Source of the DNA: a virus
Length of the DNA: 63,207 bases
Reading direction: 5' to 3' (one strand)
IMG/VR virus record: IMGVR_UViG_3300042691_036187
Coordinates: 1 to 63,207 of that record
The translations under genes were made by a program, and so were the position numbers. Shown here one piece after another: positions 1 to 63,207 of this stretch; the stretch's first letter is position 1, and every line of letters begins with the position of its first letter. A model generated the notes under the pieces. The model was not told the DNA's origin, did not search any database, and saw only the letters and a program-made list of their open reading frames with translations.

Positions 1-3
1 CAT
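1..3 (-). CDS. start codon of a gene leaving the window on the left
   Basis: An ATG on the minus strand at 3..1 is preceded by AGGAGG with five bases between. This is the same ribosome-site layout as the other small minus-strand genes here. The rest of the gene lies outside the window, so nothing can be said about its product. Confidence 0.55.
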
Positions 4-60
4 ATGTACCTCCTGTTATAGGTAGTTTATGTTCGGACCTCTATAACCACATAAACTAGC

Positions 61-78
61 GAGCTCATCCTTGAGCTC
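61..78 (-). terminator. palindromic hairpin after the 80-residue gene
   Basis: GAGCTCA and TGAGCTC are separated by TCCT, 12 bases beyond the stop codon of the gene at 90-332. There is no T-run, so it may be a processing or stability hairpin rather than a classical terminator. The same hairpin recurs at 377-394 and 921-938. Confidence 0.5.
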
Positions 79-89
79 AAGGCTTGTGC

Positions 90-332
90 CTATTTGCTGA
101 AATGCTCTGAAATTTCACTTAAGATGCGTTCTGCATCTTGACCCAGAAGGGTGTGCAGCTCTGACTTACCCTGCTCAAGAGAGTTACCATAATACACGTG
201 GCACAGACCATCAACGCGATCATCAGTGACTACTAGGTAGTTGTAGTTGTCAAGTGCATAGTCAAACACTGGAGTTATTACTACATTGTAGTCACCAAGA
301 TCTTCACTGACGTACGCTTGTTGGTGTGACAT
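90..332 (-). CDS. hypothetical small early-region protein, 80 residues
   Basis: I do not recognise this acidic 80-residue protein. It has no membrane segment or cysteine cluster; the middle is rich in aromatic residues (Tyr, Asp, Asn) and the C-terminal part looks helical. The start is set by AGGAGG six bases upstream of the ATG. It sits in its own cassette, with a repeat motif at 360-368 upstream and a hairpin at 61-78 downstream, so it is probably expressed as a single unit. Confidence 0.7.
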   Translation of the reverse strand: MSHQQAYVSEDLGDYNVVITPVFDYALDNYNYLVVTDDRVDGLCHVYYGNSLEQGKSELHTLLGQDAERILSEISEHFSK

Positions 333-376
333 GCTGACCTCCTGTTTGTTGATTACCTCTATGTTCGGAGGAGGGT

Positions 377-394
377 GAGCTCATCCTTGAGCTT
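377..394 (-). terminator. palindromic hairpin after the 72-residue gene
   Basis: GAGCTCA, loop TCCT, then TGAGCTT, 8 bases beyond the stop codon of the gene at 403-621. It is nearly identical to the hairpins at 61-78 and 921-938. Confidence 0.5.
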
Positions 395-402
395 CAGCAG
401 TG

Positions 403-621
403 CTATGCTACCTTGATTATCTTGACCTTGGTGTTGGAGTGCTGCACCTTGCGCCAGTCCCTGGTCTTAGCCCAGAGGAAGATGAGCTGTGTCCTGGTGA
501 GGACTATGACCTTGCCATCGACCATGATGCACTCCAGCTCATCCCACTGCTTATCAAGCAGCTTGGCAAAAGACTCCTCAGTGAAAGAGATGGTTGCTTC
601 ATGCTTAGATTTGAACTGCAT
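403..621 (-). CDS. hypothetical small protein, 72 residues
   Basis: The longest open frame extends to 723, but the start at 621 is preferred. There AGGGGGT precedes ATG by a few bases, and the shorter gene no longer overlaps its upstream neighbour, which ends at 647. The basic product has a mixed strand/helix composition (begins MQFKSKHEATISF, ends KVKIIKVA). No family recognised. No hairpin or motif lies between it and the gene at 647-820, so the two are probably co-transcribed. Confidence 0.65.
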   Translation of the reverse strand: MQFKSKHEATISFTEESFAKLLDKQWDELECIMVDGKVIVLTRTQLIFLWAKTRDWRKVQHSNTKVKIIKVA

Positions 622-646
622 ATCAACCCCCTGATTTGTTTTGTGA

Positions 647-820
647 TCAGTACAACACATTGAGATCTGAAGATTCAAAGACTGAAAACAGTTCCACTTC
701 TTGTTGTTCAAGTGTAGTACCAATCACCATGTCATGGTCGATTCGGTATCCAACTAACTCAACTATCTCACCAACACCTAATCCTTGTTCACCGTTTGAC
801 ACACCAAACAACTTAGTCAT
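647..820 (-). CDS. hypothetical small protein, 57 residues
   Basis: The start at 820 follows an AGGAGG site; the longer open reading frame upstream has no such site. The N-terminus is MTKLFGVSNGEQG. The protein is acidic, with Val/Glu-rich strands like a small barrel or ligand domain, but no family is recognised. The repeat motif at 847-855 lies 27 bases upstream of the start. Confidence 0.65.
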   Translation of the reverse strand: MTKLFGVSNGEQGLGVGEIVELVGYRIDHDMVIGTTLEQQEVELFSVFESSDLNVLY

Positions 821-862
821 ATGAACCTCCTGATGTTGACTATCTCTAGGTTTGGAAGAGAA

Positions 863-881
863 GGGACTCACTGCGAGTCCC
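863..881 (-). terminator. GGGACTC/GAGTCCC hairpin in a possible remnant cassette
   Basis: A 7-base stem at 863-869 and 875-881 with a five-base loop. It lies between two near-identical motif copies (847-855 and 902-910) with no gene between them. The order motif, short spacer, hairpin, motif looks like a cassette whose gene was lost. On the minus strand only an 8-codon frame is present. Confidence 0.45.
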
Positions 882-920
882 AAAAGGAGGACATGGGTCT
901 CTAGGTTTGGAAGAGAGGGT

Positions 921-938
921 GAGCTCATCCTTGAGCTC
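921..938 (-). terminator. palindromic hairpin after the 86-residue gene
   Basis: GAGCTCA, TCCT, TGAGCTC, starting eight bases beyond the stop codon at 946. Same sequence as the hairpin at 61-78. Confidence 0.5.
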
Positions 939-945
939 AGATATC

Positions 946-1206
946 TTAGGCTGATGCTTCCAGGTCAGCCAGCTTCTCATTAGCAATCTCAAGGAGGTAG
1001 GCAGACAGCTTCAGCAGCTGCTCATCACTCATGGAGTCAATCAGTGAGTTCCTTGCAGTATCATTCACACCTTCAGACTCCTCATAGATTTGGGAACACT
1101 CAGCCTCAGGCACTTCCCTTATAACAGAGAGCACAAACACATGGGCACCAGGTGCAGAGTCATGGCTGTCAAGGAACTCTTTGATTTGGTTCTTCAGGAT
1201 GTCCAT
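946..1206 (-). CDS. hypothetical acidic helical protein, 86 residues
   Basis: Translation is taken from ATG 1206 because GAGGAGG lies just upstream; the longer frame to 1221 would include the ribosome site as codons. The product (MDILKNQIKEFLDSHDS...) is acidic and predicted largely helical, without membrane segments. Repeat motifs lie at 1236-1244 and 1284-1292 upstream, and a palindromic hairpin follows the stop. No family recognised. Confidence 0.7.
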   Translation of the reverse strand: MDILKNQIKEFLDSHDSAPGAHVFVLSVIREVPEAECSQIYEESEGVNDTARNSLIDSMSDEQLLKLSAYLLEIANEKLADLEASA

Positions 1207-1316
1207 GGTAAACCTCCTCATTGGTTGACAATTATTAGGTTTGGATTTTCACTTTCAGATCATCATCAACTTACAAATACTTATAGTTTCGGAAGTGGGC
1301 CCGGAGCGTAGCAGTG

Positions 1317-1360
1317 TCGGTGCACTTCGGGGGTGCACCGAGGAGCTCGTCCGTGAGCTC
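1317..1360 (-). terminator. tandem hairpins after the 167-residue gene
   Basis: Two hairpins in a row: CGGTGCAC (1318-1325) pairs with GTGCACCG (1333-1340), and GAGCTC (1343-1348) pairs with GAGCTC (1355-1360). They end the transcription unit of the gene at 1371-1874. The second resembles the GAGCTC hairpins at 61, 377 and 921. Confidence 0.55.
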
Positions 1361-1370
1361 GGTGGGAGGA

Positions 1371-1874
1371 TCAGGCTAGATCGCGGAGGTATTCGGGAAG
1401 GTTCTCGGTGTTGATCTCGACGGTCGAGGTCTTGGTGGCGCCGATCTCAGCCAGGCGCTGCGCGATCGCCTCGTCGACCCGAGCGATGCCGTCAGCGTTG
1501 CCGAGCTGCTCGAGGTGCTTGCGGAGCGCGCGCATCTCCTTGATCTGCGGATCACCAGATCCAGCTCTTGACCCTGGGTTCTTGGTCTCGTACTTGACGC
1601 CACCGTTCAGCTCCTTGGATTTGTTGAACCAGTTCGTCACCATGCCGACCACGTACTTGCCCGTCAGGGCTTCGGCGGACTCGCCGTACTTGGCCTTGGC
1701 GGCATCACCCAGCTCAACCGCACCCTCGAGCATCAGCTCAGCGATCTTGGCAGCGATCGCTTGCTTGTCGGCTTTGGTCGCGTACTCTTTCACGTCGCCG
1801 CCTTCGATGAAGCGCTCGCCGAAGTGGGCTTTGGTGACTTGGACGACTGCTGCGTGTTGGCTTAGCTTGCTCAT
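1371..1874 (-). CDS. hypothetical protein, 167 residues, GC-rich gene
   Basis: The start ATG at 1874 is preceded by AGGGGG. The alanine-rich, helical protein (MSKLSQHAAVVQVTKAHFGE...) has charged helices at residues 30-70, a Gly/Ser/Asp-rich loop near 105-110 and a helical C-terminal third. No catalytic motif, membrane segment or known family is visible. Codons strongly favour G/C in third position, unlike the AT-rich late genes. This could reflect recent acquisition or translational selection for high early expression. Motif copies at 1907-1915 and 1957-1965 lie upstream. Confidence 0.75.
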   Translation of the reverse strand: MSKLSQHAAVVQVTKAHFGERFIEGGDVKEYATKADKQAIAAKIAELMLEGAVELGDAAKAKYGESAEALTGKYVVGMVTNWFNKSKELNGGVKYETKNPGSRAGSGDPQIKEMRALRKHLEQLGNADGIARVDEAIAQRLAEIGATKTSTVEINTENLPEYLRDLA

Positions 1875-1951
1875 TTGAAACCCCCTGATTTGTTGTTGTT
1901 AGGCACTCGTTTCGGATCGCACTCGCTTACTTATCTCAAACCTTACACCTA

Positions 1952-2038
1952 TCACTTAGCTTCGGACCGTCCAGCATAGCCGAGGAGAAGGTTGCAGACT
2001 ACCATCGTGCAGATAACCAGGATAATCTCGGTGATCAT
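1952..2038 (-). CDS. small single-span membrane protein, 28 residues
   Basis: ATG at 2038 is preceded by GAGGGAG with six bases between. The short product has an acidic N-terminus (MITE), an uninterrupted hydrophobic stretch of about 18 residues rich in Ile, Leu and Val with two Cys, and a charged tail (GRSEAK). This suggests a one-pass membrane micropeptide. A motif copy (2053-2061) lies immediately upstream and another is embedded in the 3' end of the frame. Short length limits certainty. Confidence 0.45.
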   Translation of the reverse strand: MITEIILVICTMVVCNLLLGYAGRSEAK

Positions 2039-2331
2039 TGCTTACTCCCTCGTGGTTTCGGTGGTTGGGCAACCGTATCTCGTAGGTAGGGTCTAGTAGG
2101 ATCGGTGCCCAGAGGATACCCGCTAGCCTCAGCTTACAGGGAACCCCTAGTTTCGGAGGGCTCCCACGCTGCGCAAACAATCTATAATAGTGGAACATCC
2201 CAGACACACGCCGCCCCACATCGGTTCACGGTTTACAAACTGTGGACACCACGCACAACACACGTGCTATAAAAGGGCCCCCGGGCTATACCCACCCGCT
2301 GGCCTTTCCCATATAGGCAAGGGATCCCTTA
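2039..2331 (-). other. non-coding, structure-rich spacer
   Basis: No convincing gene. It holds two motif copies (2053-2061 and 2148-2156), a CCCT/AGGG stem around the second, a GCAC/GTGC inverted repeat near 2258-2272 and a GGGCCC-rich stretch near 2276-2286. It looks like a regulatory or transcript-end region rather than coding DNA. A plus-strand frame at 2190-2381 has no ribosome site and a biased composition. Confidence 0.4.
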
Positions 2332-2466
2332 CTAGGGACGCGACCCAACGTCTACATCCGCATATTTGTTCATCCATCTAATAAGCGGACTAAACTTCGT
2401 ACCAGCGATCCGGGCCCTCACCGCGGATATAACGAACCGTGTCACTATCGATCCAGACTTACTCAT
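2332..2466 (-). CDS. small basic protein, 44 residues
   Basis: ATG at 2466 is preceded by GGAG with six bases between. The product starts MSKSGSIVTRFVISAV, is basic in its first half and could form one amphipathic or weakly membrane-inserting helix (residues 7-25), then has a short acidic tail. A palindrome (AAGGGATCCCTT) follows the stop. No homologous family recognised; called from ribosome site, composition and position in the minus-strand gene chain. Confidence 0.4.
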   Translation of the reverse strand: MSKSGSIVTRFVISAVRARIAGTKFSPLIRWMNKYADVDVGSRP

Positions 2467-2612
2467 ACACCACTCCTATCAAAGGACATCGGCGAACCCA
2501 TGCGTTAAAAGCGCTCTTTCACGGCGACCAAGCGCGCGGACCCGCACCAACGTCGATGTAAACCTATGCAAACACCAGTAATCGTCTTGTCTCACGCTTT
2601 CTCCAGCCGCGA

Positions 2613-2786
2613 TCAATAAAGGACGCGCTTTTGACGCCGATTCTTACGCGCTCTAATCGCATAGATCATGCTAGAGCTCCAGTTGCTGATCATGCCCCAG
2701 GGACCAATGCGCAGTATCATCAGCGTCATGCTGAAGCCGATAGCGATCGATGCTGTGCTTCGTTTAGGGTTGGTGGTCATCGTCAT
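2613..2786 (-). CDS. small membrane protein, 57 residues
   Basis: The start at 2786 follows GGAGAA by four bases and lies inside the 3' end of the preceding gene (stop at 2764), a usual coupled arrangement. The product has a polar N-terminus, a hydrophobic segment from about residue 12 to 44 broken by Gly-Pro-Trp-Gly (one long or two short spans), and a strongly basic tail (IRARKNRRQKR). Near an endolysin, a small protein with a hydrophobic core and basic tail could be a holin, but that is inference from context. Confidence 0.55.
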   Translation of the reverse strand: MTMTTNPKRSTASIAIGFSMTLMILRIGPWGMISNWSSSMIYAIRARKNRRQKRVLY

Positions 2787-2976
2787 TCGATTCTCCGAGC
2801 ACCATGCGATCCATGAGATCCACCATGTCGCGCATCGTAGCACCGTTGTGGGGTTGAAACTTAGCGATACGAAGGGTTCGTGTCACCATTATGAAACGCC
2901 GAAGCGACCAAAAGGGTCCAGTGCCATCATCAAACTTATTATGGATGCGCTTCCACGCGCCAATAACATCCATCAT
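2764..2976 (-). CDS. hypothetical protein, 70 residues
   Basis: It starts one base after the stop codon of the HNH gene (stop 2978-2980), with AGGA nine bases upstream, and overlaps the next membrane-protein gene at its 3' end. The product (MMDVIGAWKRIHNKFDD...) is soluble, has a Trp/Phe-rich first half and an acidic C-terminus ending NDDDHQP. Family not recognised. The tight spacing shows it is part of a three-gene unit with 2978-3586 and 2613-2786. Confidence 0.6.
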   Translation of the reverse strand: MMDVIGAWKRIHNKFDDGTGPFWSLRRFIMVTRTLRIAKFQPHNGATMRDMVDLMDRMVLGESNDDDHQP

Positions 2977-2977
2977 G

Positions 2978-3586
2978 TTAAGTAGTCCTAACTTTAACAA
3001 GCAAATATTCTTCTATGTCTTTTTTAAGTATATCGAGTGTTTCAGGATTTGGATCTGATTTGTAGATAAGAGCTATTTCTCGAAGAAGACCAGGAACGCC
3101 AAGTGCTCGCCGTTCATCGCCGGCTTCATAACCGAGTATTTTGGCCGGCAACTTTACGACGGGTACGTCGTTTATCTTGGCCGTCATGGTTCGGTTGGCA
3201 TCGGCGATGCGCGCGAGCTGAACATCGTTCAGGGGCATGATGGATTCTTGCTTGTGGCGGTTGCACGTGGTACACAGCGGAACCCCGTTGTTTATGAACA
3301 TGCCCAGTTCTCGGTCGCGCAGCACCAGGTTTCCGCCGTGTGACTTTGGTATCCAGAAATGGTCCAGCTCGACGCCGTCGCGGTCTTCCCCGCAGAGAGC
3401 ACACCGGCAGTCGTAGATGCGCATCAGGGTCGGCCACCATTTTGTCTTGTAGAGTCTTTCGTCGGAGTTGCTGCGGGAATAGTCGCGCCGCTCGATCTCG
3501 TAGCGGTTGGGGTCGGTGGATGGAAGCGACTGGGATAGGGTGATCAAGTTTAGCTGGCGTTTAGTTTGTAAACTAAGTCGTGGCAC
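2978..3586 (-). CDS. HNH endonuclease
   Basis: The zinc-bound HNH core is clear. A first Cys pair (CALCG, about residues 62-66), then the catalytic stretch LDHFWIPKSHGGN with His, and a second pair CTTCNRHK give the Cys4/HNH fold known from phage homing and packaging-associated nucleases. About 60 residues precede and 90 follow the core. The best start is GTG at 3586; no strong ribosome site is visible. It lies between the endolysin and two small genes, not next to terminase genes, so a free-standing homing or accessory nuclease is more likely than a terminase partner. Confidence 0.8.
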   Translation of the reverse strand: MPRLSLQTKRQLNLITLSQSLPSTDPNRYEIERRDYSRSNSDERLYKTKWWPTLMRIYDCRCALCGEDRDGVELDHFWIPKSHGGNLVLRDRELGMFINNGVPLCTTCNRHKQESIMPLNDVQLARIADANRTMTAKINDVPVVKLPAKILGYEAGDERRALGVPGLLREIALIYKSDPNPETLDILKKDIEEYLLVKVRTT

Positions 3587-3631
3587 TTTAAATACTTAAA
3601 ATTATTAGGTTAAAATTAAAACTAAAAACCG

Positions 3632-3654
3632 AAAAAACCCGCGGTCAAACGGGG
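3632..3654 (-). terminator. intrinsic terminator after the endolysin gene
   Basis: On the minus strand CCCCG (3654-3650) pairs with CGGGT's CGGG (41-38 of the 3600s) around an eight-base loop, followed by a run of T. It overlaps the endolysin stop codon. This separates the endolysin transcript from the HNH gene. Confidence 0.65.
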
Positions 3655-4190
3655 GTGAGAAAGAGCCTTCTTTCGGCCTCGCGCCGGCGAACGAGCCCCG
3701 GCAGCTCTTTTCCCTGGGCCTTTGTCCACTTGAGAAATTCGTCCGCAGCTTTCGTGAAGGCGGACTGGTTTACCAGCCGAAGAAGCGTTGAGTTTTTGAG
3801 GTTGCCGGTTCCGACGTTGTAGGCAAAACTAACTAGTGCAGCAAACTGGTTGTCGTTGACTTCCACCTTAAGAAGGTTAGACACGGCGTCGCAGAACAAA
3901 GCTAGGTCTTCAGATTTTCTCTGGTCAGCTTGCGCTTGCGTCCACGTGGTGCCTGGACCGATCGGCGTAGGTTTTCCTTGACCGTCTAGGTTGAAGGTGT
4001 CTAGACCTGTAGATCCCCAACCCACAGTCCAAGGTTCACCGGACAGCTTTTCCCACCCAGACTTCCTGGCGTTCGCTGACTTTCTTAGCTCAAAAGCCAT
4101 AGGAGAGGCAGGATCAGGGTACGCTTTTAGTTGGCACCCTTCGAACGACTTTATTAATGTTAGCCCGTTGCTGTTTATCTGCCTTCGCAT
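3645..4190 (-). CDS. endolysin, glycoside hydrolase family 24 muramidase
   Basis: The product cleaves the glycan backbone of peptidoglycan at lysis. The conserved N-terminal EGC..LKAYPD holds the catalytic Glu (about residue 17) and the Asp that follows; TVGWGSTG supplies the Thr region. An insertion of about 25 residues separates them compared with the usual T4/P22-type enzymes. DNQFAALVSFAYNVG and GLVRRREAERRLF are the standard family 24 helices. At 181 residues it has a typical length. No signal peptide, so it should need a holin. A 63-residue frame overlaps its start. Confidence 0.9.
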   Translation of the reverse strand: MRRQINSNGLTLIKSFEGCQLKAYPDPASPMAFELRKSANARKSGWEKLSGEPWTVGWGSTGLDTFNLDGQGKPTPIGPGTTWTQAQADQRKSEDLALFCDAVSNLLKVEVNDNQFAALVSFAYNVGTGNLKNSTLLRLVNQSAFTKAADEFLKWTKAQGKELPGLVRRREAERRLFLTPV

Positions 4191-4305
4191 GGGTCATGTA
4201 CCTCATTGTTTCGTAGGCTGCCTCTCGAGTAGCAACGCGCATGCGATGAAGACTAAAGATAAAGTATATCGTGTTTGATGTGCTTATGTCGTACAAGCTA
4301 TTCAT
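4114..4305 (-). CDS. possible nested/overlapping small protein, 63 residues
   Basis: The ATG at 4305 overlaps the end of the upstream gene by eight bases (stop at 4298), a coupled arrangement, and the frame runs 77 bases into the endolysin start. The product has a short hydrophobic stretch (YFIFSL) and then a basic amphipathic region (REAAYETMRY, HAKADKQQRANINK). It could be a small lysis accessory protein, or an open frame without function. No family recognised. Confidence 0.35.
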   Translation of the reverse strand: MNSLYDISTSNTIYFIFSLHRMRVATREAAYETMRYMTHAKADKQQRANINKVVRRVPTKSVP

Positions 4306-4579
4306 CCACTTCTTTCTCTGCATCTTTTATTGCACTCTCTATCGCGAGCTCGATAAGTACAGACTGTGCAGCCTTTTTATACCTGCTCTTTATGTCCTGG
4401 AAATCAGGAGCAGCTATGGCTTCAAAGCAGCTCAGCCACCCGTTTCCGTCAGGTCGCTTCTTGATTTTTGCAAGGGGACACACGGAGCATGGATCGCTTG
4501 GTGTAACTAAAAGTTCACACTCACCGGTGTCGGCGATCTTCTGAAGTATCTCAATGGAGTCTTTGTCTTTGGCCACCAC
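4298..4579 (-). CDS. hypothetical cysteine-containing protein, 93 residues
   Basis: Start is GTG at 4579, preceded by GGAAG; no ATG is available. The central part has four Cys (CELL, CSVC, SC) in a pattern that could bind metal, followed by a helical C-terminus rich in Lys, Glu and Ala (AQSVLIELAIESAIKDAEKE). Its promoter must lie in the short gap to the divergent late genes at 4621. Function unknown. Confidence 0.6.
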   Translation of the reverse strand: MVAKDKDSIEILQKIADTGECELLVTPSDPCSVCPLAKIKKRPDGNGWLSCFEAIAAPDFQDIKSRYKKAAQSVLIELAIESAIKDAEKEVDE

Positions 4580-4589
4580 TTTCTTCCAG

Positions 4590-4595
4590 TATAAT
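4590..4595 (+). promoter_or_regulatory. TATAAT box before the late plus-strand genes
   Basis: TATAAT within CCAGTATAATTTAC, 26 bases before ATG 4621, in the gap between divergent units. The -35 region is poor. The same GTATAAT context recurs before other late units. Confidence 0.5.
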
Positions 4596-4620
4596 TTACT
4601 AGAGACCTTAGGAGTATTCT

Positions 4621-5439
4621 ATGACAGAGAAGATGTCAAAACCAAACCACGTGTTCACGCCGGGACCGACGTCTACTCCGCCTTTCTTTCCGCCGACGCT
4701 CCCAGATCCCTCTATGTACAAGCAAAACTTCGACCAGCTTTTAGTGGCTCGAGGTATTCGCTTCAGACATTACAAGAGCTTACCGTGCCCGAACATCAAA
4801 GTTCTAGACAACAACTCGCATGATCCTACATGCGAGCAGTGTGACGGCTCTGGGATCATTTATTACGAACCCAAAGAAATCACCGGGATCATGACCTCAA
4901 ACTCTGTAGAAAAGCAGTTTGAATACCAGGGCGCTTGGGAAATTGGAAGCGCGATGGTGACGATGCCATCTGAGTATAGTGATGGCGAGCAGGCAGACTT
5001 CACACTCTATGATAAGCTAGAGGTGTTGGACTATACTGTTAGGCTCTGGGAGCTTAAGGAATATGAACCTAGACCTGACAACCTTCAACAGCTCAGATAC
5101 CCTATCGAAAAGGTTGGGTATTTGATTACTGCAACAGACAGCGAAGTTATAGAGTTCGTGCAGGGGGTTGATTTTTCAGTGGAAGACGGACAGATCAAAT
5201 GGGTCACTGGAAAAACCCCCAACTACGACAACATCAGCGATATGGGGCAGACATACTCAGTTTCCTACTGGGCACATCCAGTTTACATCGTCCTCCAGCC
5301 GATGCGGGAGCTGCGCGTTACCCAACAAATGATGCCAGATGGTACAAAGATGTCAGTGCGGCTTCCGCAGCAACTAATTATAAAGAGAGACTTTTTGGTT
5401 AATAAGCCAGAGAAACTTGCAGCAGGTATCGGTAGTTAA
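4621..5439 (+). CDS. putative head-tail connector / virion structural protein
   Basis: A 272-residue protein with a Pro-rich N-terminus (residues 10-32), a Cys motif near 55-76 (PCPN...CEQCDGSG) that may bind zinc or form a tight turn, then a long beta-rich region. It is the first gene of the plus-strand late block, after a TATAAT box and a GGAG site. Position ahead of neck-like genes and the sheath suggests a connector or head-completion protein. No sequence family is firmly recognised; the structural role is inferred from synteny. Confidence 0.55.
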   Translation: MTEKMSKPNHVFTPGPTSTPPFFPPTLPDPSMYKQNFDQLLVARGIRFRHYKSLPCPNIKVLDNNSHDPTCEQCDGSGIIYYEPKEITGIMTSNSVEKQFEYQGAWEIGSAMVTMPSEYSDGEQADFTLYDKLEVLDYTVRLWELKEYEPRPDNLQQLRYPIEKVGYLITATDSEVIEFVQGVDFSVEDGQIKWVTGKTPNYDNISDMGQTYSVSYWAHPVYIVLQPMRELRVTQQMMPDGTKMSVRLPQQLIIKRDFLVNKPEKLAAGIGS

Positions 5440-5453
5440 GTTTTAGTCTGTTA

Positions 5454-5459
5454 TATAAT
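5454..5459 (+). promoter_or_regulatory. TATAAT box before the free-standing HNH gene
   Basis: TATAAT 21 bases before the ATG at 5481 in a 41-base gap. A private promoter fits the HNH gene being a mobile insertion in the late operon. Confidence 0.5.
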
Positions 5460-5480
5460 GACCCTAAGAGGTTGTGGTTT

Positions 5481-6104
5481 ATGCCAGTGTTCATTTATAA
5501 GAAAAATATAAAATGCTATAAATGTTCATGTGCAACATGTGGCGCCGATAGAGGGTTTCAACCAATTAGAAATATCGATGCTAAATGTGTAAACTGCAGC
5601 AATAAGAGTCGTAAAACTAAAAGCGAAGCCTTTAAGGCTAAAATGTCCCTCATTATGAAGGGCAACAAAAACGGATCAAAGCCTGAATCTAAGAAATTAA
5701 ACCAAGAACAGCTGAAGTTAAGAAAATCAAATTACAACAAAAAAGCATCAATACGAACAAGAGACAGATACTACAAAGATATCGAATTTAGGTTAAGATG
5801 CGTACTTCGCGCTAGATTAAATGTCGCAATACGAAACAATGCTAAAACTGGTTCTGCGGTAAAACAACTTGGGTGCTCAATAACTAAGTTTAAAGAATAC
5901 ATGGAATCTAAATTTCAACCAGGAATGGAGTGGGATAATTGGTCGACCAAAGGTTGGCATATCGATCACATCGTTCCCTTGTCTTCGTTTAATTTAAGCG
6001 ATCCTGAGCAACTAGCTAAAGCTTGTCATTACGCCAATCTGCAGCCCCTATGGGCAAAAGAAAATATTAGTAAAGGAGGCGCTAATGCCAGCATGGGCCT
6101 CTAA
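5481..6104 (+). CDS. HNH homing endonuclease
   Basis: The ATG at 5481 (AAGAGG nine bases upstream) is preferred over the TTG at 5472. The 207-residue basic protein has an N-terminal Cys cluster (CYKCSCATCG, CVNC) that looks like a zinc ribbon, a Lys/Arg/Asn-rich DNA-binding middle, and a C-terminal HNH core: GWHIDHIVPLSSF and NLQPLWAKENISKG. This is a common phage mobile-nuclease subtype. It lies between structural genes, overlaps the next gene by 20 bases and has its own TATAAT box, as expected for an intron-free homing insertion. Confidence 0.85.
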   Translation: MPVFIYKKNIKCYKCSCATCGADRGFQPIRNIDAKCVNCSNKSRKTKSEAFKAKMSLIMKGNKNGSKPESKKLNQEQLKLRKSNYNKKASIRTRDRYYKDIEFRLRCVLRARLNVAIRNNAKTGSAVKQLGCSITKFKEYMESKFQPGMEWDNWSTKGWHIDHIVPLSSFNLSDPEQLAKACHYANLQPLWAKENISKGGANASMGL

Positions 6105-7602
6105 AAAACAATATCGCATGATGATGGCCATCCTTCACGGCAAGAAGGGGACGACTAGCCGTGGAGATTCTGGTCCGCCAAAATCTATTGCGGAAAAGTA
6201 TTCCGGTGGTGATGGTGAGGACTTGCCTGAATCAAAGGGTAAGGAGCATCGTGGCGGTAAGTGGGACGAAAAAGGCCACAAGCGCCACAGCGAAAAGAAG
6301 AACAAGAAATTACACAAGAGTCGCAAAGGCGGTGGCGCAGCTGTTATCGTTGTAAACGATAGTGGTCAAGTTCTTATGGGTCGCCAGGTTAAAGATAGCT
6401 ACAAGTGGTCGTTTCCTGGCGGGCACTTAAACGAAGGCGAATCTCACAAACAAGCTGCAGTTCGAGAGTTGGAAGAAGAAACCGGCGTCAAGCTTAAAGA
6501 AGACGACGTCGAACTCTTCCAAGAAGAAGACGATGAGTTTGTCTATATTGCAAGGCTAAACCGCACTCCAACCTTCCACTCCACGAAGGAATTAACGGAC
6601 GTTGGGTTTTACAGTATCGATGATATCGATTTAAACAGACTTCGCGATTGCTGCGTTGGGTCGATGATGCACTACTTGAAGAGTAGACTAAAAAAAAGCA
6701 GCAAATCGATCGGTGATCTACTTAAGATTGAGCAGCTCGAATCGCTATCTAAAAACATCATACGAACTGGTCAAGTTGCAGATGCAGTATACGAGTTTCG
6801 CCATGGCGATGCTCTTCGTCTAGTTGGAAACGGCGTCTTCAGGGTTCTCAAGAATGGCGTTGAAGGCATGGGCGATGATGATATTCGTGACATTCATTTC
6901 GGTAACTACATTCTCCATGTTAGAAAACACGCCAACGATATTTATTCGGGCCGCATCGACGACGGAATAAAGACCATTCATCAATTCGTCAACCGCTCAC
7001 TTCCCACTCTTACTGGCGATCTGATGAGTGTGTTTGAATGGTATGATGACGAAAACGACAAAGAGTCAAAGTTTGAGATACACGATGATTCTAGTCTAGA
7101 CGACCAGACGATCGAAGACGGCATCAGGAAGTTGGTAAACAACTATCGTTCGTACAACATCGCCGACATATACGACGAGATGGAATCGATCCGTGAAGAG
7201 ATTCGCCACGGCAATGCAGTAGATCTTCAGCAGATTGAGCAGCGAGTAGTAGGTCTATTTGATAAGCTCGAAGAGCGTATGGAGATCTTCCGCGACAAGC
7301 ACAACTCACTAGCATCTCGCGTCGGCGACGAGATTGACGAGATCGAAAGCAAGCTCCTTAAGCTGCAAAGTGCAATTGATAAGCTTTCTAAGAAACCCGC
7401 TAAAGTCGAAGCTTTCTCCACCGATCCAGCAGACCCTCGCCAGGTGTTCTCTGAATACTACGAATATCTATCTAAGCCAAAAGTAATTATTAGTCCAACC
7501 GGTCACATAACAATTGACTTTGCTTCTGACTGGATGTCCGATGATCGTGAGAATTTTCTTAAAGACATGCGGGCCAAGGTAATTGATAAGAGCAAGAAAT
7601 GA
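6085..7602 (+). CDS. Nudix hydrolase domain fused to a basic N-terminus and a long coiled/acidic C-terminus
   Basis: 505 residues. Residues 1-80 are basic and Gly-rich (RGDSGPPKSIAEKYSGGDG, LPESKGKEHRGGKW), a type of segment I associate with phage virion-related proteins. Residues about 82-200 are a Nudix fold with an intact box: GG, then EG, then VRELEEETG (catalytic Glu present), which hydrolyses nucleoside diphosphates linked to another moiety. The remaining 300 residues are acidic and helical with a coiled coil near 350-435. AGGAGG precedes ATG 6085. Whether it is packaged in the virion is inference from its position among structural genes. Confidence 0.75.
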   Translation: MPAWASKKQYRMMMAILHGKKGTTSRGDSGPPKSIAEKYSGGDGEDLPESKGKEHRGGKWDEKGHKRHSEKKNKKLHKSRKGGGAAVIVVNDSGQVLMGRQVKDSYKWSFPGGHLNEGESHKQAAVRELEEETGVKLKEDDVELFQEEDDEFVYIARLNRTPTFHSTKELTDVGFYSIDDIDLNRLRDCCVGSMMHYLKSRLKKSSKSIGDLLKIEQLESLSKNIIRTGQVADAVYEFRHGDALRLVGNGVFRVLKNGVEGMGDDDIRDIHFGNYILHVRKHANDIYSGRIDDGIKTIHQFVNRSLPTLTGDLMSVFEWYDDENDKESKFEIHDDSSLDDQTIEDGIRKLVNNYRSYNIADIYDEMESIREEIRHGNAVDLQQIEQRVVGLFDKLEERMEIFRDKHNSLASRVGDEIDEIESKLLKLQSAIDKLSKKPAKVEAFSTDPADPRQVFSEYYEYLSKPKVIISPTGHITIDFASDWMSDDRENFLKDMRAKVIDKSKK

Positions 7603-8303
7603 TATCGCAAAAGATAGTATCTCTTAGATATCGACTTAAATCTATAGGACTAGACGCGAACGAGATAGATTCTATAGTCGAGGAGGCATCAGAGGAGATA
7701 AGATCTGCGACTCTTGCTATAGTTGAGAAAGCCGTATACGAGGCAGAAGACTACGGATCTTCTATTGGGGCAGAAGAATTCTTATCGCAGATAAGACTAG
7801 ATGCTAGTTCAGGATACATTGAAATATCGACTGATTCTGGCAAGACAGACTTTAGTACACCACCATTTCCAATGTTGCCTTGGCTTTTAAATAAAGCAAA
7901 GGTTGCTAAAGACGGCAGCAGATACCGCGTCGTACCGGTAGGAGGTGATTCCTCGAATCCAAAGCCAGTGTTGCCAGCAAAAGATATTGCATCTGGTCTC
8001 CAAGCCATGTCTACTGAAAACTTTTCGATCTCTAATATGGCAGAAAGGATGACAGAGGCTTTTGGTCTTGGAGCTTCATCAAGTATAACAGATCGACAGC
8101 GGCCAGTCTCATCAGAGAAACCAGAGTTTAGGGTTGCATCTAGCAAGCAAGACGCGGCTCGACAATGGGTCGCCCCCGCTAGAAGCCTTGATATGACTGG
8201 CACCTTAATGACATTAAATGCTACTATAAGATCCGAGATCGATAGCGAATGCGAAAAAATATTAAACAAATACGAGGCGGAGGCTAAAAAATGGCGTGGG
8301 TGA
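7599..8303 (+). CDS. hypothetical protein in the structural cluster, 234 residues
   Basis: Start overlaps the upstream stop (ATGA at 7599). The N-terminal 60 residues are helical and acidic, the middle has a Pro-rich strand region (FSTPPFPMLPWLL), and the C-terminal third is helical. The central PFPMLPWLLNKA segment and length resemble neck or tail-completion proteins in general character only; no family is recognised. Its 3' end overlaps the next gene by 13 bases, and it is surely co-expressed with its neighbours. Confidence 0.6.
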   Translation: MISQKIVSLRYRLKSIGLDANEIDSIVEEASEEIRSATLAIVEKAVYEAEDYGSSIGAEEFLSQIRLDASSGYIEISTDSGKTDFSTPPFPMLPWLLNKAKVAKDGSRYRVVPVGGDSSNPKPVLPAKDIASGLQAMSTENFSISNMAERMTEAFGLGASSSITDRQRPVSSEKPEFRVASSKQDAARQWVAPARSLDMTGTLMTLNATIRSEIDSECEKILNKYEAEAKKWRG

Positions 8304-8938
8304 TGCCAGAGATTGCGGTTCAACGCCTTGTTCAGTACGGCATTTATCAGCTTAGAAACGATAAGGCTGCTTTTGATGAGATTTTTGCTTATCAAAGGTC
8401 GCATCCTCTAATTGCTGAAGCTTATGGCGCTGATTACGTTGATAAAATATGGACATGGTTTACCACAGAAAGAATACGAGTTGTTCAGTCTTGGATTCTT
8501 AGTCCGCAAACTGTTCCTTGCTTTAGTATCCACCTATCGAACGAAAACGAAGACGAATCCAAAGCGGCCATTGGCGACTTCTATGGCGATGGCGAGGATA
8601 GCGAGATCGGTATCGCGTCCATGAGCGTCTTGGTCGACATAGGAATACACGGCAGCAAAGCTGCCGACCAGGTCTTATGGATGTATTACATCCTTTCCTA
8701 TATCATGTTTAAGTACAAAGCAATAGCAAGAAGTCTCGGCATTGAGATTCAAACTTATAGTGCATCAGATTGGCAAAAAGACGCATCTAAGATGCCAGAG
8801 AACATTTGGACAAGATGGTTAAGAATGAGATGCACTGTGTTTAATACTTGGAATGCTGATGCCTTTATTGAGGCTACAGATATAGAAACAAGCATTGAAT
8901 TAGACAGATATGTTAACATAGACCCCAACAATAAATAG
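8291..8938 (+). CDS. putative neck / tail-completion protein, 215 residues
   Basis: The start ATG lies inside the upstream gene's 3' end with GGAGG before it. The product is of mixed alpha/beta type, with a Trp-rich segment (KIWTWFTTERIRVVQSWI) near residue 48 and a hydrophobic helix near 127-145 (VLWMYYILSYIMFKYKAIA). Placed two genes before the tail sheath, the normal place for tail terminator or neck proteins. The specific role is inferred from position; sequence alone does not identify it. Confidence 0.5.
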   Translation: MAWVMPEIAVQRLVQYGIYQLRNDKAAFDEIFAYQRSHPLIAEAYGADYVDKIWTWFTTERIRVVQSWILSPQTVPCFSIHLSNENEDESKAAIGDFYGDGEDSEIGIASMSVLVDIGIHGSKAADQVLWMYYILSYIMFKYKAIARSLGIEIQTYSASDWQKDASKMPENIWTRWLRMRCTVFNTWNADAFIEATDIETSIELDRYVNIDPNNK

Positions 8939-8946
8939 GAAAAGCC

Positions 8947-9207
8947 ATGTCTAAGAGCAATCAAAAAATCGATATGAAATCTATAAAAGAATACGAAAAG
9001 GCTCAAAGATCTTTAGTTAAAACGGAAATCGCACCTTCTGAAAACATTACGTTTGATCAGTGGTGGGTCGATAAATCTAATACCCTCAAACAGCCCCCGT
9101 ATATGAAAGAAATTGTTAGAGCAGATTTTAAGGGCCGCGGTCTTGCCGATTCCCATTCCCCAGAAAAATGGGATTGGGCCGCTAAGCAATTTGGGTTAAG
9201 TATTTAA
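8947..9207 (+). CDS. hypothetical protein, 86 residues
   Basis: Nine bases after the preceding gene, with an AGGAAAA site. A basic, soluble protein with two Trp-rich motifs (TFDQWWVDKS and EKWDWAAKQFG). No family recognised. It ends the block before the 214-base gap that precedes the sheath gene. Confidence 0.6.
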   Translation: MSKSNQKIDMKSIKEYEKAQRSLVKTEIAPSENITFDQWWVDKSNTLKQPPYMKEIVRADFKGRGLADSHSPEKWDWAAKQFGLSI

Positions 9208-9421
9208 TATAATTATTAAAACACTAATTAATATAATTAAGGGTTAATGTATATCAGACTTTTTGTTAGAAGACATGGCTGTTTTAGTGTAGAAAGGCTC
9301 ATTTCAAGCCTTATGCTAAGGTAAAATGGGATATGTTTTGCAGTGAGTATCCTCTTGTAAAGAAGAGCTTATTACAAAAACAAGACTTGAAAAAGCTTGG
9401 AATTATATAAAAGGAGCGACA
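9208..9421 (+). promoter_or_regulatory. leader region of the tail sheath gene with two hairpins
   Basis: AT-rich at first, with two TATAAT-like boxes (near 9211 and 9231). Then AAGGCT (9294-9299) pairs with AGCCTT (9307-9312), and TTGTAA (9355-9360) pairs with TTACAA (9372-9377). AAGGAG follows before ATG 9422. Likely a promoter plus structured leader for the highly expressed sheath gene. A 25-codon frame at 9247 has a poorly spaced ribosome site. Confidence 0.45.
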
Positions 9422-11596
9422 ATGGCAATCAACGTATCATTCAACGGTGCCACACTGTACAAGCCGGGGGCTTATTCGAAAACCACGATCGATTTATCGG
9501 GCAACGTCCCTCTGGGTCCAGCTGGTCTTATAGCTATCTTTGGCGAAGCTGACGCAGGCGAACCGGGTACATCCGAAACCAACATTGCCGACAACTTCTT
9601 TACAGCTGATCGTTTGATCGAAGCTCGTGGTAAATATCGATCAGGCCCAATTGTCGACGCTCTTAACTTCTTGTTTTCTCCTGCATCTGATGGCGCAATC
9701 CCAAGCGGCGCCCAAACTGTGTGGGTTTATAAGACCAACGCCTCAGTGCGTGCAAGTCTTGCTCTTGCTGGTTCTTATGGAACTGTTCGAGCAAAAGAGT
9801 GGGGCGTCGGTGGAAATCAGATCTCCGTTAAGGTTCTTGCAACTGCAGAAACCGCTCCAGCAGTTACGGGAACCACGCCGCCGGGATATAGTGCGGCGTT
9901 AAACGGTGCCTCCTTTTCCGTTAGAATGAACGGCGGGACAGCTGCCGTAGTTACATTGAGCTCTACTTCCATCGATCACGATGATTTGGCAGAACTTGTT
10001 ACTGAATTAAATGGTCTGCTTCCATCTGGTTTAACCGCTTCTGCATCTGGAACATCTGTTAAGCTTGAGATGGATGCCGCCCCTTCTCAATATCAAGAAG
10101 GATGGGGACGTTCTTTTGAACTCGTCGACTCAACTCCTGGCGATCTCACCAAGCTTGGTCTTGTTGCCGGCGTGTCTGTTTCAGTAGCTGAACCTAGTTG
10201 CACGATTTCGTTGAATCAAAAACGAGATCTTCTCGTTGAAGAAGACACCGTCGGCGGACACGTTGTCCTTGAGATTGGTCGCGATAACACCGGCGGCGCA
10301 ACATCTGCCTCTGTTTCTGTTAGCGATAGCAAAGTTACTCTTACTGCGTCTACTGGCACTATTGAATTCGACAAAGCTGCGTTTGTTACCATCAAACAGC
10401 TTGCCGAATCTATCTCTCTCCAGCCGGGTTGGAGTGCAGCTGTTAGCAGTCCAGTTTACAACCAACTTGGTCTTGACGCACTTGATCTCGTGTCGAGCGT
10501 TGGTGCCTTTGGTGCAACAGGTATGAAAGCTGCGCGCCTTAAAAAAGACGCTATGGAAGTTCAAGATCTTTTTGAGCAATCCAATATCGCCGGCCTCGTT
10601 GCTTCGGCAACAAAGGGTCTTCCTGCCGCTCTAAGCGAAACGCTTTTGGCGGGTGGCGCAAAGGGTGGCACTCTGACATCCGATATCGTAAGTGCTCTCT
10701 CTAAATTTGAGAAGTTCCATGTTAACTCTGTGGTTCCACTATTTTCTAGAAACGCAACCGCCGACATCGCTGACAACCTCACCGACCCTTCCTCCACTTA
10801 CACGATTGACGGTATTCATCAAGCAGTTAAGACACATCTCAGCTTGATGAAAACCACCAAGAAGAAAAGTGAACGTCAAGGATATCTGTCTGCTAAAGCT
10901 TCGTACAGCAGCTGTAAAGATAAAGCAGGCAATATGGCCGACGCCCGCGTTCAGATGGTTATCCAAGATATCCGTCAAATCAACGCACAAGGCGCCATCA
11001 AATGGTTTCAGCCATGGGCATTGGCATGCTTACTTGCTGGCTCGCGCGGCGGATCGCCAATCGGTCTTCCTTTAACCTTCAAGTTCATGAACTGCTCTGG
11101 TATCCGCCAAACTGCACAATCAATGAACACTCCTGAAGCCGATATCGTGGTTGACTTCGATCCAGATACGCAGTATGATGACGCAATCCAGTCTGGCATC
11201 ACTTTCTTGGAAGCTCCGCGAACCGGTGGATACCGCGTTGTAGTAGACAACACGACCTACGGCGTCGATGATAACTGGGTATACAACCGTGCAAACGTCA
11301 TGTACGCTGCTGACGTTGTTGCTTACAACTTCCGCAACACCATGGAACTTCGCTATATCGGCGTTAAGAATACGCTGCGAGCATCAGAGGTTCAATCTAC
11401 TGCAGAATCAGTTCTCGCTACATTCCTATCGCAAGGCATTACGGTTAGTACAAGTGACGCTCCGCAAGGCTTTAAGTCTCTTAGCGTTCGTATTGAAGGC
11501 AACACTATCTACATCTCGGTTACGATCAAGCTTGTAGAAGGGGTTGACTTTGTACTTTCCGACATTACTTTGCAACGCGCTAGTCAAACAGCTTAA
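9422..11596 (+). CDS. contractile tail sheath protein
   Basis: The 724-residue product forms the outer contractile tube. The N-terminus has the usual start of sheath proteins (GATLYKPGAYS, then a glycine/proline loop leading to IAIFGEADAGEPG). The DALNFLFSPASDG...QTVWVYKTN region matches the first sheath core. The C-terminal 100 residues (RANVMYAADVVAY, then EGNTIYISVTIKLVEGVDFV) match the conserved C-terminal domain that builds the handshake mesh. Residues 120-370 form a protruding insertion domain. It is followed by the tube genes, interrupted by a homing nuclease and an ART-like gene. Confidence 0.9.
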   Translation: MAINVSFNGATLYKPGAYSKTTIDLSGNVPLGPAGLIAIFGEADAGEPGTSETNIADNFFTADRLIEARGKYRSGPIVDALNFLFSPASDGAIPSGAQTVWVYKTNASVRASLALAGSYGTVRAKEWGVGGNQISVKVLATAETAPAVTGTTPPGYSAALNGASFSVRMNGGTAAVVTLSSTSIDHDDLAELVTELNGLLPSGLTASASGTSVKLEMDAAPSQYQEGWGRSFELVDSTPGDLTKLGLVAGVSVSVAEPSCTISLNQKRDLLVEEDTVGGHVVLEIGRDNTGGATSASVSVSDSKVTLTASTGTIEFDKAAFVTIKQLAESISLQPGWSAAVSSPVYNQLGLDALDLVSSVGAFGATGMKAARLKKDAMEVQDLFEQSNIAGLVASATKGLPAALSETLLAGGAKGGTLTSDIVSALSKFEKFHVNSVVPLFSRNATADIADNLTDPSSTYTIDGIHQAVKTHLSLMKTTKKKSERQGYLSAKASYSSCKDKAGNMADARVQMVIQDIRQINAQGAIKWFQPWALACLLAGSRGGSPIGLPLTFKFMNCSGIRQTAQSMNTPEADIVVDFDPDTQYDDAIQSGITFLEAPRTGGYRVVVDNTTYGVDDNWVYNRANVMYAADVVAYNFRNTMELRYIGVKNTLRASEVQSTAESVLATFLSQGITVSTSDAPQGFKSLSVRIEGNTIYISVTIKLVEGVDFVLSDITLQRASQTA

Positions 11597-11616
11597 TAAA
11601 ATCAAGTAATTAAATC

Positions 11617-11654
11617 AAAACCCTCTACCAAGTATAATTTTGGTAGAGGGTTTT
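11617..11654 (+). promoter_or_regulatory. terminator-like hairpin with TATAAT box in the loop and ribosome site in the stem
   Basis: AAAACCCTCTACCAA (11617-11631) pairs perfectly with its complement at 11640-11654; a T-run follows. The eight-base loop is GTATAATT, containing TATAAT at 11633-11638. The 3' arm contains GAGGG, the ribosome site for ATG 11658. Read-through RNA from the sheath gene would fold, ending transcription or hiding the ribosome site; RNA started from the loop promoter would lack the 5' arm and be translatable. T4 controls I-TevI expression by the same principle. Confidence 0.75.
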
Positions 11655-11657
11655 TCT

Positions 11658-12836
11658 ATGTACAAATGTCATCTCTGCGACCTACAGACCAAGCAACTCA
11701 ACGGGCTCATGAGCCGACATTGGAAAACACATTGTTCTAGTGAATACACTAAAGAGCAATACAAGACCGATGTTCTTGCCCACAATGGTCGCCCACTCAA
11801 CGATTGCGAAGTGTGCGGCGAAACGGTCCCAATCCCCAAAGGCGAAGCAGAACCACCTAGATTTCACAAAAAGTGCTACGTTAAAAACCTATCGGGACAA
11901 AAAAATCCTAATTATAAAGGTGGTCTGGTTGATGCAACCTGTGCATATTGTAAAGTATCGCTACAAAAACACAAATCTCATCTAAAAAGAGAAAATAAAT
12001 TTTGCTCTATTGAGTGCTCTATGAACTGGTATGCATACCCAGAGAATAGAACCGAAAAACAAAAGCTAAGTGACGAGAACGGGGCAGAGCTTCTTAAAAA
12101 ACTTAGACTTTTACCAGAAAATAAAATCGCACACGCTAAAGCCTTGGCTAAGATGCAATCGGAAAAGATTTCAAAATTAGAGATCGAAGTCTTAAATAAG
12201 ATAAAGCAAACATACCCGCTAGCTCATGGTCAAGTTGTAAAAGACTTCTACACTGTAGACATCTATATTCCAGAGATGGACACATACTTAGATGTACATG
12301 GTAACTATTGGCATAACCAACAAAAACACTTAGCCAGCAACAACAGGAAGCGTAACTTCTTTAACAACAAAGGTCTAAAATATCTGGAACTTTGGGGTAA
12401 CGAGGTAGACTATTCGACCGACCTCGTTGAATGGGCCGGTAAGAAACCATTGATATATGTTCTGTGCGGGGCGTCTGGTTCTGGCAAGACATGGGCATCT
12501 AAGCAACTTAATAATGATTTTAATATCATAGACGTAGATGTACTTGGCTTCGATAGCGCATTAAAGGAAGCGCTCGCTACAAAAGATAAAAGTCTAGTCG
12601 TTATAAATACGCAAGCAACTAGGTTTGCCAAGACTATGGCACAAAATAATGTTAGATGTTTTACGGCGATCATAAACGAAGATGAGAATACTATTAGGTA
12701 CCGCCTTTCTTTGCGCGGTGGTACGCTTACAGATGGTGTAAAAAAGCGTATTAAAAGGTATATCACTCTGAGCGTAAGACTTCCGCAATTTTGTGGCAAC
12801 CAATCTGAGGTTATTGATTGGCTAAGGTCACAATAA
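11658..12836 (+). CDS. homing endonuclease: zinc fingers + Vsr-like nuclease + P-loop kinase-like domain
   Basis: 392 residues from ATG 11658 (GAGGG seven bases upstream). Residues 4-26 form a C2H2 finger (CHLC...HWKTH). Two more Cys clusters follow (CEVCG...C and CAYCK...CSIEC) around an NPNYKGG motif seen in phage mobile nucleases. Residues about 175-260 form a Vsr/EDxHD-type nuclease core (DFYTVDIYIPEMDTYLDVHG, then KGLKYLELWGNEV). The C-terminal 130 residues start with a Walker A site, GASGSGKTW, typical of small phage kinases. The nuclease makes site-specific breaks that spread its gene; the fused P-loop is unusual. It splits sheath and tube genes. Confidence 0.75.
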   Translation: MYKCHLCDLQTKQLNGLMSRHWKTHCSSEYTKEQYKTDVLAHNGRPLNDCEVCGETVPIPKGEAEPPRFHKKCYVKNLSGQKNPNYKGGLVDATCAYCKVSLQKHKSHLKRENKFCSIECSMNWYAYPENRTEKQKLSDENGAELLKKLRLLPENKIAHAKALAKMQSEKISKLEIEVLNKIKQTYPLAHGQVVKDFYTVDIYIPEMDTYLDVHGNYWHNQQKHLASNNRKRNFFNNKGLKYLELWGNEVDYSTDLVEWAGKKPLIYVLCGASGSGKTWASKQLNNDFNIIDVDVLGFDSALKEALATKDKSLVVINTQATRFAKTMAQNNVRCFTAIINEDENTIRYRLSLRGGTLTDGVKKRIKRYITLSVRLPQFCGNQSEVIDWLRSQ

Positions 12837-12869
12837 CGTGCTGTGTTAGAATTAATTGCGGAGTCTCAC

Positions 12870-13466
12870 ATGGAAGAAATCAAAACAAACAGTCTAGGTC
12901 AATGGCAACTAGTTAAATCCGCTAAACCTAAATTTGATCCTAGATCAGAATGGACCTCGCCCGGTGGTGAGGCTAGGACTGCGTGGGTTTCAGATGTAAC
13001 CGATCCAGAAGAGGCAAGACAAGCCAAGGCTCAAATCCCAAAGATGGAAGGACCCGCCAGAATAAGGGCCATATCTAAGTTAACTGCCGCCACAGAGCAC
13101 CGCAGAAACCCCAATACCGGCAAGCTCGAGTTTTTACTTCATCGCGGAATGTCAATCGGCGAAGCAGATAAAAACGTAAAAGAATCGGGCACGCAGTACC
13201 CGCAAGGAATCCAGACTTCCTGGACCCCTAAGCTCGATATTGCTCATAGGCAGGCTTATTACGAGGAGCCTAGGGGAAAGGTCGTGTCTGCTTGGGTTCC
13301 AGAAGACGCGCTACACTCATCTATGCGCCAATATTCTGGGCCAACGTCGCGCATGAGGGCTCTAACTAGCAAAGAAGACGAGTGGATCGTAAATCACTCT
13401 ACTGCTCCGCATGGTGTCCATCAGATAGTAGATGCCCAAAATCCTAGAAAGATAGGTAAACCCTAA
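12870..13466 (+). CDS. putative mono-ADP-ribosyltransferase (R-S-E type), 198 residues
   Basis: Start ATG 12870 has GGAG upstream. The pattern FLLHRGMS (Arg 92), QTSWT (residues 115-119, position of the S-T-S strand) and SKEDEWIV (Glu 169/Glu 171, ExE) matches the order and spacing of R-S-E ADP-ribosyltransferases, which transfer ADP-ribose from NAD+ to proteins. T4 Alt, ModA and ModB are phage examples acting on host RNA polymerase and ribosomal proteins. The first 80 residues are polar. Location among tail genes suggests possible packaging and injection, like Alt. The family call rests on motifs only. Confidence 0.5.
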   Translation: MEEIKTNSLGQWQLVKSAKPKFDPRSEWTSPGGEARTAWVSDVTDPEEARQAKAQIPKMEGPARIRAISKLTAATEHRRNPNTGKLEFLLHRGMSIGEADKNVKESGTQYPQGIQTSWTPKLDIAHRQAYYEEPRGKVVSAWVPEDALHSSMRQYSGPTSRMRALTSKEDEWIVNHSTAPHGVHQIVDAQNPRKIGKP

Positions 13467-13556
13467 TATCAAACATGATAGTATATATTCATGGTGCGGT
13501 CGCATAGTGCGCTGCAACCCTAACGTATTTGGGCTCTAGGGTCCCTAGGAGATTTC
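13467..13556 (+). promoter_or_regulatory. structured leader of the first tail tube gene
   Basis: An AT-rich TAGTATATATTC box near 13480-13491 is followed by a GC-rich segment in which ACCCTA pairs with TAGGGT over a 14-base loop near 13517-13542. AGGAG then precedes ATG 13557. Likely a promoter and stabilising 5' leader for abundant tube mRNA. Confidence 0.4.
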
Positions 13557-14129
13557 ATGGCAGGCGTAAAACCAGGTTTAATTACAGGTAGTAACGCAAA
13601 GATCGTGTTTGGCGGCAAAACGTTGGCATATGCGACCGACATTCAGTACTCTGTTGACACAGCTGTTATTCCAGTTGAGGTTATGGGGCATTTTGAAGTT
13701 ATCGCAAACGAACCAATCGCAATTACGGTAAATGGTTCGTTTACTGTCGTTAGATACGCAAAAGGTGCTGCAATTGCTTCGACAGCGACAGCAAGTGCAA
13801 CGCTTCCAGGAGCCGCTGCAAGCGGTAACGGTATTGGCGCGTTAGGCGGTAGTACCGCAGCAATTAACCAAAGAGATGCGTTCAATCCCGCTGGTATTTT
13901 GGCAACATCGACCGTGGATATCGCGATTTTTCAAAAATCGCTAGGCGGTGCTGATGGCGCCACCGCAACATCGACCCCGGTTGTAAAGATCATCGACTGC
14001 AGACTTACTCGCATGAGCGGCAGCGTGAACAAGCGCGGCGTACTTACTGAAGCTTATGCATTCGTTGGCCGTCTAATGCAAGACGACGATCACACTGTTG
14101 GTGTTAGTACTGATACAGATTTAACCTAA
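13557..14129 (+). CDS. tail tube protein 1
   Basis: 190 residues. The opening (PGLITGSNAKIVFGGKTLAYATDIQYSV cut into its motifs: LITGSNAKI, FGGKTLAYATD) and the strand pattern VEVMGHFE...VNGSFTVVRY fit the inner tube fold of contractile tails, which stacks as hexamers inside the sheath. An Ala/Gly/Thr-rich loop occupies residues 70-100. It is followed by two more genes with the same N-terminal strand pattern, so this is the first of three tube-like paralogues. Confidence 0.75.
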   Translation: MAGVKPGLITGSNAKIVFGGKTLAYATDIQYSVDTAVIPVEVMGHFEVIANEPIAITVNGSFTVVRYAKGAAIASTATASATLPGAAASGNGIGALGGSTAAINQRDAFNPAGILATSTVDIAIFQKSLGGADGATATSTPVVKIIDCRLTRMSGSVNKRGVLTEAYAFVGRLMQDDDHTVGVSTDTDLT

Positions 14130-14146
14130 TAGCTTAATGGTTATAT

Positions 14147-14731
14147 ATGGCTAATGTTGCCCCATTTTTTGTTACAGGAGCTAATTGTAAGCTCAAGGTC
14201 AATGGGGTAACATTAGCTTTTGCAACTAATCTTTCTTACACAGTCTCTATTCCTCACGCTAGAGCCAAAATGCTTGGATCGTATGAGGCTAACTCGTTCG
14301 ATCCTTTAAGCTATGACGTAAACGGATCGTTTACAATCATCAGATACATAAGCGATCTTAAGGAGAAGCTTGAGTCTCTTGGTATTACTACTCCAAATGG
14401 AGTCGATAATCTTGGTAATGGCGTCGGCTCGTGGAGTAAAAATAAGCAACAAAATTCTATAGCATCCACTTTTGGATATGGTGCAGACGGTAGGGCGGAT
14501 CGATCACTTAATCCATCTGCACTTCAAGATGCAGTTACGTTTGATATAGAGATATATCAAAACCTACCCAACGGGGAATCTTTTGGGGTTTCTAGATTAA
14601 GAAACGTACGCATAACTCAAATGGGGGCGCAGCTTTCTAAGCGCAGCAATATGATGCAGACGTTTCAATTCATAGCCCAATTTCTGGATGAGGACAGCTT
14701 TATCGCTGATTCATCTAGTTTTACACAATAG
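14147..14731 (+). CDS. tail tube paralogue 2
   Basis: 194 residues, diverged from the preceding gene. It shares FVTGANCKLKVNG with LAFATNLSY, the MLGSYEANSFDPL turn (compare MGHFEVIANEP upstream), the VNGSFTIIRY strand and the closing region QFIAQFLDED (compare FVGRLMQDDD). The middle loop is different and longer. It may form the tube initiator or distal rings, or line a different tail section. Confidence 0.7.
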   Translation: MANVAPFFVTGANCKLKVNGVTLAFATNLSYTVSIPHARAKMLGSYEANSFDPLSYDVNGSFTIIRYISDLKEKLESLGITTPNGVDNLGNGVGSWSKNKQQNSIASTFGYGADGRADRSLNPSALQDAVTFDIEIYQNLPNGESFGVSRLRNVRITQMGAQLSKRSNMMQTFQFIAQFLDEDSFIADSSSFTQ

Positions 14732-14738
14732 GTGACAT

Positions 14739-15344
14739 ATGAAAAGAAGAGGTTTTGGAAGAAACGAAAGCGCACCTTCTTTTCAGGAAAACTTTGCGTC
14801 ATCTTTTCAAACAATTTTTACCTTAAAGCCGCAGGCGAAATATCTTACAGGCGCCCGTACCATACTTAGGATAAACGGCAACATCGTCGCGTTCGCGTTC
14901 GGTGTGACCTGGAACGTCAGAACAGACGCAACTGAAATACAGACGATCGATGACCCGCTTCCGTGGGAAATAGCGCCTAAAAGAATTGAAGTGACTGGTA
15001 CTCTAAGCTTATTTCAGCTTCCAGGCCAATCTCCACAAGTATCTCGCTTTCAAAGCGATCCCGCCTCATTTTTGATGAACAAATACATCTCAATCGAGGT
15101 TAAAGACTCTGCGACTGATGCGATCATGTTTCGGGCCGGCACTGCGATGGTAACGGGCCAACAGGGCGAAATATCCTCTGAGCAGATGGGAAAAACCACC
15201 CTAACCTGGAGAGCGGTAGGGTGGCAAGCGGAAAATCCACCCCGGCCCTTTTCTTCAACCGATATGGAAAAAGATCCCAGCAACCCCAATGCTGGACTTT
15301 TATCAAAAACAGGTACCTTTCTTAAAGGTAAGCTTGGTTTTTAA
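14739..15344 (+). CDS. tail tube-like protein 3 (tube initiator/terminator candidate)
   Basis: 201 residues. A 35-residue N-terminal extension precedes the tube pattern: YLTGARTILRINGNIVAFAFG, with WNVRTDATEIQTID then IEVTGTLSLF. The order of strands matches the two preceding proteins, but the end is distinct (Pro-rich, then KTGTFLKGKLGF). A tube-like protein with extensions next to the chaperone and tape measure could cap the tube at the baseplate or neck; that is inference. Confidence 0.6.
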   Translation: MKRRGFGRNESAPSFQENFASSFQTIFTLKPQAKYLTGARTILRINGNIVAFAFGVTWNVRTDATEIQTIDDPLPWEIAPKRIEVTGTLSLFQLPGQSPQVSRFQSDPASFLMNKYISIEVKDSATDAIMFRAGTAMVTGQQGEISSEQMGKTTLTWRAVGWQAENPPRPFSSTDMEKDPSNPNAGLLSKTGTFLKGKLGF

Positions 15345-15345
15345 G

Positions 15346-15351
15346 TATAAT
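15346..15351 (+). promoter_or_regulatory. TATAAT box before the tail chaperone gene
   Basis: GTATAAT begins one base after the stop codon of the third tube-like gene and 31 bases before ATG 15377; no clear -35 box. Confidence 0.45.
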
Positions 15352-15376
15352 TCAAGCAGAAGTTTAAGGAGTTGCT

Positions 15377-15754
15377 ATGGATCTGCCTAAAAAAGAAAGA
15401 ACTTTTTCGTTTTCATATGTTGGCCAAGATAGCGGAATGACATATGAGGGTACGTTTACTATTAAGTGTAGACTTAATGTAGCTGAAAAATATCAATTAG
15501 AACTTGAAAAAAGCCGTCTAATATCAGATATGGCAAACCCAACAAATGGATTGATGGGGATGGCTATTGCTCTTAGCACCCTCAGAACAAAGATCTCTGA
15601 CGGGCCAAACTGGTGGTCACAAGGCAAAGGTCTAAGCATTGAAGACGAAGATACGTTAGTTGCCCTGTTTGACAAGGTTGAAGAAGAATCTCTTCAGTGG
15701 CGAAAAGAACTTGATGAAAAAGCTAAGGCGGCCCAGAAAGAGTTGGGAAAATAG
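15377..15754 (+). CDS. tail assembly chaperone, short (G-type) product
   Basis: 125 residues, directly upstream of the tape measure gene, as in lambda G/GT and P2 E/E'. AAGGAG precedes the ATG. The N-terminal half is beta-rich and the C-terminal part a charged helix. The last codons TTG GGA AAA TAG carry the slippery heptamer G GGA AAA (15745-15751). Most ribosomes stop at TAG 15752-15754 to give this form, which would coat the tape measure protein during tail assembly. Confidence 0.85.
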   Translation: MDLPKKERTFSFSYVGQDSGMTYEGTFTIKCRLNVAEKYQLELEKSRLISDMANPTNGLMGMAIALSTLRTKISDGPNWWSQGKGLSIEDEDTLVALFDKVEEESLQWRKELDEKAKAAQKELGK

Positions 15755-16197
15755 AGGCCGACTATACGTCGGCATTTGAAGCTATAGATACGATCGTAGA
15801 AAGAGCGGCCAGAGAAGATTTGGACTCGGAGGCTGCTCAACTACGATTTTTGTCGTTCTGGTGGTCAAAAACATACTCTAGACCACTTAAAGACCCTTTG
15901 CTTAAAGAATACACCCTAGAAGAACTCTATTACGAATTTAGGCAGTTCTACGAAAGAGAGAAGGCCACCAAGGAGCGCGTTGAGCAAGAAGCTGATAATA
16001 TAGAAAAAGCTAAAGAAGATGATGCTCTAGCTTGGGCTGAGGCTGAAGAGAAGAAAGAGTTGCAGCAATCTGGCAATCAGACTTTGCCACAGTGGCAACC
16101 AAATGAGCAAGATCGCGCCTGGATGGATGAACAGCTAAAACAAGGCAAAGAGCTATACGGTGAAGATTTTGGCGAGGACATAGACGAGGATTTTTAG
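15377..16197 (+). CDS. tail assembly chaperone, -1 frameshifted (GT-type) product
   Basis: After a -1 shift on GGGAAAA at 15745-15751 the ribosome reads ATA GAG GCC and continues in the frame that ends at 16197. The fusion has about 273 residues, the second part being an acidic helical T domain (KERVEQEADNIEKAKEDD, then an acidic end FGEDIDEDF). The T frame has no convincing start of its own; its first start-like codon is a TTG at 15820 without a ribosome site. This supports frameshifting as its expression route. Confidence 0.85.
15745..15773 (+). promoter_or_regulatory. programmed -1 ribosomal frameshift signal
   Basis: The heptamer G GGA AAA (15745-15751) is in the correct phase for -1 slippage. 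Five bases later a perfect hairpin follows: GCCGAC (15757-15762), loop TATAC, GTCGGC (15768-15773). Heptamer, spacer length and stem are all of the classical kind. Confidence 0.9.
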
Positions 16198-19194
16198 ATG
16201 GCTGACGACAACAACTCACATTTAAATAGGAAACCAAATTCTTTAGATCGGATTGGGTCGTCTGAACCATTTAAATACAGTAGCGAACTAATTCTCAAGG
16301 AGCAGCGCGGTCGAATTGAGACCGTTGAAATGACAAGACTCCGACAAGAGATGCAGAGAGTTCAATCTGAATTAGATGCTATGCGTCGTAGGGTTTCTTA
16401 CGGAAGAGGTAAGATTCCAACCGAGGCGCCGTCTGAAGAACTCTTTAGATCGCTGGGCATGAGTGCAGAAACTGCCCGTATAACAATGGCATCTTTACCG
16501 CCGCAAAATCTACCCGAAGCTGTTTATAGGCAATTTAAAGATTACGAAAAGCAAACACTTCAACAGATCTCTTCTCACCAAGAGAGATATGCTGAAATGC
16601 AACAAGCAAGAAAAGCGGTTGCAAGTAGACTTTTTCAACAGCACGTTATTAGCCAAGTCTCCCATCCTAGAGAGGGCATCACCAATATCAGACGCGGTGC
16701 TGATTTTGAAACTGGTGTAGAGAGATATGCTTCTATTGCTTCATCAGAAGCTAATCTGATCAAGGGTTTGACACGAGCAGCTCGCGCGCGAGAGTTGGCA
16801 GGAACAGTACTGGCAGAGGCATCGGCGGATGTCGAAACACCTGAGGGTAAGCAGAGATATATTAAACTTGAATCTGAATATAGAGAAAAATTAAAGAAAG
16901 AAGCCCAACTAGAATCTGCAATACAAACTCGAGAACGTCAGCAAGCCATTCTTAAAAAAGAAGTCGAATACGGTGAAAAAAGTGCACAAAGTATTGCACA
17001 GCGGCGAGGCGAAGAGGCGATAAGAGAGGGCGTTAAGTATGGCGCTTATGGTAGTATAGGCGACATATCGCAAAGACTCAAAACCTCTGAAGATGCATTC
17101 TTAAGCGCTTTAAGTAAGTTTAGAGAAGAGCTGGAAAAGACGAACACCGTAACTGCAAAAACTCGTGAAGAGTTTGAAAAAGCAGATCAAGAATATCAAA
17201 AACAAAGACAGATAATGAAACAAGCAGGCGGTGGCGGCGGTGGCGGCGGTGGCGGAGGTGGCGGTTTTATTGGGGGTTTAGCAAGATACGGTGATCTCGC
17301 TGGACGCGCAGTAGATATGGTTTCATATTTTGGCGTCGGACTTCAATCTGAACAAATGGCCATGCGCATACAGTCTGCGGCCATGATGAACCAAAAATAC
17401 AATGACGCATTTGCCGCCTCACAGGGCGATATGGCAGCAATGCGCAGATTCTCACAAGATCAATTCTCAAGAGCTGCACAGTTTGGAAATGTCTATAGAA
17501 CTAGAGCAGAAGCTTTAGGCACTATTGGTGCGGGTGTTGATATAGCAACGGGTGCAGCTGGCGCAATTACAACAATGAAAACAGGCGACGTGCCGTGGAG
17601 CCTATCCGGCGGCTTGTCTACTGGAAACATTATATCGGGCGCGCAAAATGCCGCCAGAATTGCGGCCGGCATTACAGGCGCTCAAACTCAGCTTGGATTT
17701 GCCCAACAAGATATACAATTAGCAGATGTAGTAAATGCAGTACCCGATGCGGCGAGACAGGCATTATTTAACTATCGCATGAGCGCCCTTAATGAAATGC
17801 GCGGAGCAGGATCTAGACTGCCTGCACTGTATGACGCAGCAACATCGCGCGCTACAGTTGAACAGCTATCTGCCCTAGGCATAGGGCCACAAGAACAAGC
17901 AGCCTTATTTGGTGCAGGTGTAAGAGGAATCGGCCCATCTTTTGCTCGATCTCCCGGTATTGCAGCTGAAACCGTAATACGCGCCGGACAGCTTCAAGCG
18001 GCTGGCATAATGTCTGCGCAATCTTATATGCAGCAAGTTGGTCAGATGACCACGCTTGGCGGCGGTGCCCGAGACGTTGAAGAGATTTTAGCAAAAGCAG
18101 TTCAAAGAGGCGTTGATGACGCAAAATCCCTCGAAGGGATAATGGACCTTGCTCAAAATCTCGCAAGAGATTCGGCCTCAAGAGGCATCGGTGCTGTAAC
18201 TGAAATGCAGAGAGGCATATCTTTTGGTCTTGAAAAATATGCCGAATTGCCGATAGACGAATCACTAAAGCGCGGTTTGGTTGGTTATCAGCAGCAAGAT
18301 GTTGCAGGGCGCATACGCGCGGCGGGATCTAGATTGGGCTATGAATCAATGACATTTATTGATTCACTTACGTCAAAGATTCCTGGACTAACAACCTTTG
18401 AAGCCGGTCGCTTAGCGGGCAAAGATCCGCGAGAGATGGAAGCCGTGTATCGTCAATATAAAGATCAACTACAGCCAGGAAAAATTGTTTCGGATACGAT
18501 GATATCAGCACTTGGCGATTATGCGGGATTGTTTGTGGATCCTTCGGGTAGAGCTAGAGGCAGGATGGGTCTCGATATTGCAAAAACAGCATCCGTATCG
18601 ATGTCGCTTGAAGGATTATTTGCCTCCGGACTGATACCGCCAGAAGAAAAATCCAAGGTCATGAAGGCCATAGAAACCGGCGATATGTCCGGTCTTTCTA
18701 TTCCTACAAAAACTAAGATTGGCGGACTAATTTCAGGTGCTGCTGGCATAACTGGTCAATCGTACAAGATCCCCGCAACACCAACGCCATTAACTCCATT
18801 AACTGGAGAAGCCGGTGCAGCGCAACTTGCTCAAGCCGCAATGGCAACTGGTCAAGCAGGTCAGGTTCTTCAAGCACAAGGCATGCTTGGCGAATATACA
18901 TCTATGAACTTGATAAGTCAAGTAATGACTAGAGCAGCAGCATCAACAGACGTAGAAAAAGCAGGAAAAGAGGCAGCTCAAGCTGGCGAAAAGATGACCA
19001 TTGACACTTCTAAGTTTGATGAAAGTGTTGTAAAGTTTGATAAGGCTGTAGATAAGCTCAGTGAGGCAATAAGACCATTGGAAATGGGTAGGTCCCCTAT
19101 GTCTAGTCATGTTGCTGGATCTGAATTTTTTCAAAGATTCGGCGGCCCTGTTAGCCTAGAGCACGCCATATTGAATCTTAACAGAGTTAAATAA
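16198..19194 (+). CDS. tape measure protein
   Basis: 998 residues, immediately after the chaperone frame (no gap). The first 340 residues are charged helices and coiled coil. There is then a run of 13 glycines (about residues 343-356), after which the protein becomes Ala/Gly-rich and helical with hydrophobic stretches, as in other tape measure proteins. These fill the tail tube and set its length. By the usual rule of about 0.15 nm per residue the tail would be about 150 nm. The glycine run is encoded by alternating GGC/GGT codons, so it is a real low-complexity tract. Confidence 0.85.
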   Translation: MADDNNSHLNRKPNSLDRIGSSEPFKYSSELILKEQRGRIETVEMTRLRQEMQRVQSELDAMRRRVSYGRGKIPTEAPSEELFRSLGMSAETARITMASLPPQNLPEAVYRQFKDYEKQTLQQISSHQERYAEMQQARKAVASRLFQQHVISQVSHPREGITNIRRGADFETGVERYASIASSEANLIKGLTRAARARELAGTVLAEASADVETPEGKQRYIKLESEYREKLKKEAQLESAIQTRERQQAILKKEVEYGEKSAQSIAQRRGEEAIREGVKYGAYGSIGDISQRLKTSEDAFLSALSKFREELEKTNTVTAKTREEFEKADQEYQKQRQIMKQAGGGGGGGGGGGGGFIGGLARYGDLAGRAVDMVSYFGVGLQSEQMAMRIQSAAMMNQKYNDAFAASQGDMAAMRRFSQDQFSRAAQFGNVYRTRAEALGTIGAGVDIATGAAGAITTMKTGDVPWSLSGGLSTGNIISGAQNAARIAAGITGAQTQLGFAQQDIQLADVVNAVPDAARQALFNYRMSALNEMRGAGSRLPALYDAATSRATVEQLSALGIGPQEQAALFGAGVRGIGPSFARSPGIAAETVIRAGQLQAAGIMSAQSYMQQVGQMTTLGGGARDVEEILAKAVQRGVDDAKSLEGIMDLAQNLARDSASRGIGAVTEMQRGISFGLEKYAELPIDESLKRGLVGYQQQDVAGRIRAAGSRLGYESMTFIDSLTSKIPGLTTFEAGRLAGKDPREMEAVYRQYKDQLQPGKIVSDTMISALGDYAGLFVDPSGRARGRMGLDIAKTASVSMSLEGLFASGLIPPEEKSKVMKAIETGDMSGLSIPTKTKIGGLISGAAGITGQSYKIPATPTPLTPLTGEAGAAQLAQAAMATGQAGQVLQAQGMLGEYTSMNLISQVMTRAAASTDVEKAGKEAAQAGEKMTIDTSKFDESVVKFDKAVDKLSEAIRPLEMGRSPMSSHVAGSEFFQRFGGPVSLEHAILNLNRVK

Positions 19195-19196
19195 AA

Positions 19197-20837
19197 ATGT
19201 CATTACGAAACCCTACAGCAGGAATAGTAGTCTACAACTATCTCGACAGGGGTGGCAGTAAGGCAATATCTAGTCAAAATTATGAACGAATTGTTTTAAC
19301 TAAGTCTATAGTTTCCATACGAACAAACAAATCAAAATCCTCTCCGTCTGGAAGATTTGAGATTATTCTTGCACCAACTAAAAATTGGATTGCGGCCTTA
19401 AGTACAGGAAGCTGGCTTGAGATACATATGTCGCCGTATCAAATGACGGAAAAAGATTTAGAATCCTCTAATAAATCAACATTAAAAATGATCGGCGTCA
19501 TAGATTCTGTGCGCATGTCTATGTCTGTTGATCAGACAACCGGTGCGCGATCTATGCACTATGTACTGGTTGGAAGAGATTGGGGATCAATATTTGAATC
19601 TTATCTATATATAGATTCAACGGTTGAATCGTATGCCGATAGCCCACTTTTAAACGCAATAAAATTAACTTATCAAGTAATGCGCGGTAGCGACGTAGAC
19701 AACAGCTCCATGGTAAAAACTACTACTGATTTAGTTAAAACTATAGTAAAGTCATGGGGCATGGGTGTTGCTCTTGGTATATATAAAAACGGCCAACTTG
19801 ATAACACGGCAAATAGTGCATCATATGTACTGCCGAGTCAGCTATCGTCGAAATTAACTGCGCCTGGATTAAGTGTTTCGTTGCCCTCAGTTGGGTCCAG
19901 TGTAATAGCGCAATACGTTGATGTTGTAGACGGTGTGTTGTCTGGCCACAACCAGTACGCTAAAGATATAAAAGAAGCAAAAGGCCCATTCAATGCAGAA
20001 GCATTACGTGGTATCAACTCAATGTGGCAATTACTAAACACCCACGCCAACACCGCAATTAATGAACTGGTTACAGATTTAAGATGGGAAAACAATAATT
20101 CACGGCCAACTCTTACCCTCTATAAAAGGGTGAAGCCATTTTGGCTAAAGAAAAATAAAAGATATCTTTCATCAAGTTTTTTCTTGTTAAAGAAGTGCAA
20201 TATAGATAAAAATGATGTTGTAAGCGTAGAGGTTGGCACAAATAGCCAAGACGTAATAAACTACGTAGAAGTAGTCCCTGATTTTACGCTCTTTACATTT
20301 AAGCCTGGCGAAACTATTGGCGCTCAAGCATACGCTAAGGGCAAGGGGCCGCAATATGATGCAAAGTCTTTTGCTAGACATGGTTTTAAGCCATTAATGT
20401 ATAGCACTAGATTTGTTCCAGTAAATCAAAATGGCAACACAGACTGGCAATTCCTGATCGAGTGGGGAAAGATGCTAGCTGATTGGTATTTTGACACACA
20501 TAAGATGCTCAATGGTACGATCAGCATCATGGGCCAGAATGATTTTATTGGCGTGGGCGACAATATTACGGTTGATGCGTCTTTGTTTGGCCATACGTCT
20601 TACGTAAAAGGAAACAGCAAAGGTAAATTTATTGCGCATGTCGAGAGCGTTAGTCATAGTTTTAGCTATATAGAAAACGGATCCCGATCCTTTTTAACTA
20701 ACATATCGTTTACACGCGGCATAATGGCCAACGAAGATGCCACGGCTTTAGTTTCTGATAGTAGTTTTGCTGTTGAATCCGACGTAAAAGCACTACCAGC
20801 AGATAAAACGCTAATAGACGATGTTTATGGAGAATAG
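19197..20837 (+). CDS. baseplate hub protein (gp27 / gpD-like)
   Basis: 546 residues, two bases after the tape measure stop. The N-terminal domain has the strand pattern of hub barrels (SGRFEIILAPTKNW, SWLEIHMSP, KMIGVIDSVRMSM, MHYVLVGRDWGSIFES). The C-terminal part ends in another barrel-like region (FIGVGDNITVD, ISFTRGIM). Hub proteins form the ring on which the spike sits and which joins to the tube. Its place between tape measure and spike fits. An Asn/Ser-rich insertion lies in the middle. Confidence 0.7.
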   Translation: MSLRNPTAGIVVYNYLDRGGSKAISSQNYERIVLTKSIVSIRTNKSKSSPSGRFEIILAPTKNWIAALSTGSWLEIHMSPYQMTEKDLESSNKSTLKMIGVIDSVRMSMSVDQTTGARSMHYVLVGRDWGSIFESYLYIDSTVESYADSPLLNAIKLTYQVMRGSDVDNSSMVKTTTDLVKTIVKSWGMGVALGIYKNGQLDNTANSASYVLPSQLSSKLTAPGLSVSLPSVGSSVIAQYVDVVDGVLSGHNQYAKDIKEAKGPFNAEALRGINSMWQLLNTHANTAINELVTDLRWENNNSRPTLTLYKRVKPFWLKKNKRYLSSSFFLLKKCNIDKNDVVSVEVGTNSQDVINYVEVVPDFTLFTFKPGETIGAQAYAKGKGPQYDAKSFARHGFKPLMYSTRFVPVNQNGNTDWQFLIEWGKMLADWYFDTHKMLNGTISIMGQNDFIGVGDNITVDASLFGHTSYVKGNSKGKFIAHVESVSHSFSYIENGSRSFLTNISFTRGIMANEDATALVSDSSFAVESDVKALPADKTLIDDVYGE

Positions 20838-20839
20838 TC

Positions 20840-21829
20840 GTGATAATTAGAGATTCAACCCTATATACGCCGTCTAGCATCTCCAACACAAACAAAATGG
20901 ATGGTGAGGTGCGCGTTGGAATAATACGCGAAGCAAAATACAACACACAACAAGACAACTTGTTCTACTTGGTAGAGGTCACACACAAGGGATTGAGTTA
21001 TATCCTAAATTGCCGCCAAATGACCAAATTTGGTGACGTATACAATTACGAAGAATGGGGAGCCAGAAACGTAAACATACCAATACAGGGTAAGCCAAAG
21101 CCTAGAAACTACTCTAACAGAGTCGGTGAGGTTGTTATAGTTGCACATTTGGGTGGCTCACCTAATGACGGCATAATACTGGGCAGCATGAAACATCCCG
21201 CTAGACAATCTGAGATAAAATCTAATTCAATGCAGTACGTGTCTGAGTTTAATGGTCTTAAAACCTCTATAGATCAAGACGGCGCGTATAAGATAATCTT
21301 TAAAGGTACACCGATAACGGTTCCAGCATTAAAGGGCGCTGTTGCCACCGGCAAAATACCGCAACCCACATACGATACGACAAAGTCTGGTTCATATTTG
21401 ACTTTTGAAAAAGATGGATCATTTGAGGTCAGCGACGCCCATCCATTTGTGCAAACTATACGCTTAGATAAAACAAATGGCATTATATCAATTGCGTCTG
21501 GCGCAGTAGACATATCGATATCTAAAAAAAATAGCTCTTTTACATTAAATGCCACAGAGTCTAAGATTGACAGCAAAAAATCGTTAACAATTTCTACGCT
21601 AAGCACTTCAATTGAATCTTTGAAGGAGATTAAGATAAAATCCGCAAAGATAGCAATAGGTTTTGGGGGCGTTGAGCTTGTTGATAGTCTAATAAAAATC
21701 GTAGACGCAATTGGCACTCTCGTTGTCTCTTCTCCTGTTGGCCCATGTTCGCCAATAAAATCAGCCCCAACGTGGGCGCAACTTGAACAAATTAAGACAA
21801 AGCTTTCAACTATTAAAGGTAGCTTATAG
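20840..21829 (+). CDS. baseplate spike / OB-fold protein (gp5-like, gpV-like)
   Basis: Starts with GTG at 20840 (GGAGAA upstream). Residues 20-125 resemble the OB-fold of tail spikes (VRVGIIREAKY, LFYLVEVTHKG, then GEVVIVAHLGGSPNDGIILGS, a hallmark stretch). Residues about 190-290 show short repeated strands (SFTLNATESKIDSKKSLTI) expected of a beta-helix needle. The tail end has a Pro-rich segment (SSPVGPCSPIKS). No lysozyme domain is present. It pierces the outer membrane during contraction. Confidence 0.75.
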   Translation: MIIRDSTLYTPSSISNTNKMDGEVRVGIIREAKYNTQQDNLFYLVEVTHKGLSYILNCRQMTKFGDVYNYEEWGARNVNIPIQGKPKPRNYSNRVGEVVIVAHLGGSPNDGIILGSMKHPARQSEIKSNSMQYVSEFNGLKTSIDQDGAYKIIFKGTPITVPALKGAVATGKIPQPTYDTTKSGSYLTFEKDGSFEVSDAHPFVQTIRLDKTNGIISIASGAVDISISKKNSSFTLNATESKIDSKKSLTISTLSTSIESLKEIKIKSAKIAIGFGGVELVDSLIKIVDAIGTLVVSSPVGPCSPIKSAPTWAQLEQIKTKLSTIKGSL

Positions 21830-21844
21830 CTTTTGATGGTAGCA

Positions 21845-21850
21845 TATAAT
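21845..21850 (+). promoter_or_regulatory. TATAAT box before the next baseplate gene
   Basis: TATAAT directly followed by GGGAGGAAG and GTG 21862. The box is so close to the start that a transcript from it would have almost no leader; it may be chance. Confidence 0.25.
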
Positions 21851-21861
21851 GGGAGGAAGTT

Positions 21862-22833
21862 GTGGGAAGTCAATTAACAAATCTGGTAAAGAATGTAGCT
21901 AAATTCTTTGGTGCTGATGTTGATCCATCGTCGTTGGTACCTAATTCATCAAATGCACAAGGACCGCTGTACGAGCCCATACCAGATAACTGGTACAAAT
22001 CGCAACCATATGCGTTTAAAGCAAAACGCGACGGTAAAAATTACATATTCTACTTGCCAATAAGCCCTAAAAATCTTAATATTACTACACATTTTGCCAC
22101 AAATATCATATCGACTCTTTATGGAACAGTCGAAGAACACTCTGAACAAAGATATTTTGACATAGTTATTAATGGAACAACCGGTTTTGCTCCTCAGTAT
22201 GTAGAAGAGCAGCCGCTAGACATTTCTGGCCCACCTAAGCCAATATCTAACAGTGGCCGCAAGAGATATGAAGATTTTACAATCTCTACGGCACTTGGTG
22301 GCCTTTTCCCTAAAACTGCAGGAAAAATAGAGCAGGCACTAAATCAAGCAGGAAACGTTGTTAAGGCCGTAAAAGGTTCCAATGGACACGAAGTGGGTGT
22401 TTTTAATAATGTCAGTGGCTACGTAGCTTTTCATAATCTTTATAGATTTTTATTGAAGCATAAAAAAAGCGCTTCATCTGGTGCATCTATTAAAAACAAT
22501 AAGATAAATGAATCAATGGCTCCAGGTACTGGTAAAAATTCTCCGTTGCAGTTTTTAAACTATAAAGACAATAATCAATATTCTTGCGTAGTTCAGAGAT
22601 TTGTTTTAGAAAGAAACTCTGAAAACCCAATGCTATACAATTATACAATAAATTTAAGAGCTTATGATTTACGACCAATAACTAACGAAAAGTCACCAGA
22701 GCTACGCAATCGCTTTAAAGATCTTGGCCTTGATTCAACGCTGTCCGTTGCAGCAACCGCAAAGATAGCTATAAATAGTGGTAAAACTGCGCTTTCGTCT
22801 GGTAAGGGTGCAATAAAGACTTTAGGGGCTTAG
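21862..22833 (+). CDS. baseplate structural protein, 323 residues
   Basis: Start GTG with GGGAGG upstream. A Gly/Pro-rich N-terminus is followed by a beta-rich domain (GKNYIFYLPISPKNLNITT, then RYFDIVINGTTGFAP). A linker and the closing YNYTINLRAYDLRP strand follow, and the last 40 residues are Ala/Ser/Gly-rich. The pattern recalls proteins that join hub and wedge in contractile tails. Exact family not named with certainty. It lies between spike and gp25-like wedge, two bases before the next ATG. Confidence 0.6.
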   Translation: MGSQLTNLVKNVAKFFGADVDPSSLVPNSSNAQGPLYEPIPDNWYKSQPYAFKAKRDGKNYIFYLPISPKNLNITTHFATNIISTLYGTVEEHSEQRYFDIVINGTTGFAPQYVEEQPLDISGPPKPISNSGRKRYEDFTISTALGGLFPKTAGKIEQALNQAGNVVKAVKGSNGHEVGVFNNVSGYVAFHNLYRFLLKHKKSASSGASIKNNKINESMAPGTGKNSPLQFLNYKDNNQYSCVVQRFVLERNSENPMLYNYTINLRAYDLRPITNEKSPELRNRFKDLGLDSTLSVAATAKIAINSGKTALSSGKGAIKTLGA

Positions 22834-22834
22834 T

Positions 22835-24445
22835 ATGGGTGCCATTGATACCGCTTATGCTGCGTACTCTGATCTTAATCTATGGATTAAGGTGAAAACT
22901 GGCGATAGTTTAAAGTTATCAGATGTGCCGGCATTGCTGCCGCTCAGATTAACGTACATAATTGAAAATTGGTCTACGATACGACCTACATTAGTTGATC
23001 GCATAGACGCCTCTGACGACCCATCCAGGATGAGAGTTGAGCTGGATTCTTTTGATCGTTTTGTTAATTTTGCTGTCACACAAAAATCATCACTTATTAA
23101 AGCAGTAACAAATAAATCTTTATTATCAAAATATTATACCGTAATAGATCAGATGTACATAGATGATATATCTATCTCTCAAGCTGAGAGCAATATTATC
23201 GAATCTGAGATTAAAAGAGTAAATTTCTTTAATAAGAACAATTTCTTAAATATGCGTATGCAACTTAATGCCGGACGCGATGCGATAGCTGATATTATTG
23301 GTGCCGGCGATGCGACGTATGATCAGATATACAATAGGGCGCCGCTACCTCAGTCACTTACGCCATCGATAACTGATTTAGTTTCTGCATTTTTGTTTCA
23401 AAACGGTATTTTTACCATCGACGGCATATTGGCAAACGAGACAAATCTTTCGTCCGTCGCGACCATAGATCCTTTTGCCTTTGCTCGAGTTAACGCAGAT
23501 AATCCAGAGATAAACATCGATTCATACGCCTCTGGATCTTTAGTGAAACTAAATTATGGCGAAACAATACAAGGGTTGGCGAGACGGACCATGGGCGACC
23601 CAGATCGATGGGTTGAAATAGTAATCGCAAATGGCCTAAAACCACCGTATATTGATGAAGTTGGACAAAAATTACAGCTGATATCAAACGGCAGCGACGA
23701 TCAGATCATAATAGCAGCAACTGATTCTTTTGGCGCACTCAATAAAGAAAAAGTATTTTTAAATCAAATAATTATATTGCAATCAGACACAGAACGACCC
23801 CCTGACCAAAGGGTAATTCTAAGCATTCGTGAAGTTCCAGTCTCTGGAGACTTGATACTTCAACTAAACGGTCCCGCTGACCTGTCTAAATACAAAACAA
23901 TCGACAGCGCATCGATTAGGGTGTTTCAAAAAAATACAATAAATAGTAACTTTTTTGTATTGATACCATCCAATAGCCCCCTTCCACCATCGCTCAACAA
24001 GCCAGCACCTTGGTTTTTGAGATCCAGCAGTCAAGACGAAAAAAATGCTGGGGTCGATCTTTTAATCGGTGACGACGGCGATCTGCAGTTTTCACCATCA
24101 GGGGACTTAAAACTGTCTTACGGTGCAGAAAATGCTATGCAGGCCATACGCATACTGTTAAGCACCTCAGAGGGGGAGCTTATAAGGCATGGGGACTATG
24201 GGATTGTTGATGTAACGGGCAACTTCAACTCGCAGCCCGAACAGATAAAATCAGTCATATCTGAAAGTGTTGCTAGGCAAATACTAAGTGATTCTAGGTT
24301 TGATAGACTAGACTATTTAACGGTAGAATATCTAAGCAAAGATTCGCACGGCGCATCGGCGTATAAGATAAGCGTTGGCGTAACTTTAGCGGGTGGAAAT
24401 GGAACCGTAATACCGATATCGTTTGGGATAAATATCCCTAAGTAA
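22835..24445 (+). CDS. baseplate wedge protein with LysM-like middle and gp25-like C-terminal domain
   Basis: 536 residues. The central stretch SGSLVKLNYGETIQGLA followed by GDPDRWVEIVIANGLKPPY resembles a LysM fold. The C-terminal 130 residues match gp25/W wedge proteins: GDLQFSPSGDLKLSYG, ENAMQAIRILLSTSEGE, HGDYGI, and a final strand pair. gp25 initiates the sheath in T4 and nucleates wedge assembly. Fusion of both into a 536-residue protein is larger than T4 gp25 (132 residues). The N-terminal 190 residues are helical and unassigned. Confidence 0.8.
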   Translation: MGAIDTAYAAYSDLNLWIKVKTGDSLKLSDVPALLPLRLTYIIENWSTIRPTLVDRIDASDDPSRMRVELDSFDRFVNFAVTQKSSLIKAVTNKSLLSKYYTVIDQMYIDDISISQAESNIIESEIKRVNFFNKNNFLNMRMQLNAGRDAIADIIGAGDATYDQIYNRAPLPQSLTPSITDLVSAFLFQNGIFTIDGILANETNLSSVATIDPFAFARVNADNPEINIDSYASGSLVKLNYGETIQGLARRTMGDPDRWVEIVIANGLKPPYIDEVGQKLQLISNGSDDQIIIAATDSFGALNKEKVFLNQIIILQSDTERPPDQRVILSIREVPVSGDLILQLNGPADLSKYKTIDSASIRVFQKNTINSNFFVLIPSNSPLPPSLNKPAPWFLRSSSQDEKNAGVDLLIGDDGDLQFSPSGDLKLSYGAENAMQAIRILLSTSEGELIRHGDYGIVDVTGNFNSQPEQIKSVISESVARQILSDSRFDRLDYLTVEYLSKDSHGASAYKISVGVTLAGGNGTVIPISFGINIPK

Positions 24446-24454
24446 GGGTCGAAA

Positions 24455-27400
24455 ATGGCTATAACTCTTCAAAGTTACAACGAAATTCTTGGCAAACTAG
24501 TACGTAAGATTATAGCCGATACGCCAGTAAACGATATTAATACTGGTTCAGTTTTGCTGACTCTTTTAGAGGCTGTTGCTGCTCAAGACTTTGAGAACAA
24601 TGCGTCAATTCTAAGCGTATTAGAAACCTTAAATATCGACGCCCTAAAGAATCTAGACCTGGATGCCCGTGCTGCCGATTACGGATTAACTAGAAGAGCA
24701 TCTGTTAGGGCTACTGGCTTTATCAAGATTACAGACACCAGCATTACCAAGCGAACAACTACGCTTTATGCTGTAAAACCGGCACCAATAGCGGGTGACA
24801 GTAAAGTATATGTTAACGATGCGTCTGGTTGGGCTTCTACAGGCGAACTATATATCGGTCGCGGTACGCCTCAGTTTGAGGGCCCTATACCGTACACTAG
24901 TATTGTGTTCAATGGAAGCTTTTACACGATTAATCTTGGATCTGCGCTTCAAAAGGACCATCTAGCGTCCGATATCGTGATCGATCGTCAAAATACATCT
25001 GATCGCCTCATATCTGCTGGCACCACTGTCAAGATTCCTCTAAACAACTTAACGCCTGAAATACGATATCAAACGCTAAGAGATGCCGTTCTCCCTGCGG
25101 GCGAAGATTCTGTTGAGGGTGTCGCGATTGTTGCAGAGAGTTCTGGCGCACAAGGCAATGCCGGCATAAATACCATCGTTCAGTTTGAAACTCAGCCGTT
25201 TGATTCTGCTGCCGTAACAAACACATCTTCGTTGACCGATGGGCGCGATGTCGAATCAGATGATGAACTTCGCGAAAGAATCAAAAACTACACATCCACG
25301 TTAGCCCGTGGCACTCGAGCTGCAATACTTGCCGCAATTATTGGCGTGTCCGATTCTGCCGATGGCAAACAAGTATCTTCTGCCGTTATCACTGAGCCGC
25401 CGACCGTTGGCGACCCATCTATCGTCTATATCGACGATGGTAGTGGTTTTCAACCGTCTTTTGCGGGCCAATCTGTTGATGTTCTTTTAGCATCTGCAGT
25501 TGGGGATGAAGAATTTCTTCAACTATCCAATTATCCACTTCCTCGTCCGCAGGTCGTAAATCAAGTTTCCGGTCCTGTTGAGATGACAGAAGGAATGGTC
25601 CTACGCGTTGCAGTCGATTCTCTCGAAGAAGAAATTACCTTTTCGTCTAGTAGTTTCTTAAATATTTCAGCGGCCACTCTTCCAGAGATCGTCGTTGCGA
25701 TCAACGATCAAGCAACAGAGAATGGATTCGCATTTAGATGCCGTTTAACAGAAAATTCTACTCGATTACTACTATATCCAACTGCGCATGATGCAGAATA
25801 CATTCAGGTATCTGCGCTTAGAAATTCTGATAATGCGTTGCTTTATGCAAATTCTGTGCTTAAGTTTCCAACTAATAAATACTCATATATTACGCTTTAT
25901 AAAAACAATACTCTTTTGACGGAAAAAGCTTTTTCAGCATTGTTGGAATCAGATCCAACACCGTGGGGAATAACAACAACTGGAACTCTTATTCTTCAAG
26001 TAGATGGAACTCCGCCCCAAACAGGGACGTTCGTCTCCTCCACAGATTTCAACAACAAACCGTTTAGTGCGGTTACCCTTGAAGAGTGGGCAAATGCGTT
26101 TAATTTAAAATTTGCGGGCATCACGGCATCGACTACATCTAGCGGCAAGCTGCAAATTAGATCTAATAAGATTGGTACTTCATCTTCTTTAAGTGTTCTG
26201 GGCGGTAGTTATATTGGGAATATGTTTGGAAGTGCAAACACTTCTTCTACGGGAACAGAATCTCAATTTGCACTTAATCGTCAAACAGGCAATCTTCAAC
26301 TCAGGATCACTTTAAATCCTGGCGATTCAATAACCGCAGGAACTGTTGACGCCAAGGGTAGTGCTATATCTAACAGCACCAGCAATGGCACATATAACTT
26401 ATCCACAGACTCTTCAGGGCGCCCTGCAGAACTTGTAATTGGCGTCGATGGCGCTAATGTTGAACCTAGAACAGATGTGTCGGTTAGTGCCGGTACGACT
26501 ATAACAATGTCAGCATCATCTGGCCTGATGCGAATCTTGTCTAGTTCAACTAACTCATTCCAGCAGGCTCAAGTTGATGACTTTGTGTACATTGCATATC
26601 GCAGTGGATCTTCTTCGTGGGTTTCATCTGCAAACGCAGGCATGTTTAAGATCGTTGCAAAGGGGTCCCATATCTCTGCGCCCACCGACACCTGGATCGA
26701 TGTCGTAAATGCAAATGCAGTTACAGAAGGACCATTCTCTGTCGTATCTGGTTCTGATATCCAGGTGTTTTCATCCGATGTGTATCCGCAGATTTGGCGC
26801 GGTTCTTATCTTCCCACGCCAGCTAGCGCATCACTTAAAGATGTAGTGGCTTCATTAAACAATGACCTGATGAATGTTAAAGGCTCCATCTTTAAAACTT
26901 CGTCAATAAAAACCACCAGCACAACTGAGAACGGTGGGTCCATTGGCGCACCTGTTTCAGTTGGAAACATGTCGTTGGTTTTTCCGACCGCTCAAGCGAA
27001 TCAGTTTGGCAATCAATCTCATGTGGCCTCACGTGTTAGCGACAAAGATCTTTTATCTTTGTTTAAGCGAACGGCGCCAACATCTACTAATGTTTGGTTG
27101 GACAGATTTAGATATTCGACTGTAAAAGACTCATTGAGCGCAAACGCCACACCAAACCCAGTAGGCTATAGTGAAATATTAGAAGCTTCTGGAACATTTA
27201 ATCCATCGGCTGCAGCATACGATGATGTTATTAGTGTCACATCTGGATCAAACAAATCCCATTTTAGATCAGTAAAAGAATTTTTATCTGGCGATCGAGT
27301 TGGTACGCAGATTTCTCTACCAAGAACAGAAATGACGTACCTCATCGGCGATCAAGTTGATCTTATGAAGAGTTTAACTCTGTCAGCGGATGATTCGATT

Positions 27401-30400
27401 GTTTTCATTGTCGATGGCGACGCAGTTAACAACACGATCAACGTGAACATGTGGCGAACCGGCAAGGTCAATAACCAGTATGTCCCTTCTTCAACATCAT
27501 TTTCGGCAGACGATGCCGACAATGAATCTGGTGTAAACTTTGGCACTCTGCAGGTTTGGTCTACAGCTTCTGGTACTGATTTTAGTGATTATGCCGTATG
27601 GATGAAAAGTAGAAACTGGTATCGTACAGGCGGGGCACTAGCCGATAATGCAACCATGATTCTAAGGGCAAAAGAATATGGTCCAACTGGAGACAAGCAT
27701 AGGTTTACTATCGAATATCCGTCTATACCAAATCAACTTGCTGCAGTAAGACACGACAACACTCCCGATTACACGCTAACAACGTATACTTTTGCTTCTG
27801 ATGCTCAGCGAAGTACTGGAATCATTGGTGGGACTACATTTAAGGTTGCCTCCATCTCAACCGATAACTGGAGATACTCCTTTACTCAAACTTATGTAGA
27901 CCTTTCTTCTGTTGCGGTTGGTGACATTCTATCGATCTTGGGATCATCGGGCGTTTCTACTGCAAATCGTGGCACTTTCTACATTAATGCTGTTGATTCT
28001 GTCAATGGAACTATTGATATATATAACCCTAATGGCGCAGCAACATCCGTTGGACTTCCAGAAAAAACCAATGTAACCACCGTCGCGGATATTCAGGGGG
28101 CATATTTAACTCAAAATATAACAACAACGCCAGAAGGCTCTGGCACGGGCGCAGTAACTGCTGGTGATTATTTTATTTTAAATGACCAGCTCGGTCCTAT
28201 TGCATTTTGGTATCAAATTGGCGGTTCTCCAGCAGTTACACCCCCCGGCACCGGTACAACACGAAACGTATGCATACCAACAGTAGCCGTTGGCGATAGC
28301 GCAACAAATGTCGCAACTAAAACAGCATTAATACTTAATAGTTATGGTTATTTTAATGCCGTTTCGGCTGGAAACATAATCACCGTCACAAATCAATATG
28401 TTGGAAACTTTGCCGGTGGATCCAATGGTAGTGGCACAGCGAGTCCAGGATTTACCTTTGCAACAACTGCGCCAGGAGGAGTGGATGTAAACTCTATTGG
28501 CGGCAAGTATTTTAAGCTATATGATCAAAACGGAAGCGTTGCCGTCTGGTATAACACCGGCTCAAGCGCACTTCCTCCACACGGCTGTGATCGAGCAATA
28601 CAAGTAAGCATATCTCTAGGTTCTTCTGCGAGCGCTGTAGCATTGGCTACTGCTTCATTTGTAGGCGCCGATCCTGCTTTTAATGCATCCGTTTTAGGAT
28701 CTGTTGTCACGATAACTGATGCGTCTAACGGCAGTAGATCCGATGCCTCAGATGGTGCGACGCCTTATGCAACTGGATTTACAATATCCGTATCTCAGCA
28801 GGGCGTTGACGACGGCGTGGAGGGTATTAACTCGACATCTGCTTGTGCAATTTTTCCGCTTACCAGCAATGACGTTCAAAGCATCTGCGATACAATAAAT
28901 ACAAGTCAAACACTTACCGCTGTCCCGGTGGGCGATCCTGATTTGGCGATATCTAAGGCAACGCGTGAAGACACGTACTCATACACTGGAAACTCGAGTG
29001 CTCTTGCCTACGGCCACGATCCGCGACCTTCTTACGGATTAAACGGTTTTGTTGGCCTATACGATGGTCAATCGTTTGTTCAGTCATTCTCAAATGCTAG
29101 TCCTCAGTTTGTCTTAAAAAGAGCACTTACCCTTCAGGGGGTGGCGCCGACCATCTACTCTATTAATTCATGTCCAAATGTTGATACCGATGAAGTTGGT
29201 GAATATTTTAAACTAATACCCAAAACCATAAAGAATATCAAGCATCATTTTACGCAAAAAGCATTAAGTCAATTACCTATCGTCGCAGATGTGGATATTG
29301 CAGATAACTTTAGAAAAATACAAATTAAATCTAAGAAACTCGGCACATCTGGTGGCGTTGAGATTGTTGGTGGTCGCGCTAATATTGGCGAATTTTCAAT
29401 TGTCGGCGACGCAATCGTAACTCCAGGATTAGGAAGCGTAGACTATTTAGAGATCAAAACCTCAGCGTTTCCGGCAACAATAAATAGCAATGATTTAGTG
29501 GAAATTTATAACAATCTGCCGGCAAAAAGAAGATCTAGATTAACTACAAACAGTTCAATAACTGTAAGTTCTGCTGGCGTGGGTGTGTTTGATTATCGCT
29601 ATAATCCGCGCAATACTCGCATTACGCCATTTACCAACTGGACCATCGCCGACGTCTCCTCGTTGTACGGCAAGGTTTCTGGGTTGGTTTGGAGATGGCA
29701 GCACACGGAGTCTGGTGCGAAACTGACGATCACAGCAAAATCAAATGGCGCTGTTGCAACAATCCCTAACTCGTACATAAGCGATGGGATAACGCAGTCT
29801 ACAAAACTCTACGCATACGAGTACACAGATGGTAGTTCGACAAGCAAGCTAACATTCTCTCTTGCGGTATCAAGCAGTCTTTCTGTGTTGCCTGATCAAG
29901 GTAGCTATTTTTACTTTGTATCTCAGGACGGTACTAAATATGCTGTATGGTTTAATATCAACGGAAATGGAACTCTTCCAACTAGTGCGCAGTTTATTGC
30001 ATCAGACTATAAAATTAAAGTAGATATATTAAGCACTAATACATTAAACGATATTACTTCTGCACTCTATGGTGCGCTAACAAACTCATTAGATTCAAAT
30101 GCAGTTGCGTTCTTAACAGATTTCGATATCTCTGCCGTCGCCGGAACAACACTTGATCAGGCGCAGGAAGGAGATCTTCTGAACGCGTACGGAACGTTTA
30201 CTGCGGGTTGGAGCAGCGCAAATAAATCTTATGCTGCAGGAGAATCTGAGGTTTCTGGGTTTCCGATTGTTGCCGTAAATACTTCTTTAAAATACATCGA
30301 TGTGCTAAATCCAACCGGCGCGACAATGGCGTCACCGAACTTTTCTGGTCTATCAGGAACCATCTCAATTAGTCCTACGCCATTTATTAGGTTTCGCTTA

Positions 30401-31765
30401 AAACATCAAGCACTATCAACACGTTACAGAATTGAAAAACTGGGTGCACTAGATTTATTTAGAATAGTTAAAGTCTCTGGATCTAGTCCATATTTCGCCG
30501 ACTGCGGTGTTGCTGTTGACGATTTTGTAGTTTTGAGTGGATCGTCTTTTCAGTCAGCAAATCAAGGTCGATTTAGGGTACTAGCCGTTGATAACGATTC
30601 AATTGTTATTCAAAATACAAACGGCGTAGAAGAATTAAACACATATCTGCCACTTTCTAATGCTGACACAGCGGCAATCTGGACGTCAGGATCTACATCT
30701 ATTACCGGTTCTGCTGGAACATTCGCAAATGTATCTGTGGGAGACTGGATTAAAAAGAGTGAGGATTCTCAAGATAAGTTTGCGCAAGTAACATCTCTTT
30801 CTCCTGCAACACCTTCACTAGCGACAAGCGTAACCTTGGGCCAGGTATATCGTGGAACTACGGCAACGGCAACCGGTGTTGTTACAAATTTTGAAACTGA
30901 CGTTGGTCAAGGTTCTATGCTCATGAATACAGATGATCTTCAAGTATTTGAGGGCGATTCTGTTGTAGTTGGCGACTCATTGATCGTCGATACATATACC
31001 AATTATAATTGGTTTAATCAAGTAAATACTGGCGTACGAACTGTAGTTGGTTGGGGTAGCTCTGCTGGAGCCGATACGGCATATCTCTCACCGTACGTAC
31101 GCGTCAACAACAGTAACGGTGTGGCAGAAGGTAACAGACTTGTAGGTCTAAAATTAGATGCATTCTATGTATTAGAAGGCGAAGATTTTAAATATAAGAC
31201 CGTAAGACAAATCGATCATGCTGCAATAAATCAAGGTAATTTTACGCAACGCATACTTTATGCCACCCCATCCGACAGATCATTTAAGATGTCGGATGTT
31301 TACGAAACCAAGATTAGATCTCTTGGAAAGATAGGTTTTCCTCTCGGTTCAACGACAGGTGTTGACGGGTATCTGTACTACACGGGCCTAATGAGAACTG
31401 TGCAAAGAATAATCGACGGCTATGAACCAGATGCTGCAGCGTATCCTGGTCAAAGGGCTGTTGGTTCTGCTATCGAAGTTCTTCCTCCGCTGATTCAACA
31501 AATTGCCTTATCTCTTAAGATCACAACTAAAGACGGCGTGAACCTAACCGACCTAACAAATGAGATCAAGTCAACAATAATCAACTATGTCAACTCACTC
31601 GGTGTTGGGGAAGACATGATCCTCTCTGAAGTTATCGCGAGAGTAAAAGCTATTATCGGGATCGATGCTGTTACATTTACGACCCCAAGCCCAAGTCAAG
31701 AAAGGATCGCCGTAGCCGACGACGAAAAGGCCTTCATAACGCCAGATCTAATCAGCTTAGCGTAA
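24455..31765 (+). CDS. giant J-like baseplate wedge protein (2436 residues)
   Basis: The ends are those of Baseplate J/gp47 proteins. The N-terminus has DTPVNDINTGSVLLTLLEAVA; residues about 262-300 carry DGRDVESDDELRERI then RGTRAAILAAI. The C-terminus has GSAIEVLPPLIQQIALSLKI and the GEDMILSEVIARVKAI motif. Between them are roughly 1900 inserted residues of Ser/Thr/Gly-rich beta domains in recurring types: 'GD..SSAN.G.F.I..V' near 705, 1152, 1908, 2021; 'YF.L.DQ.G..A.WY' near 1237, 1351, 1817; 'KIGTS...V.GG' near 562 and 1620. Usual family size is 350-500 residues. The insert probably projects from the baseplate. Confidence 0.8.
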   Translation: MAITLQSYNEILGKLVRKIIADTPVNDINTGSVLLTLLEAVAAQDFENNASILSVLETLNIDALKNLDLDARAADYGLTRRASVRATGFIKITDTSITKRTTTLYAVKPAPIAGDSKVYVNDASGWASTGELYIGRGTPQFEGPIPYTSIVFNGSFYTINLGSALQKDHLASDIVIDRQNTSDRLISAGTTVKIPLNNLTPEIRYQTLRDAVLPAGEDSVEGVAIVAESSGAQGNAGINTIVQFETQPFDSAAVTNTSSLTDGRDVESDDELRERIKNYTSTLARGTRAAILAAIIGVSDSADGKQVSSAVITEPPTVGDPSIVYIDDGSGFQPSFAGQSVDVLLASAVGDEEFLQLSNYPLPRPQVVNQVSGPVEMTEGMVLRVAVDSLEEEITFSSSSFLNISAATLPEIVVAINDQATENGFAFRCRLTENSTRLLLYPTAHDAEYIQVSALRNSDNALLYANSVLKFPTNKYSYITLYKNNTLLTEKAFSALLESDPTPWGITTTGTLILQVDGTPPQTGTFVSSTDFNNKPFSAVTLEEWANAFNLKFAGITASTTSSGKLQIRSNKIGTSSSLSVLGGSYIGNMFGSANTSSTGTESQFALNRQTGNLQLRITLNPGDSITAGTVDAKGSAISNSTSNGTYNLSTDSSGRPAELVIGVDGANVEPRTDVSVSAGTTITMSASSGLMRILSSSTNSFQQAQVDDFVYIAYRSGSSSWVSSANAGMFKIVAKGSHISAPTDTWIDVVNANAVTEGPFSVVSGSDIQVFSSDVYPQIWRGSYLPTPASASLKDVVASLNNDLMNVKGSIFKTSSIKTTSTTENGGSIGAPVSVGNMSLVFPTAQANQFGNQSHVASRVSDKDLLSLFKRTAPTSTNVWLDRFRYSTVKDSLSANATPNPVGYSEILEASGTFNPSAAAYDDVISVTSGSNKSHFRSVKEFLSGDRVGTQISLPRTEMTYLIGDQVDLMKSLTLSADDSIVFIVDGDAVNNTINVNMWRTGKVNNQYVPSSTSFSADDADNESGVNFGTLQVWSTASGTDFSDYAVWMKSRNWYRTGGALADNATMILRAKEYGPTGDKHRFTIEYPSIPNQLAAVRHDNTPDYTLTTYTFASDAQRSTGIIGGTTFKVASISTDNWRYSFTQTYVDLSSVAVGDILSILGSSGVSTANRGTFYINAVDSVNGTIDIYNPNGAATSVGLPEKTNVTTVADIQGAYLTQNITTTPEGSGTGAVTAGDYFILNDQLGPIAFWYQIGGSPAVTPPGTGTTRNVCIPTVAVGDSATNVATKTALILNSYGYFNAVSAGNIITVTNQYVGNFAGGSNGSGTASPGFTFATTAPGGVDVNSIGGKYFKLYDQNGSVAVWYNTGSSALPPHGCDRAIQVSISLGSSASAVALATASFVGADPAFNASVLGSVVTITDASNGSRSDASDGATPYATGFTISVSQQGVDDGVEGINSTSACAIFPLTSNDVQSICDTINTSQTLTAVPVGDPDLAISKATREDTYSYTGNSSALAYGHDPRPSYGLNGFVGLYDGQSFVQSFSNASPQFVLKRALTLQGVAPTIYSINSCPNVDTDEVGEYFKLIPKTIKNIKHHFTQKALSQLPIVADVDIADNFRKIQIKSKKLGTSGGVEIVGGRANIGEFSIVGDAIVTPGLGSVDYLEIKTSAFPATINSNDLVEIYNNLPAKRRSRLTTNSSITVSSAGVGVFDYRYNPRNTRITPFTNWTIADVSSLYGKVSGLVWRWQHTESGAKLTITAKSNGAVATIPNSYISDGITQSTKLYAYEYTDGSSTSKLTFSLAVSSSLSVLPDQGSYFYFVSQDGTKYAVWFNINGNGTLPTSAQFIASDYKIKVDILSTNTLNDITSALYGALTNSLDSNAVAFLTDFDISAVAGTTLDQAQEGDLLNAYGTFTAGWSSANKSYAAGESEVSGFPIVAVNTSLKYIDVLNPTGATMASPNFSGLSGTISISPTPFIRFRLKHQALSTRYRIEKLGALDLFRIVKVSGSSPYFADCGVAVDDFVVLSGSSFQSANQGRFRVLAVDNDSIVIQNTNGVEELNTYLPLSNADTAAIWTSGSTSITGSAGTFANVSVGDWIKKSEDSQDKFAQVTSLSPATPSLATSVTLGQVYRGTTATATGVVTNFETDVGQGSMLMNTDDLQVFEGDSVVVGDSLIVDTYTNYNWFNQVNTGVRTVVGWGSSAGADTAYLSPYVRVNNSNGVAEGNRLVGLKLDAFYVLEGEDFKYKTVRQIDHAAINQGNFTQRILYATPSDRSFKMSDVYETKIRSLGKIGFPLGSTTGVDGYLYYTGLMRTVQRIIDGYEPDAAAYPGQRAVGSAIEVLPPLIQQIALSLKITTKDGVNLTDLTNEIKSTIINYVNSLGVGEDMILSEVIARVKAIIGIDAVTFTTPSPSQERIAVADDEKAFITPDLISLA

Positions 31766-31773
31766 GATAAAAG

Positions 31774-33906
31774 ATGGCCAACAACAAGACATCCGCAGAC
31801 AGCATACACGATGCACTCAATGCATACTTCAATACGCGTGTCAATCCAAATTGGCGCGCGCTAATTGAAAGCATCGGCGAGTCAGACGACGATATAGCCA
31901 ATCTTATTGAAGAAGTACGAAAGCAATTCTTCATATCTACAGCCAGTAGACCATATATTGATCGCCTAGCCGCCAACTATAAGGTGTCTAGACCTAAAGT
32001 TGTTGGAATGGATGACACAACGTTAAGGCGCTACGTTCCAATACTCGCATATCAGCCAAAGCAAGTAAAGGCTGTAATTGATCAATTATTGGACATTTTC
32101 TTTTTTAAAGAGTCGACGACTGCATTAGTTGAATCTTCTCAGTTCGAGCCTTTCTTTTTGAAAGACGGATGGGAATTAGAATACACCGTAGATGCAATTA
32201 ACTTTGAACGCATACTTTTTAAAGCAGAGGATTTTACGGACATCTCTATTGCAACTGCAGATGAGATAGCTTCTGCCATAAATCGTCAAGCAAAATATAG
32301 TTTTGCTACGGCATTTGAAAACAGAATCACTAAACGCAAGTTCGTTAAAATATTTACAAAAACTATCGGCGCCAAAGGATCCATAGAGATTACTGGCGGA
32401 CGCGTCGATATATCTCTTCAATTTCACGGCATAATCCTAGACGCCGGATCTGGCGAAACAACGCAGTGGCTTATAACAAAGATTGGCGACACGACTCGCT
32501 TCAAGTATATCGGTGGATCTCCAATTGCGTTGGATCAGGCAAGAATTGGTGATAACGTCATCATAGATATGCCCGGCAACTCCGGCACCTTTAATATAAT
32601 AAACATCAATCTAACTGAAAATTACTTTGAATTTAATAATCTTTTTTCTACACCCGGTACGTTTGATCACGGGCTTAATCCGAACTATTTTGTTAGGTTT
32701 GTGCGTCCAGAAAGATCTGTGATCTACACTAGAAACAACCGATCGGTGGTTTGGGAAGTTTCGCCTGGTGAGATTATAATCGAGATGCCTGCAACACCGC
32801 CCGTAGTGAGGCGCGAACTTAAGGGATCTGCGCACCTTAACGGCATGATTTCTAGCGTAGTAGATGTACCGTCTAAAACATCTCTTATGATAGAAAATGG
32901 CGGTGATTGGCCAAATAGTGGACAGTTTGTCCTTGAAAAACTAGAACAAATAAAGAACAGAATCGTCACCCCAACCCAGGACACGTACCATTCACAAAAC
33001 ATAAGCGGCAGTTTTGACGCATACAATCAAAAATATTCATATGCGTCTAAAACATTAGATATTTCTGGAAGTTATGTTCTTAATGGAATTAATCCTGAGC
33101 TTCCAGATTTAGCTAGCGTTATCGAATTAACTATATCAACGATATCCTGCGACGGTAATGGCGTAGTTTCTGTACAGACCAATGAAAAACATGGCCTTAA
33201 AGCCAGCCAGTCGGTGAGAATATATGATGTTACCGGCGGAAACTTTAACGGTGTGTTTGAGGTCGATCAGATCATAAACGAGTATGTGTTTGAGTTTCAA
33301 ACAAACAACAGTGCGTCATCGGGAATTGGTGGTGGAGTTAGGATTGAGAGGGTCGGTTTAGCTGAATCTAATTCGAAAGCTTATTTGACCACTGCACTTG
33401 TCAATACCGGCGTAACTGGGCCTTATATGTACGACACTAAAGCCCCATTTGTTGTTTCATCTTATGTCGGCAAAATAACCACAGACATTAAGGCAGGAAA
33501 TGTTGTATTTAGTCTGAACGTTGAGACACCAAACAACATACCCGACGAACAAGGATTCCTGATCTTTGACTATGGTTTAAATACCCAAGAAGGGCCAGTT
33601 AGATACCTGTATAAAGCAGCCGAAGGCACTCTTGCATTAGATCCAGCCTATATATTTCAATACGACCATCCCTCAGGGGCATCGATAACAGCAATCAGGA
33701 GAAAAGGCGCTCATGTTATGAGTGGTCTTGGTAAAGAATACGCCTTTTACATATCTGATCCGTCAGCAGCAAGGGTAATTCTTCAAAACCTGATAGGGGA
33801 TGTTAAGAGTGCGGGTGTTTTTCTTAGATATATGGTTAGATATCCCAAACTCTACTATTCTGCGTTTGATGTTTACTCAAAAACCCCAGATAACCCGTTA
33901 GACTAA
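31774..33906 (+). CDS. baseplate wedge protein, I/gp48-like N-terminus with adhesin-like domains (710 residues)
   Basis: The first 110 residues have the character of P2 gpI/Mu gp48 proteins (FISTASRPYIDRLAANYKV, SRPKVVGMDDTTLRRYV), which join wedge and fibre. The rest is beta-rich and reuses modules of the J-like protein: a KIFTKTIGAKGSIEITGG element near residue 190-210 and a HGLKASQSVRIYD...NGVFEV element near 470. It begins eight bases after the J-like stop. It probably connects the baseplate to the fibre protein downstream. Confidence 0.7.
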   Translation: MANNKTSADSIHDALNAYFNTRVNPNWRALIESIGESDDDIANLIEEVRKQFFISTASRPYIDRLAANYKVSRPKVVGMDDTTLRRYVPILAYQPKQVKAVIDQLLDIFFFKESTTALVESSQFEPFFLKDGWELEYTVDAINFERILFKAEDFTDISIATADEIASAINRQAKYSFATAFENRITKRKFVKIFTKTIGAKGSIEITGGRVDISLQFHGIILDAGSGETTQWLITKIGDTTRFKYIGGSPIALDQARIGDNVIIDMPGNSGTFNIININLTENYFEFNNLFSTPGTFDHGLNPNYFVRFVRPERSVIYTRNNRSVVWEVSPGEIIIEMPATPPVVRRELKGSAHLNGMISSVVDVPSKTSLMIENGGDWPNSGQFVLEKLEQIKNRIVTPTQDTYHSQNISGSFDAYNQKYSYASKTLDISGSYVLNGINPELPDLASVIELTISTISCDGNGVVSVQTNEKHGLKASQSVRIYDVTGGNFNGVFEVDQIINEYVFEFQTNNSASSGIGGGVRIERVGLAESNSKAYLTTALVNTGVTGPYMYDTKAPFVVSSYVGKITTDIKAGNVVFSLNVETPNNIPDEQGFLIFDYGLNTQEGPVRYLYKAAEGTLALDPAYIFQYDHPSGASITAIRRKGAHVMSGLGKEYAFYISDPSAARVILQNLIGDVKSAGVFLRYMVRYPKLYYSAFDVYSKTPDNPLD

Positions 33907-33918
33907 TTATAGGTACTG

Positions 33919-33971
33919 TATAATGCTATATGTTGCCAAGGCTTCACGGCATCATTTGGATCTTGGATAGC
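33919..33971 (+). promoter_or_regulatory. TATAAT box and stem-loop leader of the large fibre gene
   Basis: TATAAT at 33919-33924, then GCTAT (33925-33929) pairs with ATAGC (33967-33971) and, inside, CCAAG (33936-33940) pairs with CTTGG (33962-33966). GAGGG follows before ATG 33998. A private promoter with a structured leader for the fibre unit. Confidence 0.5.
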
Positions 33972-33997
33972 GTAAAGCATTAATATCAGAGGGTTAT

Positions 33998-36900
33998 ATG
34001 GCTGTCTTAGGAAGATTGCTCATCGGTTCACAGCAGCGGATAGATCTGCCTGACTTTCTATCTTTGCAATCTTACGTTGCCTCTGACTTTAAAGAACTGA
34101 TTAGAAGCTTCGTAGGAGATAGGCCCCTAATCCTCAAGGGCTTCGAGATCATTGATGCCCCACAGGCTATTGGTACTTCCAGTGTATCAATTAAGGTCTC
34201 AGATTCTGTTCTTTATAGCCCAACATCTTCTGCTGGTAGTTTCTTTTTTGGTCTTCCAGAGGGCGATGAGCTTTCTGCGCCTCTAGTGCCAGAACTTAGA
34301 ACAAACGCGACAAACTATGTCTATATCACGCTCAGCACTACTGGGACGACACAAGATACGCGTGCGTTCTGGGACGTTGATCTAAATGGCGGCCAAGGCG
34401 GTGAGTTTAATCAAGATATTAACACAGAAGGTGTCTTGATTGCTCAGGTTGGTGTTTCGACCTCCGGTTTTCCAGATGGAACCGTTCCAATTGCCGCAAT
34501 TGAATACGACAGTACCTCAATCACAAACATTACGGACTCTAGGAACATGATGTTTCGCTTGGGAAGCGGCGGCGTTTCGCCCAACCCAAATGCAACATTT
34601 CAATTCCCGCCGCTGCCAAGCTCTGAGTATGCGCGAAATGAACCCCCATCAACCATCCAAAACTCAGCTTCTCCTAGCCCATTCTTTGGCGGCGATAAAA
34701 ACATCCAGACGTTAAAGGACTGGATGGACGCCGTAATGACTAAGTTGCTGGAGCTCTCTGGTACCACCTACTGGTATGAGACAACTCAAGCACTTAACTT
34801 GGTTAACATCTTTGATGACGCTCTTGGATCTAGCTTAAAATCCAAAGGTCGTTGGACGCATAGCGAAACAACACCTGGCTTGGTGACGTGGTCTGAGGAC
34901 ATCGTCTACCGCAAGATGAACGACAATAGGGATATCATTGTTCGCAGTAATCCGACCACAGGCGTTCAGCTCGGCAACGAGCAGGTTATGTGGATTCAGA
35001 TGCTGCGCAATGAGTCCATTAATCCGCTTGATACGCCGGTTCAGTTTAGCAACGGTGTTACATACGTTAACGGCGCGCCTGGTGACTTCTCTAATTTAAG
35101 CCTAGGTGACTGGGTAAAGCGTCGCGGTGACAACGAAAATCTTTATGTTCGCGTCATTGGTTTTAAGACCGGTACATCTGGCGGCGGATCTGATGGCGGC
35201 GGATCTGATACTACTTCACCAAGTTTAGCAGCATCGATTCTCCTTGAGAACGCATACGCAGGATCTACTGCTTTAGATACAGCGGTATATACCAAGGGTG
35301 TATACGAAAATTCCGATATCAAGACTAGCAACAGAGATGACACCGATTCATATTCTGCTGGCGGGGATTTTTATTGGCTGGCAAATCGTTCAGATACAAT
35401 CATGGATGTCGGCTCGATTGCTGCAACGTATCTTACAGACGTCGATGTTTCTGACTCAGACGGCAAAAGAGCAAAACTAAACTTCTTTTCTGCACATGGC
35501 CTCGCGGACGGCGACAGGATCGTTTTGGCTAATGCTGGGGCGTATAACGGAACCTATCAAGTTGAAGTTGAAAGTACTACAGTTGTAAATATTGAAACTA
35601 CCGCTACCACAAATCCATCAAATATTACTGTTTCTTGGGCGATAGTGACGACGCAGGCTCGTGATATTGGAAGTCAGGGTTTTGAGATCGAATCTGCAAG
35701 CCACGGATTTACTTCTAACCAAACTGTTATTATTTCAGATACTGCAACGGCATACGATACCTACAATAGCGGTAAATATTTAATCAATGTTAGAAGCAAT
35801 TCTACGTTTCAAGTACCCTTTGATTCAAATGTTAACGTTGGCGCCGTTGGTGCAGCAACTGGTGCAAAGGTAATTCTTAAGACAGAATTAGGCGCCATTG
35901 AGGTTATTCAAGGCGAATCGATCGATATTAATAAACCAGATGCCGTCAATATCATGCAGTTTGTCGGCATGGAATCTCTCTCACAAAATACGCCAAATTA
36001 CTTCTTACCGCAGAACTACAATGCATTAGCTGGTTTTGCAAACTACAACGCCGATGCCACCGATAATCTAACACAACGTGCGGCAAAACTTACGGCCATG
36101 ATGGCCGATAGAGTTCAAGACCGCGACACACAGATTGCTGGACGCGTAACCGTACGAAACGAAACGTCCGGTTCTACACAGCTTATTACTTTTACTGGCA
36201 ATCTCCAATTAATTATCCCTGGCACAGGCCGCCATGATATTGCGCCACCCGGTGGCAGTTTCTATCTTGGTGCATATAAGGCACTAGCGGTAACGTTTAA
36301 TAGAAACGTATCGTATGAATCAATAACCGCACAAGTCGAATCTTTTGACGAATCTTTTCAGTTAAGCGAAAACAAGATTATATTGTTGTATCGTTTTGCT
36401 GAAGCAGACGTGTATACCTGGGACGGTTCGGCGATATCGAACTCTAGCTCATGGACCAGCAACGACTACGATACGGGTCAAAATAAAAATATCGTAATCC
36501 ACGACGAAGCTGGTGTAAAGTACACTAGCTCTGGGTATCTTTACTATGGTAGCGCTGGGTATGTTCGAATCGTTATTCCCGGCACCAACGCAAGCAACAA
36601 TGTCGACACAGGCGCAATTAATGCGCTGTATCCCACGGGTTTTGCGGTAGATAATGATTACTCTGTATGGGTGCGAGTTAATAGAACGGCAAATAAAACT
36701 TTTAATATAGTTGCAACAAGCGCATCCTATCAAGATAGCAATGTTGCCGGCGCATTATATGTAACTTCTAATGTAGATGTGCCCACTGATCAAGATACAA
36801 TTGTTCTGTATACTGCTAAAAGCAATACGCTACTTAAACTTCACCATGATACACTTTATCAAATTGGCAACATCTACGAAGAAGATAAAATCGGCGTACC

Positions 36901-38368
36901 TGGATCTCCTAGCAATACCAATCAATTTTTAGCACCGATTTCGTCTGGTGCTGTTATATATCTTCCATACGACAGCAGAAATTACAATGCACCGCGCAGT
37001 TACATCGTTGGCTCAGGTCAACTTGAAGTTTTTTTAAATGGCCAAAAATTAAGAAAAGGCGAAGATTACAACGAATACGGAACCTTAAACACATCTTCAA
37101 CTCAAATACAAACACTTCAAACTCTAGTGGTTGGCGATGTGTTGAGTTTTAGAATTGGAAGTATTGGTGGCGTATACACTGCGCCATCGGATCCGTCTAC
37201 TATAACATTACAACAAGCATACGATCACGATCCGCAAATACTATTAGGTAGTCAGGCACCCGTTAAAATTAAAGCTTCTGGTCAGGACTACAAACCCTTA
37301 ACATCGCCTAATAACGTTGCACTTTCAATTGCCGGCGATTTAGCTGTATCGGGCGTAATTGATCCTACCGGCATCGTTTTCACCCCTCAGGCAGCTAGTC
37401 CACTGGGTATTGGAGAAAGCGGAATTTGGATCGATACAAGTGGAAATTTAAATCAAGTTAGAGCGGGCGGCTCGCCTGCCAGTGTAGATATCACAACGTC
37501 AATCATTAATGCTACAAGCGCCTTAGCGAATCCTTCAACATTTTTAACAGCCGGTAGCGGTATTGATATTAACACCGCAACTATATCGGCAAAATTAGAT
37601 ACAGCGGGTGCAATTACCTCTACTGTTAATGGTTTAAAAGTAGCAGTTGACAACTCTACAATTCAAATTCAAAGTAATCAGCTTGCTGTTGTTGGAGTTC
37701 CAAGAACTACTTCTACATTTACAAATAACACCGGTTTGCCAATTCCAGCGGGGGCTGTAGTAGCCGCAGACTTAGTATTTGGAACAATAAAATTAGCATC
37801 TGCAAGTAATTTAAGTAATGCTATTAAAACAATCGGTGTTACTCTAACTACAATTCCAAATGGCGGCTCTGGTCTTGTTTGTACAGGTGGTGCTGCTACT
37901 GTAGCAACTACTGGTTTTCCATCTGGAGTCGTAATATATTTAAGTAGCACCACTCCAGGCCAGGCAACAGACGCAAAGCCAACTACTTATGGGGCACCAA
38001 TATTTGCTATTGGAACCAGCATTGAATCTGATTTAGTTATCATTCAACCTAAATTAATTTCAATAGTTGCAAACACTTATCGTGAAACTTACACACAAGT
38101 AGGAACATTGCTAAGCGGCAATTCGATAACGCTCCCCGTCGATTCCAGAGATTCTGGTGCCATTAGGTATTATGTAGTTGGACAGGGCATGTTAAATGTA
38201 TATTTAAACGGCCAATTACTTGAAATTAATAGTGATTATTTAGAAAATGGCAGCACAGGGACAGATTCAAATACTATTACTATAAATCAAGATTTAGTAG
38301 ATGGAGATCGTCTGCAGTTTGTAATAAGTTTTAATCAAGCTTTAGCAAGAGCTCTGTCATCTATATAG
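33998..38368 (+). CDS. large tail fibre / baseplate-attached protein (1456 residues)
   Basis: The N-terminal 170 residues (SQQRIDLPDFLSLQSYV, LILKGFEII) look like a fibre attachment domain. The body is Ser/Thr/Gly/Asn-rich beta sheet with 'HG(L/F)..GD.V' elements near 497 and 565. Two copies of one domain occur near residues 965-1058 and 1367-1448: LP.DSR, VG.G.L.V.LNGQ, DY.E.GT, GD.L.F.I. A GGGSDGGGSD linker lies near 395. The C-terminal part includes a GSGIDINTATISAKLDTAG-type collar. Likely the shaft of a long fibre. Receptor specificity probably resides in downstream genes. Confidence 0.7.
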   Translation: MAVLGRLLIGSQQRIDLPDFLSLQSYVASDFKELIRSFVGDRPLILKGFEIIDAPQAIGTSSVSIKVSDSVLYSPTSSAGSFFFGLPEGDELSAPLVPELRTNATNYVYITLSTTGTTQDTRAFWDVDLNGGQGGEFNQDINTEGVLIAQVGVSTSGFPDGTVPIAAIEYDSTSITNITDSRNMMFRLGSGGVSPNPNATFQFPPLPSSEYARNEPPSTIQNSASPSPFFGGDKNIQTLKDWMDAVMTKLLELSGTTYWYETTQALNLVNIFDDALGSSLKSKGRWTHSETTPGLVTWSEDIVYRKMNDNRDIIVRSNPTTGVQLGNEQVMWIQMLRNESINPLDTPVQFSNGVTYVNGAPGDFSNLSLGDWVKRRGDNENLYVRVIGFKTGTSGGGSDGGGSDTTSPSLAASILLENAYAGSTALDTAVYTKGVYENSDIKTSNRDDTDSYSAGGDFYWLANRSDTIMDVGSIAATYLTDVDVSDSDGKRAKLNFFSAHGLADGDRIVLANAGAYNGTYQVEVESTTVVNIETTATTNPSNITVSWAIVTTQARDIGSQGFEIESASHGFTSNQTVIISDTATAYDTYNSGKYLINVRSNSTFQVPFDSNVNVGAVGAATGAKVILKTELGAIEVIQGESIDINKPDAVNIMQFVGMESLSQNTPNYFLPQNYNALAGFANYNADATDNLTQRAAKLTAMMADRVQDRDTQIAGRVTVRNETSGSTQLITFTGNLQLIIPGTGRHDIAPPGGSFYLGAYKALAVTFNRNVSYESITAQVESFDESFQLSENKIILLYRFAEADVYTWDGSAISNSSSWTSNDYDTGQNKNIVIHDEAGVKYTSSGYLYYGSAGYVRIVIPGTNASNNVDTGAINALYPTGFAVDNDYSVWVRVNRTANKTFNIVATSASYQDSNVAGALYVTSNVDVPTDQDTIVLYTAKSNTLLKLHHDTLYQIGNIYEEDKIGVPGSPSNTNQFLAPISSGAVIYLPYDSRNYNAPRSYIVGSGQLEVFLNGQKLRKGEDYNEYGTLNTSSTQIQTLQTLVVGDVLSFRIGSIGGVYTAPSDPSTITLQQAYDHDPQILLGSQAPVKIKASGQDYKPLTSPNNVALSIAGDLAVSGVIDPTGIVFTPQAASPLGIGESGIWIDTSGNLNQVRAGGSPASVDITTSIINATSALANPSTFLTAGSGIDINTATISAKLDTAGAITSTVNGLKVAVDNSTIQIQSNQLAVVGVPRTTSTFTNNTGLPIPAGAVVAADLVFGTIKLASASNLSNAIKTIGVTLTTIPNGGSGLVCTGGAATVATTGFPSGVVIYLSSTTPGQATDAKPTTYGAPIFAIGTSIESDLVIIQPKLISIVANTYRETYTQVGTLLSGNSITLPVDSRDSGAIRYYVVGQGMLNVYLNGQLLEINSDYLENGSTGTDSNTITINQDLVDGDRLQFVISFNQALARALSSI

Positions 38369-38391
38369 TGACAATCTAACTATTAATATAG

Positions 38392-38484
38392 TATAATTTT
38401 AGTGAAAGCCAGTCCTCGGGGAGCAAACGAGATGTGGCTGTCACTTCGTTTATCTATGCTCCCTATAGATATATCTTCAGGGAG
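38392..38484 (+). promoter_or_regulatory. TATAAT box, long hairpin and ribosome-site hairpin before the second fibre gene
   Basis: TATAAT at 38392-38397. AGTGAAAGCCA (38401-38411) pairs with TGGCTGTCACT (38435-38445) with a single mismatch; CTCG and CGAG pair inside. A second hairpin, CTCCCT (38459-38464) with AGGGAG (38479-38484), includes the AGGGAG ribosome site of ATG 38494. Translation could depend on opening this stem. Confidence 0.6.
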
Positions 38485-38493
38485 AAGCAATAA

Positions 38494-40308
38494 ATGCCCA
38501 CTAATTTAGACAATCGTCAGTCGCGTCAAAGATCTGTTTTAGATCAATTAAGCAACAGCACAGATTTAAAATTAGATACGATTTTGAATCTTGTCAATGA
38601 CGAACTGACAATGCCTCTTCGACTAAGAGCAGATAGCAGTCCCAGTCTAAGACTTAATATTGGCGCAATACAAATACAAACAATTGATGGCGCTACTGGA
38701 ACTGGACGCAAGCGAACTATTCAGCCGATTAATAATTTATTGCCGTCGTTCACGCCAGGATTCATTACGTTTCCATCTGCAAGCGGTGGCAGTATTACAG
38801 CAAGTGGTTTTTCGCTTCAAAGCGCCTATACATTAACAGTAAGTGCTGGAAACTACATAAAGGTTGTTGTTGCCCTAAATGGGCAGGGACAAGTTGTACT
38901 TACGTTTGGCACCCAAGGCGCATCTGAATCTGCTGCAACACTTCCACCTGCACTTAGTGGTACATTAGCACTTGGATATGTGGTTTTGAACAATGTAGGT
39001 GGCACTGTTCAAAACGTTTCGGATTCTAATATTTATCAATTTATGGGTGGCGGCGGTGGCGGTGGAAGTGGTGCTTCTTCTAAGCAAGTCACTCAAAACT
39101 CTCATGGATTTACTGTTGGACAAGCTGTTTATTTAAATGGATCTACTTATGCATTAGCAAGAGCAGATTTAGCAAGCACTGCTGAAGCAATCGGCGTAGT
39201 AAGTAATGTAATTACTTCAAATATATTTGAAGTCACAGAATTAGGTTATATTTCTGGCTTGAGTTCGTTGACGCCGGGTGAGGTTTATTTTTTATCAGAC
39301 TCAGTGGCGGGTGGAATTACAGTCAATGAGCCCACTAATGTGGGTAGTGTTTCTAAGCCGATGCTTATTGCAGATTCTGCAACCAGCGGTTATGTTCTTA
39401 ATTATCGCGGTGTTGTGGTTGGCGGAGCAAACGCTAGAACTCAAATAAGCCTACCAAATAATGCAACGACAAACGTTCAATTAGTGGCGCCCGCATATGA
39501 TGCCGGTGAACTTACTGGTTGGGTGTACATCGACGGAACAACCGACACACGATTCTATGTTAGAATTCTTTTTTCAAAAAACGGTGCAGGAACAGATTAC
39601 AACGTATCGTATCAGACTTCCGGCGATACGCCGCCAGCTGGTTTTTTAGTAAGCTATGCAGGCAACTACGTAAGAATCACGCTTCCAAATATTGTCGGTT
39701 ATGTGTCTGCTTATTTTAATTACGCACTAAACGCACCAGCCGTAGGAACAAGTTTCCCACTTAGCGTAGATGGCGCAAACGTTACAGCTGCTTCTGCAAT
39801 TGCGCAGGGTACTGTAACTACAGGTTCACAGATTTTTGCAGGGAAAAAGACTTTTGATGGCGGCGCACTGATTAAAGGCGATGTCAGCGGCATTAATATT
39901 GCAACCGGATATGTTGGTGAAGTTAAAAGTAATGCAAACACGACTGGAGTGTCGCTGCCCAATGCAACGTATGTTGAAGTAGCTAATACGGGCTCATTAT
40001 CTGCAGGAATTTGGCTTCTAACCGGAACAGCTACCGCTATCGGCCAGGGTGGTATTTACGGACTTGGAACTAACAAAGTAAATATTGCAGTAGTAGCAAC
40101 AAGTGCGTCTGGCGGAACTTTAGGTAGCACTATGGTTGCGTCACAGACATTCACGAATAGTTTTGGAGCCACACCTGGTACTGTGAGCTATGTAGTAAAT
40201 ATAACATCAGCTCAAACCTACTATCTCAACGTGAGATGTGAAGCAAATGCCGGAACCGGTACTAATCCATTGGGGATGGGAAATATTTCCGCTATCCGTA
40301 TCGCTTAA
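38494..40308 (+). CDS. tail fibre protein, 604 residues
   Basis: A helical N-terminus (NRQSRQRSVLDQLSNST) is followed by beta-rich, Ser/Thr/Gly/Val-rich sequence. There is a GGGGGGGSGASS linker near residue 187 and an 'SHGFTVGQAVYL' module near 199 related to those in the two preceding proteins. A QIFAGKKTFDGGALIKGDVSG segment near 444 resembles fibre shaft/trimer motifs. The C-terminus is a jelly-roll-like domain. Its mRNA leader hides the ribosome site. Probable distal fibre subunit. Confidence 0.7.
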   Translation: MPTNLDNRQSRQRSVLDQLSNSTDLKLDTILNLVNDELTMPLRLRADSSPSLRLNIGAIQIQTIDGATGTGRKRTIQPINNLLPSFTPGFITFPSASGGSITASGFSLQSAYTLTVSAGNYIKVVVALNGQGQVVLTFGTQGASESAATLPPALSGTLALGYVVLNNVGGTVQNVSDSNIYQFMGGGGGGGSGASSKQVTQNSHGFTVGQAVYLNGSTYALARADLASTAEAIGVVSNVITSNIFEVTELGYISGLSSLTPGEVYFLSDSVAGGITVNEPTNVGSVSKPMLIADSATSGYVLNYRGVVVGGANARTQISLPNNATTNVQLVAPAYDAGELTGWVYIDGTTDTRFYVRILFSKNGAGTDYNVSYQTSGDTPPAGFLVSYAGNYVRITLPNIVGYVSAYFNYALNAPAVGTSFPLSVDGANVTAASAIAQGTVTTGSQIFAGKKTFDGGALIKGDVSGINIATGYVGEVKSNANTTGVSLPNATYVEVANTGSLSAGIWLLTGTATAIGQGGIYGLGTNKVNIAVVATSASGGTLGSTMVASQTFTNSFGATPGTVSYVVNITSAQTYYLNVRCEANAGTGTNPLGMGNISAIRIA

Positions 40309-40329
40309 CAATAATTAACGGAGAACAAT

Positions 40330-41427
40330 ATGCCAGCTACACCTTTACTTGGAAGCTATGGAGACAATTCAGGTTCTGGTCTGAATTTTAGGAACAAGAT
40401 TATCAACGGAGGTATGAGCCTCTTTCAAAGACAGACTGCCGCTACAGTAACTACAAGTTATTCAGTAGACAGATGGCTATTTATAAAAATTAACGACGCC
40501 ACAGAATCAGTTAGTCAAAACACTGATGCTCCGAGTGGTTTTTCACATAGTCTAAGACAAACTATTAGCATCGGCGATACCTCAATTGGATCCGGTCAAT
40601 ATTCTGGCTTAGTTCAGCCTATTGAAGGCTATAATATCGTAGATTTGGCTTTCGGAACGTCCGCTGCTAAAAGTGTTACTTTATCATTTTGGGTGCGCTC
40701 GTCTGTTCCAGGAGTCTACACTGGCAATATTGGCAACTCTGATGGTACTAGACTTTGCCCATTTAACTATACAATTAACAACGCAAATACCTGGGAATAC
40801 AAGACTACGACTCTACCCGGATGCACCGATGGTGTCTGGAATATTACCAATGGCGTAGGATTGTATTTGCGCTTTTATTCTGCTCTTGGATCATCATTAT
40901 TAGGCGGTACAGCGGGAGTTTGGAATAGCAGCGCATTTTTTGGTAGCGGCTCGCCGGTTAATGGAATTGCTAGCAACGGCAACATATTCGCAATTACCGG
41001 AGTGCAATTAGAATCCGGTACGTCTCCATCTCCCTTTGAGGTTGTTTCTTATTCCAATTTAATTGCGCAATGTCAAAGATATTATGAAAAAAGCTACAAC
41101 ATCGACGTAGCACCCTTGACCAACACGCCTGTGGGTGTGTTATATCAGTTGGGTGCTTCTGATTCTGTTAACAACATTGGTTTAAATATATGCTTTAAAG
41201 TACCCAAAAGAATTACTCCAACTGGGGTTAATTTTGCTGCTTACACGCAGGCCGGAGGGGACGGATGGCAGTACGGTAGATCTGGAGCCAGCGGCACAAT
41301 CACTAATGCTTTGCTTAACTTGGTCTATTTAGGCGCTAGTGGTGGTTTAGTTTATGGAAGTGTTGGCGCTGCTTGGGTTCCTGCTTGGGTTTCAGGCCAC
41401 TGGGTGGTGTCTACTGAATTAACTTAA
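40330..41427 (+). CDS. fibre-tip / receptor-binding protein with carbohydrate-binding-like fold
   Basis: 365 residues, 21 bases after the previous fibre gene, with GGAG upstream. Residues 16-50 show LNFRNKIINGGMSLFQRQ then YSVDRW. The middle contains VTLSFWVRSSVPG, followed by ITGVQLESGTSPSPFE and QCQRYYEKSYN near 235-260. This pattern is typical of tail proteins from environmental phages built on a carbohydrate-binding module. Probably binds the host surface. Confidence 0.75.
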   Translation: MPATPLLGSYGDNSGSGLNFRNKIINGGMSLFQRQTAATVTTSYSVDRWLFIKINDATESVSQNTDAPSGFSHSLRQTISIGDTSIGSGQYSGLVQPIEGYNIVDLAFGTSAAKSVTLSFWVRSSVPGVYTGNIGNSDGTRLCPFNYTINNANTWEYKTTTLPGCTDGVWNITNGVGLYLRFYSALGSSLLGGTAGVWNSSAFFGSGSPVNGIASNGNIFAITGVQLESGTSPSPFEVVSYSNLIAQCQRYYEKSYNIDVAPLTNTPVGVLYQLGASDSVNNIGLNICFKVPKRITPTGVNFAAYTQAGGDGWQYGRSGASGTITNALLNLVYLGASGGLVYGSVGAAWVPAWVSGHWVVSTELT

Positions 41428-41433
41428 TTAAAA

Positions 41434-41439
41434 TATAAT
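41434..41439 (+). promoter_or_regulatory. TATAAT box before the broken fibre-tip gene
   Basis: TATAAT in the 70-base gap between the receptor-binding gene and ATG 41498. No clear -35 box. Confidence 0.4.
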
Positions 41440-41497
41440 AAATTAGCCGTAAGGCAGCTGAAAAAGTTAGTTTTAGTAAGCGATTAAAGGTTTTAAA

Positions 41498-41900
41498 ATG
41501 TCTAATTCATCATTTTCAGTATCTCAAAACTTTTCTCAAATAATGTTGGCTAACAAAAGTCAAACATTCACAGGAACTAAACCTTTGATGAAGTTCTAAT
41601 CAACAACGCAATGCCGGCATTAACTGGAACCCAAGATGTAAACCAGTGGCTTAAGTTACTAAAGCAGTTACATATCAAGAACACAAACACCTACACCAGA
41701 GCAGTACAGTATGCACACGGTGTGACGGCGGTTGATTATGCCTATGCCGGCGGTGTCTTCTCGCCCACCCAGAACAGGATTTATTTGTTCCATATGTTCA
41801 GGCCAATCAAACTAACTGGCATTATTTGCAGTCTGCTGGCGATAATTCTGGTATTAATTCACATATGTTTGGATCAACTATCTTAAGTTCTACACTTTAA
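41498..41900 (+). pseudogene. fibre-tip gene broken by two single-base frameshifts
   Basis: ATG 41498 (AAAGG upstream) opens a 33-residue frame, stopped at 41599. One base inserted near 41578-41583 (ACTAAACC) would join it to the frame giving TFDEVLINNAMPALTG and on to GGVFSPTQNRIY. A second single-base insertion near 41782-41789 (TATTTGTT) would switch to the frame VPYVQANQTNWHYLQSAGDN ending at TAA 41898-41900. The composite of about 134 residues reads as one fibre protein. Its start resembles the QIFAGKKTF motif of the upstream fibre. Either a decayed or phase-variable gene, or two sequencing errors at short homopolymers. Confidence 0.75.
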
Positions 41901-41902
41901 AC

Positions 41903-42277
41903 TTATTCAAAAAGGATCGATGTTAGATCGATTAATTCTTTGTCATTAAGTTGATTTCTTATGCGATAATCAGTTCCCCAACTTATTTTTACACCCTCTA
42001 GACGCATATTTTCAACATCATCGCCAAACCAAACTAATTCAATTTCTGCATCCGGATCAATCCTTCTTATTGAAGCAAGAAGTCTTTGCGCCTCTGATTC
42101 AATCAGCCAATATTTTTCTACTACAGAATTAGCGGCACGCAACTGTTCATCAAACTCTTCTAAAAACTTAAAAACGATCTCACGAGCATTTAGACCGATC
42201 TTTTCTTCTTTCATCTTTTTAGCCCGCGAGACTCTTCTGCGAATCATCGCCTGAACTAGTTCGCGCTGTGAACTCAC
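41903..42277 (-). CDS. hypothetical protein, 124 residues
   Basis: Last gene of the minus-strand operon and convergent with the broken fibre gene. The product has a basic helical N-terminus (AMIRRRVSRAKKMKEEK), a long amphipathic helix and a beta-rich acidic C-terminus (AEIELVWFGDDVENMRLEGVKI). No family recognised. Ten bases follow the upstream gene, with AGGAG before the ATG. Confidence 0.65.
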   Translation of the reverse strand: MSSQRELVQAMIRRRVSRAKKMKEEKIGLNAREIVFKFLEEFDEQLRAANSVVEKYWLIESEAQRLLASIRRIDPDAEIELVWFGDDVENMRLEGVKISWGTDYRIRNQLNDKELIDLTSILFE

Positions 42278-42286
42278 ACTAATCTC

Positions 42287-42532
42287 CTAGTCAATAAGTT
42301 CTTTTTCTTCTTTTGTCAGATCGGAGGGTTTTACCTCATAGGCGTATCCTAAACGACGAACCAAGGCATCTGCAATAGCAACGCAATTTACCGCTATAGA
42401 CTCAGGATCAGAGTTTCCTGACGCGATCAGTCCCGATAGAGCTTCGCCGGCAAATTTAATGCGCATTTGTTCTCGAGTTTGAGATCTTTTACGCTTGCCA
42501 TCTTCTTGTGCCTTTAAGTAACTGCTGCTCAT
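42287..42532 (-). CDS. hypothetical protein, 81 residues
   Basis: A small helical protein with a basic N-terminus (KAQEDGKRKRSQTREQMRI) and a helix pattern AVNCVAIADALVRRLG. GGGGAAAG precedes the ATG, just beyond the stop of the 50-residue gene. Function unknown. Co-transcribed with the replication operon. Confidence 0.65.
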   Translation of the reverse strand: MSSSYLKAQEDGKRKRSQTREQMRIKFAGEALSGLIASGNSDPESIAVNCVAIADALVRRLGYAYEVKPSDLTKEEKELID

Positions 42533-42541
42533 ATCTTTCCC

Positions 42542-42694
42542 CTATCTAACCCTACTCATTGGTGGATCGTTAAAGCTTTGCCACAAACTCGGTGAACCTA
42601 TTATTCGAAGCCTATATGTTACTTTCTTAAACCGACGACACGAAAGATATTTTTGTGCTTCTTGATTTATGTCGTATGGTTCATTGTGCTGCAT
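42542..42694 (-). CDS. small basic protein, 50 residues
   Basis: ATG 42694 has AAGG upstream and overlaps the end of the preceding 44-residue gene by 14 bases; stop TAG at 42542-42544 is followed by the next gene's ribosome site. The product (MQHNEPYDINQEAQKYLSC...) is basic and Arg/Lys-rich in its second half. Without it there would be a 148-base gap in an otherwise gap-free operon, which favours it being real. Confidence 0.5.
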   Translation of the reverse strand: MQHNEPYDINQEAQKYLSCRRFKKVTYRLRIIGSPSLWQSFNDPPMSRVR

Positions 42695-42815
42695 TGTAAC
42701 GCCTTGAAATCTTAAACTTATTCAATACGTTACGTAGTATAATAATCCATATTAGGCGCTCAACTTCAACAGTAAGACTGTCTAACTCATCATTGATGTG
42801 CGTGTCAAGAACCAT
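42681..42815 (-). CDS. small protein with one hydrophobic segment, 44 residues
   Basis: The start at 42815 uses the TGATG overlap with the stop of the membrane protein upstream, a coupled arrangement; the longer frame to 42866 is not needed. The first half is acidic (THINDELDSLTVEVE), then a hydrophobic RLIWIIILRNVL segment and a basic tail. May be an accessory of the adjacent membrane protein. Confidence 0.5.
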   Translation of the reverse strand: MVLDTHINDELDSLTVEVERLIWIIILRNVLNKFKISRRYNAAQ

Positions 42816-43147
42816 CAATGAGTTCCAAGCTTCATCAACGTAAGACCAACTAGAACTAAAGTACACCCAATACCAGATACAAAATTAAACCGCACTCCAA
42901 AGAATATTATTGGAACCAATATGAACGAAATAGTTATCATTGAATCCCAAAGCATACCGTAGTAAACCAGCGCAGCTGGTTGATGTATCGATCTTGCCAT
43001 CATGATCCATAGAAAGTTACCAGCAATCGCCATCGTAATACCAAGTGGTATTAAATATGAAGACGCCTTCATACTAGGCGCAAAAGTTAGCCACGCATAA
43101 CTCGTATATATAACGGTACCGATAGCCAACATCAACATCGGATTCAT
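42815..43147 (-). CDS. integral membrane protein, 110 residues, about four spans
   Basis: Four hydrophobic segments (about residues 3-20, 31-52, 60-83, 87-106) with few charges, ending LGTH. The size and topology resemble small multidrug-type or EamA-like half transporters; a holin is possible, although the endolysin is 39 kb away in this window. Overlaps the upstream lipoprotein gene by four bases. Function unknown. Confidence 0.65.
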   Translation of the reverse strand: MNPMLMLAIGTVIYTSYAWLTFAPSMKASSYLIPLGITMAIAGNFLWIMMARSIHQPAALVYYGMLWDSMITISFILVPIIFFGVRFNFVSGIGCTLVLVGLTLMKLGTH

Positions 43148-43356
43148 CGTGCACTCTTTAGACAGGTCATTGAGTTACTGTCACTGTCGCGATAAACGTA
43201 ACAAACAACATTCTTTTCTTTATCTTCAAAACGCTGGATACCGTAATCTGCAACTTGCTTAGTCAACATCGTGTACTCGCGTGTAGCGCATCCGCCGATC
43301 GTGCCCAAGAACACCGCAATTGCTGCCAATGTCAAGATTAATGCTAAAATCTTCAC
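43144..43356 (-). CDS. small lipoprotein, 70 residues
   Basis: MKILALILTLAAIAVFLG is a signal peptide leading to TIGGC, a lipobox with Cys at residue 23. The mature part of 48 residues has two more Cys (VVCYV, MTCLK) likely to form a disulphide, and the motif YGIQRFEDKEK. An outer-membrane or periplasmic lipoprotein of unknown role; o-spanin or superinfection exclusion are possibilities that the sequence does not decide. Confidence 0.7.
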   Translation of the reverse strand: MKILALILTLAAIAVFLGTIGGCATREYTMLTKQVADYGIQRFEDKEKNVVCYVYRDSDSNSMTCLKSAR

Positions 43357-43359
43357 TGT

Positions 43360-43671
43360 TCATGCCTTTTCTAATAGATGTTGGGGAATCTTAATGGATC
43401 TGCGTATGTATGTTTTACCGTCGTTAGATTTGCAGACTATCTCAACCTGATAGTAAAGAGTTCCCTTTTCCCAGCCAACAATCTCAAGTACCTTACCGTT
43501 TTTTAGACAGCTATTCTCATAAAATGAGAATTTTTCATCAAACAATACATTGACCTTTTCGTTCTGTTTAAATCTTACTTCATCGTCTAGGAACAAATCC
43601 TCAACACACTGATGCTTTACAATAGTAACACATCCAGATAAAAGTGCTACCAAAATAAAAAAGTATTTCAT
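43360..43671 (-). CDS. lipoprotein, 103 residues
   Basis: MKYFFILVALLSGC is a short signal peptide with a clear lipobox (LSGC, Cys 14). The mature part is beta-rich with Cys at about 22, 55 and 80 and a positively charged C-terminus. It overlaps the helicase gene stop by one base (ATG A). Two adjacent lipoprotein genes in a replication operon are notable. Role unknown. Confidence 0.7.
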   Translation of the reverse strand: MKYFFILVALLSGCVTIVKHQCVEDLFLDDEVRFKQNEKVNVLFDEKFSFYENSCLKNGKVLEIVGWEKGTLYYQVEIVCKSNDGKTYIRRSIKIPQHLLEKA

Positions 43672-44726
43672 TACTCTTCTTCCTTGTCCATCTTTGATGT
43701 TAGATCGTTCAGTGCGTCTATTTGTGCCTGGTCTTTTATCTCTTGAAGCTCACCCTTTGAGACGTACGTGAATTTACCGTTTTCGTATTTGCAAGAAATT
43801 GAAACCTCGGCCTTTGAGAATCGTCCTTTTGCAATATAAAATGTAGAAACCGGAATACCCTTAATCTTGATTATCTCGATTGCGGCAGCAGCCGCCTCGT
43901 AAAAACCACGACTCCACTTAATACGACTTTCAAAGTTTCTTTCAGTCTCGTCTGATGAGAGTGGGACTAGTTGGGTCATGACGATCACCGGAACCTTTGC
44001 GTGCTGTGCATAATCGGTTGCGATGTCCTTAAACCTATAAAGAGCATCAACACGCTCAATGCTCGGCACGACAGTAGACTTATTGATACGTTGAAGGAAG
44101 TCGACTATTACACAACTATACGCGCCAGAAGCATTAACCTCTTGCAAGATCGATTCGATCTTTTCGAGAGTAGTAGATGCAATCGGGTCGTCCATGACGG
44201 TTACGTATGGCTCAATCTCAAGAATCTTGTGAGCAACCTGCTTTCTAAAAGAAGTGGGGAGTTTATCCTGAACATATAGATTAAAATCAAGTCCAAGTTC
44301 GATACAAGCAATCCTTGCCAAGATCTTAGCTTCTGTCTCCTCGTTTGAGATGATGAAAGTCTTAAGCCCCTGCATATAGAGTCCATGCGCTGTTGCTGCC
44401 GTAAACGTAGACTTACCAGTACCAGATGCAGCACCCACAAGATAGATACCACCGGGACACAACGGGCAAACCGTTGATAACGCGCCATTGACAAACATTA
44501 CTGCCTTGCGGATTAGATCCGCATCTCGCTCAAGAACACCAACTAAACGCTTCGCATTGTCTTTGCCCTTACGTGCCTCAATCTCGGCAAGAGAGTAGTT
44601 CTCTAATCTTTCTTGAAGAACTTTTTTTTGATTTAGTTTGGCCAAACCTTCTTGAACGCGTGCCTTTTCAAGTTCTTGCTTGGCTTCGAAAAGATCAACT
44701 CTTGAATTTATCTTTAGCTCATTCAT
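43671..44726 (-). CDS. DnaB-type replicative helicase
   Basis: 351 residues from ATG 44726 (GGAG upstream; overlaps the initiator gene stop by eight bases). Residues 1-85 are a charged helical linker, then the RecA-like core: Walker A GAASGTGKST at 98-107, EET near 128, Walker B CVIVDFLQRI, the MTQL sensor segment and an Arg-containing GRFSKAE near the C-terminus. The family unwinds DNA at the fork as a hexamer. The DnaB N-terminal domain is absent, as in some phage helicases. The operon context supports a replication role. Confidence 0.85.
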   Translation of the reverse strand: MNELKINSRVDLFEAKQELEKARVQEGLAKLNQKKVLQERLENYSLAEIEARKGKDNAKRLVGVLERDADLIRKAVMFVNGALSTVCPLCPGGIYLVGAASGTGKSTFTAATAHGLYMQGLKTFIISNEETEAKILARIACIELGLDFNLYVQDKLPTSFRKQVAHKILEIEPYVTVMDDPIASTTLEKIESILQEVNASGAYSCVIVDFLQRINKSTVVPSIERVDALYRFKDIATDYAQHAKVPVIVMTQLVPLSSDETERNFESRIKWSRGFYEAAAAAIEIIKIKGIPVSTFYIAKGRFSKAEVSISCKYENGKFTYVSKGELQEIKDQAQIDALNDLTSKMDKEEE

Positions 44727-45609
44727 CTTCGAAGCTCCCAGATAATGCAGGCCTACTTCTGATTTCATCGTACTCTCTCATCATCTGCTGAATAACGTCG
44801 TCATTGGTGGTCATCGCAATTGCTGCATCTATCGATATTTGTCCGTCTTGGCGCTTTATCTTTACCCCAGATATCTCTTTAAGCTCAGGCACCACAAGAG
44901 TAATCTTGGAGTTAAATGTGGCGCCAACAGCCTTATCCCACCAAGCTGCATGCTTGTCAGGGTATTTAGAGCGTGCCCAGCGCGCCATTATCTTCTTCTT
45001 AAGCGAAGACGAGATATCTGATTCACCATAGCCGCAGGATTTAAGTGATTCTAGTAGGACTAGAAGTTCCTCGTAGCAAGCTTTAAAATCTGGTTGTTCA
45101 GGAATTTCCGATAGCCACTTCCGATAAATATCTTCCTGCGAAACTTTCTCTTCTCTCTTCTCTTTATTCTTATTAGAGGTGTCTTTTTCAGCCCTGTTGT
45201 CGGCTGGCTTTTCAGCCCTGTACTGGGCTGATTTTTCAGCCCACTGAAAATCATTAGACTTTTTGACATCTTCATCTAAGATCTTAATAATACCGCTATC
45301 TTGTACGTAGTAGTAGTTTTTAGAAGGAAGACCCTTCTTGATGATCCTAACGAAGCCAACAGATTCTAGTTGCTTAGTTAGTTTCTGTCTCGCTTCCTTT
45401 GTAAGGTTTAGATCTTCTTCGATGGACTCAGAAAGAGCAAAAAAACCGCCCTCAGCATCTAGTTCATTTCGTGCTTGAAAATAATCTCTGCGCGAGATGA
45501 GATCTGCTAAAAGCAGAGCAGCATCATTGTTTTGAAGATACCGTGCTATCTTCTTATTTACCATCCAAAAAGCACCTTGACTTACGGTGCTCGTCAACAG
45601 ACCCTTCAT
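44719..45609 (-). CDS. replication initiator / helicase loader (lambda O-like organisation)
   Basis: 296 residues. The N-terminal 110 form a winged-helix type region (NKKIARYLQNNDAALLLADL, LTKEARQKLTKQLESVGFVRI, KNYYYVQD). A low-complexity linker (AEKSAQYRAEKPADNRAEK, then Lys/Glu-rich) is encoded by DNA repeats. The C-terminal region is helical with RWARSKYPDKHAAWW. Lambda O has the same plan: DNA-binding N-terminus, a linker encoded by the origin iterons, and a C-terminal region that contacts helicase-loading proteins. It lies between primase and helicase genes, overlapping both. Functional call is from architecture and context. Confidence 0.6.
   Translation of the reverse strand: MKGLLTSTVSQGAFWMVNKKIARYLQNNDAALLLADLISRRDYFQARNELDAEGGFFALSESIEEDLNLTKEARQKLTKQLESVGFVRIIKKGLPSKNYYYVQDSGIIKILDEDVKKSNDFQWAEKSAQYRAEKPADNRAEKDTSNKNKEKREEKVSQEDIYRKWLSEIPEQPDFKACYEELLVLLESLKSCGYGESDISSSLKKKIMARWARSKYPDKHAAWWDKAVGATFNSKITLVVPELKEISGVKIKRQDGQISIDAAIAMTTNDDVIQQMMREYDEIRSRPALSGSFEDE
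45144..45254 (-). other. candidate replication origin: iterons plus pyrimidine tract inside the initiator gene
   Basis: Two 18-base inverted repeats at 45189-45206 (CAGCCC, spacer, GGCTG) and 45213-45230 (CAGCCCTGTACTGGGCTG, perfect), with a third copy of the TTTTCAGCCC half at 45233-45242 whose own flanks pair (TTTTCAG with CTGAAAA). Starts are spaced exactly 24 bases. Beside them, 45144-45174 is an almost pure pyrimidine, AT-rich tract on the plus strand. Lambda ori has 18-19 base dyad iterons and an adjacent asymmetric AT-rich tract inside gene O. Confidence 0.6.
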
Positions 45610-46478
45610 GCTTTCCTCAAGCGTGAGGCGAAGTACGAAGCCAAATCCATATCTGGCTTTCGTAAGACGTCATTCCAGTCCCTGCCATCTTCTTCGACAA
45701 ATGCGTAATGCGTACATGCACCCTCATTTGCCATTCGCTCGAACATTTTTATTCCAGCTTCATCGTTATCAGGCGCAGCTATTACTTTTAGACCAGAATC
45801 AATGAGCTCTTTGAGCTTCTCGGCGTGGTACTTCGTTATGCTTGCACCAGACGTAGACATGCAGCGATATGGATTTTTTAATAAGTTACCAAACTTTTTG
45901 TTTAGAGCCTGTTGAAGGCTAGCGGCGTTTATTGCTCCCTCAGCAACTACAATATACTTCACATTCGTGGAGAAAGGCTGTTGAGACCAACCCCAGAATA
46001 AGTAACCTAAACGAGTCCCGGGCATTGTCGTGATTTTCCACGCCCCTCCGTTCTCATCAATCTTTGGCACAATGAATCTTATTTGTGCACCTACGAAAGT
46101 ATTGTTTAAATAGTAGGGAAATACTATGCCTTCGCGAGAAGAATCGTAATACATTTCACCTGGTGATTGTAATCCTCTAGATTCTAGATAGTCTAGACCG
46201 GGTCGCGAGATTGGATCTGATAATGGGTGAAAAGATCTTGGCCAAGACATTGCATTAACTTCTAACGGTCGCGCTTCCTCAAAGGAGAGATTTGAGCTTA
46301 GAAAGTCTTTTAAAGAAATGCCAGCTAGAAAACAATATTCGTATAGTGAATACGCTCGCTTGCATTTACCTTGACACCAAGCCCAAACCTCATTAGTTTC
46401 TGGATCTTTGTGCCAATAAAGACATTCGTTCTTTTTTCCACCCTTACAGATCAGGCATTTTTTGCTATTAAAATCCAT
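45606..46478 (-). CDS. DnaG-type primase with TOPRIM domain
   Basis: 290 residues. The N-terminus has a zinc-finger set of Cys (CLIC, EC, WCQGKC; residues 8-40). The TOPRIM core shows VVAEGAINAASL (Glu, about residue 180) and APDNDEAGIKMFERM (acidic DxD, about 238), which bind metal for RNA primer synthesis. The usual large helical C-terminal domain is missing, as in short phage primases. GAGGAC precedes the ATG; both ends overlap neighbours by a few bases. Confidence 0.85.
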   Translation of the reverse strand: MDFNSKKCLICKGGKKNECLYWHKDPETNEVWAWCQGKCKRAYSLYEYCFLAGISLKDFLSSNLSFEEARPLEVNAMSWPRSFHPLSDPISRPGLDYLESRGLQSPGEMYYDSSREGIVFPYYLNNTFVGAQIRFIVPKIDENGGAWKITTMPGTRLGYLFWGWSQQPFSTNVKYIVVAEGAINAASLQQALNKKFGNLLKNPYRCMSTSGASITKYHAEKLKELIDSGLKVIAAPDNDEAGIKMFERMANEGACTHYAFVEEDGRDWNDVLRKPDMDLASYFASRLRKA

Positions 46479-46722
46479 CTTGTCCTCGGATCATGCCCGA
46501 GGACAGAAGCACATCGAGCAAGATATCGGCGTCCTGGTCTTGTTGTTTATCTTTGTTGTTTACTATGCGAATCTTTACTGATTTATTAGATACGTCTATT
46601 TTTTCTAGAAAAATCGTATATTCATCGCCGATATGAAATGGCCTTTTAGAATTTAGCCACCAGTACATTTCTGTGTCAATTTTCTTCTTTCGCTCATCTA
46701 ATATTTTTTTCAGGTCTTCCAT
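46468..46722 (-). CDS. hypothetical protein, 84 residues, first gene of the replication operon
   Basis: GGAAGGG precedes ATG 46722. A helical charged N-terminus (MEDLKKILDERKKKIDTEMYWW) is followed by a beta-rich segment (DEYTIFLEKIDVSNKSVKIRI), a charged linker and a helical end. It overlaps the primase gene by 11 bases. Could be a replication accessory factor; no family recognised. Confidence 0.6.
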   Translation of the reverse strand: MEDLKKILDERKKKIDTEMYWWLNSKRPFHIGDEYTIFLEKIDVSNKSVKIRIVNNKDKQQDQDADILLDVLLSSGMIRGQDGF

Positions 46723-46772
46723 GTAAAATCCCTTCCAACACGTATGGGTTTATATATTTATACGAAAATCAA
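46723..46772. promoter_or_regulatory. divergent promoter region between replication operon and helicase gene
   Basis: The 50-base gap between divergent genes contains an AT-rich TTATATATTTATAC stretch at about 46751-46764, which can serve as -10 elements in both directions. No strong -35 box is visible. Confidence 0.4.
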
Positions 46773-48164
46773 ATGAAATCAATTGCGCACATCTTTAATG
46801 ACACGATCCGTATCGATAATATCGATATGAATATCGAATCGGAATTACGAAACCAGCTTTCTTATGTCGATAAGTCAAAGCAATATCAGTTAAAAAGAAT
46901 GCGTCGAAATCCGTTTGCTGTGTCGCCTGTGCTTCTAGCTCAATTAGAAAGCGAATCGCAGGGAACTCTTCTTAAGACGGACAATAATTCACTCATAATT
47001 CCATCTGGATTTGCTTCGCTGGTGCAATCTTTAATATCAAACACGGTAGACAATCGCAAAGAAACTGGAGACCAAATCCCACTTCCCTGGGTAAATCCTA
47101 ATCAAGCAATACAGCTTAGACCGTATCAAGAAGAAGCAGTAAATAAGGCTATGGCAAGCTGGCGAGGCATTATAAACCTTGCCACCGGTCTTGGGAAATC
47201 TAAGACTGCAATAATGTTGATTAAAAAATTAAAGCGTAAAACTTTAGTAGTTTGTCCAAGTAAATCAATTGCTTATCAGTTTTATAATGAGTTGGTTGAA
47301 TGCTTCGGTAAGACTAAAGTTGGCTTTATAGGGGATGGGAAGTATAAACCATCTGCAGTAACCGTAGGCATAGCCGCCTCAGTATCAAACCGTATAGATG
47401 ACATCAAAAATCTCGGTCTTGGTGTCATTATCTTCGACGAGACCCACCACACACCCGCAAACACTTTCTACGCTATTGCCGAAGGACTAGGAGCCGTGGG
47501 CCGGATTTACGGACTCACGGCTACCGCTTTTAGGTCAGACGGAAAAGACATATTTATTCACGCAGCTTGTGGCGATATCTTGGTTGAAAGAGATGTGTCT
47601 TGGGGAGTGGCAAATGGTTGGCTTTCTCAGCCTTATTTTATAGTAAGAACAATAAATACAACTGGTTACGATTATAAAGATGATAAGCTAAAAGCTTACA
47701 AAGCGCACGTCTTAAACTGTAAAGAGATGAACAATCGAATAATTGCAGACGCCAAAGCATTCATTAACGCAAACAAGAATACGTTGATTCTGGTTGATCA
47801 AATCGAGCACGGAGATATGATATCATCGGCTCTGGGCATTTCTTTCGCAAATGGTCGCGATAAGGGCTCGGAGAAGTTCATCGATGAATTCAACCGTGAA
47901 AAAATTCGTGGACTCGTCGCGACTGACGGCCTTGTCGGTGAGGGAGTCGACACCAGAAGCGTTGAGGTTCTGCTTCTTGCTAACTTTACGGCGTCTAAGT
48001 CTGCTGTCCTACAGGCAGTGGGAAGAGGACTTAGGAAAACTCCAGAAAAATCAACGTGCATAATATTAGATTACGATCCTGCTGGATCAACGATGTTATC
48101 GCGCCACGCTAAACAACGAATCTCTTACTACAAAGAGATCACGCACAACGTAAAAGTACAATAA
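46773..48164 (+). CDS. superfamily 2 helicase, UvsW-like
   Basis: 463 residues. Motif Q-like QLRPYQEEAV near 115, Walker A NLATGLGKSKTA near 136, DETH box (IIFDETHHT), motif III GLTATAFR, and motif VI QAVGRGLRKTP near 425. This fits UvsW/RadD-type helicases that remodel branched DNA and R-loops and so help switch replication mode in T4. It is the first gene of the plus-strand block, divergent from the replication operon. No clear ribosome site is seen before the ATG. Confidence 0.85.
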   Translation: MKSIAHIFNDTIRIDNIDMNIESELRNQLSYVDKSKQYQLKRMRRNPFAVSPVLLAQLESESQGTLLKTDNNSLIIPSGFASLVQSLISNTVDNRKETGDQIPLPWVNPNQAIQLRPYQEEAVNKAMASWRGIINLATGLGKSKTAIMLIKKLKRKTLVVCPSKSIAYQFYNELVECFGKTKVGFIGDGKYKPSAVTVGIAASVSNRIDDIKNLGLGVIIFDETHHTPANTFYAIAEGLGAVGRIYGLTATAFRSDGKDIFIHAACGDILVERDVSWGVANGWLSQPYFIVRTINTTGYDYKDDKLKAYKAHVLNCKEMNNRIIADAKAFINANKNTLILVDQIEHGDMISSALGISFANGRDKGSEKFIDEFNREKIRGLVATDGLVGEGVDTRSVEVLLLANFTASKSAVLQAVGRGLRKTPEKSTCIILDYDPAGSTMLSRHAKQRISYYKEITHNVKVQ

Positions 48165-48399
48165 TACCGCCTTTTGGGCAAGGAGCGTTGGCATCTCCGT
48201 TCCTCGAACAAAGTGTTTGTAGGTGTGTCCTGACTCGTTAGGACTGGTGCGGTTCAAGAGAAATAATGCCATGTTTTTTCTTGGTCTCGAGAGGGATCTA
48301 TCTGCACAAGCGAGTCTTTTATAGCGGAAGTGGCATTCTAGTTATAGAAGCAACCTGGGCATGTTGATAAAAGGCCCTCTTAACTATTAAGGAGCTAAC
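48165..48399 (+). ncRNA. structured non-coding region, candidate RNA element or leader
   Basis: 235 bases without a gene. Hairpins in a row: GGAG/CTCC (48182-48198), ACAAA/TTTGT (48208-48220), GTCCT/AGGAC (48227-48244). Then a longer closure, AATGCCA (48265-48271) with TGGCATT (48331-48337), around an inner CTCGAG-centred segment. AAGGAG precedes the dut start. It does not fold as a tRNA to my eye. It may be a phage small RNA or a structured 5' leader. Confidence 0.4.
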
Positions 48400-48891
48400 A
48401 TGAGCAAGGTCATTAAAGTTCAATTGGTTGAAGGTGGACAACTTCCAGTTAAGGCGCACAAATCTGACGCTGGATTCGATTTGTTTGCGGTGTCAGACTT
48501 TTCTGTGCTTCCTGGTCAAGTTGTTAAGCATGCTATAAACGTCAAGATTCAGCTGCCGGAATCCACGTACGCAGAAATTACTTCTAAATCTGGAAATGGA
48601 TCTAAGGGTCTTTTGGTTTATGCAGGGATCATTGACGAAGGATACAGAGGCGTTATCCATGTCGTTATGACTAATTTAAACCACACTCCCCACACTACCT
48701 GGGTTGATGGTTTTCAAAGAACGATACTTCTTGCTGGTGAAACATTGCATTTCAAGAAGGGGCAAAAAATCGCGCAGATGATCCTGCACCCTTATTCAAG
48801 CGACTATACACTTGAGGAAGTCGATCAACTAGATGAAAATACGTCTCGCGGTATGGGGGGATTCGGTAGCACAGGCAATTCTTTAGTATAA
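48400..48891 (+). CDS. dut: dUTP pyrophosphatase
   Basis: 163 residues with all five trimeric dUTPase motifs: DAGFDL (I), ITSKSGNGSKG (II, slightly unusual), GIIDEGYRG (III, catalytic Asp), KGQKIAQMI (IV) and RGMGGFGSTG (V, the flexible C-terminal lid). It hydrolyses dUTP to dUMP and keeps uracil out of phage DNA. AAGGAG precedes the ATG. Residues about 98-120 hold a small insertion (HTPHTTWVDGFQ) compared with the common form. Confidence 0.92.
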   Translation: MSKVIKVQLVEGGQLPVKAHKSDAGFDLFAVSDFSVLPGQVVKHAINVKIQLPESTYAEITSKSGNGSKGLLVYAGIIDEGYRGVIHVVMTNLNHTPHTTWVDGFQRTILLAGETLHFKKGQKIAQMILHPYSSDYTLEEVDQLDENTSRGMGGFGSTGNSLV

Positions 48892-48913
48892 CTGGATCAA
48901 GCTGGAGAAAGTT

Positions 48914-49621
48914 ATGCCAAGCAACCTGTCATCAGTCTTTGGAACATCGGTTAAGATAAACCAAACGGATCTTTTTGATCGCGATTCCGTTTGGCCGCAG
49001 AATGTCGAAGTCTGCGTAACCAGGGTCCCCATCCGCAAAAGAGATGGATACTCTGACGAGTTTATTAAGAATTTCTCGCAAAGGCTTAAGGCCTCGATGG
49101 CTCAAAATGGTCTAGTGTTTTTGGTTTGCTATGCGCCAACTGAGGCAAAATTTAGACCTTTTGAAGTTGCAAAAGCAATGGTAGATGCTGGCTTCAACCA
49201 CATTGACAACATTGTGATTGAGAAGACCTGGCTGCCTGGAAAACGTGCAGAAAACATGTTAGTCAACTCACATGAGTATGTTTTGTTCTTTTGTAACGGT
49301 AACATTTGGAAGATCGATCGTCAGCCAATTAAAAAATACCTTATGCTAGAAGATTCTGCTCCATGCATCGGCAATACCTGGCTTGTTGAAACTGGATCTC
49401 TTGACGAGGCATATTCAGAGGATCTAGCAGAACTCATCCTGAGAATGGCTTCGTGTCTTCCTGGAAGCTCTGTATTCGACCCTTTCATGGGCACATCCGC
49501 TTCCTTAAAGGCCTGTTTAAAATTAGGCCATTCTCTTACTGGATTCGAAACGGATCAGCGAAAGATTGCCCAGTATAAGAAGGTGATCGATGATTACCGC
49601 AAAAAGGGCGCGTTAGCTTAA
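48914..49621 (+). CDS. beta-class DNA methyltransferase with altered motif IV
   Basis: 235 residues. The C-terminal SAM-binding motif I VFDPFMGTSAS is clear (about 188-198), followed by GHSLTGFETD. The NSHEYVLFFCNG segment and the RMASCLPGSS lead-in are typical of N4/N6 methylases of the beta type. The catalytic (D/N/S)PP(Y/F/W) box expected near residue 35 appears as TRVPI. This may mean lost or changed activity. If active it would methylate phage DNA against host restriction. It begins 22 bases after dut. Confidence 0.7.
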   Translation: MPSNLSSVFGTSVKINQTDLFDRDSVWPQNVEVCVTRVPIRKRDGYSDEFIKNFSQRLKASMAQNGLVFLVCYAPTEAKFRPFEVAKAMVDAGFNHIDNIVIEKTWLPGKRAENMLVNSHEYVLFFCNGNIWKIDRQPIKKYLMLEDSAPCIGNTWLVETGSLDEAYSEDLAELILRMASCLPGSSVFDPFMGTSASLKACLKLGHSLTGFETDQRKIAQYKKVIDDYRKKGALA

Positions 49622-49640
49622 TTACTCTTTGGAGATATAG

Positions 49641-51350
49641 ATGCTTTACGTAAAGTCAAAATCTAAAGATATGGTCGACGATCCCGTACAGATTGACGAT
49701 ATCGTTAAAACCACATTAAGTCGCATGGCAAATATCGCATCAAAAACACTTGGACCTGGTGGTAGGCCTGTTCTTATTGAGCGAGAAGGACTGCCTCCTC
49801 TAGTAACCAAAGATGGTATCACGGTAATCAAATCCTTGGGTATGCCTAATGCAGCGGCAAATACAGTTCTGGACACTTGCAAGGAGATATCGCTTAACAC
49901 CGCACGGGACGCAGGTGACGGTACGACTACTGCGATCGTTTTGGCGGATGCGATTGTTAGAGCGGGATCGGTTTTCATGATGCGTAATAAGCGCTATAAT
50001 CCTCAGCGCTTTGTGAACGAGCTTCGTCAGTGTTACGAAAAGGTAGTCAAACCCTACCTAAAAGACGTTGCTATTCAGGTTAAGTCAGACGATGACCTTA
50101 AACGCGTTGCTCTAATCTCCGCGAACGGAGATCAAGACGTCGCAGAGGTTGTGGTAAAGGCCTTTATGGCCGCAGGTGAAGACGGACACATCTTGATTCA
50201 AGAAGATCAAGGCGGCGGAATGCGTGTTGAAACCGTAGATGGTTTCATTGTAACTTCTGGTCTAAAGGATCTGGGATCAATTGGGTCTGTATTTATCAAT
50301 GATCGCGCCAATCAGCAAGTCCGCATGGACGAGGGACTAGTAGTTCTTTTTGATGGAACGCTTAACGATCTTGTTCTTCCTGCCGCAATTCAGTCTGCTT
50401 GCGAAGCCGATGCTGATCTCTTTGGCAAGCCGATCATCATCATGGCTCATGGTTTTGCAGATCCAGTTATTGAGAAATGTCTAAAAACCTCTAAGAGCGG
50501 TGTTACTGTACTTCCGGTAAAAGTACCCAAATCGACGTTGGCAAACTCTAGGACGATGTTTCTTCAGGACATGGCCGCATACACATCCGCGTCAGTTATC
50601 GATCCTGCTACTGCCGCTTCTTTTAGTGCTGAACATTTTGGTCGCTTCAGTGCAGTAAAGGTGAATACCTACGAAACTTTTGTTCAATGCGAATCTGACG
50701 GTGAACTGATTGATGAGCGCGTTTCTGAGCTTAAAGCAATTATGTCCGCCGCTCACTCGGAGCATGATCGAGCACATCTGAGGGCAGCAATCGCAAAGCT
50801 TACTGGTGGAATTTCTACAGTATGGGTCGGTGGCATGACCGACGCTGAGGTTAGGGAACGCAGAGATAGAGTTCAAGATGCAGTAGAGGCCGTCAGATCT
50901 GCAGTTGCAGAGGGTATTGTCGCCGGTGGGTGTGCGACGCATTTAGCGCTTGCAAAAAGAATCAGAGATTCAGATTCCTACTATTCATCGCCCGCATGGT
51001 CTATTTTGGCAGAAGCCCTTGAGCACCCATTTAAGGTGCTTTTAGCAAACTGCGGCGAATTTGATCGTCATGCAGAGCTTTATTCTGCAATCATTGAAAG
51101 CTCTCACAACCACATTCCTAGAGTTGTGTTTGACGCAAATCAGCATGAAGTCGTGGATCCTTTTAAGTCCGGCATCGTCGAGCCTGCAAAAGTTCATCGG
51201 GTTGCAATTGGAAATGCTTTATCGGTCGCATCGCTTATGGTTACACTCGGTGGCATTGTTGTCGCACCTCGCGATTACAATTTAGAAACGCAAATGGAAT
51301 TGAGTAAAGCTGCTCTAAAAGACATGATGAATGAGGCTGGACAAGAATGA
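49641..51350 (+). CDS. GroEL-like chaperonin
   Basis: 569 residues (GroEL has 548). Conserved ATP-binding parts are present: LGPGGRPVLI, VTKDGITVIKSL and DAGDGTTTA with the catalytic Asp. Near residue 390 come GGMTDAEVRERRDRVQDAVEAVRSAV, broken here as GGMTDAEVRERRDR and VQDAVEAVRSAV, and GIVAGGC, matching the Asp398 region of GroEL. The apical domain is diverged and the C-terminal GGM tail is absent. Phages such as EL encode chaperonins that fold virion proteins. No GroES is found in the window, so it may work alone, with host GroES or with a cochaperonin elsewhere. The next gene overlaps its stop. Confidence 0.88.
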   Translation: MLYVKSKSKDMVDDPVQIDDIVKTTLSRMANIASKTLGPGGRPVLIEREGLPPLVTKDGITVIKSLGMPNAAANTVLDTCKEISLNTARDAGDGTTTAIVLADAIVRAGSVFMMRNKRYNPQRFVNELRQCYEKVVKPYLKDVAIQVKSDDDLKRVALISANGDQDVAEVVVKAFMAAGEDGHILIQEDQGGGMRVETVDGFIVTSGLKDLGSIGSVFINDRANQQVRMDEGLVVLFDGTLNDLVLPAAIQSACEADADLFGKPIIIMAHGFADPVIEKCLKTSKSGVTVLPVKVPKSTLANSRTMFLQDMAAYTSASVIDPATAASFSAEHFGRFSAVKVNTYETFVQCESDGELIDERVSELKAIMSAAHSEHDRAHLRAAIAKLTGGISTVWVGGMTDAEVRERRDRVQDAVEAVRSAVAEGIVAGGCATHLALAKRIRDSDSYYSSPAWSILAEALEHPFKVLLANCGEFDRHAELYSAIIESSHNHIPRVVFDANQHEVVDPFKSGIVEPAKVHRVAIGNALSVASLMVTLGGIVVAPRDYNLETQMELSKAALKDMMNEAGQE

Positions 51351-52099
51351 TTGATAAATTACTAAAGACCGAATTAGGTAGATATGTTTTAGTATTCGCA
51401 GCAGGTTCTGTTCTTGCATTGCTTATAGTTCCTTCTATTTTCTCTAGCAAAGATGAATACTTAAAGCGTGAAACGGAAATGATTAACTCTTATGAAAAGA
51501 AACTTTCAGAAAAAGAAACAGAATTTCAAGAGCTTAAATCTAAACATAAGGAAGAGGTCGCTTCTCTTGCTCAAGAGAAATTGGCACTTGAATTTGAGTT
51601 TAGAAGAAAAGTTGACTCTCTAGTATCTGAAAACAATTCTTTAAAGAAGTCCACAGAGAAAGTCACCGTAATCACAACCTATCCTGATGGCCGCGTTGAG
51701 AAGAAGATTGTCTCTAGGGAGGTGGTTGAAAAAGAATCTCAAAAGATTTCGCAAGTTAAAGAAGAAGCAGAACAAAAACTCAAAGAGACCACGGAAAGAC
51801 TTCAAAAAGAGTTTGAAGTCAAACTAGTTGAAGTTAACTCTGTGCATGAAACCGAAAAACAAAAATTGAGTTTGGAGCTATCTAGTACTCAACAAAAGTT
51901 AAAAGAAGAACAAGAAAAACACACCAAATTAGTAATAAATCCACGAAAACTTAGCCTTGGTTTGGGTAAGAAAACTAATGCCGTAAACTTTGTATCTGCT
52001 GAATATGACTTCAGTGGACCTCTTTATGCAGGCTCTATACTGGATTTCAAGGGTACATCTTATGATGCAATGGGATTATCTATTGGGGTCAGATTTTAA
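51347..52099 (+). CDS. membrane-anchored coiled-coil protein with outer-membrane-like C-terminus
   Basis: 250 residues. One membrane segment at about 12-32 (RYVLVFAAGSVLALLIV), then a 150-residue Lys/Glu coiled coil with a VTVITTYPDGRVEKKIVSRE hairpin near 103-122. The last 50 residues form alternating strands and end GLSIGVRF, with terminal Phe and hydrophobic alternation like the BAM beta signal. It could span the periplasm, as spanins do, but the role is unproven. ATGA overlap with the chaperonin gene. Confidence 0.6.
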   Translation: MIDKLLKTELGRYVLVFAAGSVLALLIVPSIFSSKDEYLKRETEMINSYEKKLSEKETEFQELKSKHKEEVASLAQEKLALEFEFRRKVDSLVSENNSLKKSTEKVTVITTYPDGRVEKKIVSREVVEKESQKISQVKEEAEQKLKETTERLQKEFEVKLVEVNSVHETEKQKLSLELSSTQQKLKEEQEKHTKLVINPRKLSLGLGKKTNAVNFVSAEYDFSGPLYAGSILDFKGTSYDAMGLSIGVRF

Positions 52100-52449
52100 T
52101 GCCTAAATATAGGTTTATATGCAGTTGCGGCGCCGAAGTACAGAAATATACTTCGGCGTCAACTATTTCAATTAAATGCACTAACTGCGGTTCCTCTATG
52201 GATCGTCAAGTTCCATCAACGGTTGAACAATCAACCGTAAAAGAACTTGTTGACTCATATACTGGCGTTCATCTACCACCAGACAACAAAGAGATCCTAG
52301 AAGCTAGGCGATCTGAGTATTTTTGGAAAGTCGAAGTTCCCAGACTCGTTATGCAGTATCCGGCCGATCACTGCTTAAAAGAGGGCTGGATGTATGTTGA
52401 TGAACAAGGTAAGCTTCAAGTACACACAAAACCTCCGCATAAGAGGTAA
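52099..52449 (+). CDS. zinc-ribbon protein, 116 residues
   Basis: The N-terminus resembles FmdB-type zinc ribbons: YRFICSCGAEVQKY, then IKCTNCGSSMDRQV, with Cys pairs at about 8/10 and 27/30. The C-terminal part is helical and Pro-rich. It starts at the last base of the upstream gene's stop and ends two bases before the SbcC-like gene. Function unknown; a nucleic-acid or protein-binding adaptor is possible. Confidence 0.6.
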   Translation: MPKYRFICSCGAEVQKYTSASTISIKCTNCGSSMDRQVPSTVEQSTVKELVDSYTGVHLPPDNKEILEARRSEYFWKVEVPRLVMQYPADHCLKEGWMYVDEQGKLQVHTKPPHKR

Positions 52450-52451
52450 CG

Positions 52452-54206
52452 ATGTATATTAAGTCAGTGACCATCGAGAACGTTCTCTCGATAGAGAGCG
52501 CATCTGTCTCATTTCCAGAGACTGGTCTTTTGTTAGTTGATGGATGGAACTATGACACAGAATCGGCCAATGGGGCCGGCAAATCGGCAATATTTCATGC
52601 CTTATCGTGGGGGCTCTACGGACAATATCCCCGCGGAGTGTCTATCACTGATTTTGTACGTCAGAACTCTAGAACTACTAAAGTTACAGTGGACGTTGAA
52701 CTCTCAGCAAACCGAATTCTCAGAGTTGAGCGCAACCGTCCGAAATCCTTCTATGCTGCTGTCAACGACGTGGAGATTACTGAGTCTGAATATGAAAAGA
52801 TACTCCCACTCGACTACGAGCAATTTGTAGTCGCGCAATATTTTGCTCAGGGTTTGGATACGCGATTCTTGGATCTTAATGATTCTGGTCGAAAGGATCT
52901 GATCCTTAAACTTATGCGTGCTGATGGTTTTGCAGAAGCGCGTAAGAAAATCGATCAAGAGCTGAAAACTTTAAATACAGAAAAAAATAATATTATCAAT
53001 AATCTATCTTCTTTAAATGGCAAAATATCTGCTTTTAAAGAGTCGCAGATAGATGTTGCCTCTATAAGGCGAGAAGTTGAGAAACTTGAAAACTCAATGG
53101 ATGACGTTCGTTCTAAAATGGATAAGCTTCTAGCTATTCAGCCGCCAAACGATGTAGAGAAATATTCTGAACTTATAGAAAAGCTTAACCTAAAGCTTAG
53201 AGAGATATCCTCTAATCATGGCAAGATAAAAGCGTATCGTCAACAATTACGTGATGCTGAAAACCAGCCAGAACCTACAGACTCGTGCGATGGTGCGTGT
53301 CCATCTTGCGGGGTGGAGCTTGATATGGTATCTGGTGAACTAATAAAGCACGATCACGCGTCTTTTGCTTCTAAGCTGAAACTGCACAAACAAACACAAG
53401 AATCAAAGATTGCTCTTTTAACGGCGACCATCGCCTCTTTAGAAGCTGATGTTGGCAAAGAAAAAACTGTGTTAGATACTATAGTTTCTCTTAAGAAAAA
53501 GATTAAAGACTCTATGTCTGAGTATGACGCTGCTCAATCTAGACTGAGTGAATTAAAATCTTTCTATAAAGAAAAGGATTTAGAGAAGAAATCTTTATTG
53601 AGCACACTCAATCAGCAAGACGAGTTAAGGACAAAGATTAAGTCTGTTGAAGAATCTATTGATCAGCACAATAAAATGCTAACCGTTAAATCCAATGAAA
53701 TCTTAAAGTTAGAGGCTGCTTCTGCTGTTTTATCCCCGACTGGGGCCCCAGCATATGTTATGGATTCAGTTCTTCAAACCTTAAACGACCGCATCCAAGA
53801 GATAATTCAACTAATATGGCCAAACTCATCTTATGAACTCCTTTCTTTTAAAGAAAATAAGTCTGGAGCTGTTACATCAAAGATGTCAGATTCTCTCACC
53901 ATAGACGGCGTAAAAAGACCCGTAGGGTCACTTTCTGGGGGCGAACGACGATGTCTGTCTCTTTCTATCGATTTTGCCATAGCAGAAATTGTGTCTCGTT
54001 ATACTGGCGCGCAACTTAACCCATTGATATTAGATGAGCCATTCGACCATCTGGATACAGCAAATCGATCTAGGGTTATTGAGTTTTTAAAAGAGATGGC
54101 CACAAAGCGGTGTATAGTAGTAATAGACCATGCGTCTGAAGCTAAAGCTTTATTCGATCAGTCACTAACAATAGTCAAGCGAAACGGTGTATCGACGGTT
54201 TCATGA
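52452..54206 (+). CDS. SbcC/Rad50/gp46-like recombination ATPase
   Basis: 584 residues. Walker A SANGAGKSAIFHALSW near 38-50, Q-loop region FVVAQYFAQG, two coiled-coil arms with a zinc hook CPSCG near 285, ABC signature LSGGERR near 495 and Walker B PLILDEPFDHLD near 525, then the D-loop and IVVIDHAS switch. Arms are short, as in T4 gp46 (560 residues). With a nuclease partner it would process DNA ends for recombination-dependent replication. The usual adjacent SbcD/gp47 gene is not seen. Confidence 0.88.
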   Translation: MYIKSVTIENVLSIESASVSFPETGLLLVDGWNYDTESANGAGKSAIFHALSWGLYGQYPRGVSITDFVRQNSRTTKVTVDVELSANRILRVERNRPKSFYAAVNDVEITESEYEKILPLDYEQFVVAQYFAQGLDTRFLDLNDSGRKDLILKLMRADGFAEARKKIDQELKTLNTEKNNIINNLSSLNGKISAFKESQIDVASIRREVEKLENSMDDVRSKMDKLLAIQPPNDVEKYSELIEKLNLKLREISSNHGKIKAYRQQLRDAENQPEPTDSCDGACPSCGVELDMVSGELIKHDHASFASKLKLHKQTQESKIALLTATIASLEADVGKEKTVLDTIVSLKKKIKDSMSEYDAAQSRLSELKSFYKEKDLEKKSLLSTLNQQDELRTKIKSVEESIDQHNKMLTVKSNEILKLEAASAVLSPTGAPAYVMDSVLQTLNDRIQEIIQLIWPNSSYELLSFKENKSGAVTSKMSDSLTIDGVKRPVGSLSGGERRCLSLSIDFAIAEIVSRYTGAQLNPLILDEPFDHLDTANRSRVIEFLKEMATKRCIVVIDHASEAKALFDQSLTIVKRNGVSTVS

Positions 54207-54652
54207 TGGAAAAGTTCGTTAAAAAACTTAATGAAATCAAAGATTTGCTTAAGGCTGGACTAATGCCAAGCTTAAGGATGCCTTCAATTGAGCCGCCAAA
54301 GCCCCCGAAAGCTCCATCCTTGGCACCTAAGTCAAAAAAGAACCCTGTTAAGGTTGCGCAACAGGTCCAGACTCCTCAGGCAAAAGATTTTGCTATGGGA
54401 CAAGCAGTTATGCAGGTCAAGGCGAACACTAATCCTCTCGCTTTCACCGCGAAGTCTGAGGGTGAATCACACCACTATCACATCGTTCAAGACGGCTACC
54501 GGATCACCGATACGCCCGTAAGTATGCAAGAGATAAATGTTAAACACGGCGGGGTAAAAAAGCTAGAGAACGCTGGCTTTAGAATAGTCCCTGTTGTTAA
54601 AGAAAAATTAAAGCTCGAGAAGAATGGCCAGTGGTCTATTGTTAAAGAATAA
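54203..54652 (+). CDS. hypothetical protein, 149 residues
   Basis: ATGATGG overlap with the upstream stop. N-terminal helix, then a Pro/Lys-rich linker (PPKPPKAPSLAPKSKKN) and a compact C-terminal domain starting near 85 with HHYHIVQDGYRITDTPV and ending NGQWSIVKE. The closing GQW..VK recalls GQWQLVK in the ART-like protein. No family recognised. Confidence 0.6.
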   Translation: MMEKFVKKLNEIKDLLKAGLMPSLRMPSIEPPKPPKAPSLAPKSKKNPVKVAQQVQTPQAKDFAMGQAVMQVKANTNPLAFTAKSEGESHHYHIVQDGYRITDTPVSMQEINVKHGGVKKLENAGFRIVPVVKEKLKLEKNGQWSIVKE

Positions 54653-54663
54653 CGAGGCCACAA

Positions 54664-55299
54664 TTGAAAACCATACTCGCTATCGATCCGGGTGGGTCAT
54701 CTGGATACGCAGTTGCTCGTATTTCACAAGATCACTGTGAGATAGTAGAGTACGGCTTTATAGATGTAGATACTTCTTCTCAATATATCGGCGACTGGTG
54801 CATAGATCTAAAGAGACGCATCTCTGAATTACAGGATCGCGTCCAGGCTGACGAGATAGCCGTTGAGGACTACTTCTTCGGAGCTAGGTTCGCATCAGGT
54901 TCTAACGTCAATCCTGCATATCGGACAGTTATCCACATGTGGGCTAGGGAGCTTAATCTTCACTATGAAGTTCTTAATATTTCCAACTGGAAGGTTTTTG
55001 TAGCTGGAAGATCAACCCCGACAAAGCTTCAAAAGCAACGATGGGGCGCTGCACCAGCCAAAAAACTTATGGTCGTTCAAGCCCTTTGGGAAAGATTTGG
55101 AATTAAGTTCCCAAACCACAGCATTTCAGAAAACACGGGTAAACCAATACATTTTCGCTTTGATGTTGTTGATGCTGTTGCTCAGGCCATGTATGCTTCA
55201 TATTTAAGGTTTAATTGTAAAACATTCTCATGCACGGTCCCAATACCGCCTGACGTTACGTTTAAAAAGTTAAATAAGAAGCAATTCTTATACGAATAA
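54664..55299 (+). CDS. RuvC-like Holliday junction resolvase
   Basis: 211 residues, start TTG at 54664 (GAGG upstream; no ATG in reach). RNase H fold: LAIDPGGSSGYAVA (first Asp, residue 7), ADEIAVEDYFFG (second acidic pair, about 65-68) and FRFDVVDAVAQAMYA (last acidic residues, about 163-170). It resolves branched DNA, for instance recombination intermediates, before packaging. A longer than usual C-terminal tail (190-211) is Lys/Phe-rich. Confidence 0.8.
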   Translation: MKTILAIDPGGSSGYAVARISQDHCEIVEYGFIDVDTSSQYIGDWCIDLKRRISELQDRVQADEIAVEDYFFGARFASGSNVNPAYRTVIHMWARELNLHYEVLNISNWKVFVAGRSTPTKLQKQRWGAAPAKKLMVVQALWERFGIKFPNHSISENTGKPIHFRFDVVDAVAQAMYASYLRFNCKTFSCTVPIPPDVTFKKLNKKQFLYE

Positions 55300-55336
55300 G
55301 TACAATACGTATCGATCTAAAATAGGGAGTCTGTTT

Positions 55337-55648
55337 ATGGCTAAGGGTAAGATCAATTACGGAAAAGCTAGCAGCATCTTGTCTAAGGCGTTTGTGGAAA
55401 ATCATGCATCAATTTCCCAAGATGAAGCTGAGCATCTGATTGCAAAATCTGAGCAAAAGATCAAGTCTCTAAAAGAAGAGCAAGCAAATGATGAAAAGCT
55501 TATTGCAGCTCAACAGATCGTCAAGGATCTAAAAAGCGGATATTCGTCTGTTGTTAAGCTCGAGCGTGCCAAGATCGATTTCCTTCTTGGAAAAATTCAA
55601 GAAATCGAAGATGGCGACGTTAACCCAACGTCTGGCTTAAATGCTTAA
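55337..55648 (+). CDS. hypothetical helical protein, 103 residues
   Basis: A Lys/Glu-rich helical protein (DEAEHLIAKSEQKIKSLKEEQ, then ERAKIDFLLGKIQEIEDGD) preceded by GGGAG. Probably forms a coiled coil. Family unknown. The TACAAT-like box in the 37-base gap before it may be a promoter. Confidence 0.6.
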   Translation: MAKGKINYGKASSILSKAFVENHASISQDEAEHLIAKSEQKIKSLKEEQANDEKLIAAQQIVKDLKSGYSSVVKLERAKIDFLLGKIQEIEDGDVNPTSGLNA

Positions 55649-55766
55649 AATAATAAACACATCATATGATTTGATGATTATAGCAGCTGTTGCTATAGTC
55701 ATCTTTTATAATGCTAAGGATTTCATTAAACGCTTTAGTAAGCATAGCGATCAGGATCAAAAATGA
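55641..55766 (+). CDS. small single-span membrane protein, 41 residues
   Basis: ATG 55641 overlaps the upstream stop (55646-55648), and the frame's TGA (55764-55766) overlaps the next ATG at 55763 as ATGA. The product has a short N-terminus, a hydrophobic helix (LMIIAAVAIVIFYNA) and a basic tail. No ribosome site is visible, so translation is probably coupled. Without it a 114-base gap would remain. Confidence 0.5.
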   Translation: MLKIINTSYDLMIIAAVAIVIFYNAKDFIKRFSKHSDQDQK

Positions 55767-56365
55767 CAACACTAAAATCCCTATATCTAGATGGCGCAAA
55801 TGGCTTAAATAAGAAGCTAGCCGATGCATTTGACCTCGGAAGAAGGTTCATCCTTCCCCAATACGAAGAGATCGCCCTAGAAGATGCGGTTGATATTAGC
55901 ACAACCACACCAATGTTTACTATCGCGAACTCTGGATCAAATGCACCCATTTTAGCAGGATACAAAGTCCGATACTCAGACGGCGGGGATGAAGTTGAGT
56001 TGACAGTAGCATCCCCAGTGGATGCTGGATCTACGTTCGACACGACGGATGCTCCTGCTGCTGCACTTACTGCAAAATCGCTCAGATACTCGAGTCCCCG
56101 CCCCACCTCGTACGCCACCCTCCTACAGGGGCTTCAGGCCGCGGCAGCTGCCGGTAAATCCGTCTTTTCTGTCTCAGTCGAAACAATGGATAATCCAAGC
56201 TATCTGCGCCTAAAGGGCAATTATCTTAATGCTTATTTTGCTGGCATCTATTATGCTCTAGATAAAGAAGGCATCTTCAATACGTACGAAGTATCTCTGG
56301 CGCTAGACACCTCGGACACCAATACCACAAAAGTAACGTTCAACTTTACTTTTACCTATAGCTAA
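55763..56365 (+). CDS. hypothetical beta-rich protein, possibly structural, 200 residues
   Basis: N-terminus helical (DGANGLNKKLADAFDLGRR), then Thr/Ser/Ala-rich strands, an Ala-rich stretch (LQAAAAAGKSVFSVSVE) and a strand-rich end (TKVTFNFTFTYS). The composition is like a virion or tail-associated protein, although it lies among DNA-metabolism genes. No family recognised. Translationally coupled to the upstream membrane micropeptide. Confidence 0.6.
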   Translation: MTTLKSLYLDGANGLNKKLADAFDLGRRFILPQYEEIALEDAVDISTTTPMFTIANSGSNAPILAGYKVRYSDGGDEVELTVASPVDAGSTFDTTDAPAAALTAKSLRYSSPRPTSYATLLQGLQAAAAAGKSVFSVSVETMDNPSYLRLKGNYLNAYFAGIYYALDKEGIFNTYEVSLALDTSDTNTTKVTFNFTFTYS

Positions 56366-56390
56366 CGATAAAAACAGATGTTTTGTGTAG

Positions 56391-56415
56391 AATCCCTCGC
56401 ATAATGCGGGGGATT
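56391..56415 (+). promoter_or_regulatory. hairpin covering the ribosome site before the 114-residue gene
   Basis: AATCCC-T-CGC (56391-56400) pairs with GCG-G-GGGATT (56406-56415) around the loop ATAAT. The 3' arm holds the GGGGG ribosome site of ATG 56417. The loop CATAAT resembles a -10 box, repeating the layout at 11617-11654. A TAGAAT box lies just upstream. Confidence 0.5.
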
Positions 56416-56416
56416 T

Positions 56417-56761
56417 ATGCTTTGGTCAGAGCAAAAAGAAATCTTCGAGAAAATGATTGAATCTGAGCGGGAGCTGTTGACTAGTAAGGGCGTTGAATAC
56501 GCAGGCGAGCAAGATTGCTTAGCAAACTTTAAAGATGCTGATATTATAGGGCTTGACCCTAAGCAAAAACTCTGGGTTTATTTGTCGAAACATATGGCTT
56601 CAATAGCCTCTTATATAAGGAACGGCAAAGAGTTTTCTAATGAGCCAATAGAGGGCAGAATAGCTGATGCTAGGAACTATCTTGCGTTACTATATATGCT
56701 GGTTCAAGAAGAAAAGTCTGCTGCACCAACTAAGGTATGTCAATGCAAAAGAAGCCAGTAA
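56417..56761 (+). CDS. conserved phage protein of the nucleotide-modification-associated (DUF1599-like) type
   Basis: 114 residues. The order LLTSKGVEYAGEQDCLANFKD, then KLWVYLSKHMASIASYI and EPIEGRIADARNYLALLYML matches a small helical phage family, sometimes named for its association with DNA-modification genes. I recall the pattern and cannot verify the name here. Activity is not known. Its ribosome site lies in a hairpin, so its translation is probably regulated. The last 19 bases overlap the next gene. Confidence 0.6.
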   Translation: MLWSEQKEIFEKMIESERELLTSKGVEYAGEQDCLANFKDADIIGLDPKQKLWVYLSKHMASIASYIRNGKEFSNEPIEGRIADARNYLALLYMLVQEEKSAAPTKVCQCKRSQ

Positions 56762-58359
56762 ACACACCGGATAAAAAAGCTCAACTCGTAAAATCTTTTG
56801 CCTCTCTGGCAAAAAAGTTGAAGCGCGAAATACGCATGGAAGATCTAAAGCAACTGGGCATAACCAAAGATATGGTTGCCCATCACTTTGGGTCATTGAC
56901 AGCCTTAGAGAAGGCAGCGAGAGAATCCCACTCCAATAGTTTTTTTGATGTTGCGGTAGAGAACCTCTATTCTCAAAAGGCTCTTATTAAACTAAGAGAA
57001 GATGTTGCTTCTTCCAAAAGATTCGTTGTGACAACTGCCGTAAATGGATGCGAAGTCCATGATAAGTTTTATGCATCTATAAAAAATTTCTGCAAAGAAA
57101 ACGATGCACAACTGCTGATTCTCGTGGCCTCAGATCCTGCCCACAATCGCGATAAACAGTGGGGAACAATATCAGCACGATTAAAGAATGAAACACTTGT
57201 GCTCGAAGATACAAGTCTTAACTCCAATGTTTTTCTTTCCACGATTAAGCTTTCAGCTAAACACATCGACCCAACAACTGGTCTTGGCCGAATTGGCCAA
57301 CGTAACGGCACCTTCATTTATGCTTCTCCAAAACAACGACTAAAGGCCGTACCGGTTTCAAATAGCACTCTTCCTCGCTTTATGATGACTACAGGCGCTA
57401 TTACTGTTAGCAATTACAACTCCGATATGTACATGTCTCAGCGTACTGCATACATTGCGCACAACGATCACGTTCTTGGTGCAATAATTGTGGAAATAGC
57501 TGACGATAAGCACTACCATTTTAGACAGATTCAGTCTGATTCTAAGGGTTGCTTTTACGACCTGGGCGTTAAGTACACTCCGACCACTAAACAAAAGGTA
57601 AGACCCGAAGCGTTTGTTCTGGGTGATTGGCATGCGGGATCCACAGATCCCAAGGCTAAAAAGGCTTGGTTTGATATATCGCAACTCACATCTCCAAAAA
57701 GAATCTTGCTCCACGATGCGTTTGATGGCATGTCAATTAACCATCATGAAAAGCACGCAAAACTCCTTAAGGCTCAGCGTGCAGAAAATGGGCAACTATC
57801 CCTCTCGTCGGAGTTAGAGATTCTTGCAGAAGATATCAAGAAACTTTCCTCTGTGACCGATGAGGTTGTCGTAGTTAAGTCGAATCACGACCAATTCTTG
57901 GAAAGATATCTTCAAGAGGGCAAGTACGTTGATGATCCGCAGAATCACCGTATCTCTCTTGTTCTAGCGCTTCAATTACTGAATAAAAAAGACCCATTAA
58001 AATATGCAGTAAATGAACTCTGCCTTAAGAACGACAAGAAGATTATCGATAAGATTAAATGGTTATCAATTGATGATGATTATCGAATTGAAGGCATACA
58101 GTGCGGAGCTCATGGCCATCTTGGCGCTAATGGCGCGAGAGGCAGCTTAGAGGCTATGGAAAGTGCTTACGGTAATTCCGTGTCAGGCCATTCCCATACC
58201 CCTCAAATTCTGCGCGGCGCATGGTGCGTTGGTACTTCTTCGCTTCTTAAGCTAGAATACAACCGCGGAGCATCTTCGTGGCTCCACTCATCTTGTTTAA
58301 TATATCCAGGTGGTGCAAGGCAGTTAATCAACTGCATTGACGGTAGATGGAAGCTCTAA
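56743..58359 (+). CDS. metallophosphoesterase (calcineurin-like), phage A1-type architecture
   Basis: 538 residues from ATG 56743 (AAGG seven bases upstream; ATG 56737 is too close to the site). The N-terminal 290 residues include a helix-turn-helix-like segment (MEDLKQLGITKDMVAHHFGS) and a beta-rich region. The C-terminal half carries the two-metal motifs GDWHAG (near 294), HDAFDG, KSNHDQF (near 379), HGHLGANGARGS and GHSHTP (near 482). T5 A1 also combines a long N-terminal part with such a domain; that link is from memory. It could cut DNA, possibly as partner of the SbcC-like protein. Confidence 0.7.
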   Translation: MQKKPVNTPDKKAQLVKSFASLAKKLKREIRMEDLKQLGITKDMVAHHFGSLTALEKAARESHSNSFFDVAVENLYSQKALIKLREDVASSKRFVVTTAVNGCEVHDKFYASIKNFCKENDAQLLILVASDPAHNRDKQWGTISARLKNETLVLEDTSLNSNVFLSTIKLSAKHIDPTTGLGRIGQRNGTFIYASPKQRLKAVPVSNSTLPRFMMTTGAITVSNYNSDMYMSQRTAYIAHNDHVLGAIIVEIADDKHYHFRQIQSDSKGCFYDLGVKYTPTTKQKVRPEAFVLGDWHAGSTDPKAKKAWFDISQLTSPKRILLHDAFDGMSINHHEKHAKLLKAQRAENGQLSLSSELEILAEDIKKLSSVTDEVVVVKSNHDQFLERYLQEGKYVDDPQNHRISLVLALQLLNKKDPLKYAVNELCLKNDKKIIDKIKWLSIDDDYRIEGIQCGAHGHLGANGARGSLEAMESAYGNSVSGHSHTPQILRGAWCVGTSSLLKLEYNRGASSWLHSSCLIYPGGARQLINCIDGRWKL

Positions 58360-58382
58360 TTATCGGATATTAAATATAGATG

Positions 58383-58388
58383 TATAAT
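58383..58388 (+). promoter_or_regulatory. TATAAT box before the DNA polymerase gene
   Basis: GTATAAT 26 bases before ATG 58414. Just after it CTGAC (58389-58393) can pair with GTCAG (58409-58413), partly covering the GAGGGT ribosome site. Confidence 0.5.
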
Positions 58389-58413
58389 CTGACAATCCAG
58401 ACATGAGGGTCAG

Positions 58414-61400
58414 ATGAAGGCTTATCTATATTTAGACGTTGAAACAACCGGATTGAGTTCGTCTATAAACGACATCGTGCAATTAGCATGTGTTCCGGTT
58501 ATAGATGGCAAATGCGGTGTTCCGTTTAATGAGTTCTGCCAGCCAGCAAACTGGAACACTATTGATGCCAAATCTATAGAGGTTCACGGCATCACTGTTG
58601 AAATGATGAAAGGTTTTCAATCGCCCTCTGCGATGTTGGATAAATTTGTTGCATATCTGTCTCAGTTCAACACAAAATTTGTTATTGCTGGATACAATTC
58701 AAATTTTGATAAAGCCTTCTTGGGGGCAATTTTTGCCAAAAACGGAAGATCAAACGAGTATTCGAGGTTCTTTCTAAATGAAATACGCGATGTTCATGCT
58801 AGAGCTAAAGCAGTTAAAGATAAGCTAACATCAACTAAATTAAAGCTAGTAAATCTTGCCGAAGAGTTTGGCATACAAATCAAGGCCCACGATGCATTAA
58901 GCGATATTCAAGCCACCATTGAAGTAGATAAGAATTTATCTGCAATAATCGGCGAAGACTTTGAAGAGATATCTATCAAAGATGACAAGTTATCTCTTTC
59001 GCTTCCTGAGCTTCCTCAGTTGCATCTTCATTCAGAGTACAGCAACACAGATTCTGTATCTTCTATTGAAGAATGGGTTTATTGGGCTGCATCTAAGGGG
59101 GTTAAGGCTATCTCTTTTCCAGACCACAATTGGGCTGCATCTCTTTATAAATCAATCAATGTCAAATCTGTTATAGAAAAAGTAAACAAAACGTATAAAT
59201 TATCTCTAACAGATCAAGATATATCGATAGTTCCCGCTATCAGTATCAATGTCATAGATACTGAAAATGGACTAAATAAACCATTTAAAATCAACGCATG
59301 GGCAGTATCTAGTGTTGGTTATAGAAATCTTTTAAAGCTTGCATCCATGGGATGGGACTGTGGCGTAGAGGATTCTGGCATCCCTATTGCTATAATTAAA
59401 ATAGAAGATGTTCTTGCCCATCAGGAAGGAGTCGTCTTTGGCACAGGATGCGAAAATGGGTTGGTTGGCTCTATTGTCTTGGGCGAAGACGACGAGAAGA
59501 TTAAAGCTTCAAAGCTCGATAAGGTTGTCCGACAATTTGATCGAGTCGTATTGGAATTACTGCCTTTCGACGTCATTAAGTACTTCGACAAAGGCCTCGG
59601 CTTTAGGAACTTTTCAAAGACACCGTCTATCCCAGACGGAAACTTAACAAAAGCCATTAATAATCTTATCAAGAATTCGATAGACAATTATGGCTATAGA
59701 TTCATAATCTCAACTGCTGCTCATTTTATAAATGAAGAAGATAAGATATTTCAAGACGTAGTATCTAAGTCCTCATTTAAAGATAAGCGCTTTTTTTATG
59801 ATACGCGCTACCAGAGATCGCTTGATGAATGCGTTGCTATACTGCGGCGCCATCTTGGGGATTGGCTTACTTTAGAGCAGATAGATCTCGCCAGGGTTGC
59901 AGCTGAAGATATTGCCTCAGCAGCGCAACAAATAAGCATTAAACATGAGTACCATTTACCACGTATTTCTATACCAGATCACATATCCCAAAAGACACAA
60001 GAATACGATAAGCAGCTTTATCTTCTCTTAATGGCAAAGATAAAAGAACATGGTCGCTGGTCGAATGATCCAGAGTATGTTCAGCGCTTTAAAAAAGAAT
60101 TAGACGTAATTTGGAAGAATTCCAAGCTTAATTTTATCCCATACTTTCTAATGTATGAGGATATTTGCTCCTACGCTAGGTCGCAAGGTATTTTGCAAAA
60201 TCTAGCTCGTGGCTCTGCGGGCGGATGCTTAATATCTTACTATCTCAAGATAATCCACATCGACCCCATCAAAGAGCATCTGCCCTTCGAAAGGTTCTTG
60301 TCGCATGCTCGTATTAATGCTGGCAGCTTTCCAGATATAGATCTAGATCTTGGCCAGCGTGGACCGGTGCTAAAGTATTTGGCCGAAAAATATAAAGCTG
60401 GTTTTGCTCAAATAGGTACATTTCAACGATTTAAAACTAAAAATGCTATTAAAGATGCCATGTTTGCTGTCTTCGGTAGAAACAGAGCAGACAAAGAAAT
60501 TATGGATGTCTGCGACACTATTCCAGATTCACCTCAAGGTTTGGATGAAGATAAGTTTCTTTATGGATATACTGATTCTGAGGGCATTGTTCACAAAGGT
60601 CACCTAGAGCAAAACGAAACTCTCCAGATATTTTTTAGACAATACCCCGAGATTGAGCAGGTAACTAAGAAGTTAATTGGTTTACCGAAGGGTATGGGTC
60701 GCCACGCATCTGCGTTTGTGATATCTACGTTAGATTTATCATCAGAGCGCGTTCCAACAGTGCTGTTCGACGACCCGGACATCGGAAGAGTTGCTGTAAC
60801 TCAATTTGAAGCACCAATGGTAGAGAAGTCAGGCCTTGTTAAGGCTGACGTCCTTGGTCTTACAACGGTCAAAACACTCGAGAGCGTCGTTTCCTTAATT
60901 AAGAATAATGCTGGTGTTGATTTGTTAGAAGAAGATGATAAAGGAGTCCAACTCCTATACCGTCTCCCCGAAGATAACAAAGTCTACGAGGACTTCTATA
61001 AGCGTAAGACTGATTCAGCTTTTCAGTTCAACACGGATCTTATTAAAGGATATATTCAAAAGTTTGCTCCGATAAGAAGACAAGATTTGTCTGACCTCAC
61101 GGCACTATGTCGACCTGGTGCGCTGGATGTGGAATTTATTCCAGGTGTTTCGGCTACTCAGTTCTATATTGATGTTAGAAACATGGTTAGAGATCCAGAG
61201 TACATCCACGAAGATCTTGCTGAGGTGTTATCTGAAACAAACGGCGTGGTTGTCTATCAAGAACAACTCATGTCAATCTTGGTTAAGTTTTGCGGATACT
61301 CTCTTGAGGAATCAGATCAGATTCGTTCAGCTATCGCCAAGAAAAAACGAGACGTTATGTTGAAGACGTTTGATAGGATCAGGTCTGAGACTATGAAAAG

Positions 61401-62460
61401 AGGCTGGACCTTAGATCAGGCAAATAAACTGTGCGATGTCGTCACCGCATACTCAAATTATTCATTTAACCGCTCTCACTCAAGGGCGTATGCAGAGCTG
61501 GGATACATTACTATGTATTTAAAACACCACTACCCGTTAGAGTGGTGGGCGGCAGAGCTCAATAATTCAGACGAAAACAAGATACGACATTATGTCACGA
61601 TCCTGGGTGACAAGATCACGCCTCCTTCGCTTCACGTGCCAGATGATAGGTTTACTATTGTGGGCGATAGGATCGCAGCACCTCTTTCTGCTGTAAAGGG
61701 TCTAGGGCCGTCTAGTATTAAGGCAATTATTAATCGTGGGCCATATTCTTCTGTCGAGGGCTTCATTAGTAAAATGTCGTCCGGCGTTAATTCTTCACAT
61801 TTTTGGGCCTTACTTAGAGCCGGTGTATTCGATGAGATGGCGCCAACTAACATCTCTATACCGGAAGCTCGTAAGCAATTTGTAACATTATTTAAGTCAA
61901 CCAAAAAAATAAAGAATGTACCAGAGGAAGTCCTAGATACCTCGCCCCTCAGCATATTCCTTAATCAAAGAGATATTTATAAGTGCTTTAATAAGGCGCT
62001 TTTAGCCGATCCACTTATTCGCAACGAGATATCTGCGATGTGGCCTTCTATGCGTGAAACTAAAAGAAAGGATATACCATTAGCGTTTGGTACTTCGCCA
62101 ACTATCCCGGTCATATCGTCGGTTGCTGTTGCTGCAAAACTAATAGACGCTCAAGAAAGATCTGAGTCCACAGATAAGATTAAGGTTGCTATGGTGGGGT
62201 TGTTTCAATCGTCTACCTACAGAAGCGGCACCTCAAAACGAGGCAAACCATGGTCAAAGGTTGATGTCGTTGTATCAGACGGTCTATCTACTATAGAGTG
62301 TACTTTCTGGGATCAAAAACATGCTCTTAGATTTCCTACAAACACGCTTGTATATGTGATGGGTTATGTAAAAAGAGGGTGGAAGGGATCCCCCTCCCTT
62401 GAGGTGTTAGAACTTGAACGCTTAGATCGCTTTGATAATTCAAAGCGCAAACTATCTTAA
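58414..62460 (+). CDS. dnaE: DNA polymerase III alpha subunit (C family) with N-terminal proofreading exonuclease
   Basis: 1348 residues. Residues 1-190 are a DnaQ-type 3'-5' exonuclease: LDVETTGL (Asp 8, Glu 10), IAGYNSNFDKAF and HDALSDI, so all catalytic residues are present. A PHP domain follows from about 203 (LHLHSEYSNTDS, SFPDHN). The C-family catalytic core has GSAGG near 603 and FPDIDLDLG near 639-646, with the third Asp in VKADVLGL. VSATQFYIDVR and SRAYAELGYITMYLKHHYP belong to the fingers. An OB fold (IKVAMVGLF) begins near 1256. This is the replicative polymerase; most phages use A or B family enzymes, and PolC places its exonuclease inside PHP instead. Confidence 0.92.
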   Translation: MKAYLYLDVETTGLSSSINDIVQLACVPVIDGKCGVPFNEFCQPANWNTIDAKSIEVHGITVEMMKGFQSPSAMLDKFVAYLSQFNTKFVIAGYNSNFDKAFLGAIFAKNGRSNEYSRFFLNEIRDVHARAKAVKDKLTSTKLKLVNLAEEFGIQIKAHDALSDIQATIEVDKNLSAIIGEDFEEISIKDDKLSLSLPELPQLHLHSEYSNTDSVSSIEEWVYWAASKGVKAISFPDHNWAASLYKSINVKSVIEKVNKTYKLSLTDQDISIVPAISINVIDTENGLNKPFKINAWAVSSVGYRNLLKLASMGWDCGVEDSGIPIAIIKIEDVLAHQEGVVFGTGCENGLVGSIVLGEDDEKIKASKLDKVVRQFDRVVLELLPFDVIKYFDKGLGFRNFSKTPSIPDGNLTKAINNLIKNSIDNYGYRFIISTAAHFINEEDKIFQDVVSKSSFKDKRFFYDTRYQRSLDECVAILRRHLGDWLTLEQIDLARVAAEDIASAAQQISIKHEYHLPRISIPDHISQKTQEYDKQLYLLLMAKIKEHGRWSNDPEYVQRFKKELDVIWKNSKLNFIPYFLMYEDICSYARSQGILQNLARGSAGGCLISYYLKIIHIDPIKEHLPFERFLSHARINAGSFPDIDLDLGQRGPVLKYLAEKYKAGFAQIGTFQRFKTKNAIKDAMFAVFGRNRADKEIMDVCDTIPDSPQGLDEDKFLYGYTDSEGIVHKGHLEQNETLQIFFRQYPEIEQVTKKLIGLPKGMGRHASAFVISTLDLSSERVPTVLFDDPDIGRVAVTQFEAPMVEKSGLVKADVLGLTTVKTLESVVSLIKNNAGVDLLEEDDKGVQLLYRLPEDNKVYEDFYKRKTDSAFQFNTDLIKGYIQKFAPIRRQDLSDLTALCRPGALDVEFIPGVSATQFYIDVRNMVRDPEYIHEDLAEVLSETNGVVVYQEQLMSILVKFCGYSLEESDQIRSAIAKKKRDVMLKTFDRIRSETMKRGWTLDQANKLCDVVTAYSNYSFNRSHSRAYAELGYITMYLKHHYPLEWWAAELNNSDENKIRHYVTILGDKITPPSLHVPDDRFTIVGDRIAAPLSAVKGLGPSSIKAIINRGPYSSVEGFISKMSSGVNSSHFWALLRAGVFDEMAPTNISIPEARKQFVTLFKSTKKIKNVPEEVLDTSPLSIFLNQRDIYKCFNKALLADPLIRNEISAMWPSMRETKRKDIPLAFGTSPTIPVISSVAVAAKLIDAQERSESTDKIKVAMVGLFQSSTYRSGTSKRGKPWSKVDVVVSDGLSTIECTFWDQKHALRFPTNTLVYVMGYVKRGWKGSPSLEVLELERLDRFDNSKRKLS

Positions 62461-62494
62461 GTATAAATTGTTTTAATTCGTAAAAGGAGAAAAA

Positions 62495-63207
62495 ATGGAC
62501 AGCGTATATGTTTTCACGCAGAATCCACCAGAAAATCTCTCTGAAAAAGAGATGGTTTTGTCTAAACCAACTTTTCTTGAAGAAATTAAGGCTTGTTCGC
62601 GTAGAAAAGGTTTTTCTGCAACTCTAGGGCCAAACTATCTAAGAGCTATTGCAGAAGAAATCGGTCGTCGGTATGACAAATATTTTAACGCGTACAGGCA
62701 CGTAGTGCCCCAAGATTTTATGGGACGTGTTGCAGAAACAGATGAGCAAGTTGCAGAAGTGATACACGAGATGTTTCAAGCGCGATACCCCGCCATCTAT
62801 CAAAGATATTATGAATCCGTCTTAAGATCTAGACCATTTACAACTAAAGTGATCTATTTCACAGGATCTGCAGACGATGTGACGGTTTTTAAACGTCTCG
62901 GTATCGATCAAATTAACGAAAATCAAATTTTAGATCATCTTGGTATTAATAAGTCATTAAAAAAACAAACTCAAAAACTAGAAAAACAACAAAAAGAATC
63001 GTCGGTGTCTGAAGTTAAAAAACAAGAAATGGAAAATTCTTCTAAAGAGCTGGAACTTTTAGCATCTCTAGATAATTCTAATCTCCCTCTCATTAAAGAG
63101 CCCCATGCAAAAGAAGTTGTTTTGCAAAATAAAAAGCCGCAGCAAGTAAGTCCGCAGCAAGTAAGTCCGCAGCAAGTAAGTCCGCAGCAAGTAGGTCCGC
63201 AGCAAGT
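62495..63207 (+). CDS. hypothetical protein with pentapeptide repeats, truncated by the window
   Basis: AAGGAG precedes ATG 62495; the frame is open to the right end (at least 237 residues). Residues 1-140 form a mixed helical domain (MDSVYVFTQNPPEN..., YYESVLRSRPFTTKVIYFTG). This is followed by a Lys/Gln/Glu-rich linker (about 150-200) and, from about 215, in-frame PQQVS repeats (at least four full). The beginning of the window's end suggests a longer repeat tract outside. No family recognised. TATAAA at 62462-62467 may be its promoter. Confidence 0.75.
   Translation, partial: MDSVYVFTQNPPENLSEKEMVLSKPTFLEEIKACSRRKGFSATLGPNYLRAIAEEIGRRYDKYFNAYRHVVPQDFMGRVAETDEQVAEVIHEMFQARYPAIYQRYYESVLRSRPFTTKVIYFTGSADDVTVFKRLGIDQINENQILDHLGINKSLKKQTQKLEKQQKESSVSEVKKQEMENSSKELELLASLDNSNLPLIKEPHAKEVVLQNKKPQQVSPQQVSPQQVSPQQVGPQQ
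63137..63207 (+). repeat. tandem 15-base repeats encoding PQQVS
   Basis: CCGCAGCAAGTAAGT at 63137, 63152 and 63167, a one-base variant at 63182 and a partial copy at 63197 that continues off the end. Copies are nearly identical, so expansion is recent or copy number varies. Confidence 0.9.

Follow-up and report, generated by a model that had tools for sequence, protein, structure and literature searches.

A candidate replication origin within the initiator gene of an uncultivated myovirus

A short repeat lies inside the replication initiator gene of an uncultivated phage, which raises the question of whether the gene carries the origin at which its own product would act. The gene encodes 296 amino acids and occupies positions 44719-45609 on the minus strand of IMG/VR virus record IMGVR_UViG_3300042691_036187, a linear stretch of 63,207 bases that was analyzed whole and is here called the window. 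A first-pass annotation had proposed a lambda-like origin inside this gene. The gene set of the window, with a tail sheath, a baseplate wedge, and a virion protein, is that of a contractile-tail phage. The source is an uncultivated tailed phage; it belongs to a group of myoviruses, likewise uncultivated, that encode their own replisome. All sequences compared are metagenomic, and the related contigs are longer than the window.

The initiator gene is the middle member of a minus-strand block of three mutually overlapping genes, primase, initiator, and helicase, whose order is maintained in the relatives. The Toprim primase (45606-46478, minus strand; Toprim_2, E 3e-10; phrog_47) overlaps the start of the initiator gene by 4 bp. 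The DnaB-like helicase (43671-44768, minus strand; DnaB_C, E 8e-13; phrog_19), which has the C-terminal (RecA-type) domain only, overlaps its end by 50 bp. Overlap on both sides had been claimed and is confirmed by these coordinates. The helicase is 365 amino acids long, its core starts near residue 105, and the usual N-terminal domain is apparently missing; no tblastn relative of it was found among 50,697 phage records. The polymerase (58414-62460) belongs to the C family, as had been called. A DnaQ-like exonuclease domain is fused to it N-terminally, ahead of the PHP domain, and its nearest phage relatives are only ~26% identical, with the match starting near residue 199, past the exonuclease. 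The phage also carries a GroEL-like chaperonin gene (49641-51350; Cpn60_TCP1, E 2.6e-45). At the record end (63137-63207), the 15-bp unit CCGCAGCAAGTAAGT is repeated in tandem, in 4.7 copies, up to the last base.

The initiator was recognized from its open reading frame, its AlphaFold2 domains, the match of its N-terminal domain (NTD) to RepA_N initiators in the PDB, and PHROGs replication initiation families, where the O-like match is weak (E 0.0034). The AlphaFold2 model, built on six sequences and of low overall confidence (pLDDT 64, pTM 0.38), predicts a fairly confident winged helix at about residues 13-116, a disordered linker at 114-154, and a helical C-terminal domain at 158-232. The predicted linker coincides with the iteron-coding stretch, which agrees with the earlier claim that the repeat encodes the linker of a winged-helix initiator. 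In a Foldseek search of the PDB with the NTD, the top eight matches are RepA_N initiators (4pql, 5kbj, 4pt7, 4pta; probability 1.00, E 2.8e-3 and up). In a PDB profile search, the top 4 of 177,635 sequences are RepA_N initiators as well (E 0.006-0.03). Each match is marginal (E 0.003-0.06), and the separate routes agree. The full-length profile match to RepA_N stops at the end of the NTD, and the C-terminal domain is not alignable. The Pfam RepA_N model PF06970 matched nothing in five contigs even at E values up to 10, and hmmscan gave no match either. By predicted fold, the NTD is RepA_N-like; because PF06970 finds no match, it is classed as a distant relative and not as a member. The nearest annotated relatives by BLAST are Flavobacterium phage initiators, in which no clear in-gene iterons were found. 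An alignment-driven search of viral and bacterial genome collections for further initiator relatives returned no new ones.

The repeat is tandem, has a period of 24 bp, and spans 45185-45242, with copies at 45185-45208 and 45209-45232 and a partial third from 45233. It had been read as two 18-base dyads and a partial third copy. The period stands, and so do the GTAC-centered dyads, CAGCCCTGTTGTCGGCTG (45189-45206) and CAGCCCTGTACTGGGCTG (45213-45230); the first pairs at only 5/9 positions, counted by eye, and the second at 8/9. Their center is what was probably wrong. The candidate binding unit is probably the A-tract-centered GGGCTGA-AAAA-TCAGCCC, which lies half a period away and is present in three copies on the minus strand. 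Iteron 1, GGGCTGAAAAATCAGCCC (45225-45242), is a perfect dyad with a central AAAA; it is followed by iteron 2, GGGCTGAAAAGCCAGCCG (45201-45218), and by iteron 3, GGGCTGAAAAAGACACCT (45177-45194), whose right arm is degenerate. This register is preferred because all three copies then have both arms and because it agrees with the iterons of RepA_N and lambda. The GTAC-centered register, which gives two dyads and leaves unpaired half-sites at either end of the array, was set aside.

The exact core GGGCTGAAAA is found three times in the window, each time within the element in the initiator gene, and nowhere else in the six contigs examined. When synonymous codons were resampled under the same peptide, three copies of the core arose in 12/100,000 trials and two equally good dyads in 0.4%. 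The repeat thus exceeds chance given the peptide. With the three copies stacked across four lineages, GGGCTGAAAA, which comprises the left arm and the A-tract, deviates at each position in no more than one of 12 copies. A CC pair further on is also constant, and the right arms are only loosely conserved. A pattern search for pairs of GGGCTGAAAA returned mostly unrelated coding repeats.

Ten related IMG/VR contigs and the window make up the four lineages. By initiator identity, these are the window with L001 (95%), L002-L004 (66-70%), L005 (46%), and L006-L010 (46%), where the truncated L010 has 66% over the N-terminal half. Codons 116-150 of the initiator gene (45160-45264, minus strand) contain the left flank, the three iterons, and the start of the A-rich tract. 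Among the four lineages, 147 of 149 pairwise comparisons of codons for the same residue are identical in this stretch; elsewhere in primase-initiator-helicase the share is 38-53% (Fisher p 2e-7 to 1e-10 per pair). Silent-site conservation peaks at z 10.4 in the top 20-codon window, compared with z 4.6 for the highest window outside the element. The latter is a weaker second peak at 45409-45495 (codons 39-67), in the part coding for the winged helix (69% versus about 42%). Any two lineages differ in the element by 7-13 amino-acid-changing codons and by 0-1 silent ones, so the linker peptides differ between lineages over DNA that is nearly frozen. This pattern is the opposite of ordinary coding constraint and argues for selection on DNA or RNA. 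The first-pass annotation had named dyads that vary over a conserved linker peptide as evidence against its proposal; what was found is a variable peptide with fixed silent positions. The comparison of relatives establishes the linker-coding stretch as a cis element, with the constraint apparently acting on DNA.

Both sides of the iterons are AT-rich. On the C-terminal side is a candidate unwinding region (45143-45176, minus strand), rich in A and purines on the coding strand and in pyrimidines on the plus strand. A 31-base pyrimidine tract had been noted beside the repeats; at 45144-45174, 29 of 31 bases are pyrimidines, and it is the sole 31-mer in the whole window in which 28 or more bases belong to one class. 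The AATAAGAATAAAGAG of this tract is invariant in all lineages. Its duplex stability is low and not extreme, with 2% of 30-bp windows weaker. On the other side, the conserved left flank AAAAAGTCTAATGATTTTCAGT (45243-45264, minus strand) has two variable positions only in the four lineages, and the weakest duplex of the initiator gene starts around 45253-45262.

The proposed origin-type element with lambda-like anatomy, in which the iterons of the linker-coding stretch precede a strand-asymmetric A-rich tract toward the C-terminal side, is strongly supported. The iteron element is conserved, unique in the window, and placed between overlapping primase and helicase genes. By analogy with known systems, the linker-coding part is probably the replication origin of the phage or one of several, where the initiator would bind the three iterons, the tract would open, and helicase and primase would be recruited. 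Initiator iterons often serve also as control sites, and the same element could be an operator through which the initiator represses or stalls transcription of its own gene and the downstream helicase, with replication starting elsewhere. The element indeed lies ahead of the helicase gene in a shared operon, and the record may be incomplete. However, the coding strand beside the iterons has no promoter-like site beyond chance, the A-rich tract is conserved along with the iterons and is unneeded for an operator, and in-gene iterons are origins in both experimentally known comparison systems, pSK41 and lambda. An operator acting in place of an origin is therefore considered unlikely.

The conserved stretch could also act as RNA, in the form of a hairpin GGGCUGA-AAAA-UCAGCCC that controls translation of the initiator or the helicase. 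The window RNA does fold better than shuffles (z -3.8), but the five-sequence alignment contains 0 compensatory changes, has 9/25 pairs disrupted in one or more sequences, and scores unfavorably for covariation. The direct repeat GGCTGAAA is conserved and the pairing is not, which makes a hairpin quite improbable. An overlapping gene in the +1 frame, imposing conservation on silent sites, is slightly less probable still. In every relative, that frame reads through the element without a stop, over 61-82 codons where no contig end cuts it, and has an ATG just before the element. It is open because the repeat is stop-free and its period is a multiple of 3; its stop positions and C-terminal parts vary by lineage, conservation ends inside the frame, and changes in the element are mostly nonsynonymous in the +1 frame (5-10 versus 1-3). 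Recent spread of a short DNA block by recombination, in which silent sites appear conserved without constraint, is the least probable explanation, since a young block would agree with the element identity of 82-91% against 48-77% in the flanks but would lack both types of change, whereas amino acid changes are plentiful and silent ones nearly absent in all pairs of the four lineages.

For the in-gene origin, a mechanism is proposed by analogy with pSK41 and lambda. Dimers of the RepA_N-like winged-helix domain would bind the three direct 18-bp iterons, GGGCTGA-AAAA-NNNGCC[C], 24 bp apart. The complex would strain and open the A-rich tract at 45143-45176 on the C-terminal side. The C-terminal domain of the initiator would then recruit the DnaB-like helicase and the primase of the phage, the products of the overlapping neighbor genes, and elongation would be carried out by the phage C-family polymerase. 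Neither raw GC skew nor coding-corrected skew, taken by strand at four-fold sites, switches at the element in the window or in the longer related contigs. A second origin may exist elsewhere in the phage genome, because the 63-kb window is linear and shorter than its relatives.

Similar repeats are found in other viral genes. The wHTH-like genes of contigs L038, L067, and L071 have in-gene GGNTGAAAATCANCC repeats after a winged-helix-like domain. Like the window iterons, these are A-centered dyads of nearly the same letters, but they are 15 bp long and variably spaced. BLAST shows no similarity between L038 and the initiator of the window. The L038 locus with GGNTGAAAATCANCC-type repeats, at 5001-5859 (reverse strand numbering), lies beside DnaC-like (loader), DnaB-like, and primase genes. 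Together with one in L092, these genes, several with winged-helix-like N-termini, hold candidate in-gene origins. Other viral wHTH-like genes carry perfect A-centered GGCTGAAAATCAGCC or GGGTGAAAATCACCC repeats. A broader search for A-centered dyads picked up, in many cases, the 3' ends of genes from a single unrelated family (GTGAAAATTCATCC...), and also a few wHTH-like genes. In an unrelated viral contig, L025, a large protein gene contains seven GGCTRAAAA-type repeats, most then followed by TCAGCC (1877-2163, reverse strand numbering).

In-gene origins with A-centered iterons are already known from RepA_N plasmids, including staphylococcal ones, and from lambdoid phages. What is new is an in-gene candidate origin, with an iteron sequence of its own, in an uncultivated myovirus group that encodes a C-family polymerase, and the comparative evidence for it is unusually clean. 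This group, with its own replisome, now has a sharply delimited candidate origin. Silent-site conservation in the linker of an initiator can thus reveal candidate phage origins using metagenome data only.

The RepA_N design is known mostly from plasmids and phages of Firmicutes. The best studied of these initiators is that of pSK41, whose NTD binds four rep boxes located centrally in the gene that encodes it and whose C-terminal domain contacts primase (PMC5703833). Read directly, the pSK41 iterons are GTGTC-AAAAG-GACAC at a spacing of 23 bp. RepA_N iterons have been described as direct repeats with arms meeting at a poly-A tract, and in the Vibrio PLE the RepA_N origin is in a non-coding region, which counts against the in-gene analogy (PMC7145576). 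The phage element resembles the RepA_N plasmids (pSK41, pSK1, pTZ2162, and relatives) in the winged-helix fold of the NTD and in iterons that encode the linker, have inverted arms meeting at AAAA, and adjoin an AT-rich stretch. It has three iterons at 24 bp where pSK41 has four at 23 bp. It differs in its iteron letters, in an initiator too distant for the Pfam RepA_N model and with an unalignable C-terminal domain, and in its setting, a phage that itself encodes primase, helicase, and polymerase.

The iterons bound by lambda O lie midway along gene O, next to an AT-rich tract that opens (PMC7466680). The lambda iterons, read directly, are ATCCCTC-AAAAC-GAGGGA at 20-24 bp spacing. Lambda ori and the lambdoid O genes share with the phage element the 18-bp dyad iterons, each with AAAA at its center, in the stretch coding for the linker (PMC7466680). 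They also share an A-rich, strand-asymmetric tract on the C-terminal side of the iterons, here at 45143-45176. The label "lambda-like" therefore holds for the layout and not for the protein. By hhalign, the NTD aligns with eight RepA_N N-termini at 90.9% (E 1.2e-6, 27% identity, 96 columns) and with seven lambda-type O proteins at 0.2%. Three iterons are present in place of the four of lambda, no P-type loader gene follows the initiator, the adjoining downstream gene being that of the DnaB-like helicase, and a C-family polymerase is phage-encoded.

Most other RepA_N and O genes examined likewise have A-centered in-gene iterons and then an AT-rich tract, and the RepA_N and O N-terminal profiles align at 59.8% probability. 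The layout shared by RepA_N, lambda O, and the phage initiator suggests a common design. It is possible, if somewhat doubtful, that the lambda-type, RepA_N-type, and phage in-gene origins are branches of one ancient replicon design, in which a winged-helix initiator has a linker that encodes its own A-tract-centered iterons and unwinding tract, as a cassette moving between plasmids, lambdoid phages, and large myoviruses. The candidate origin of the phage is tied to the RepA_N design, and the arm-AAAA-arm layout common to RepA_N and lambda O genes makes one ancestral initiator-plus-origin cassette a concrete hypothesis.
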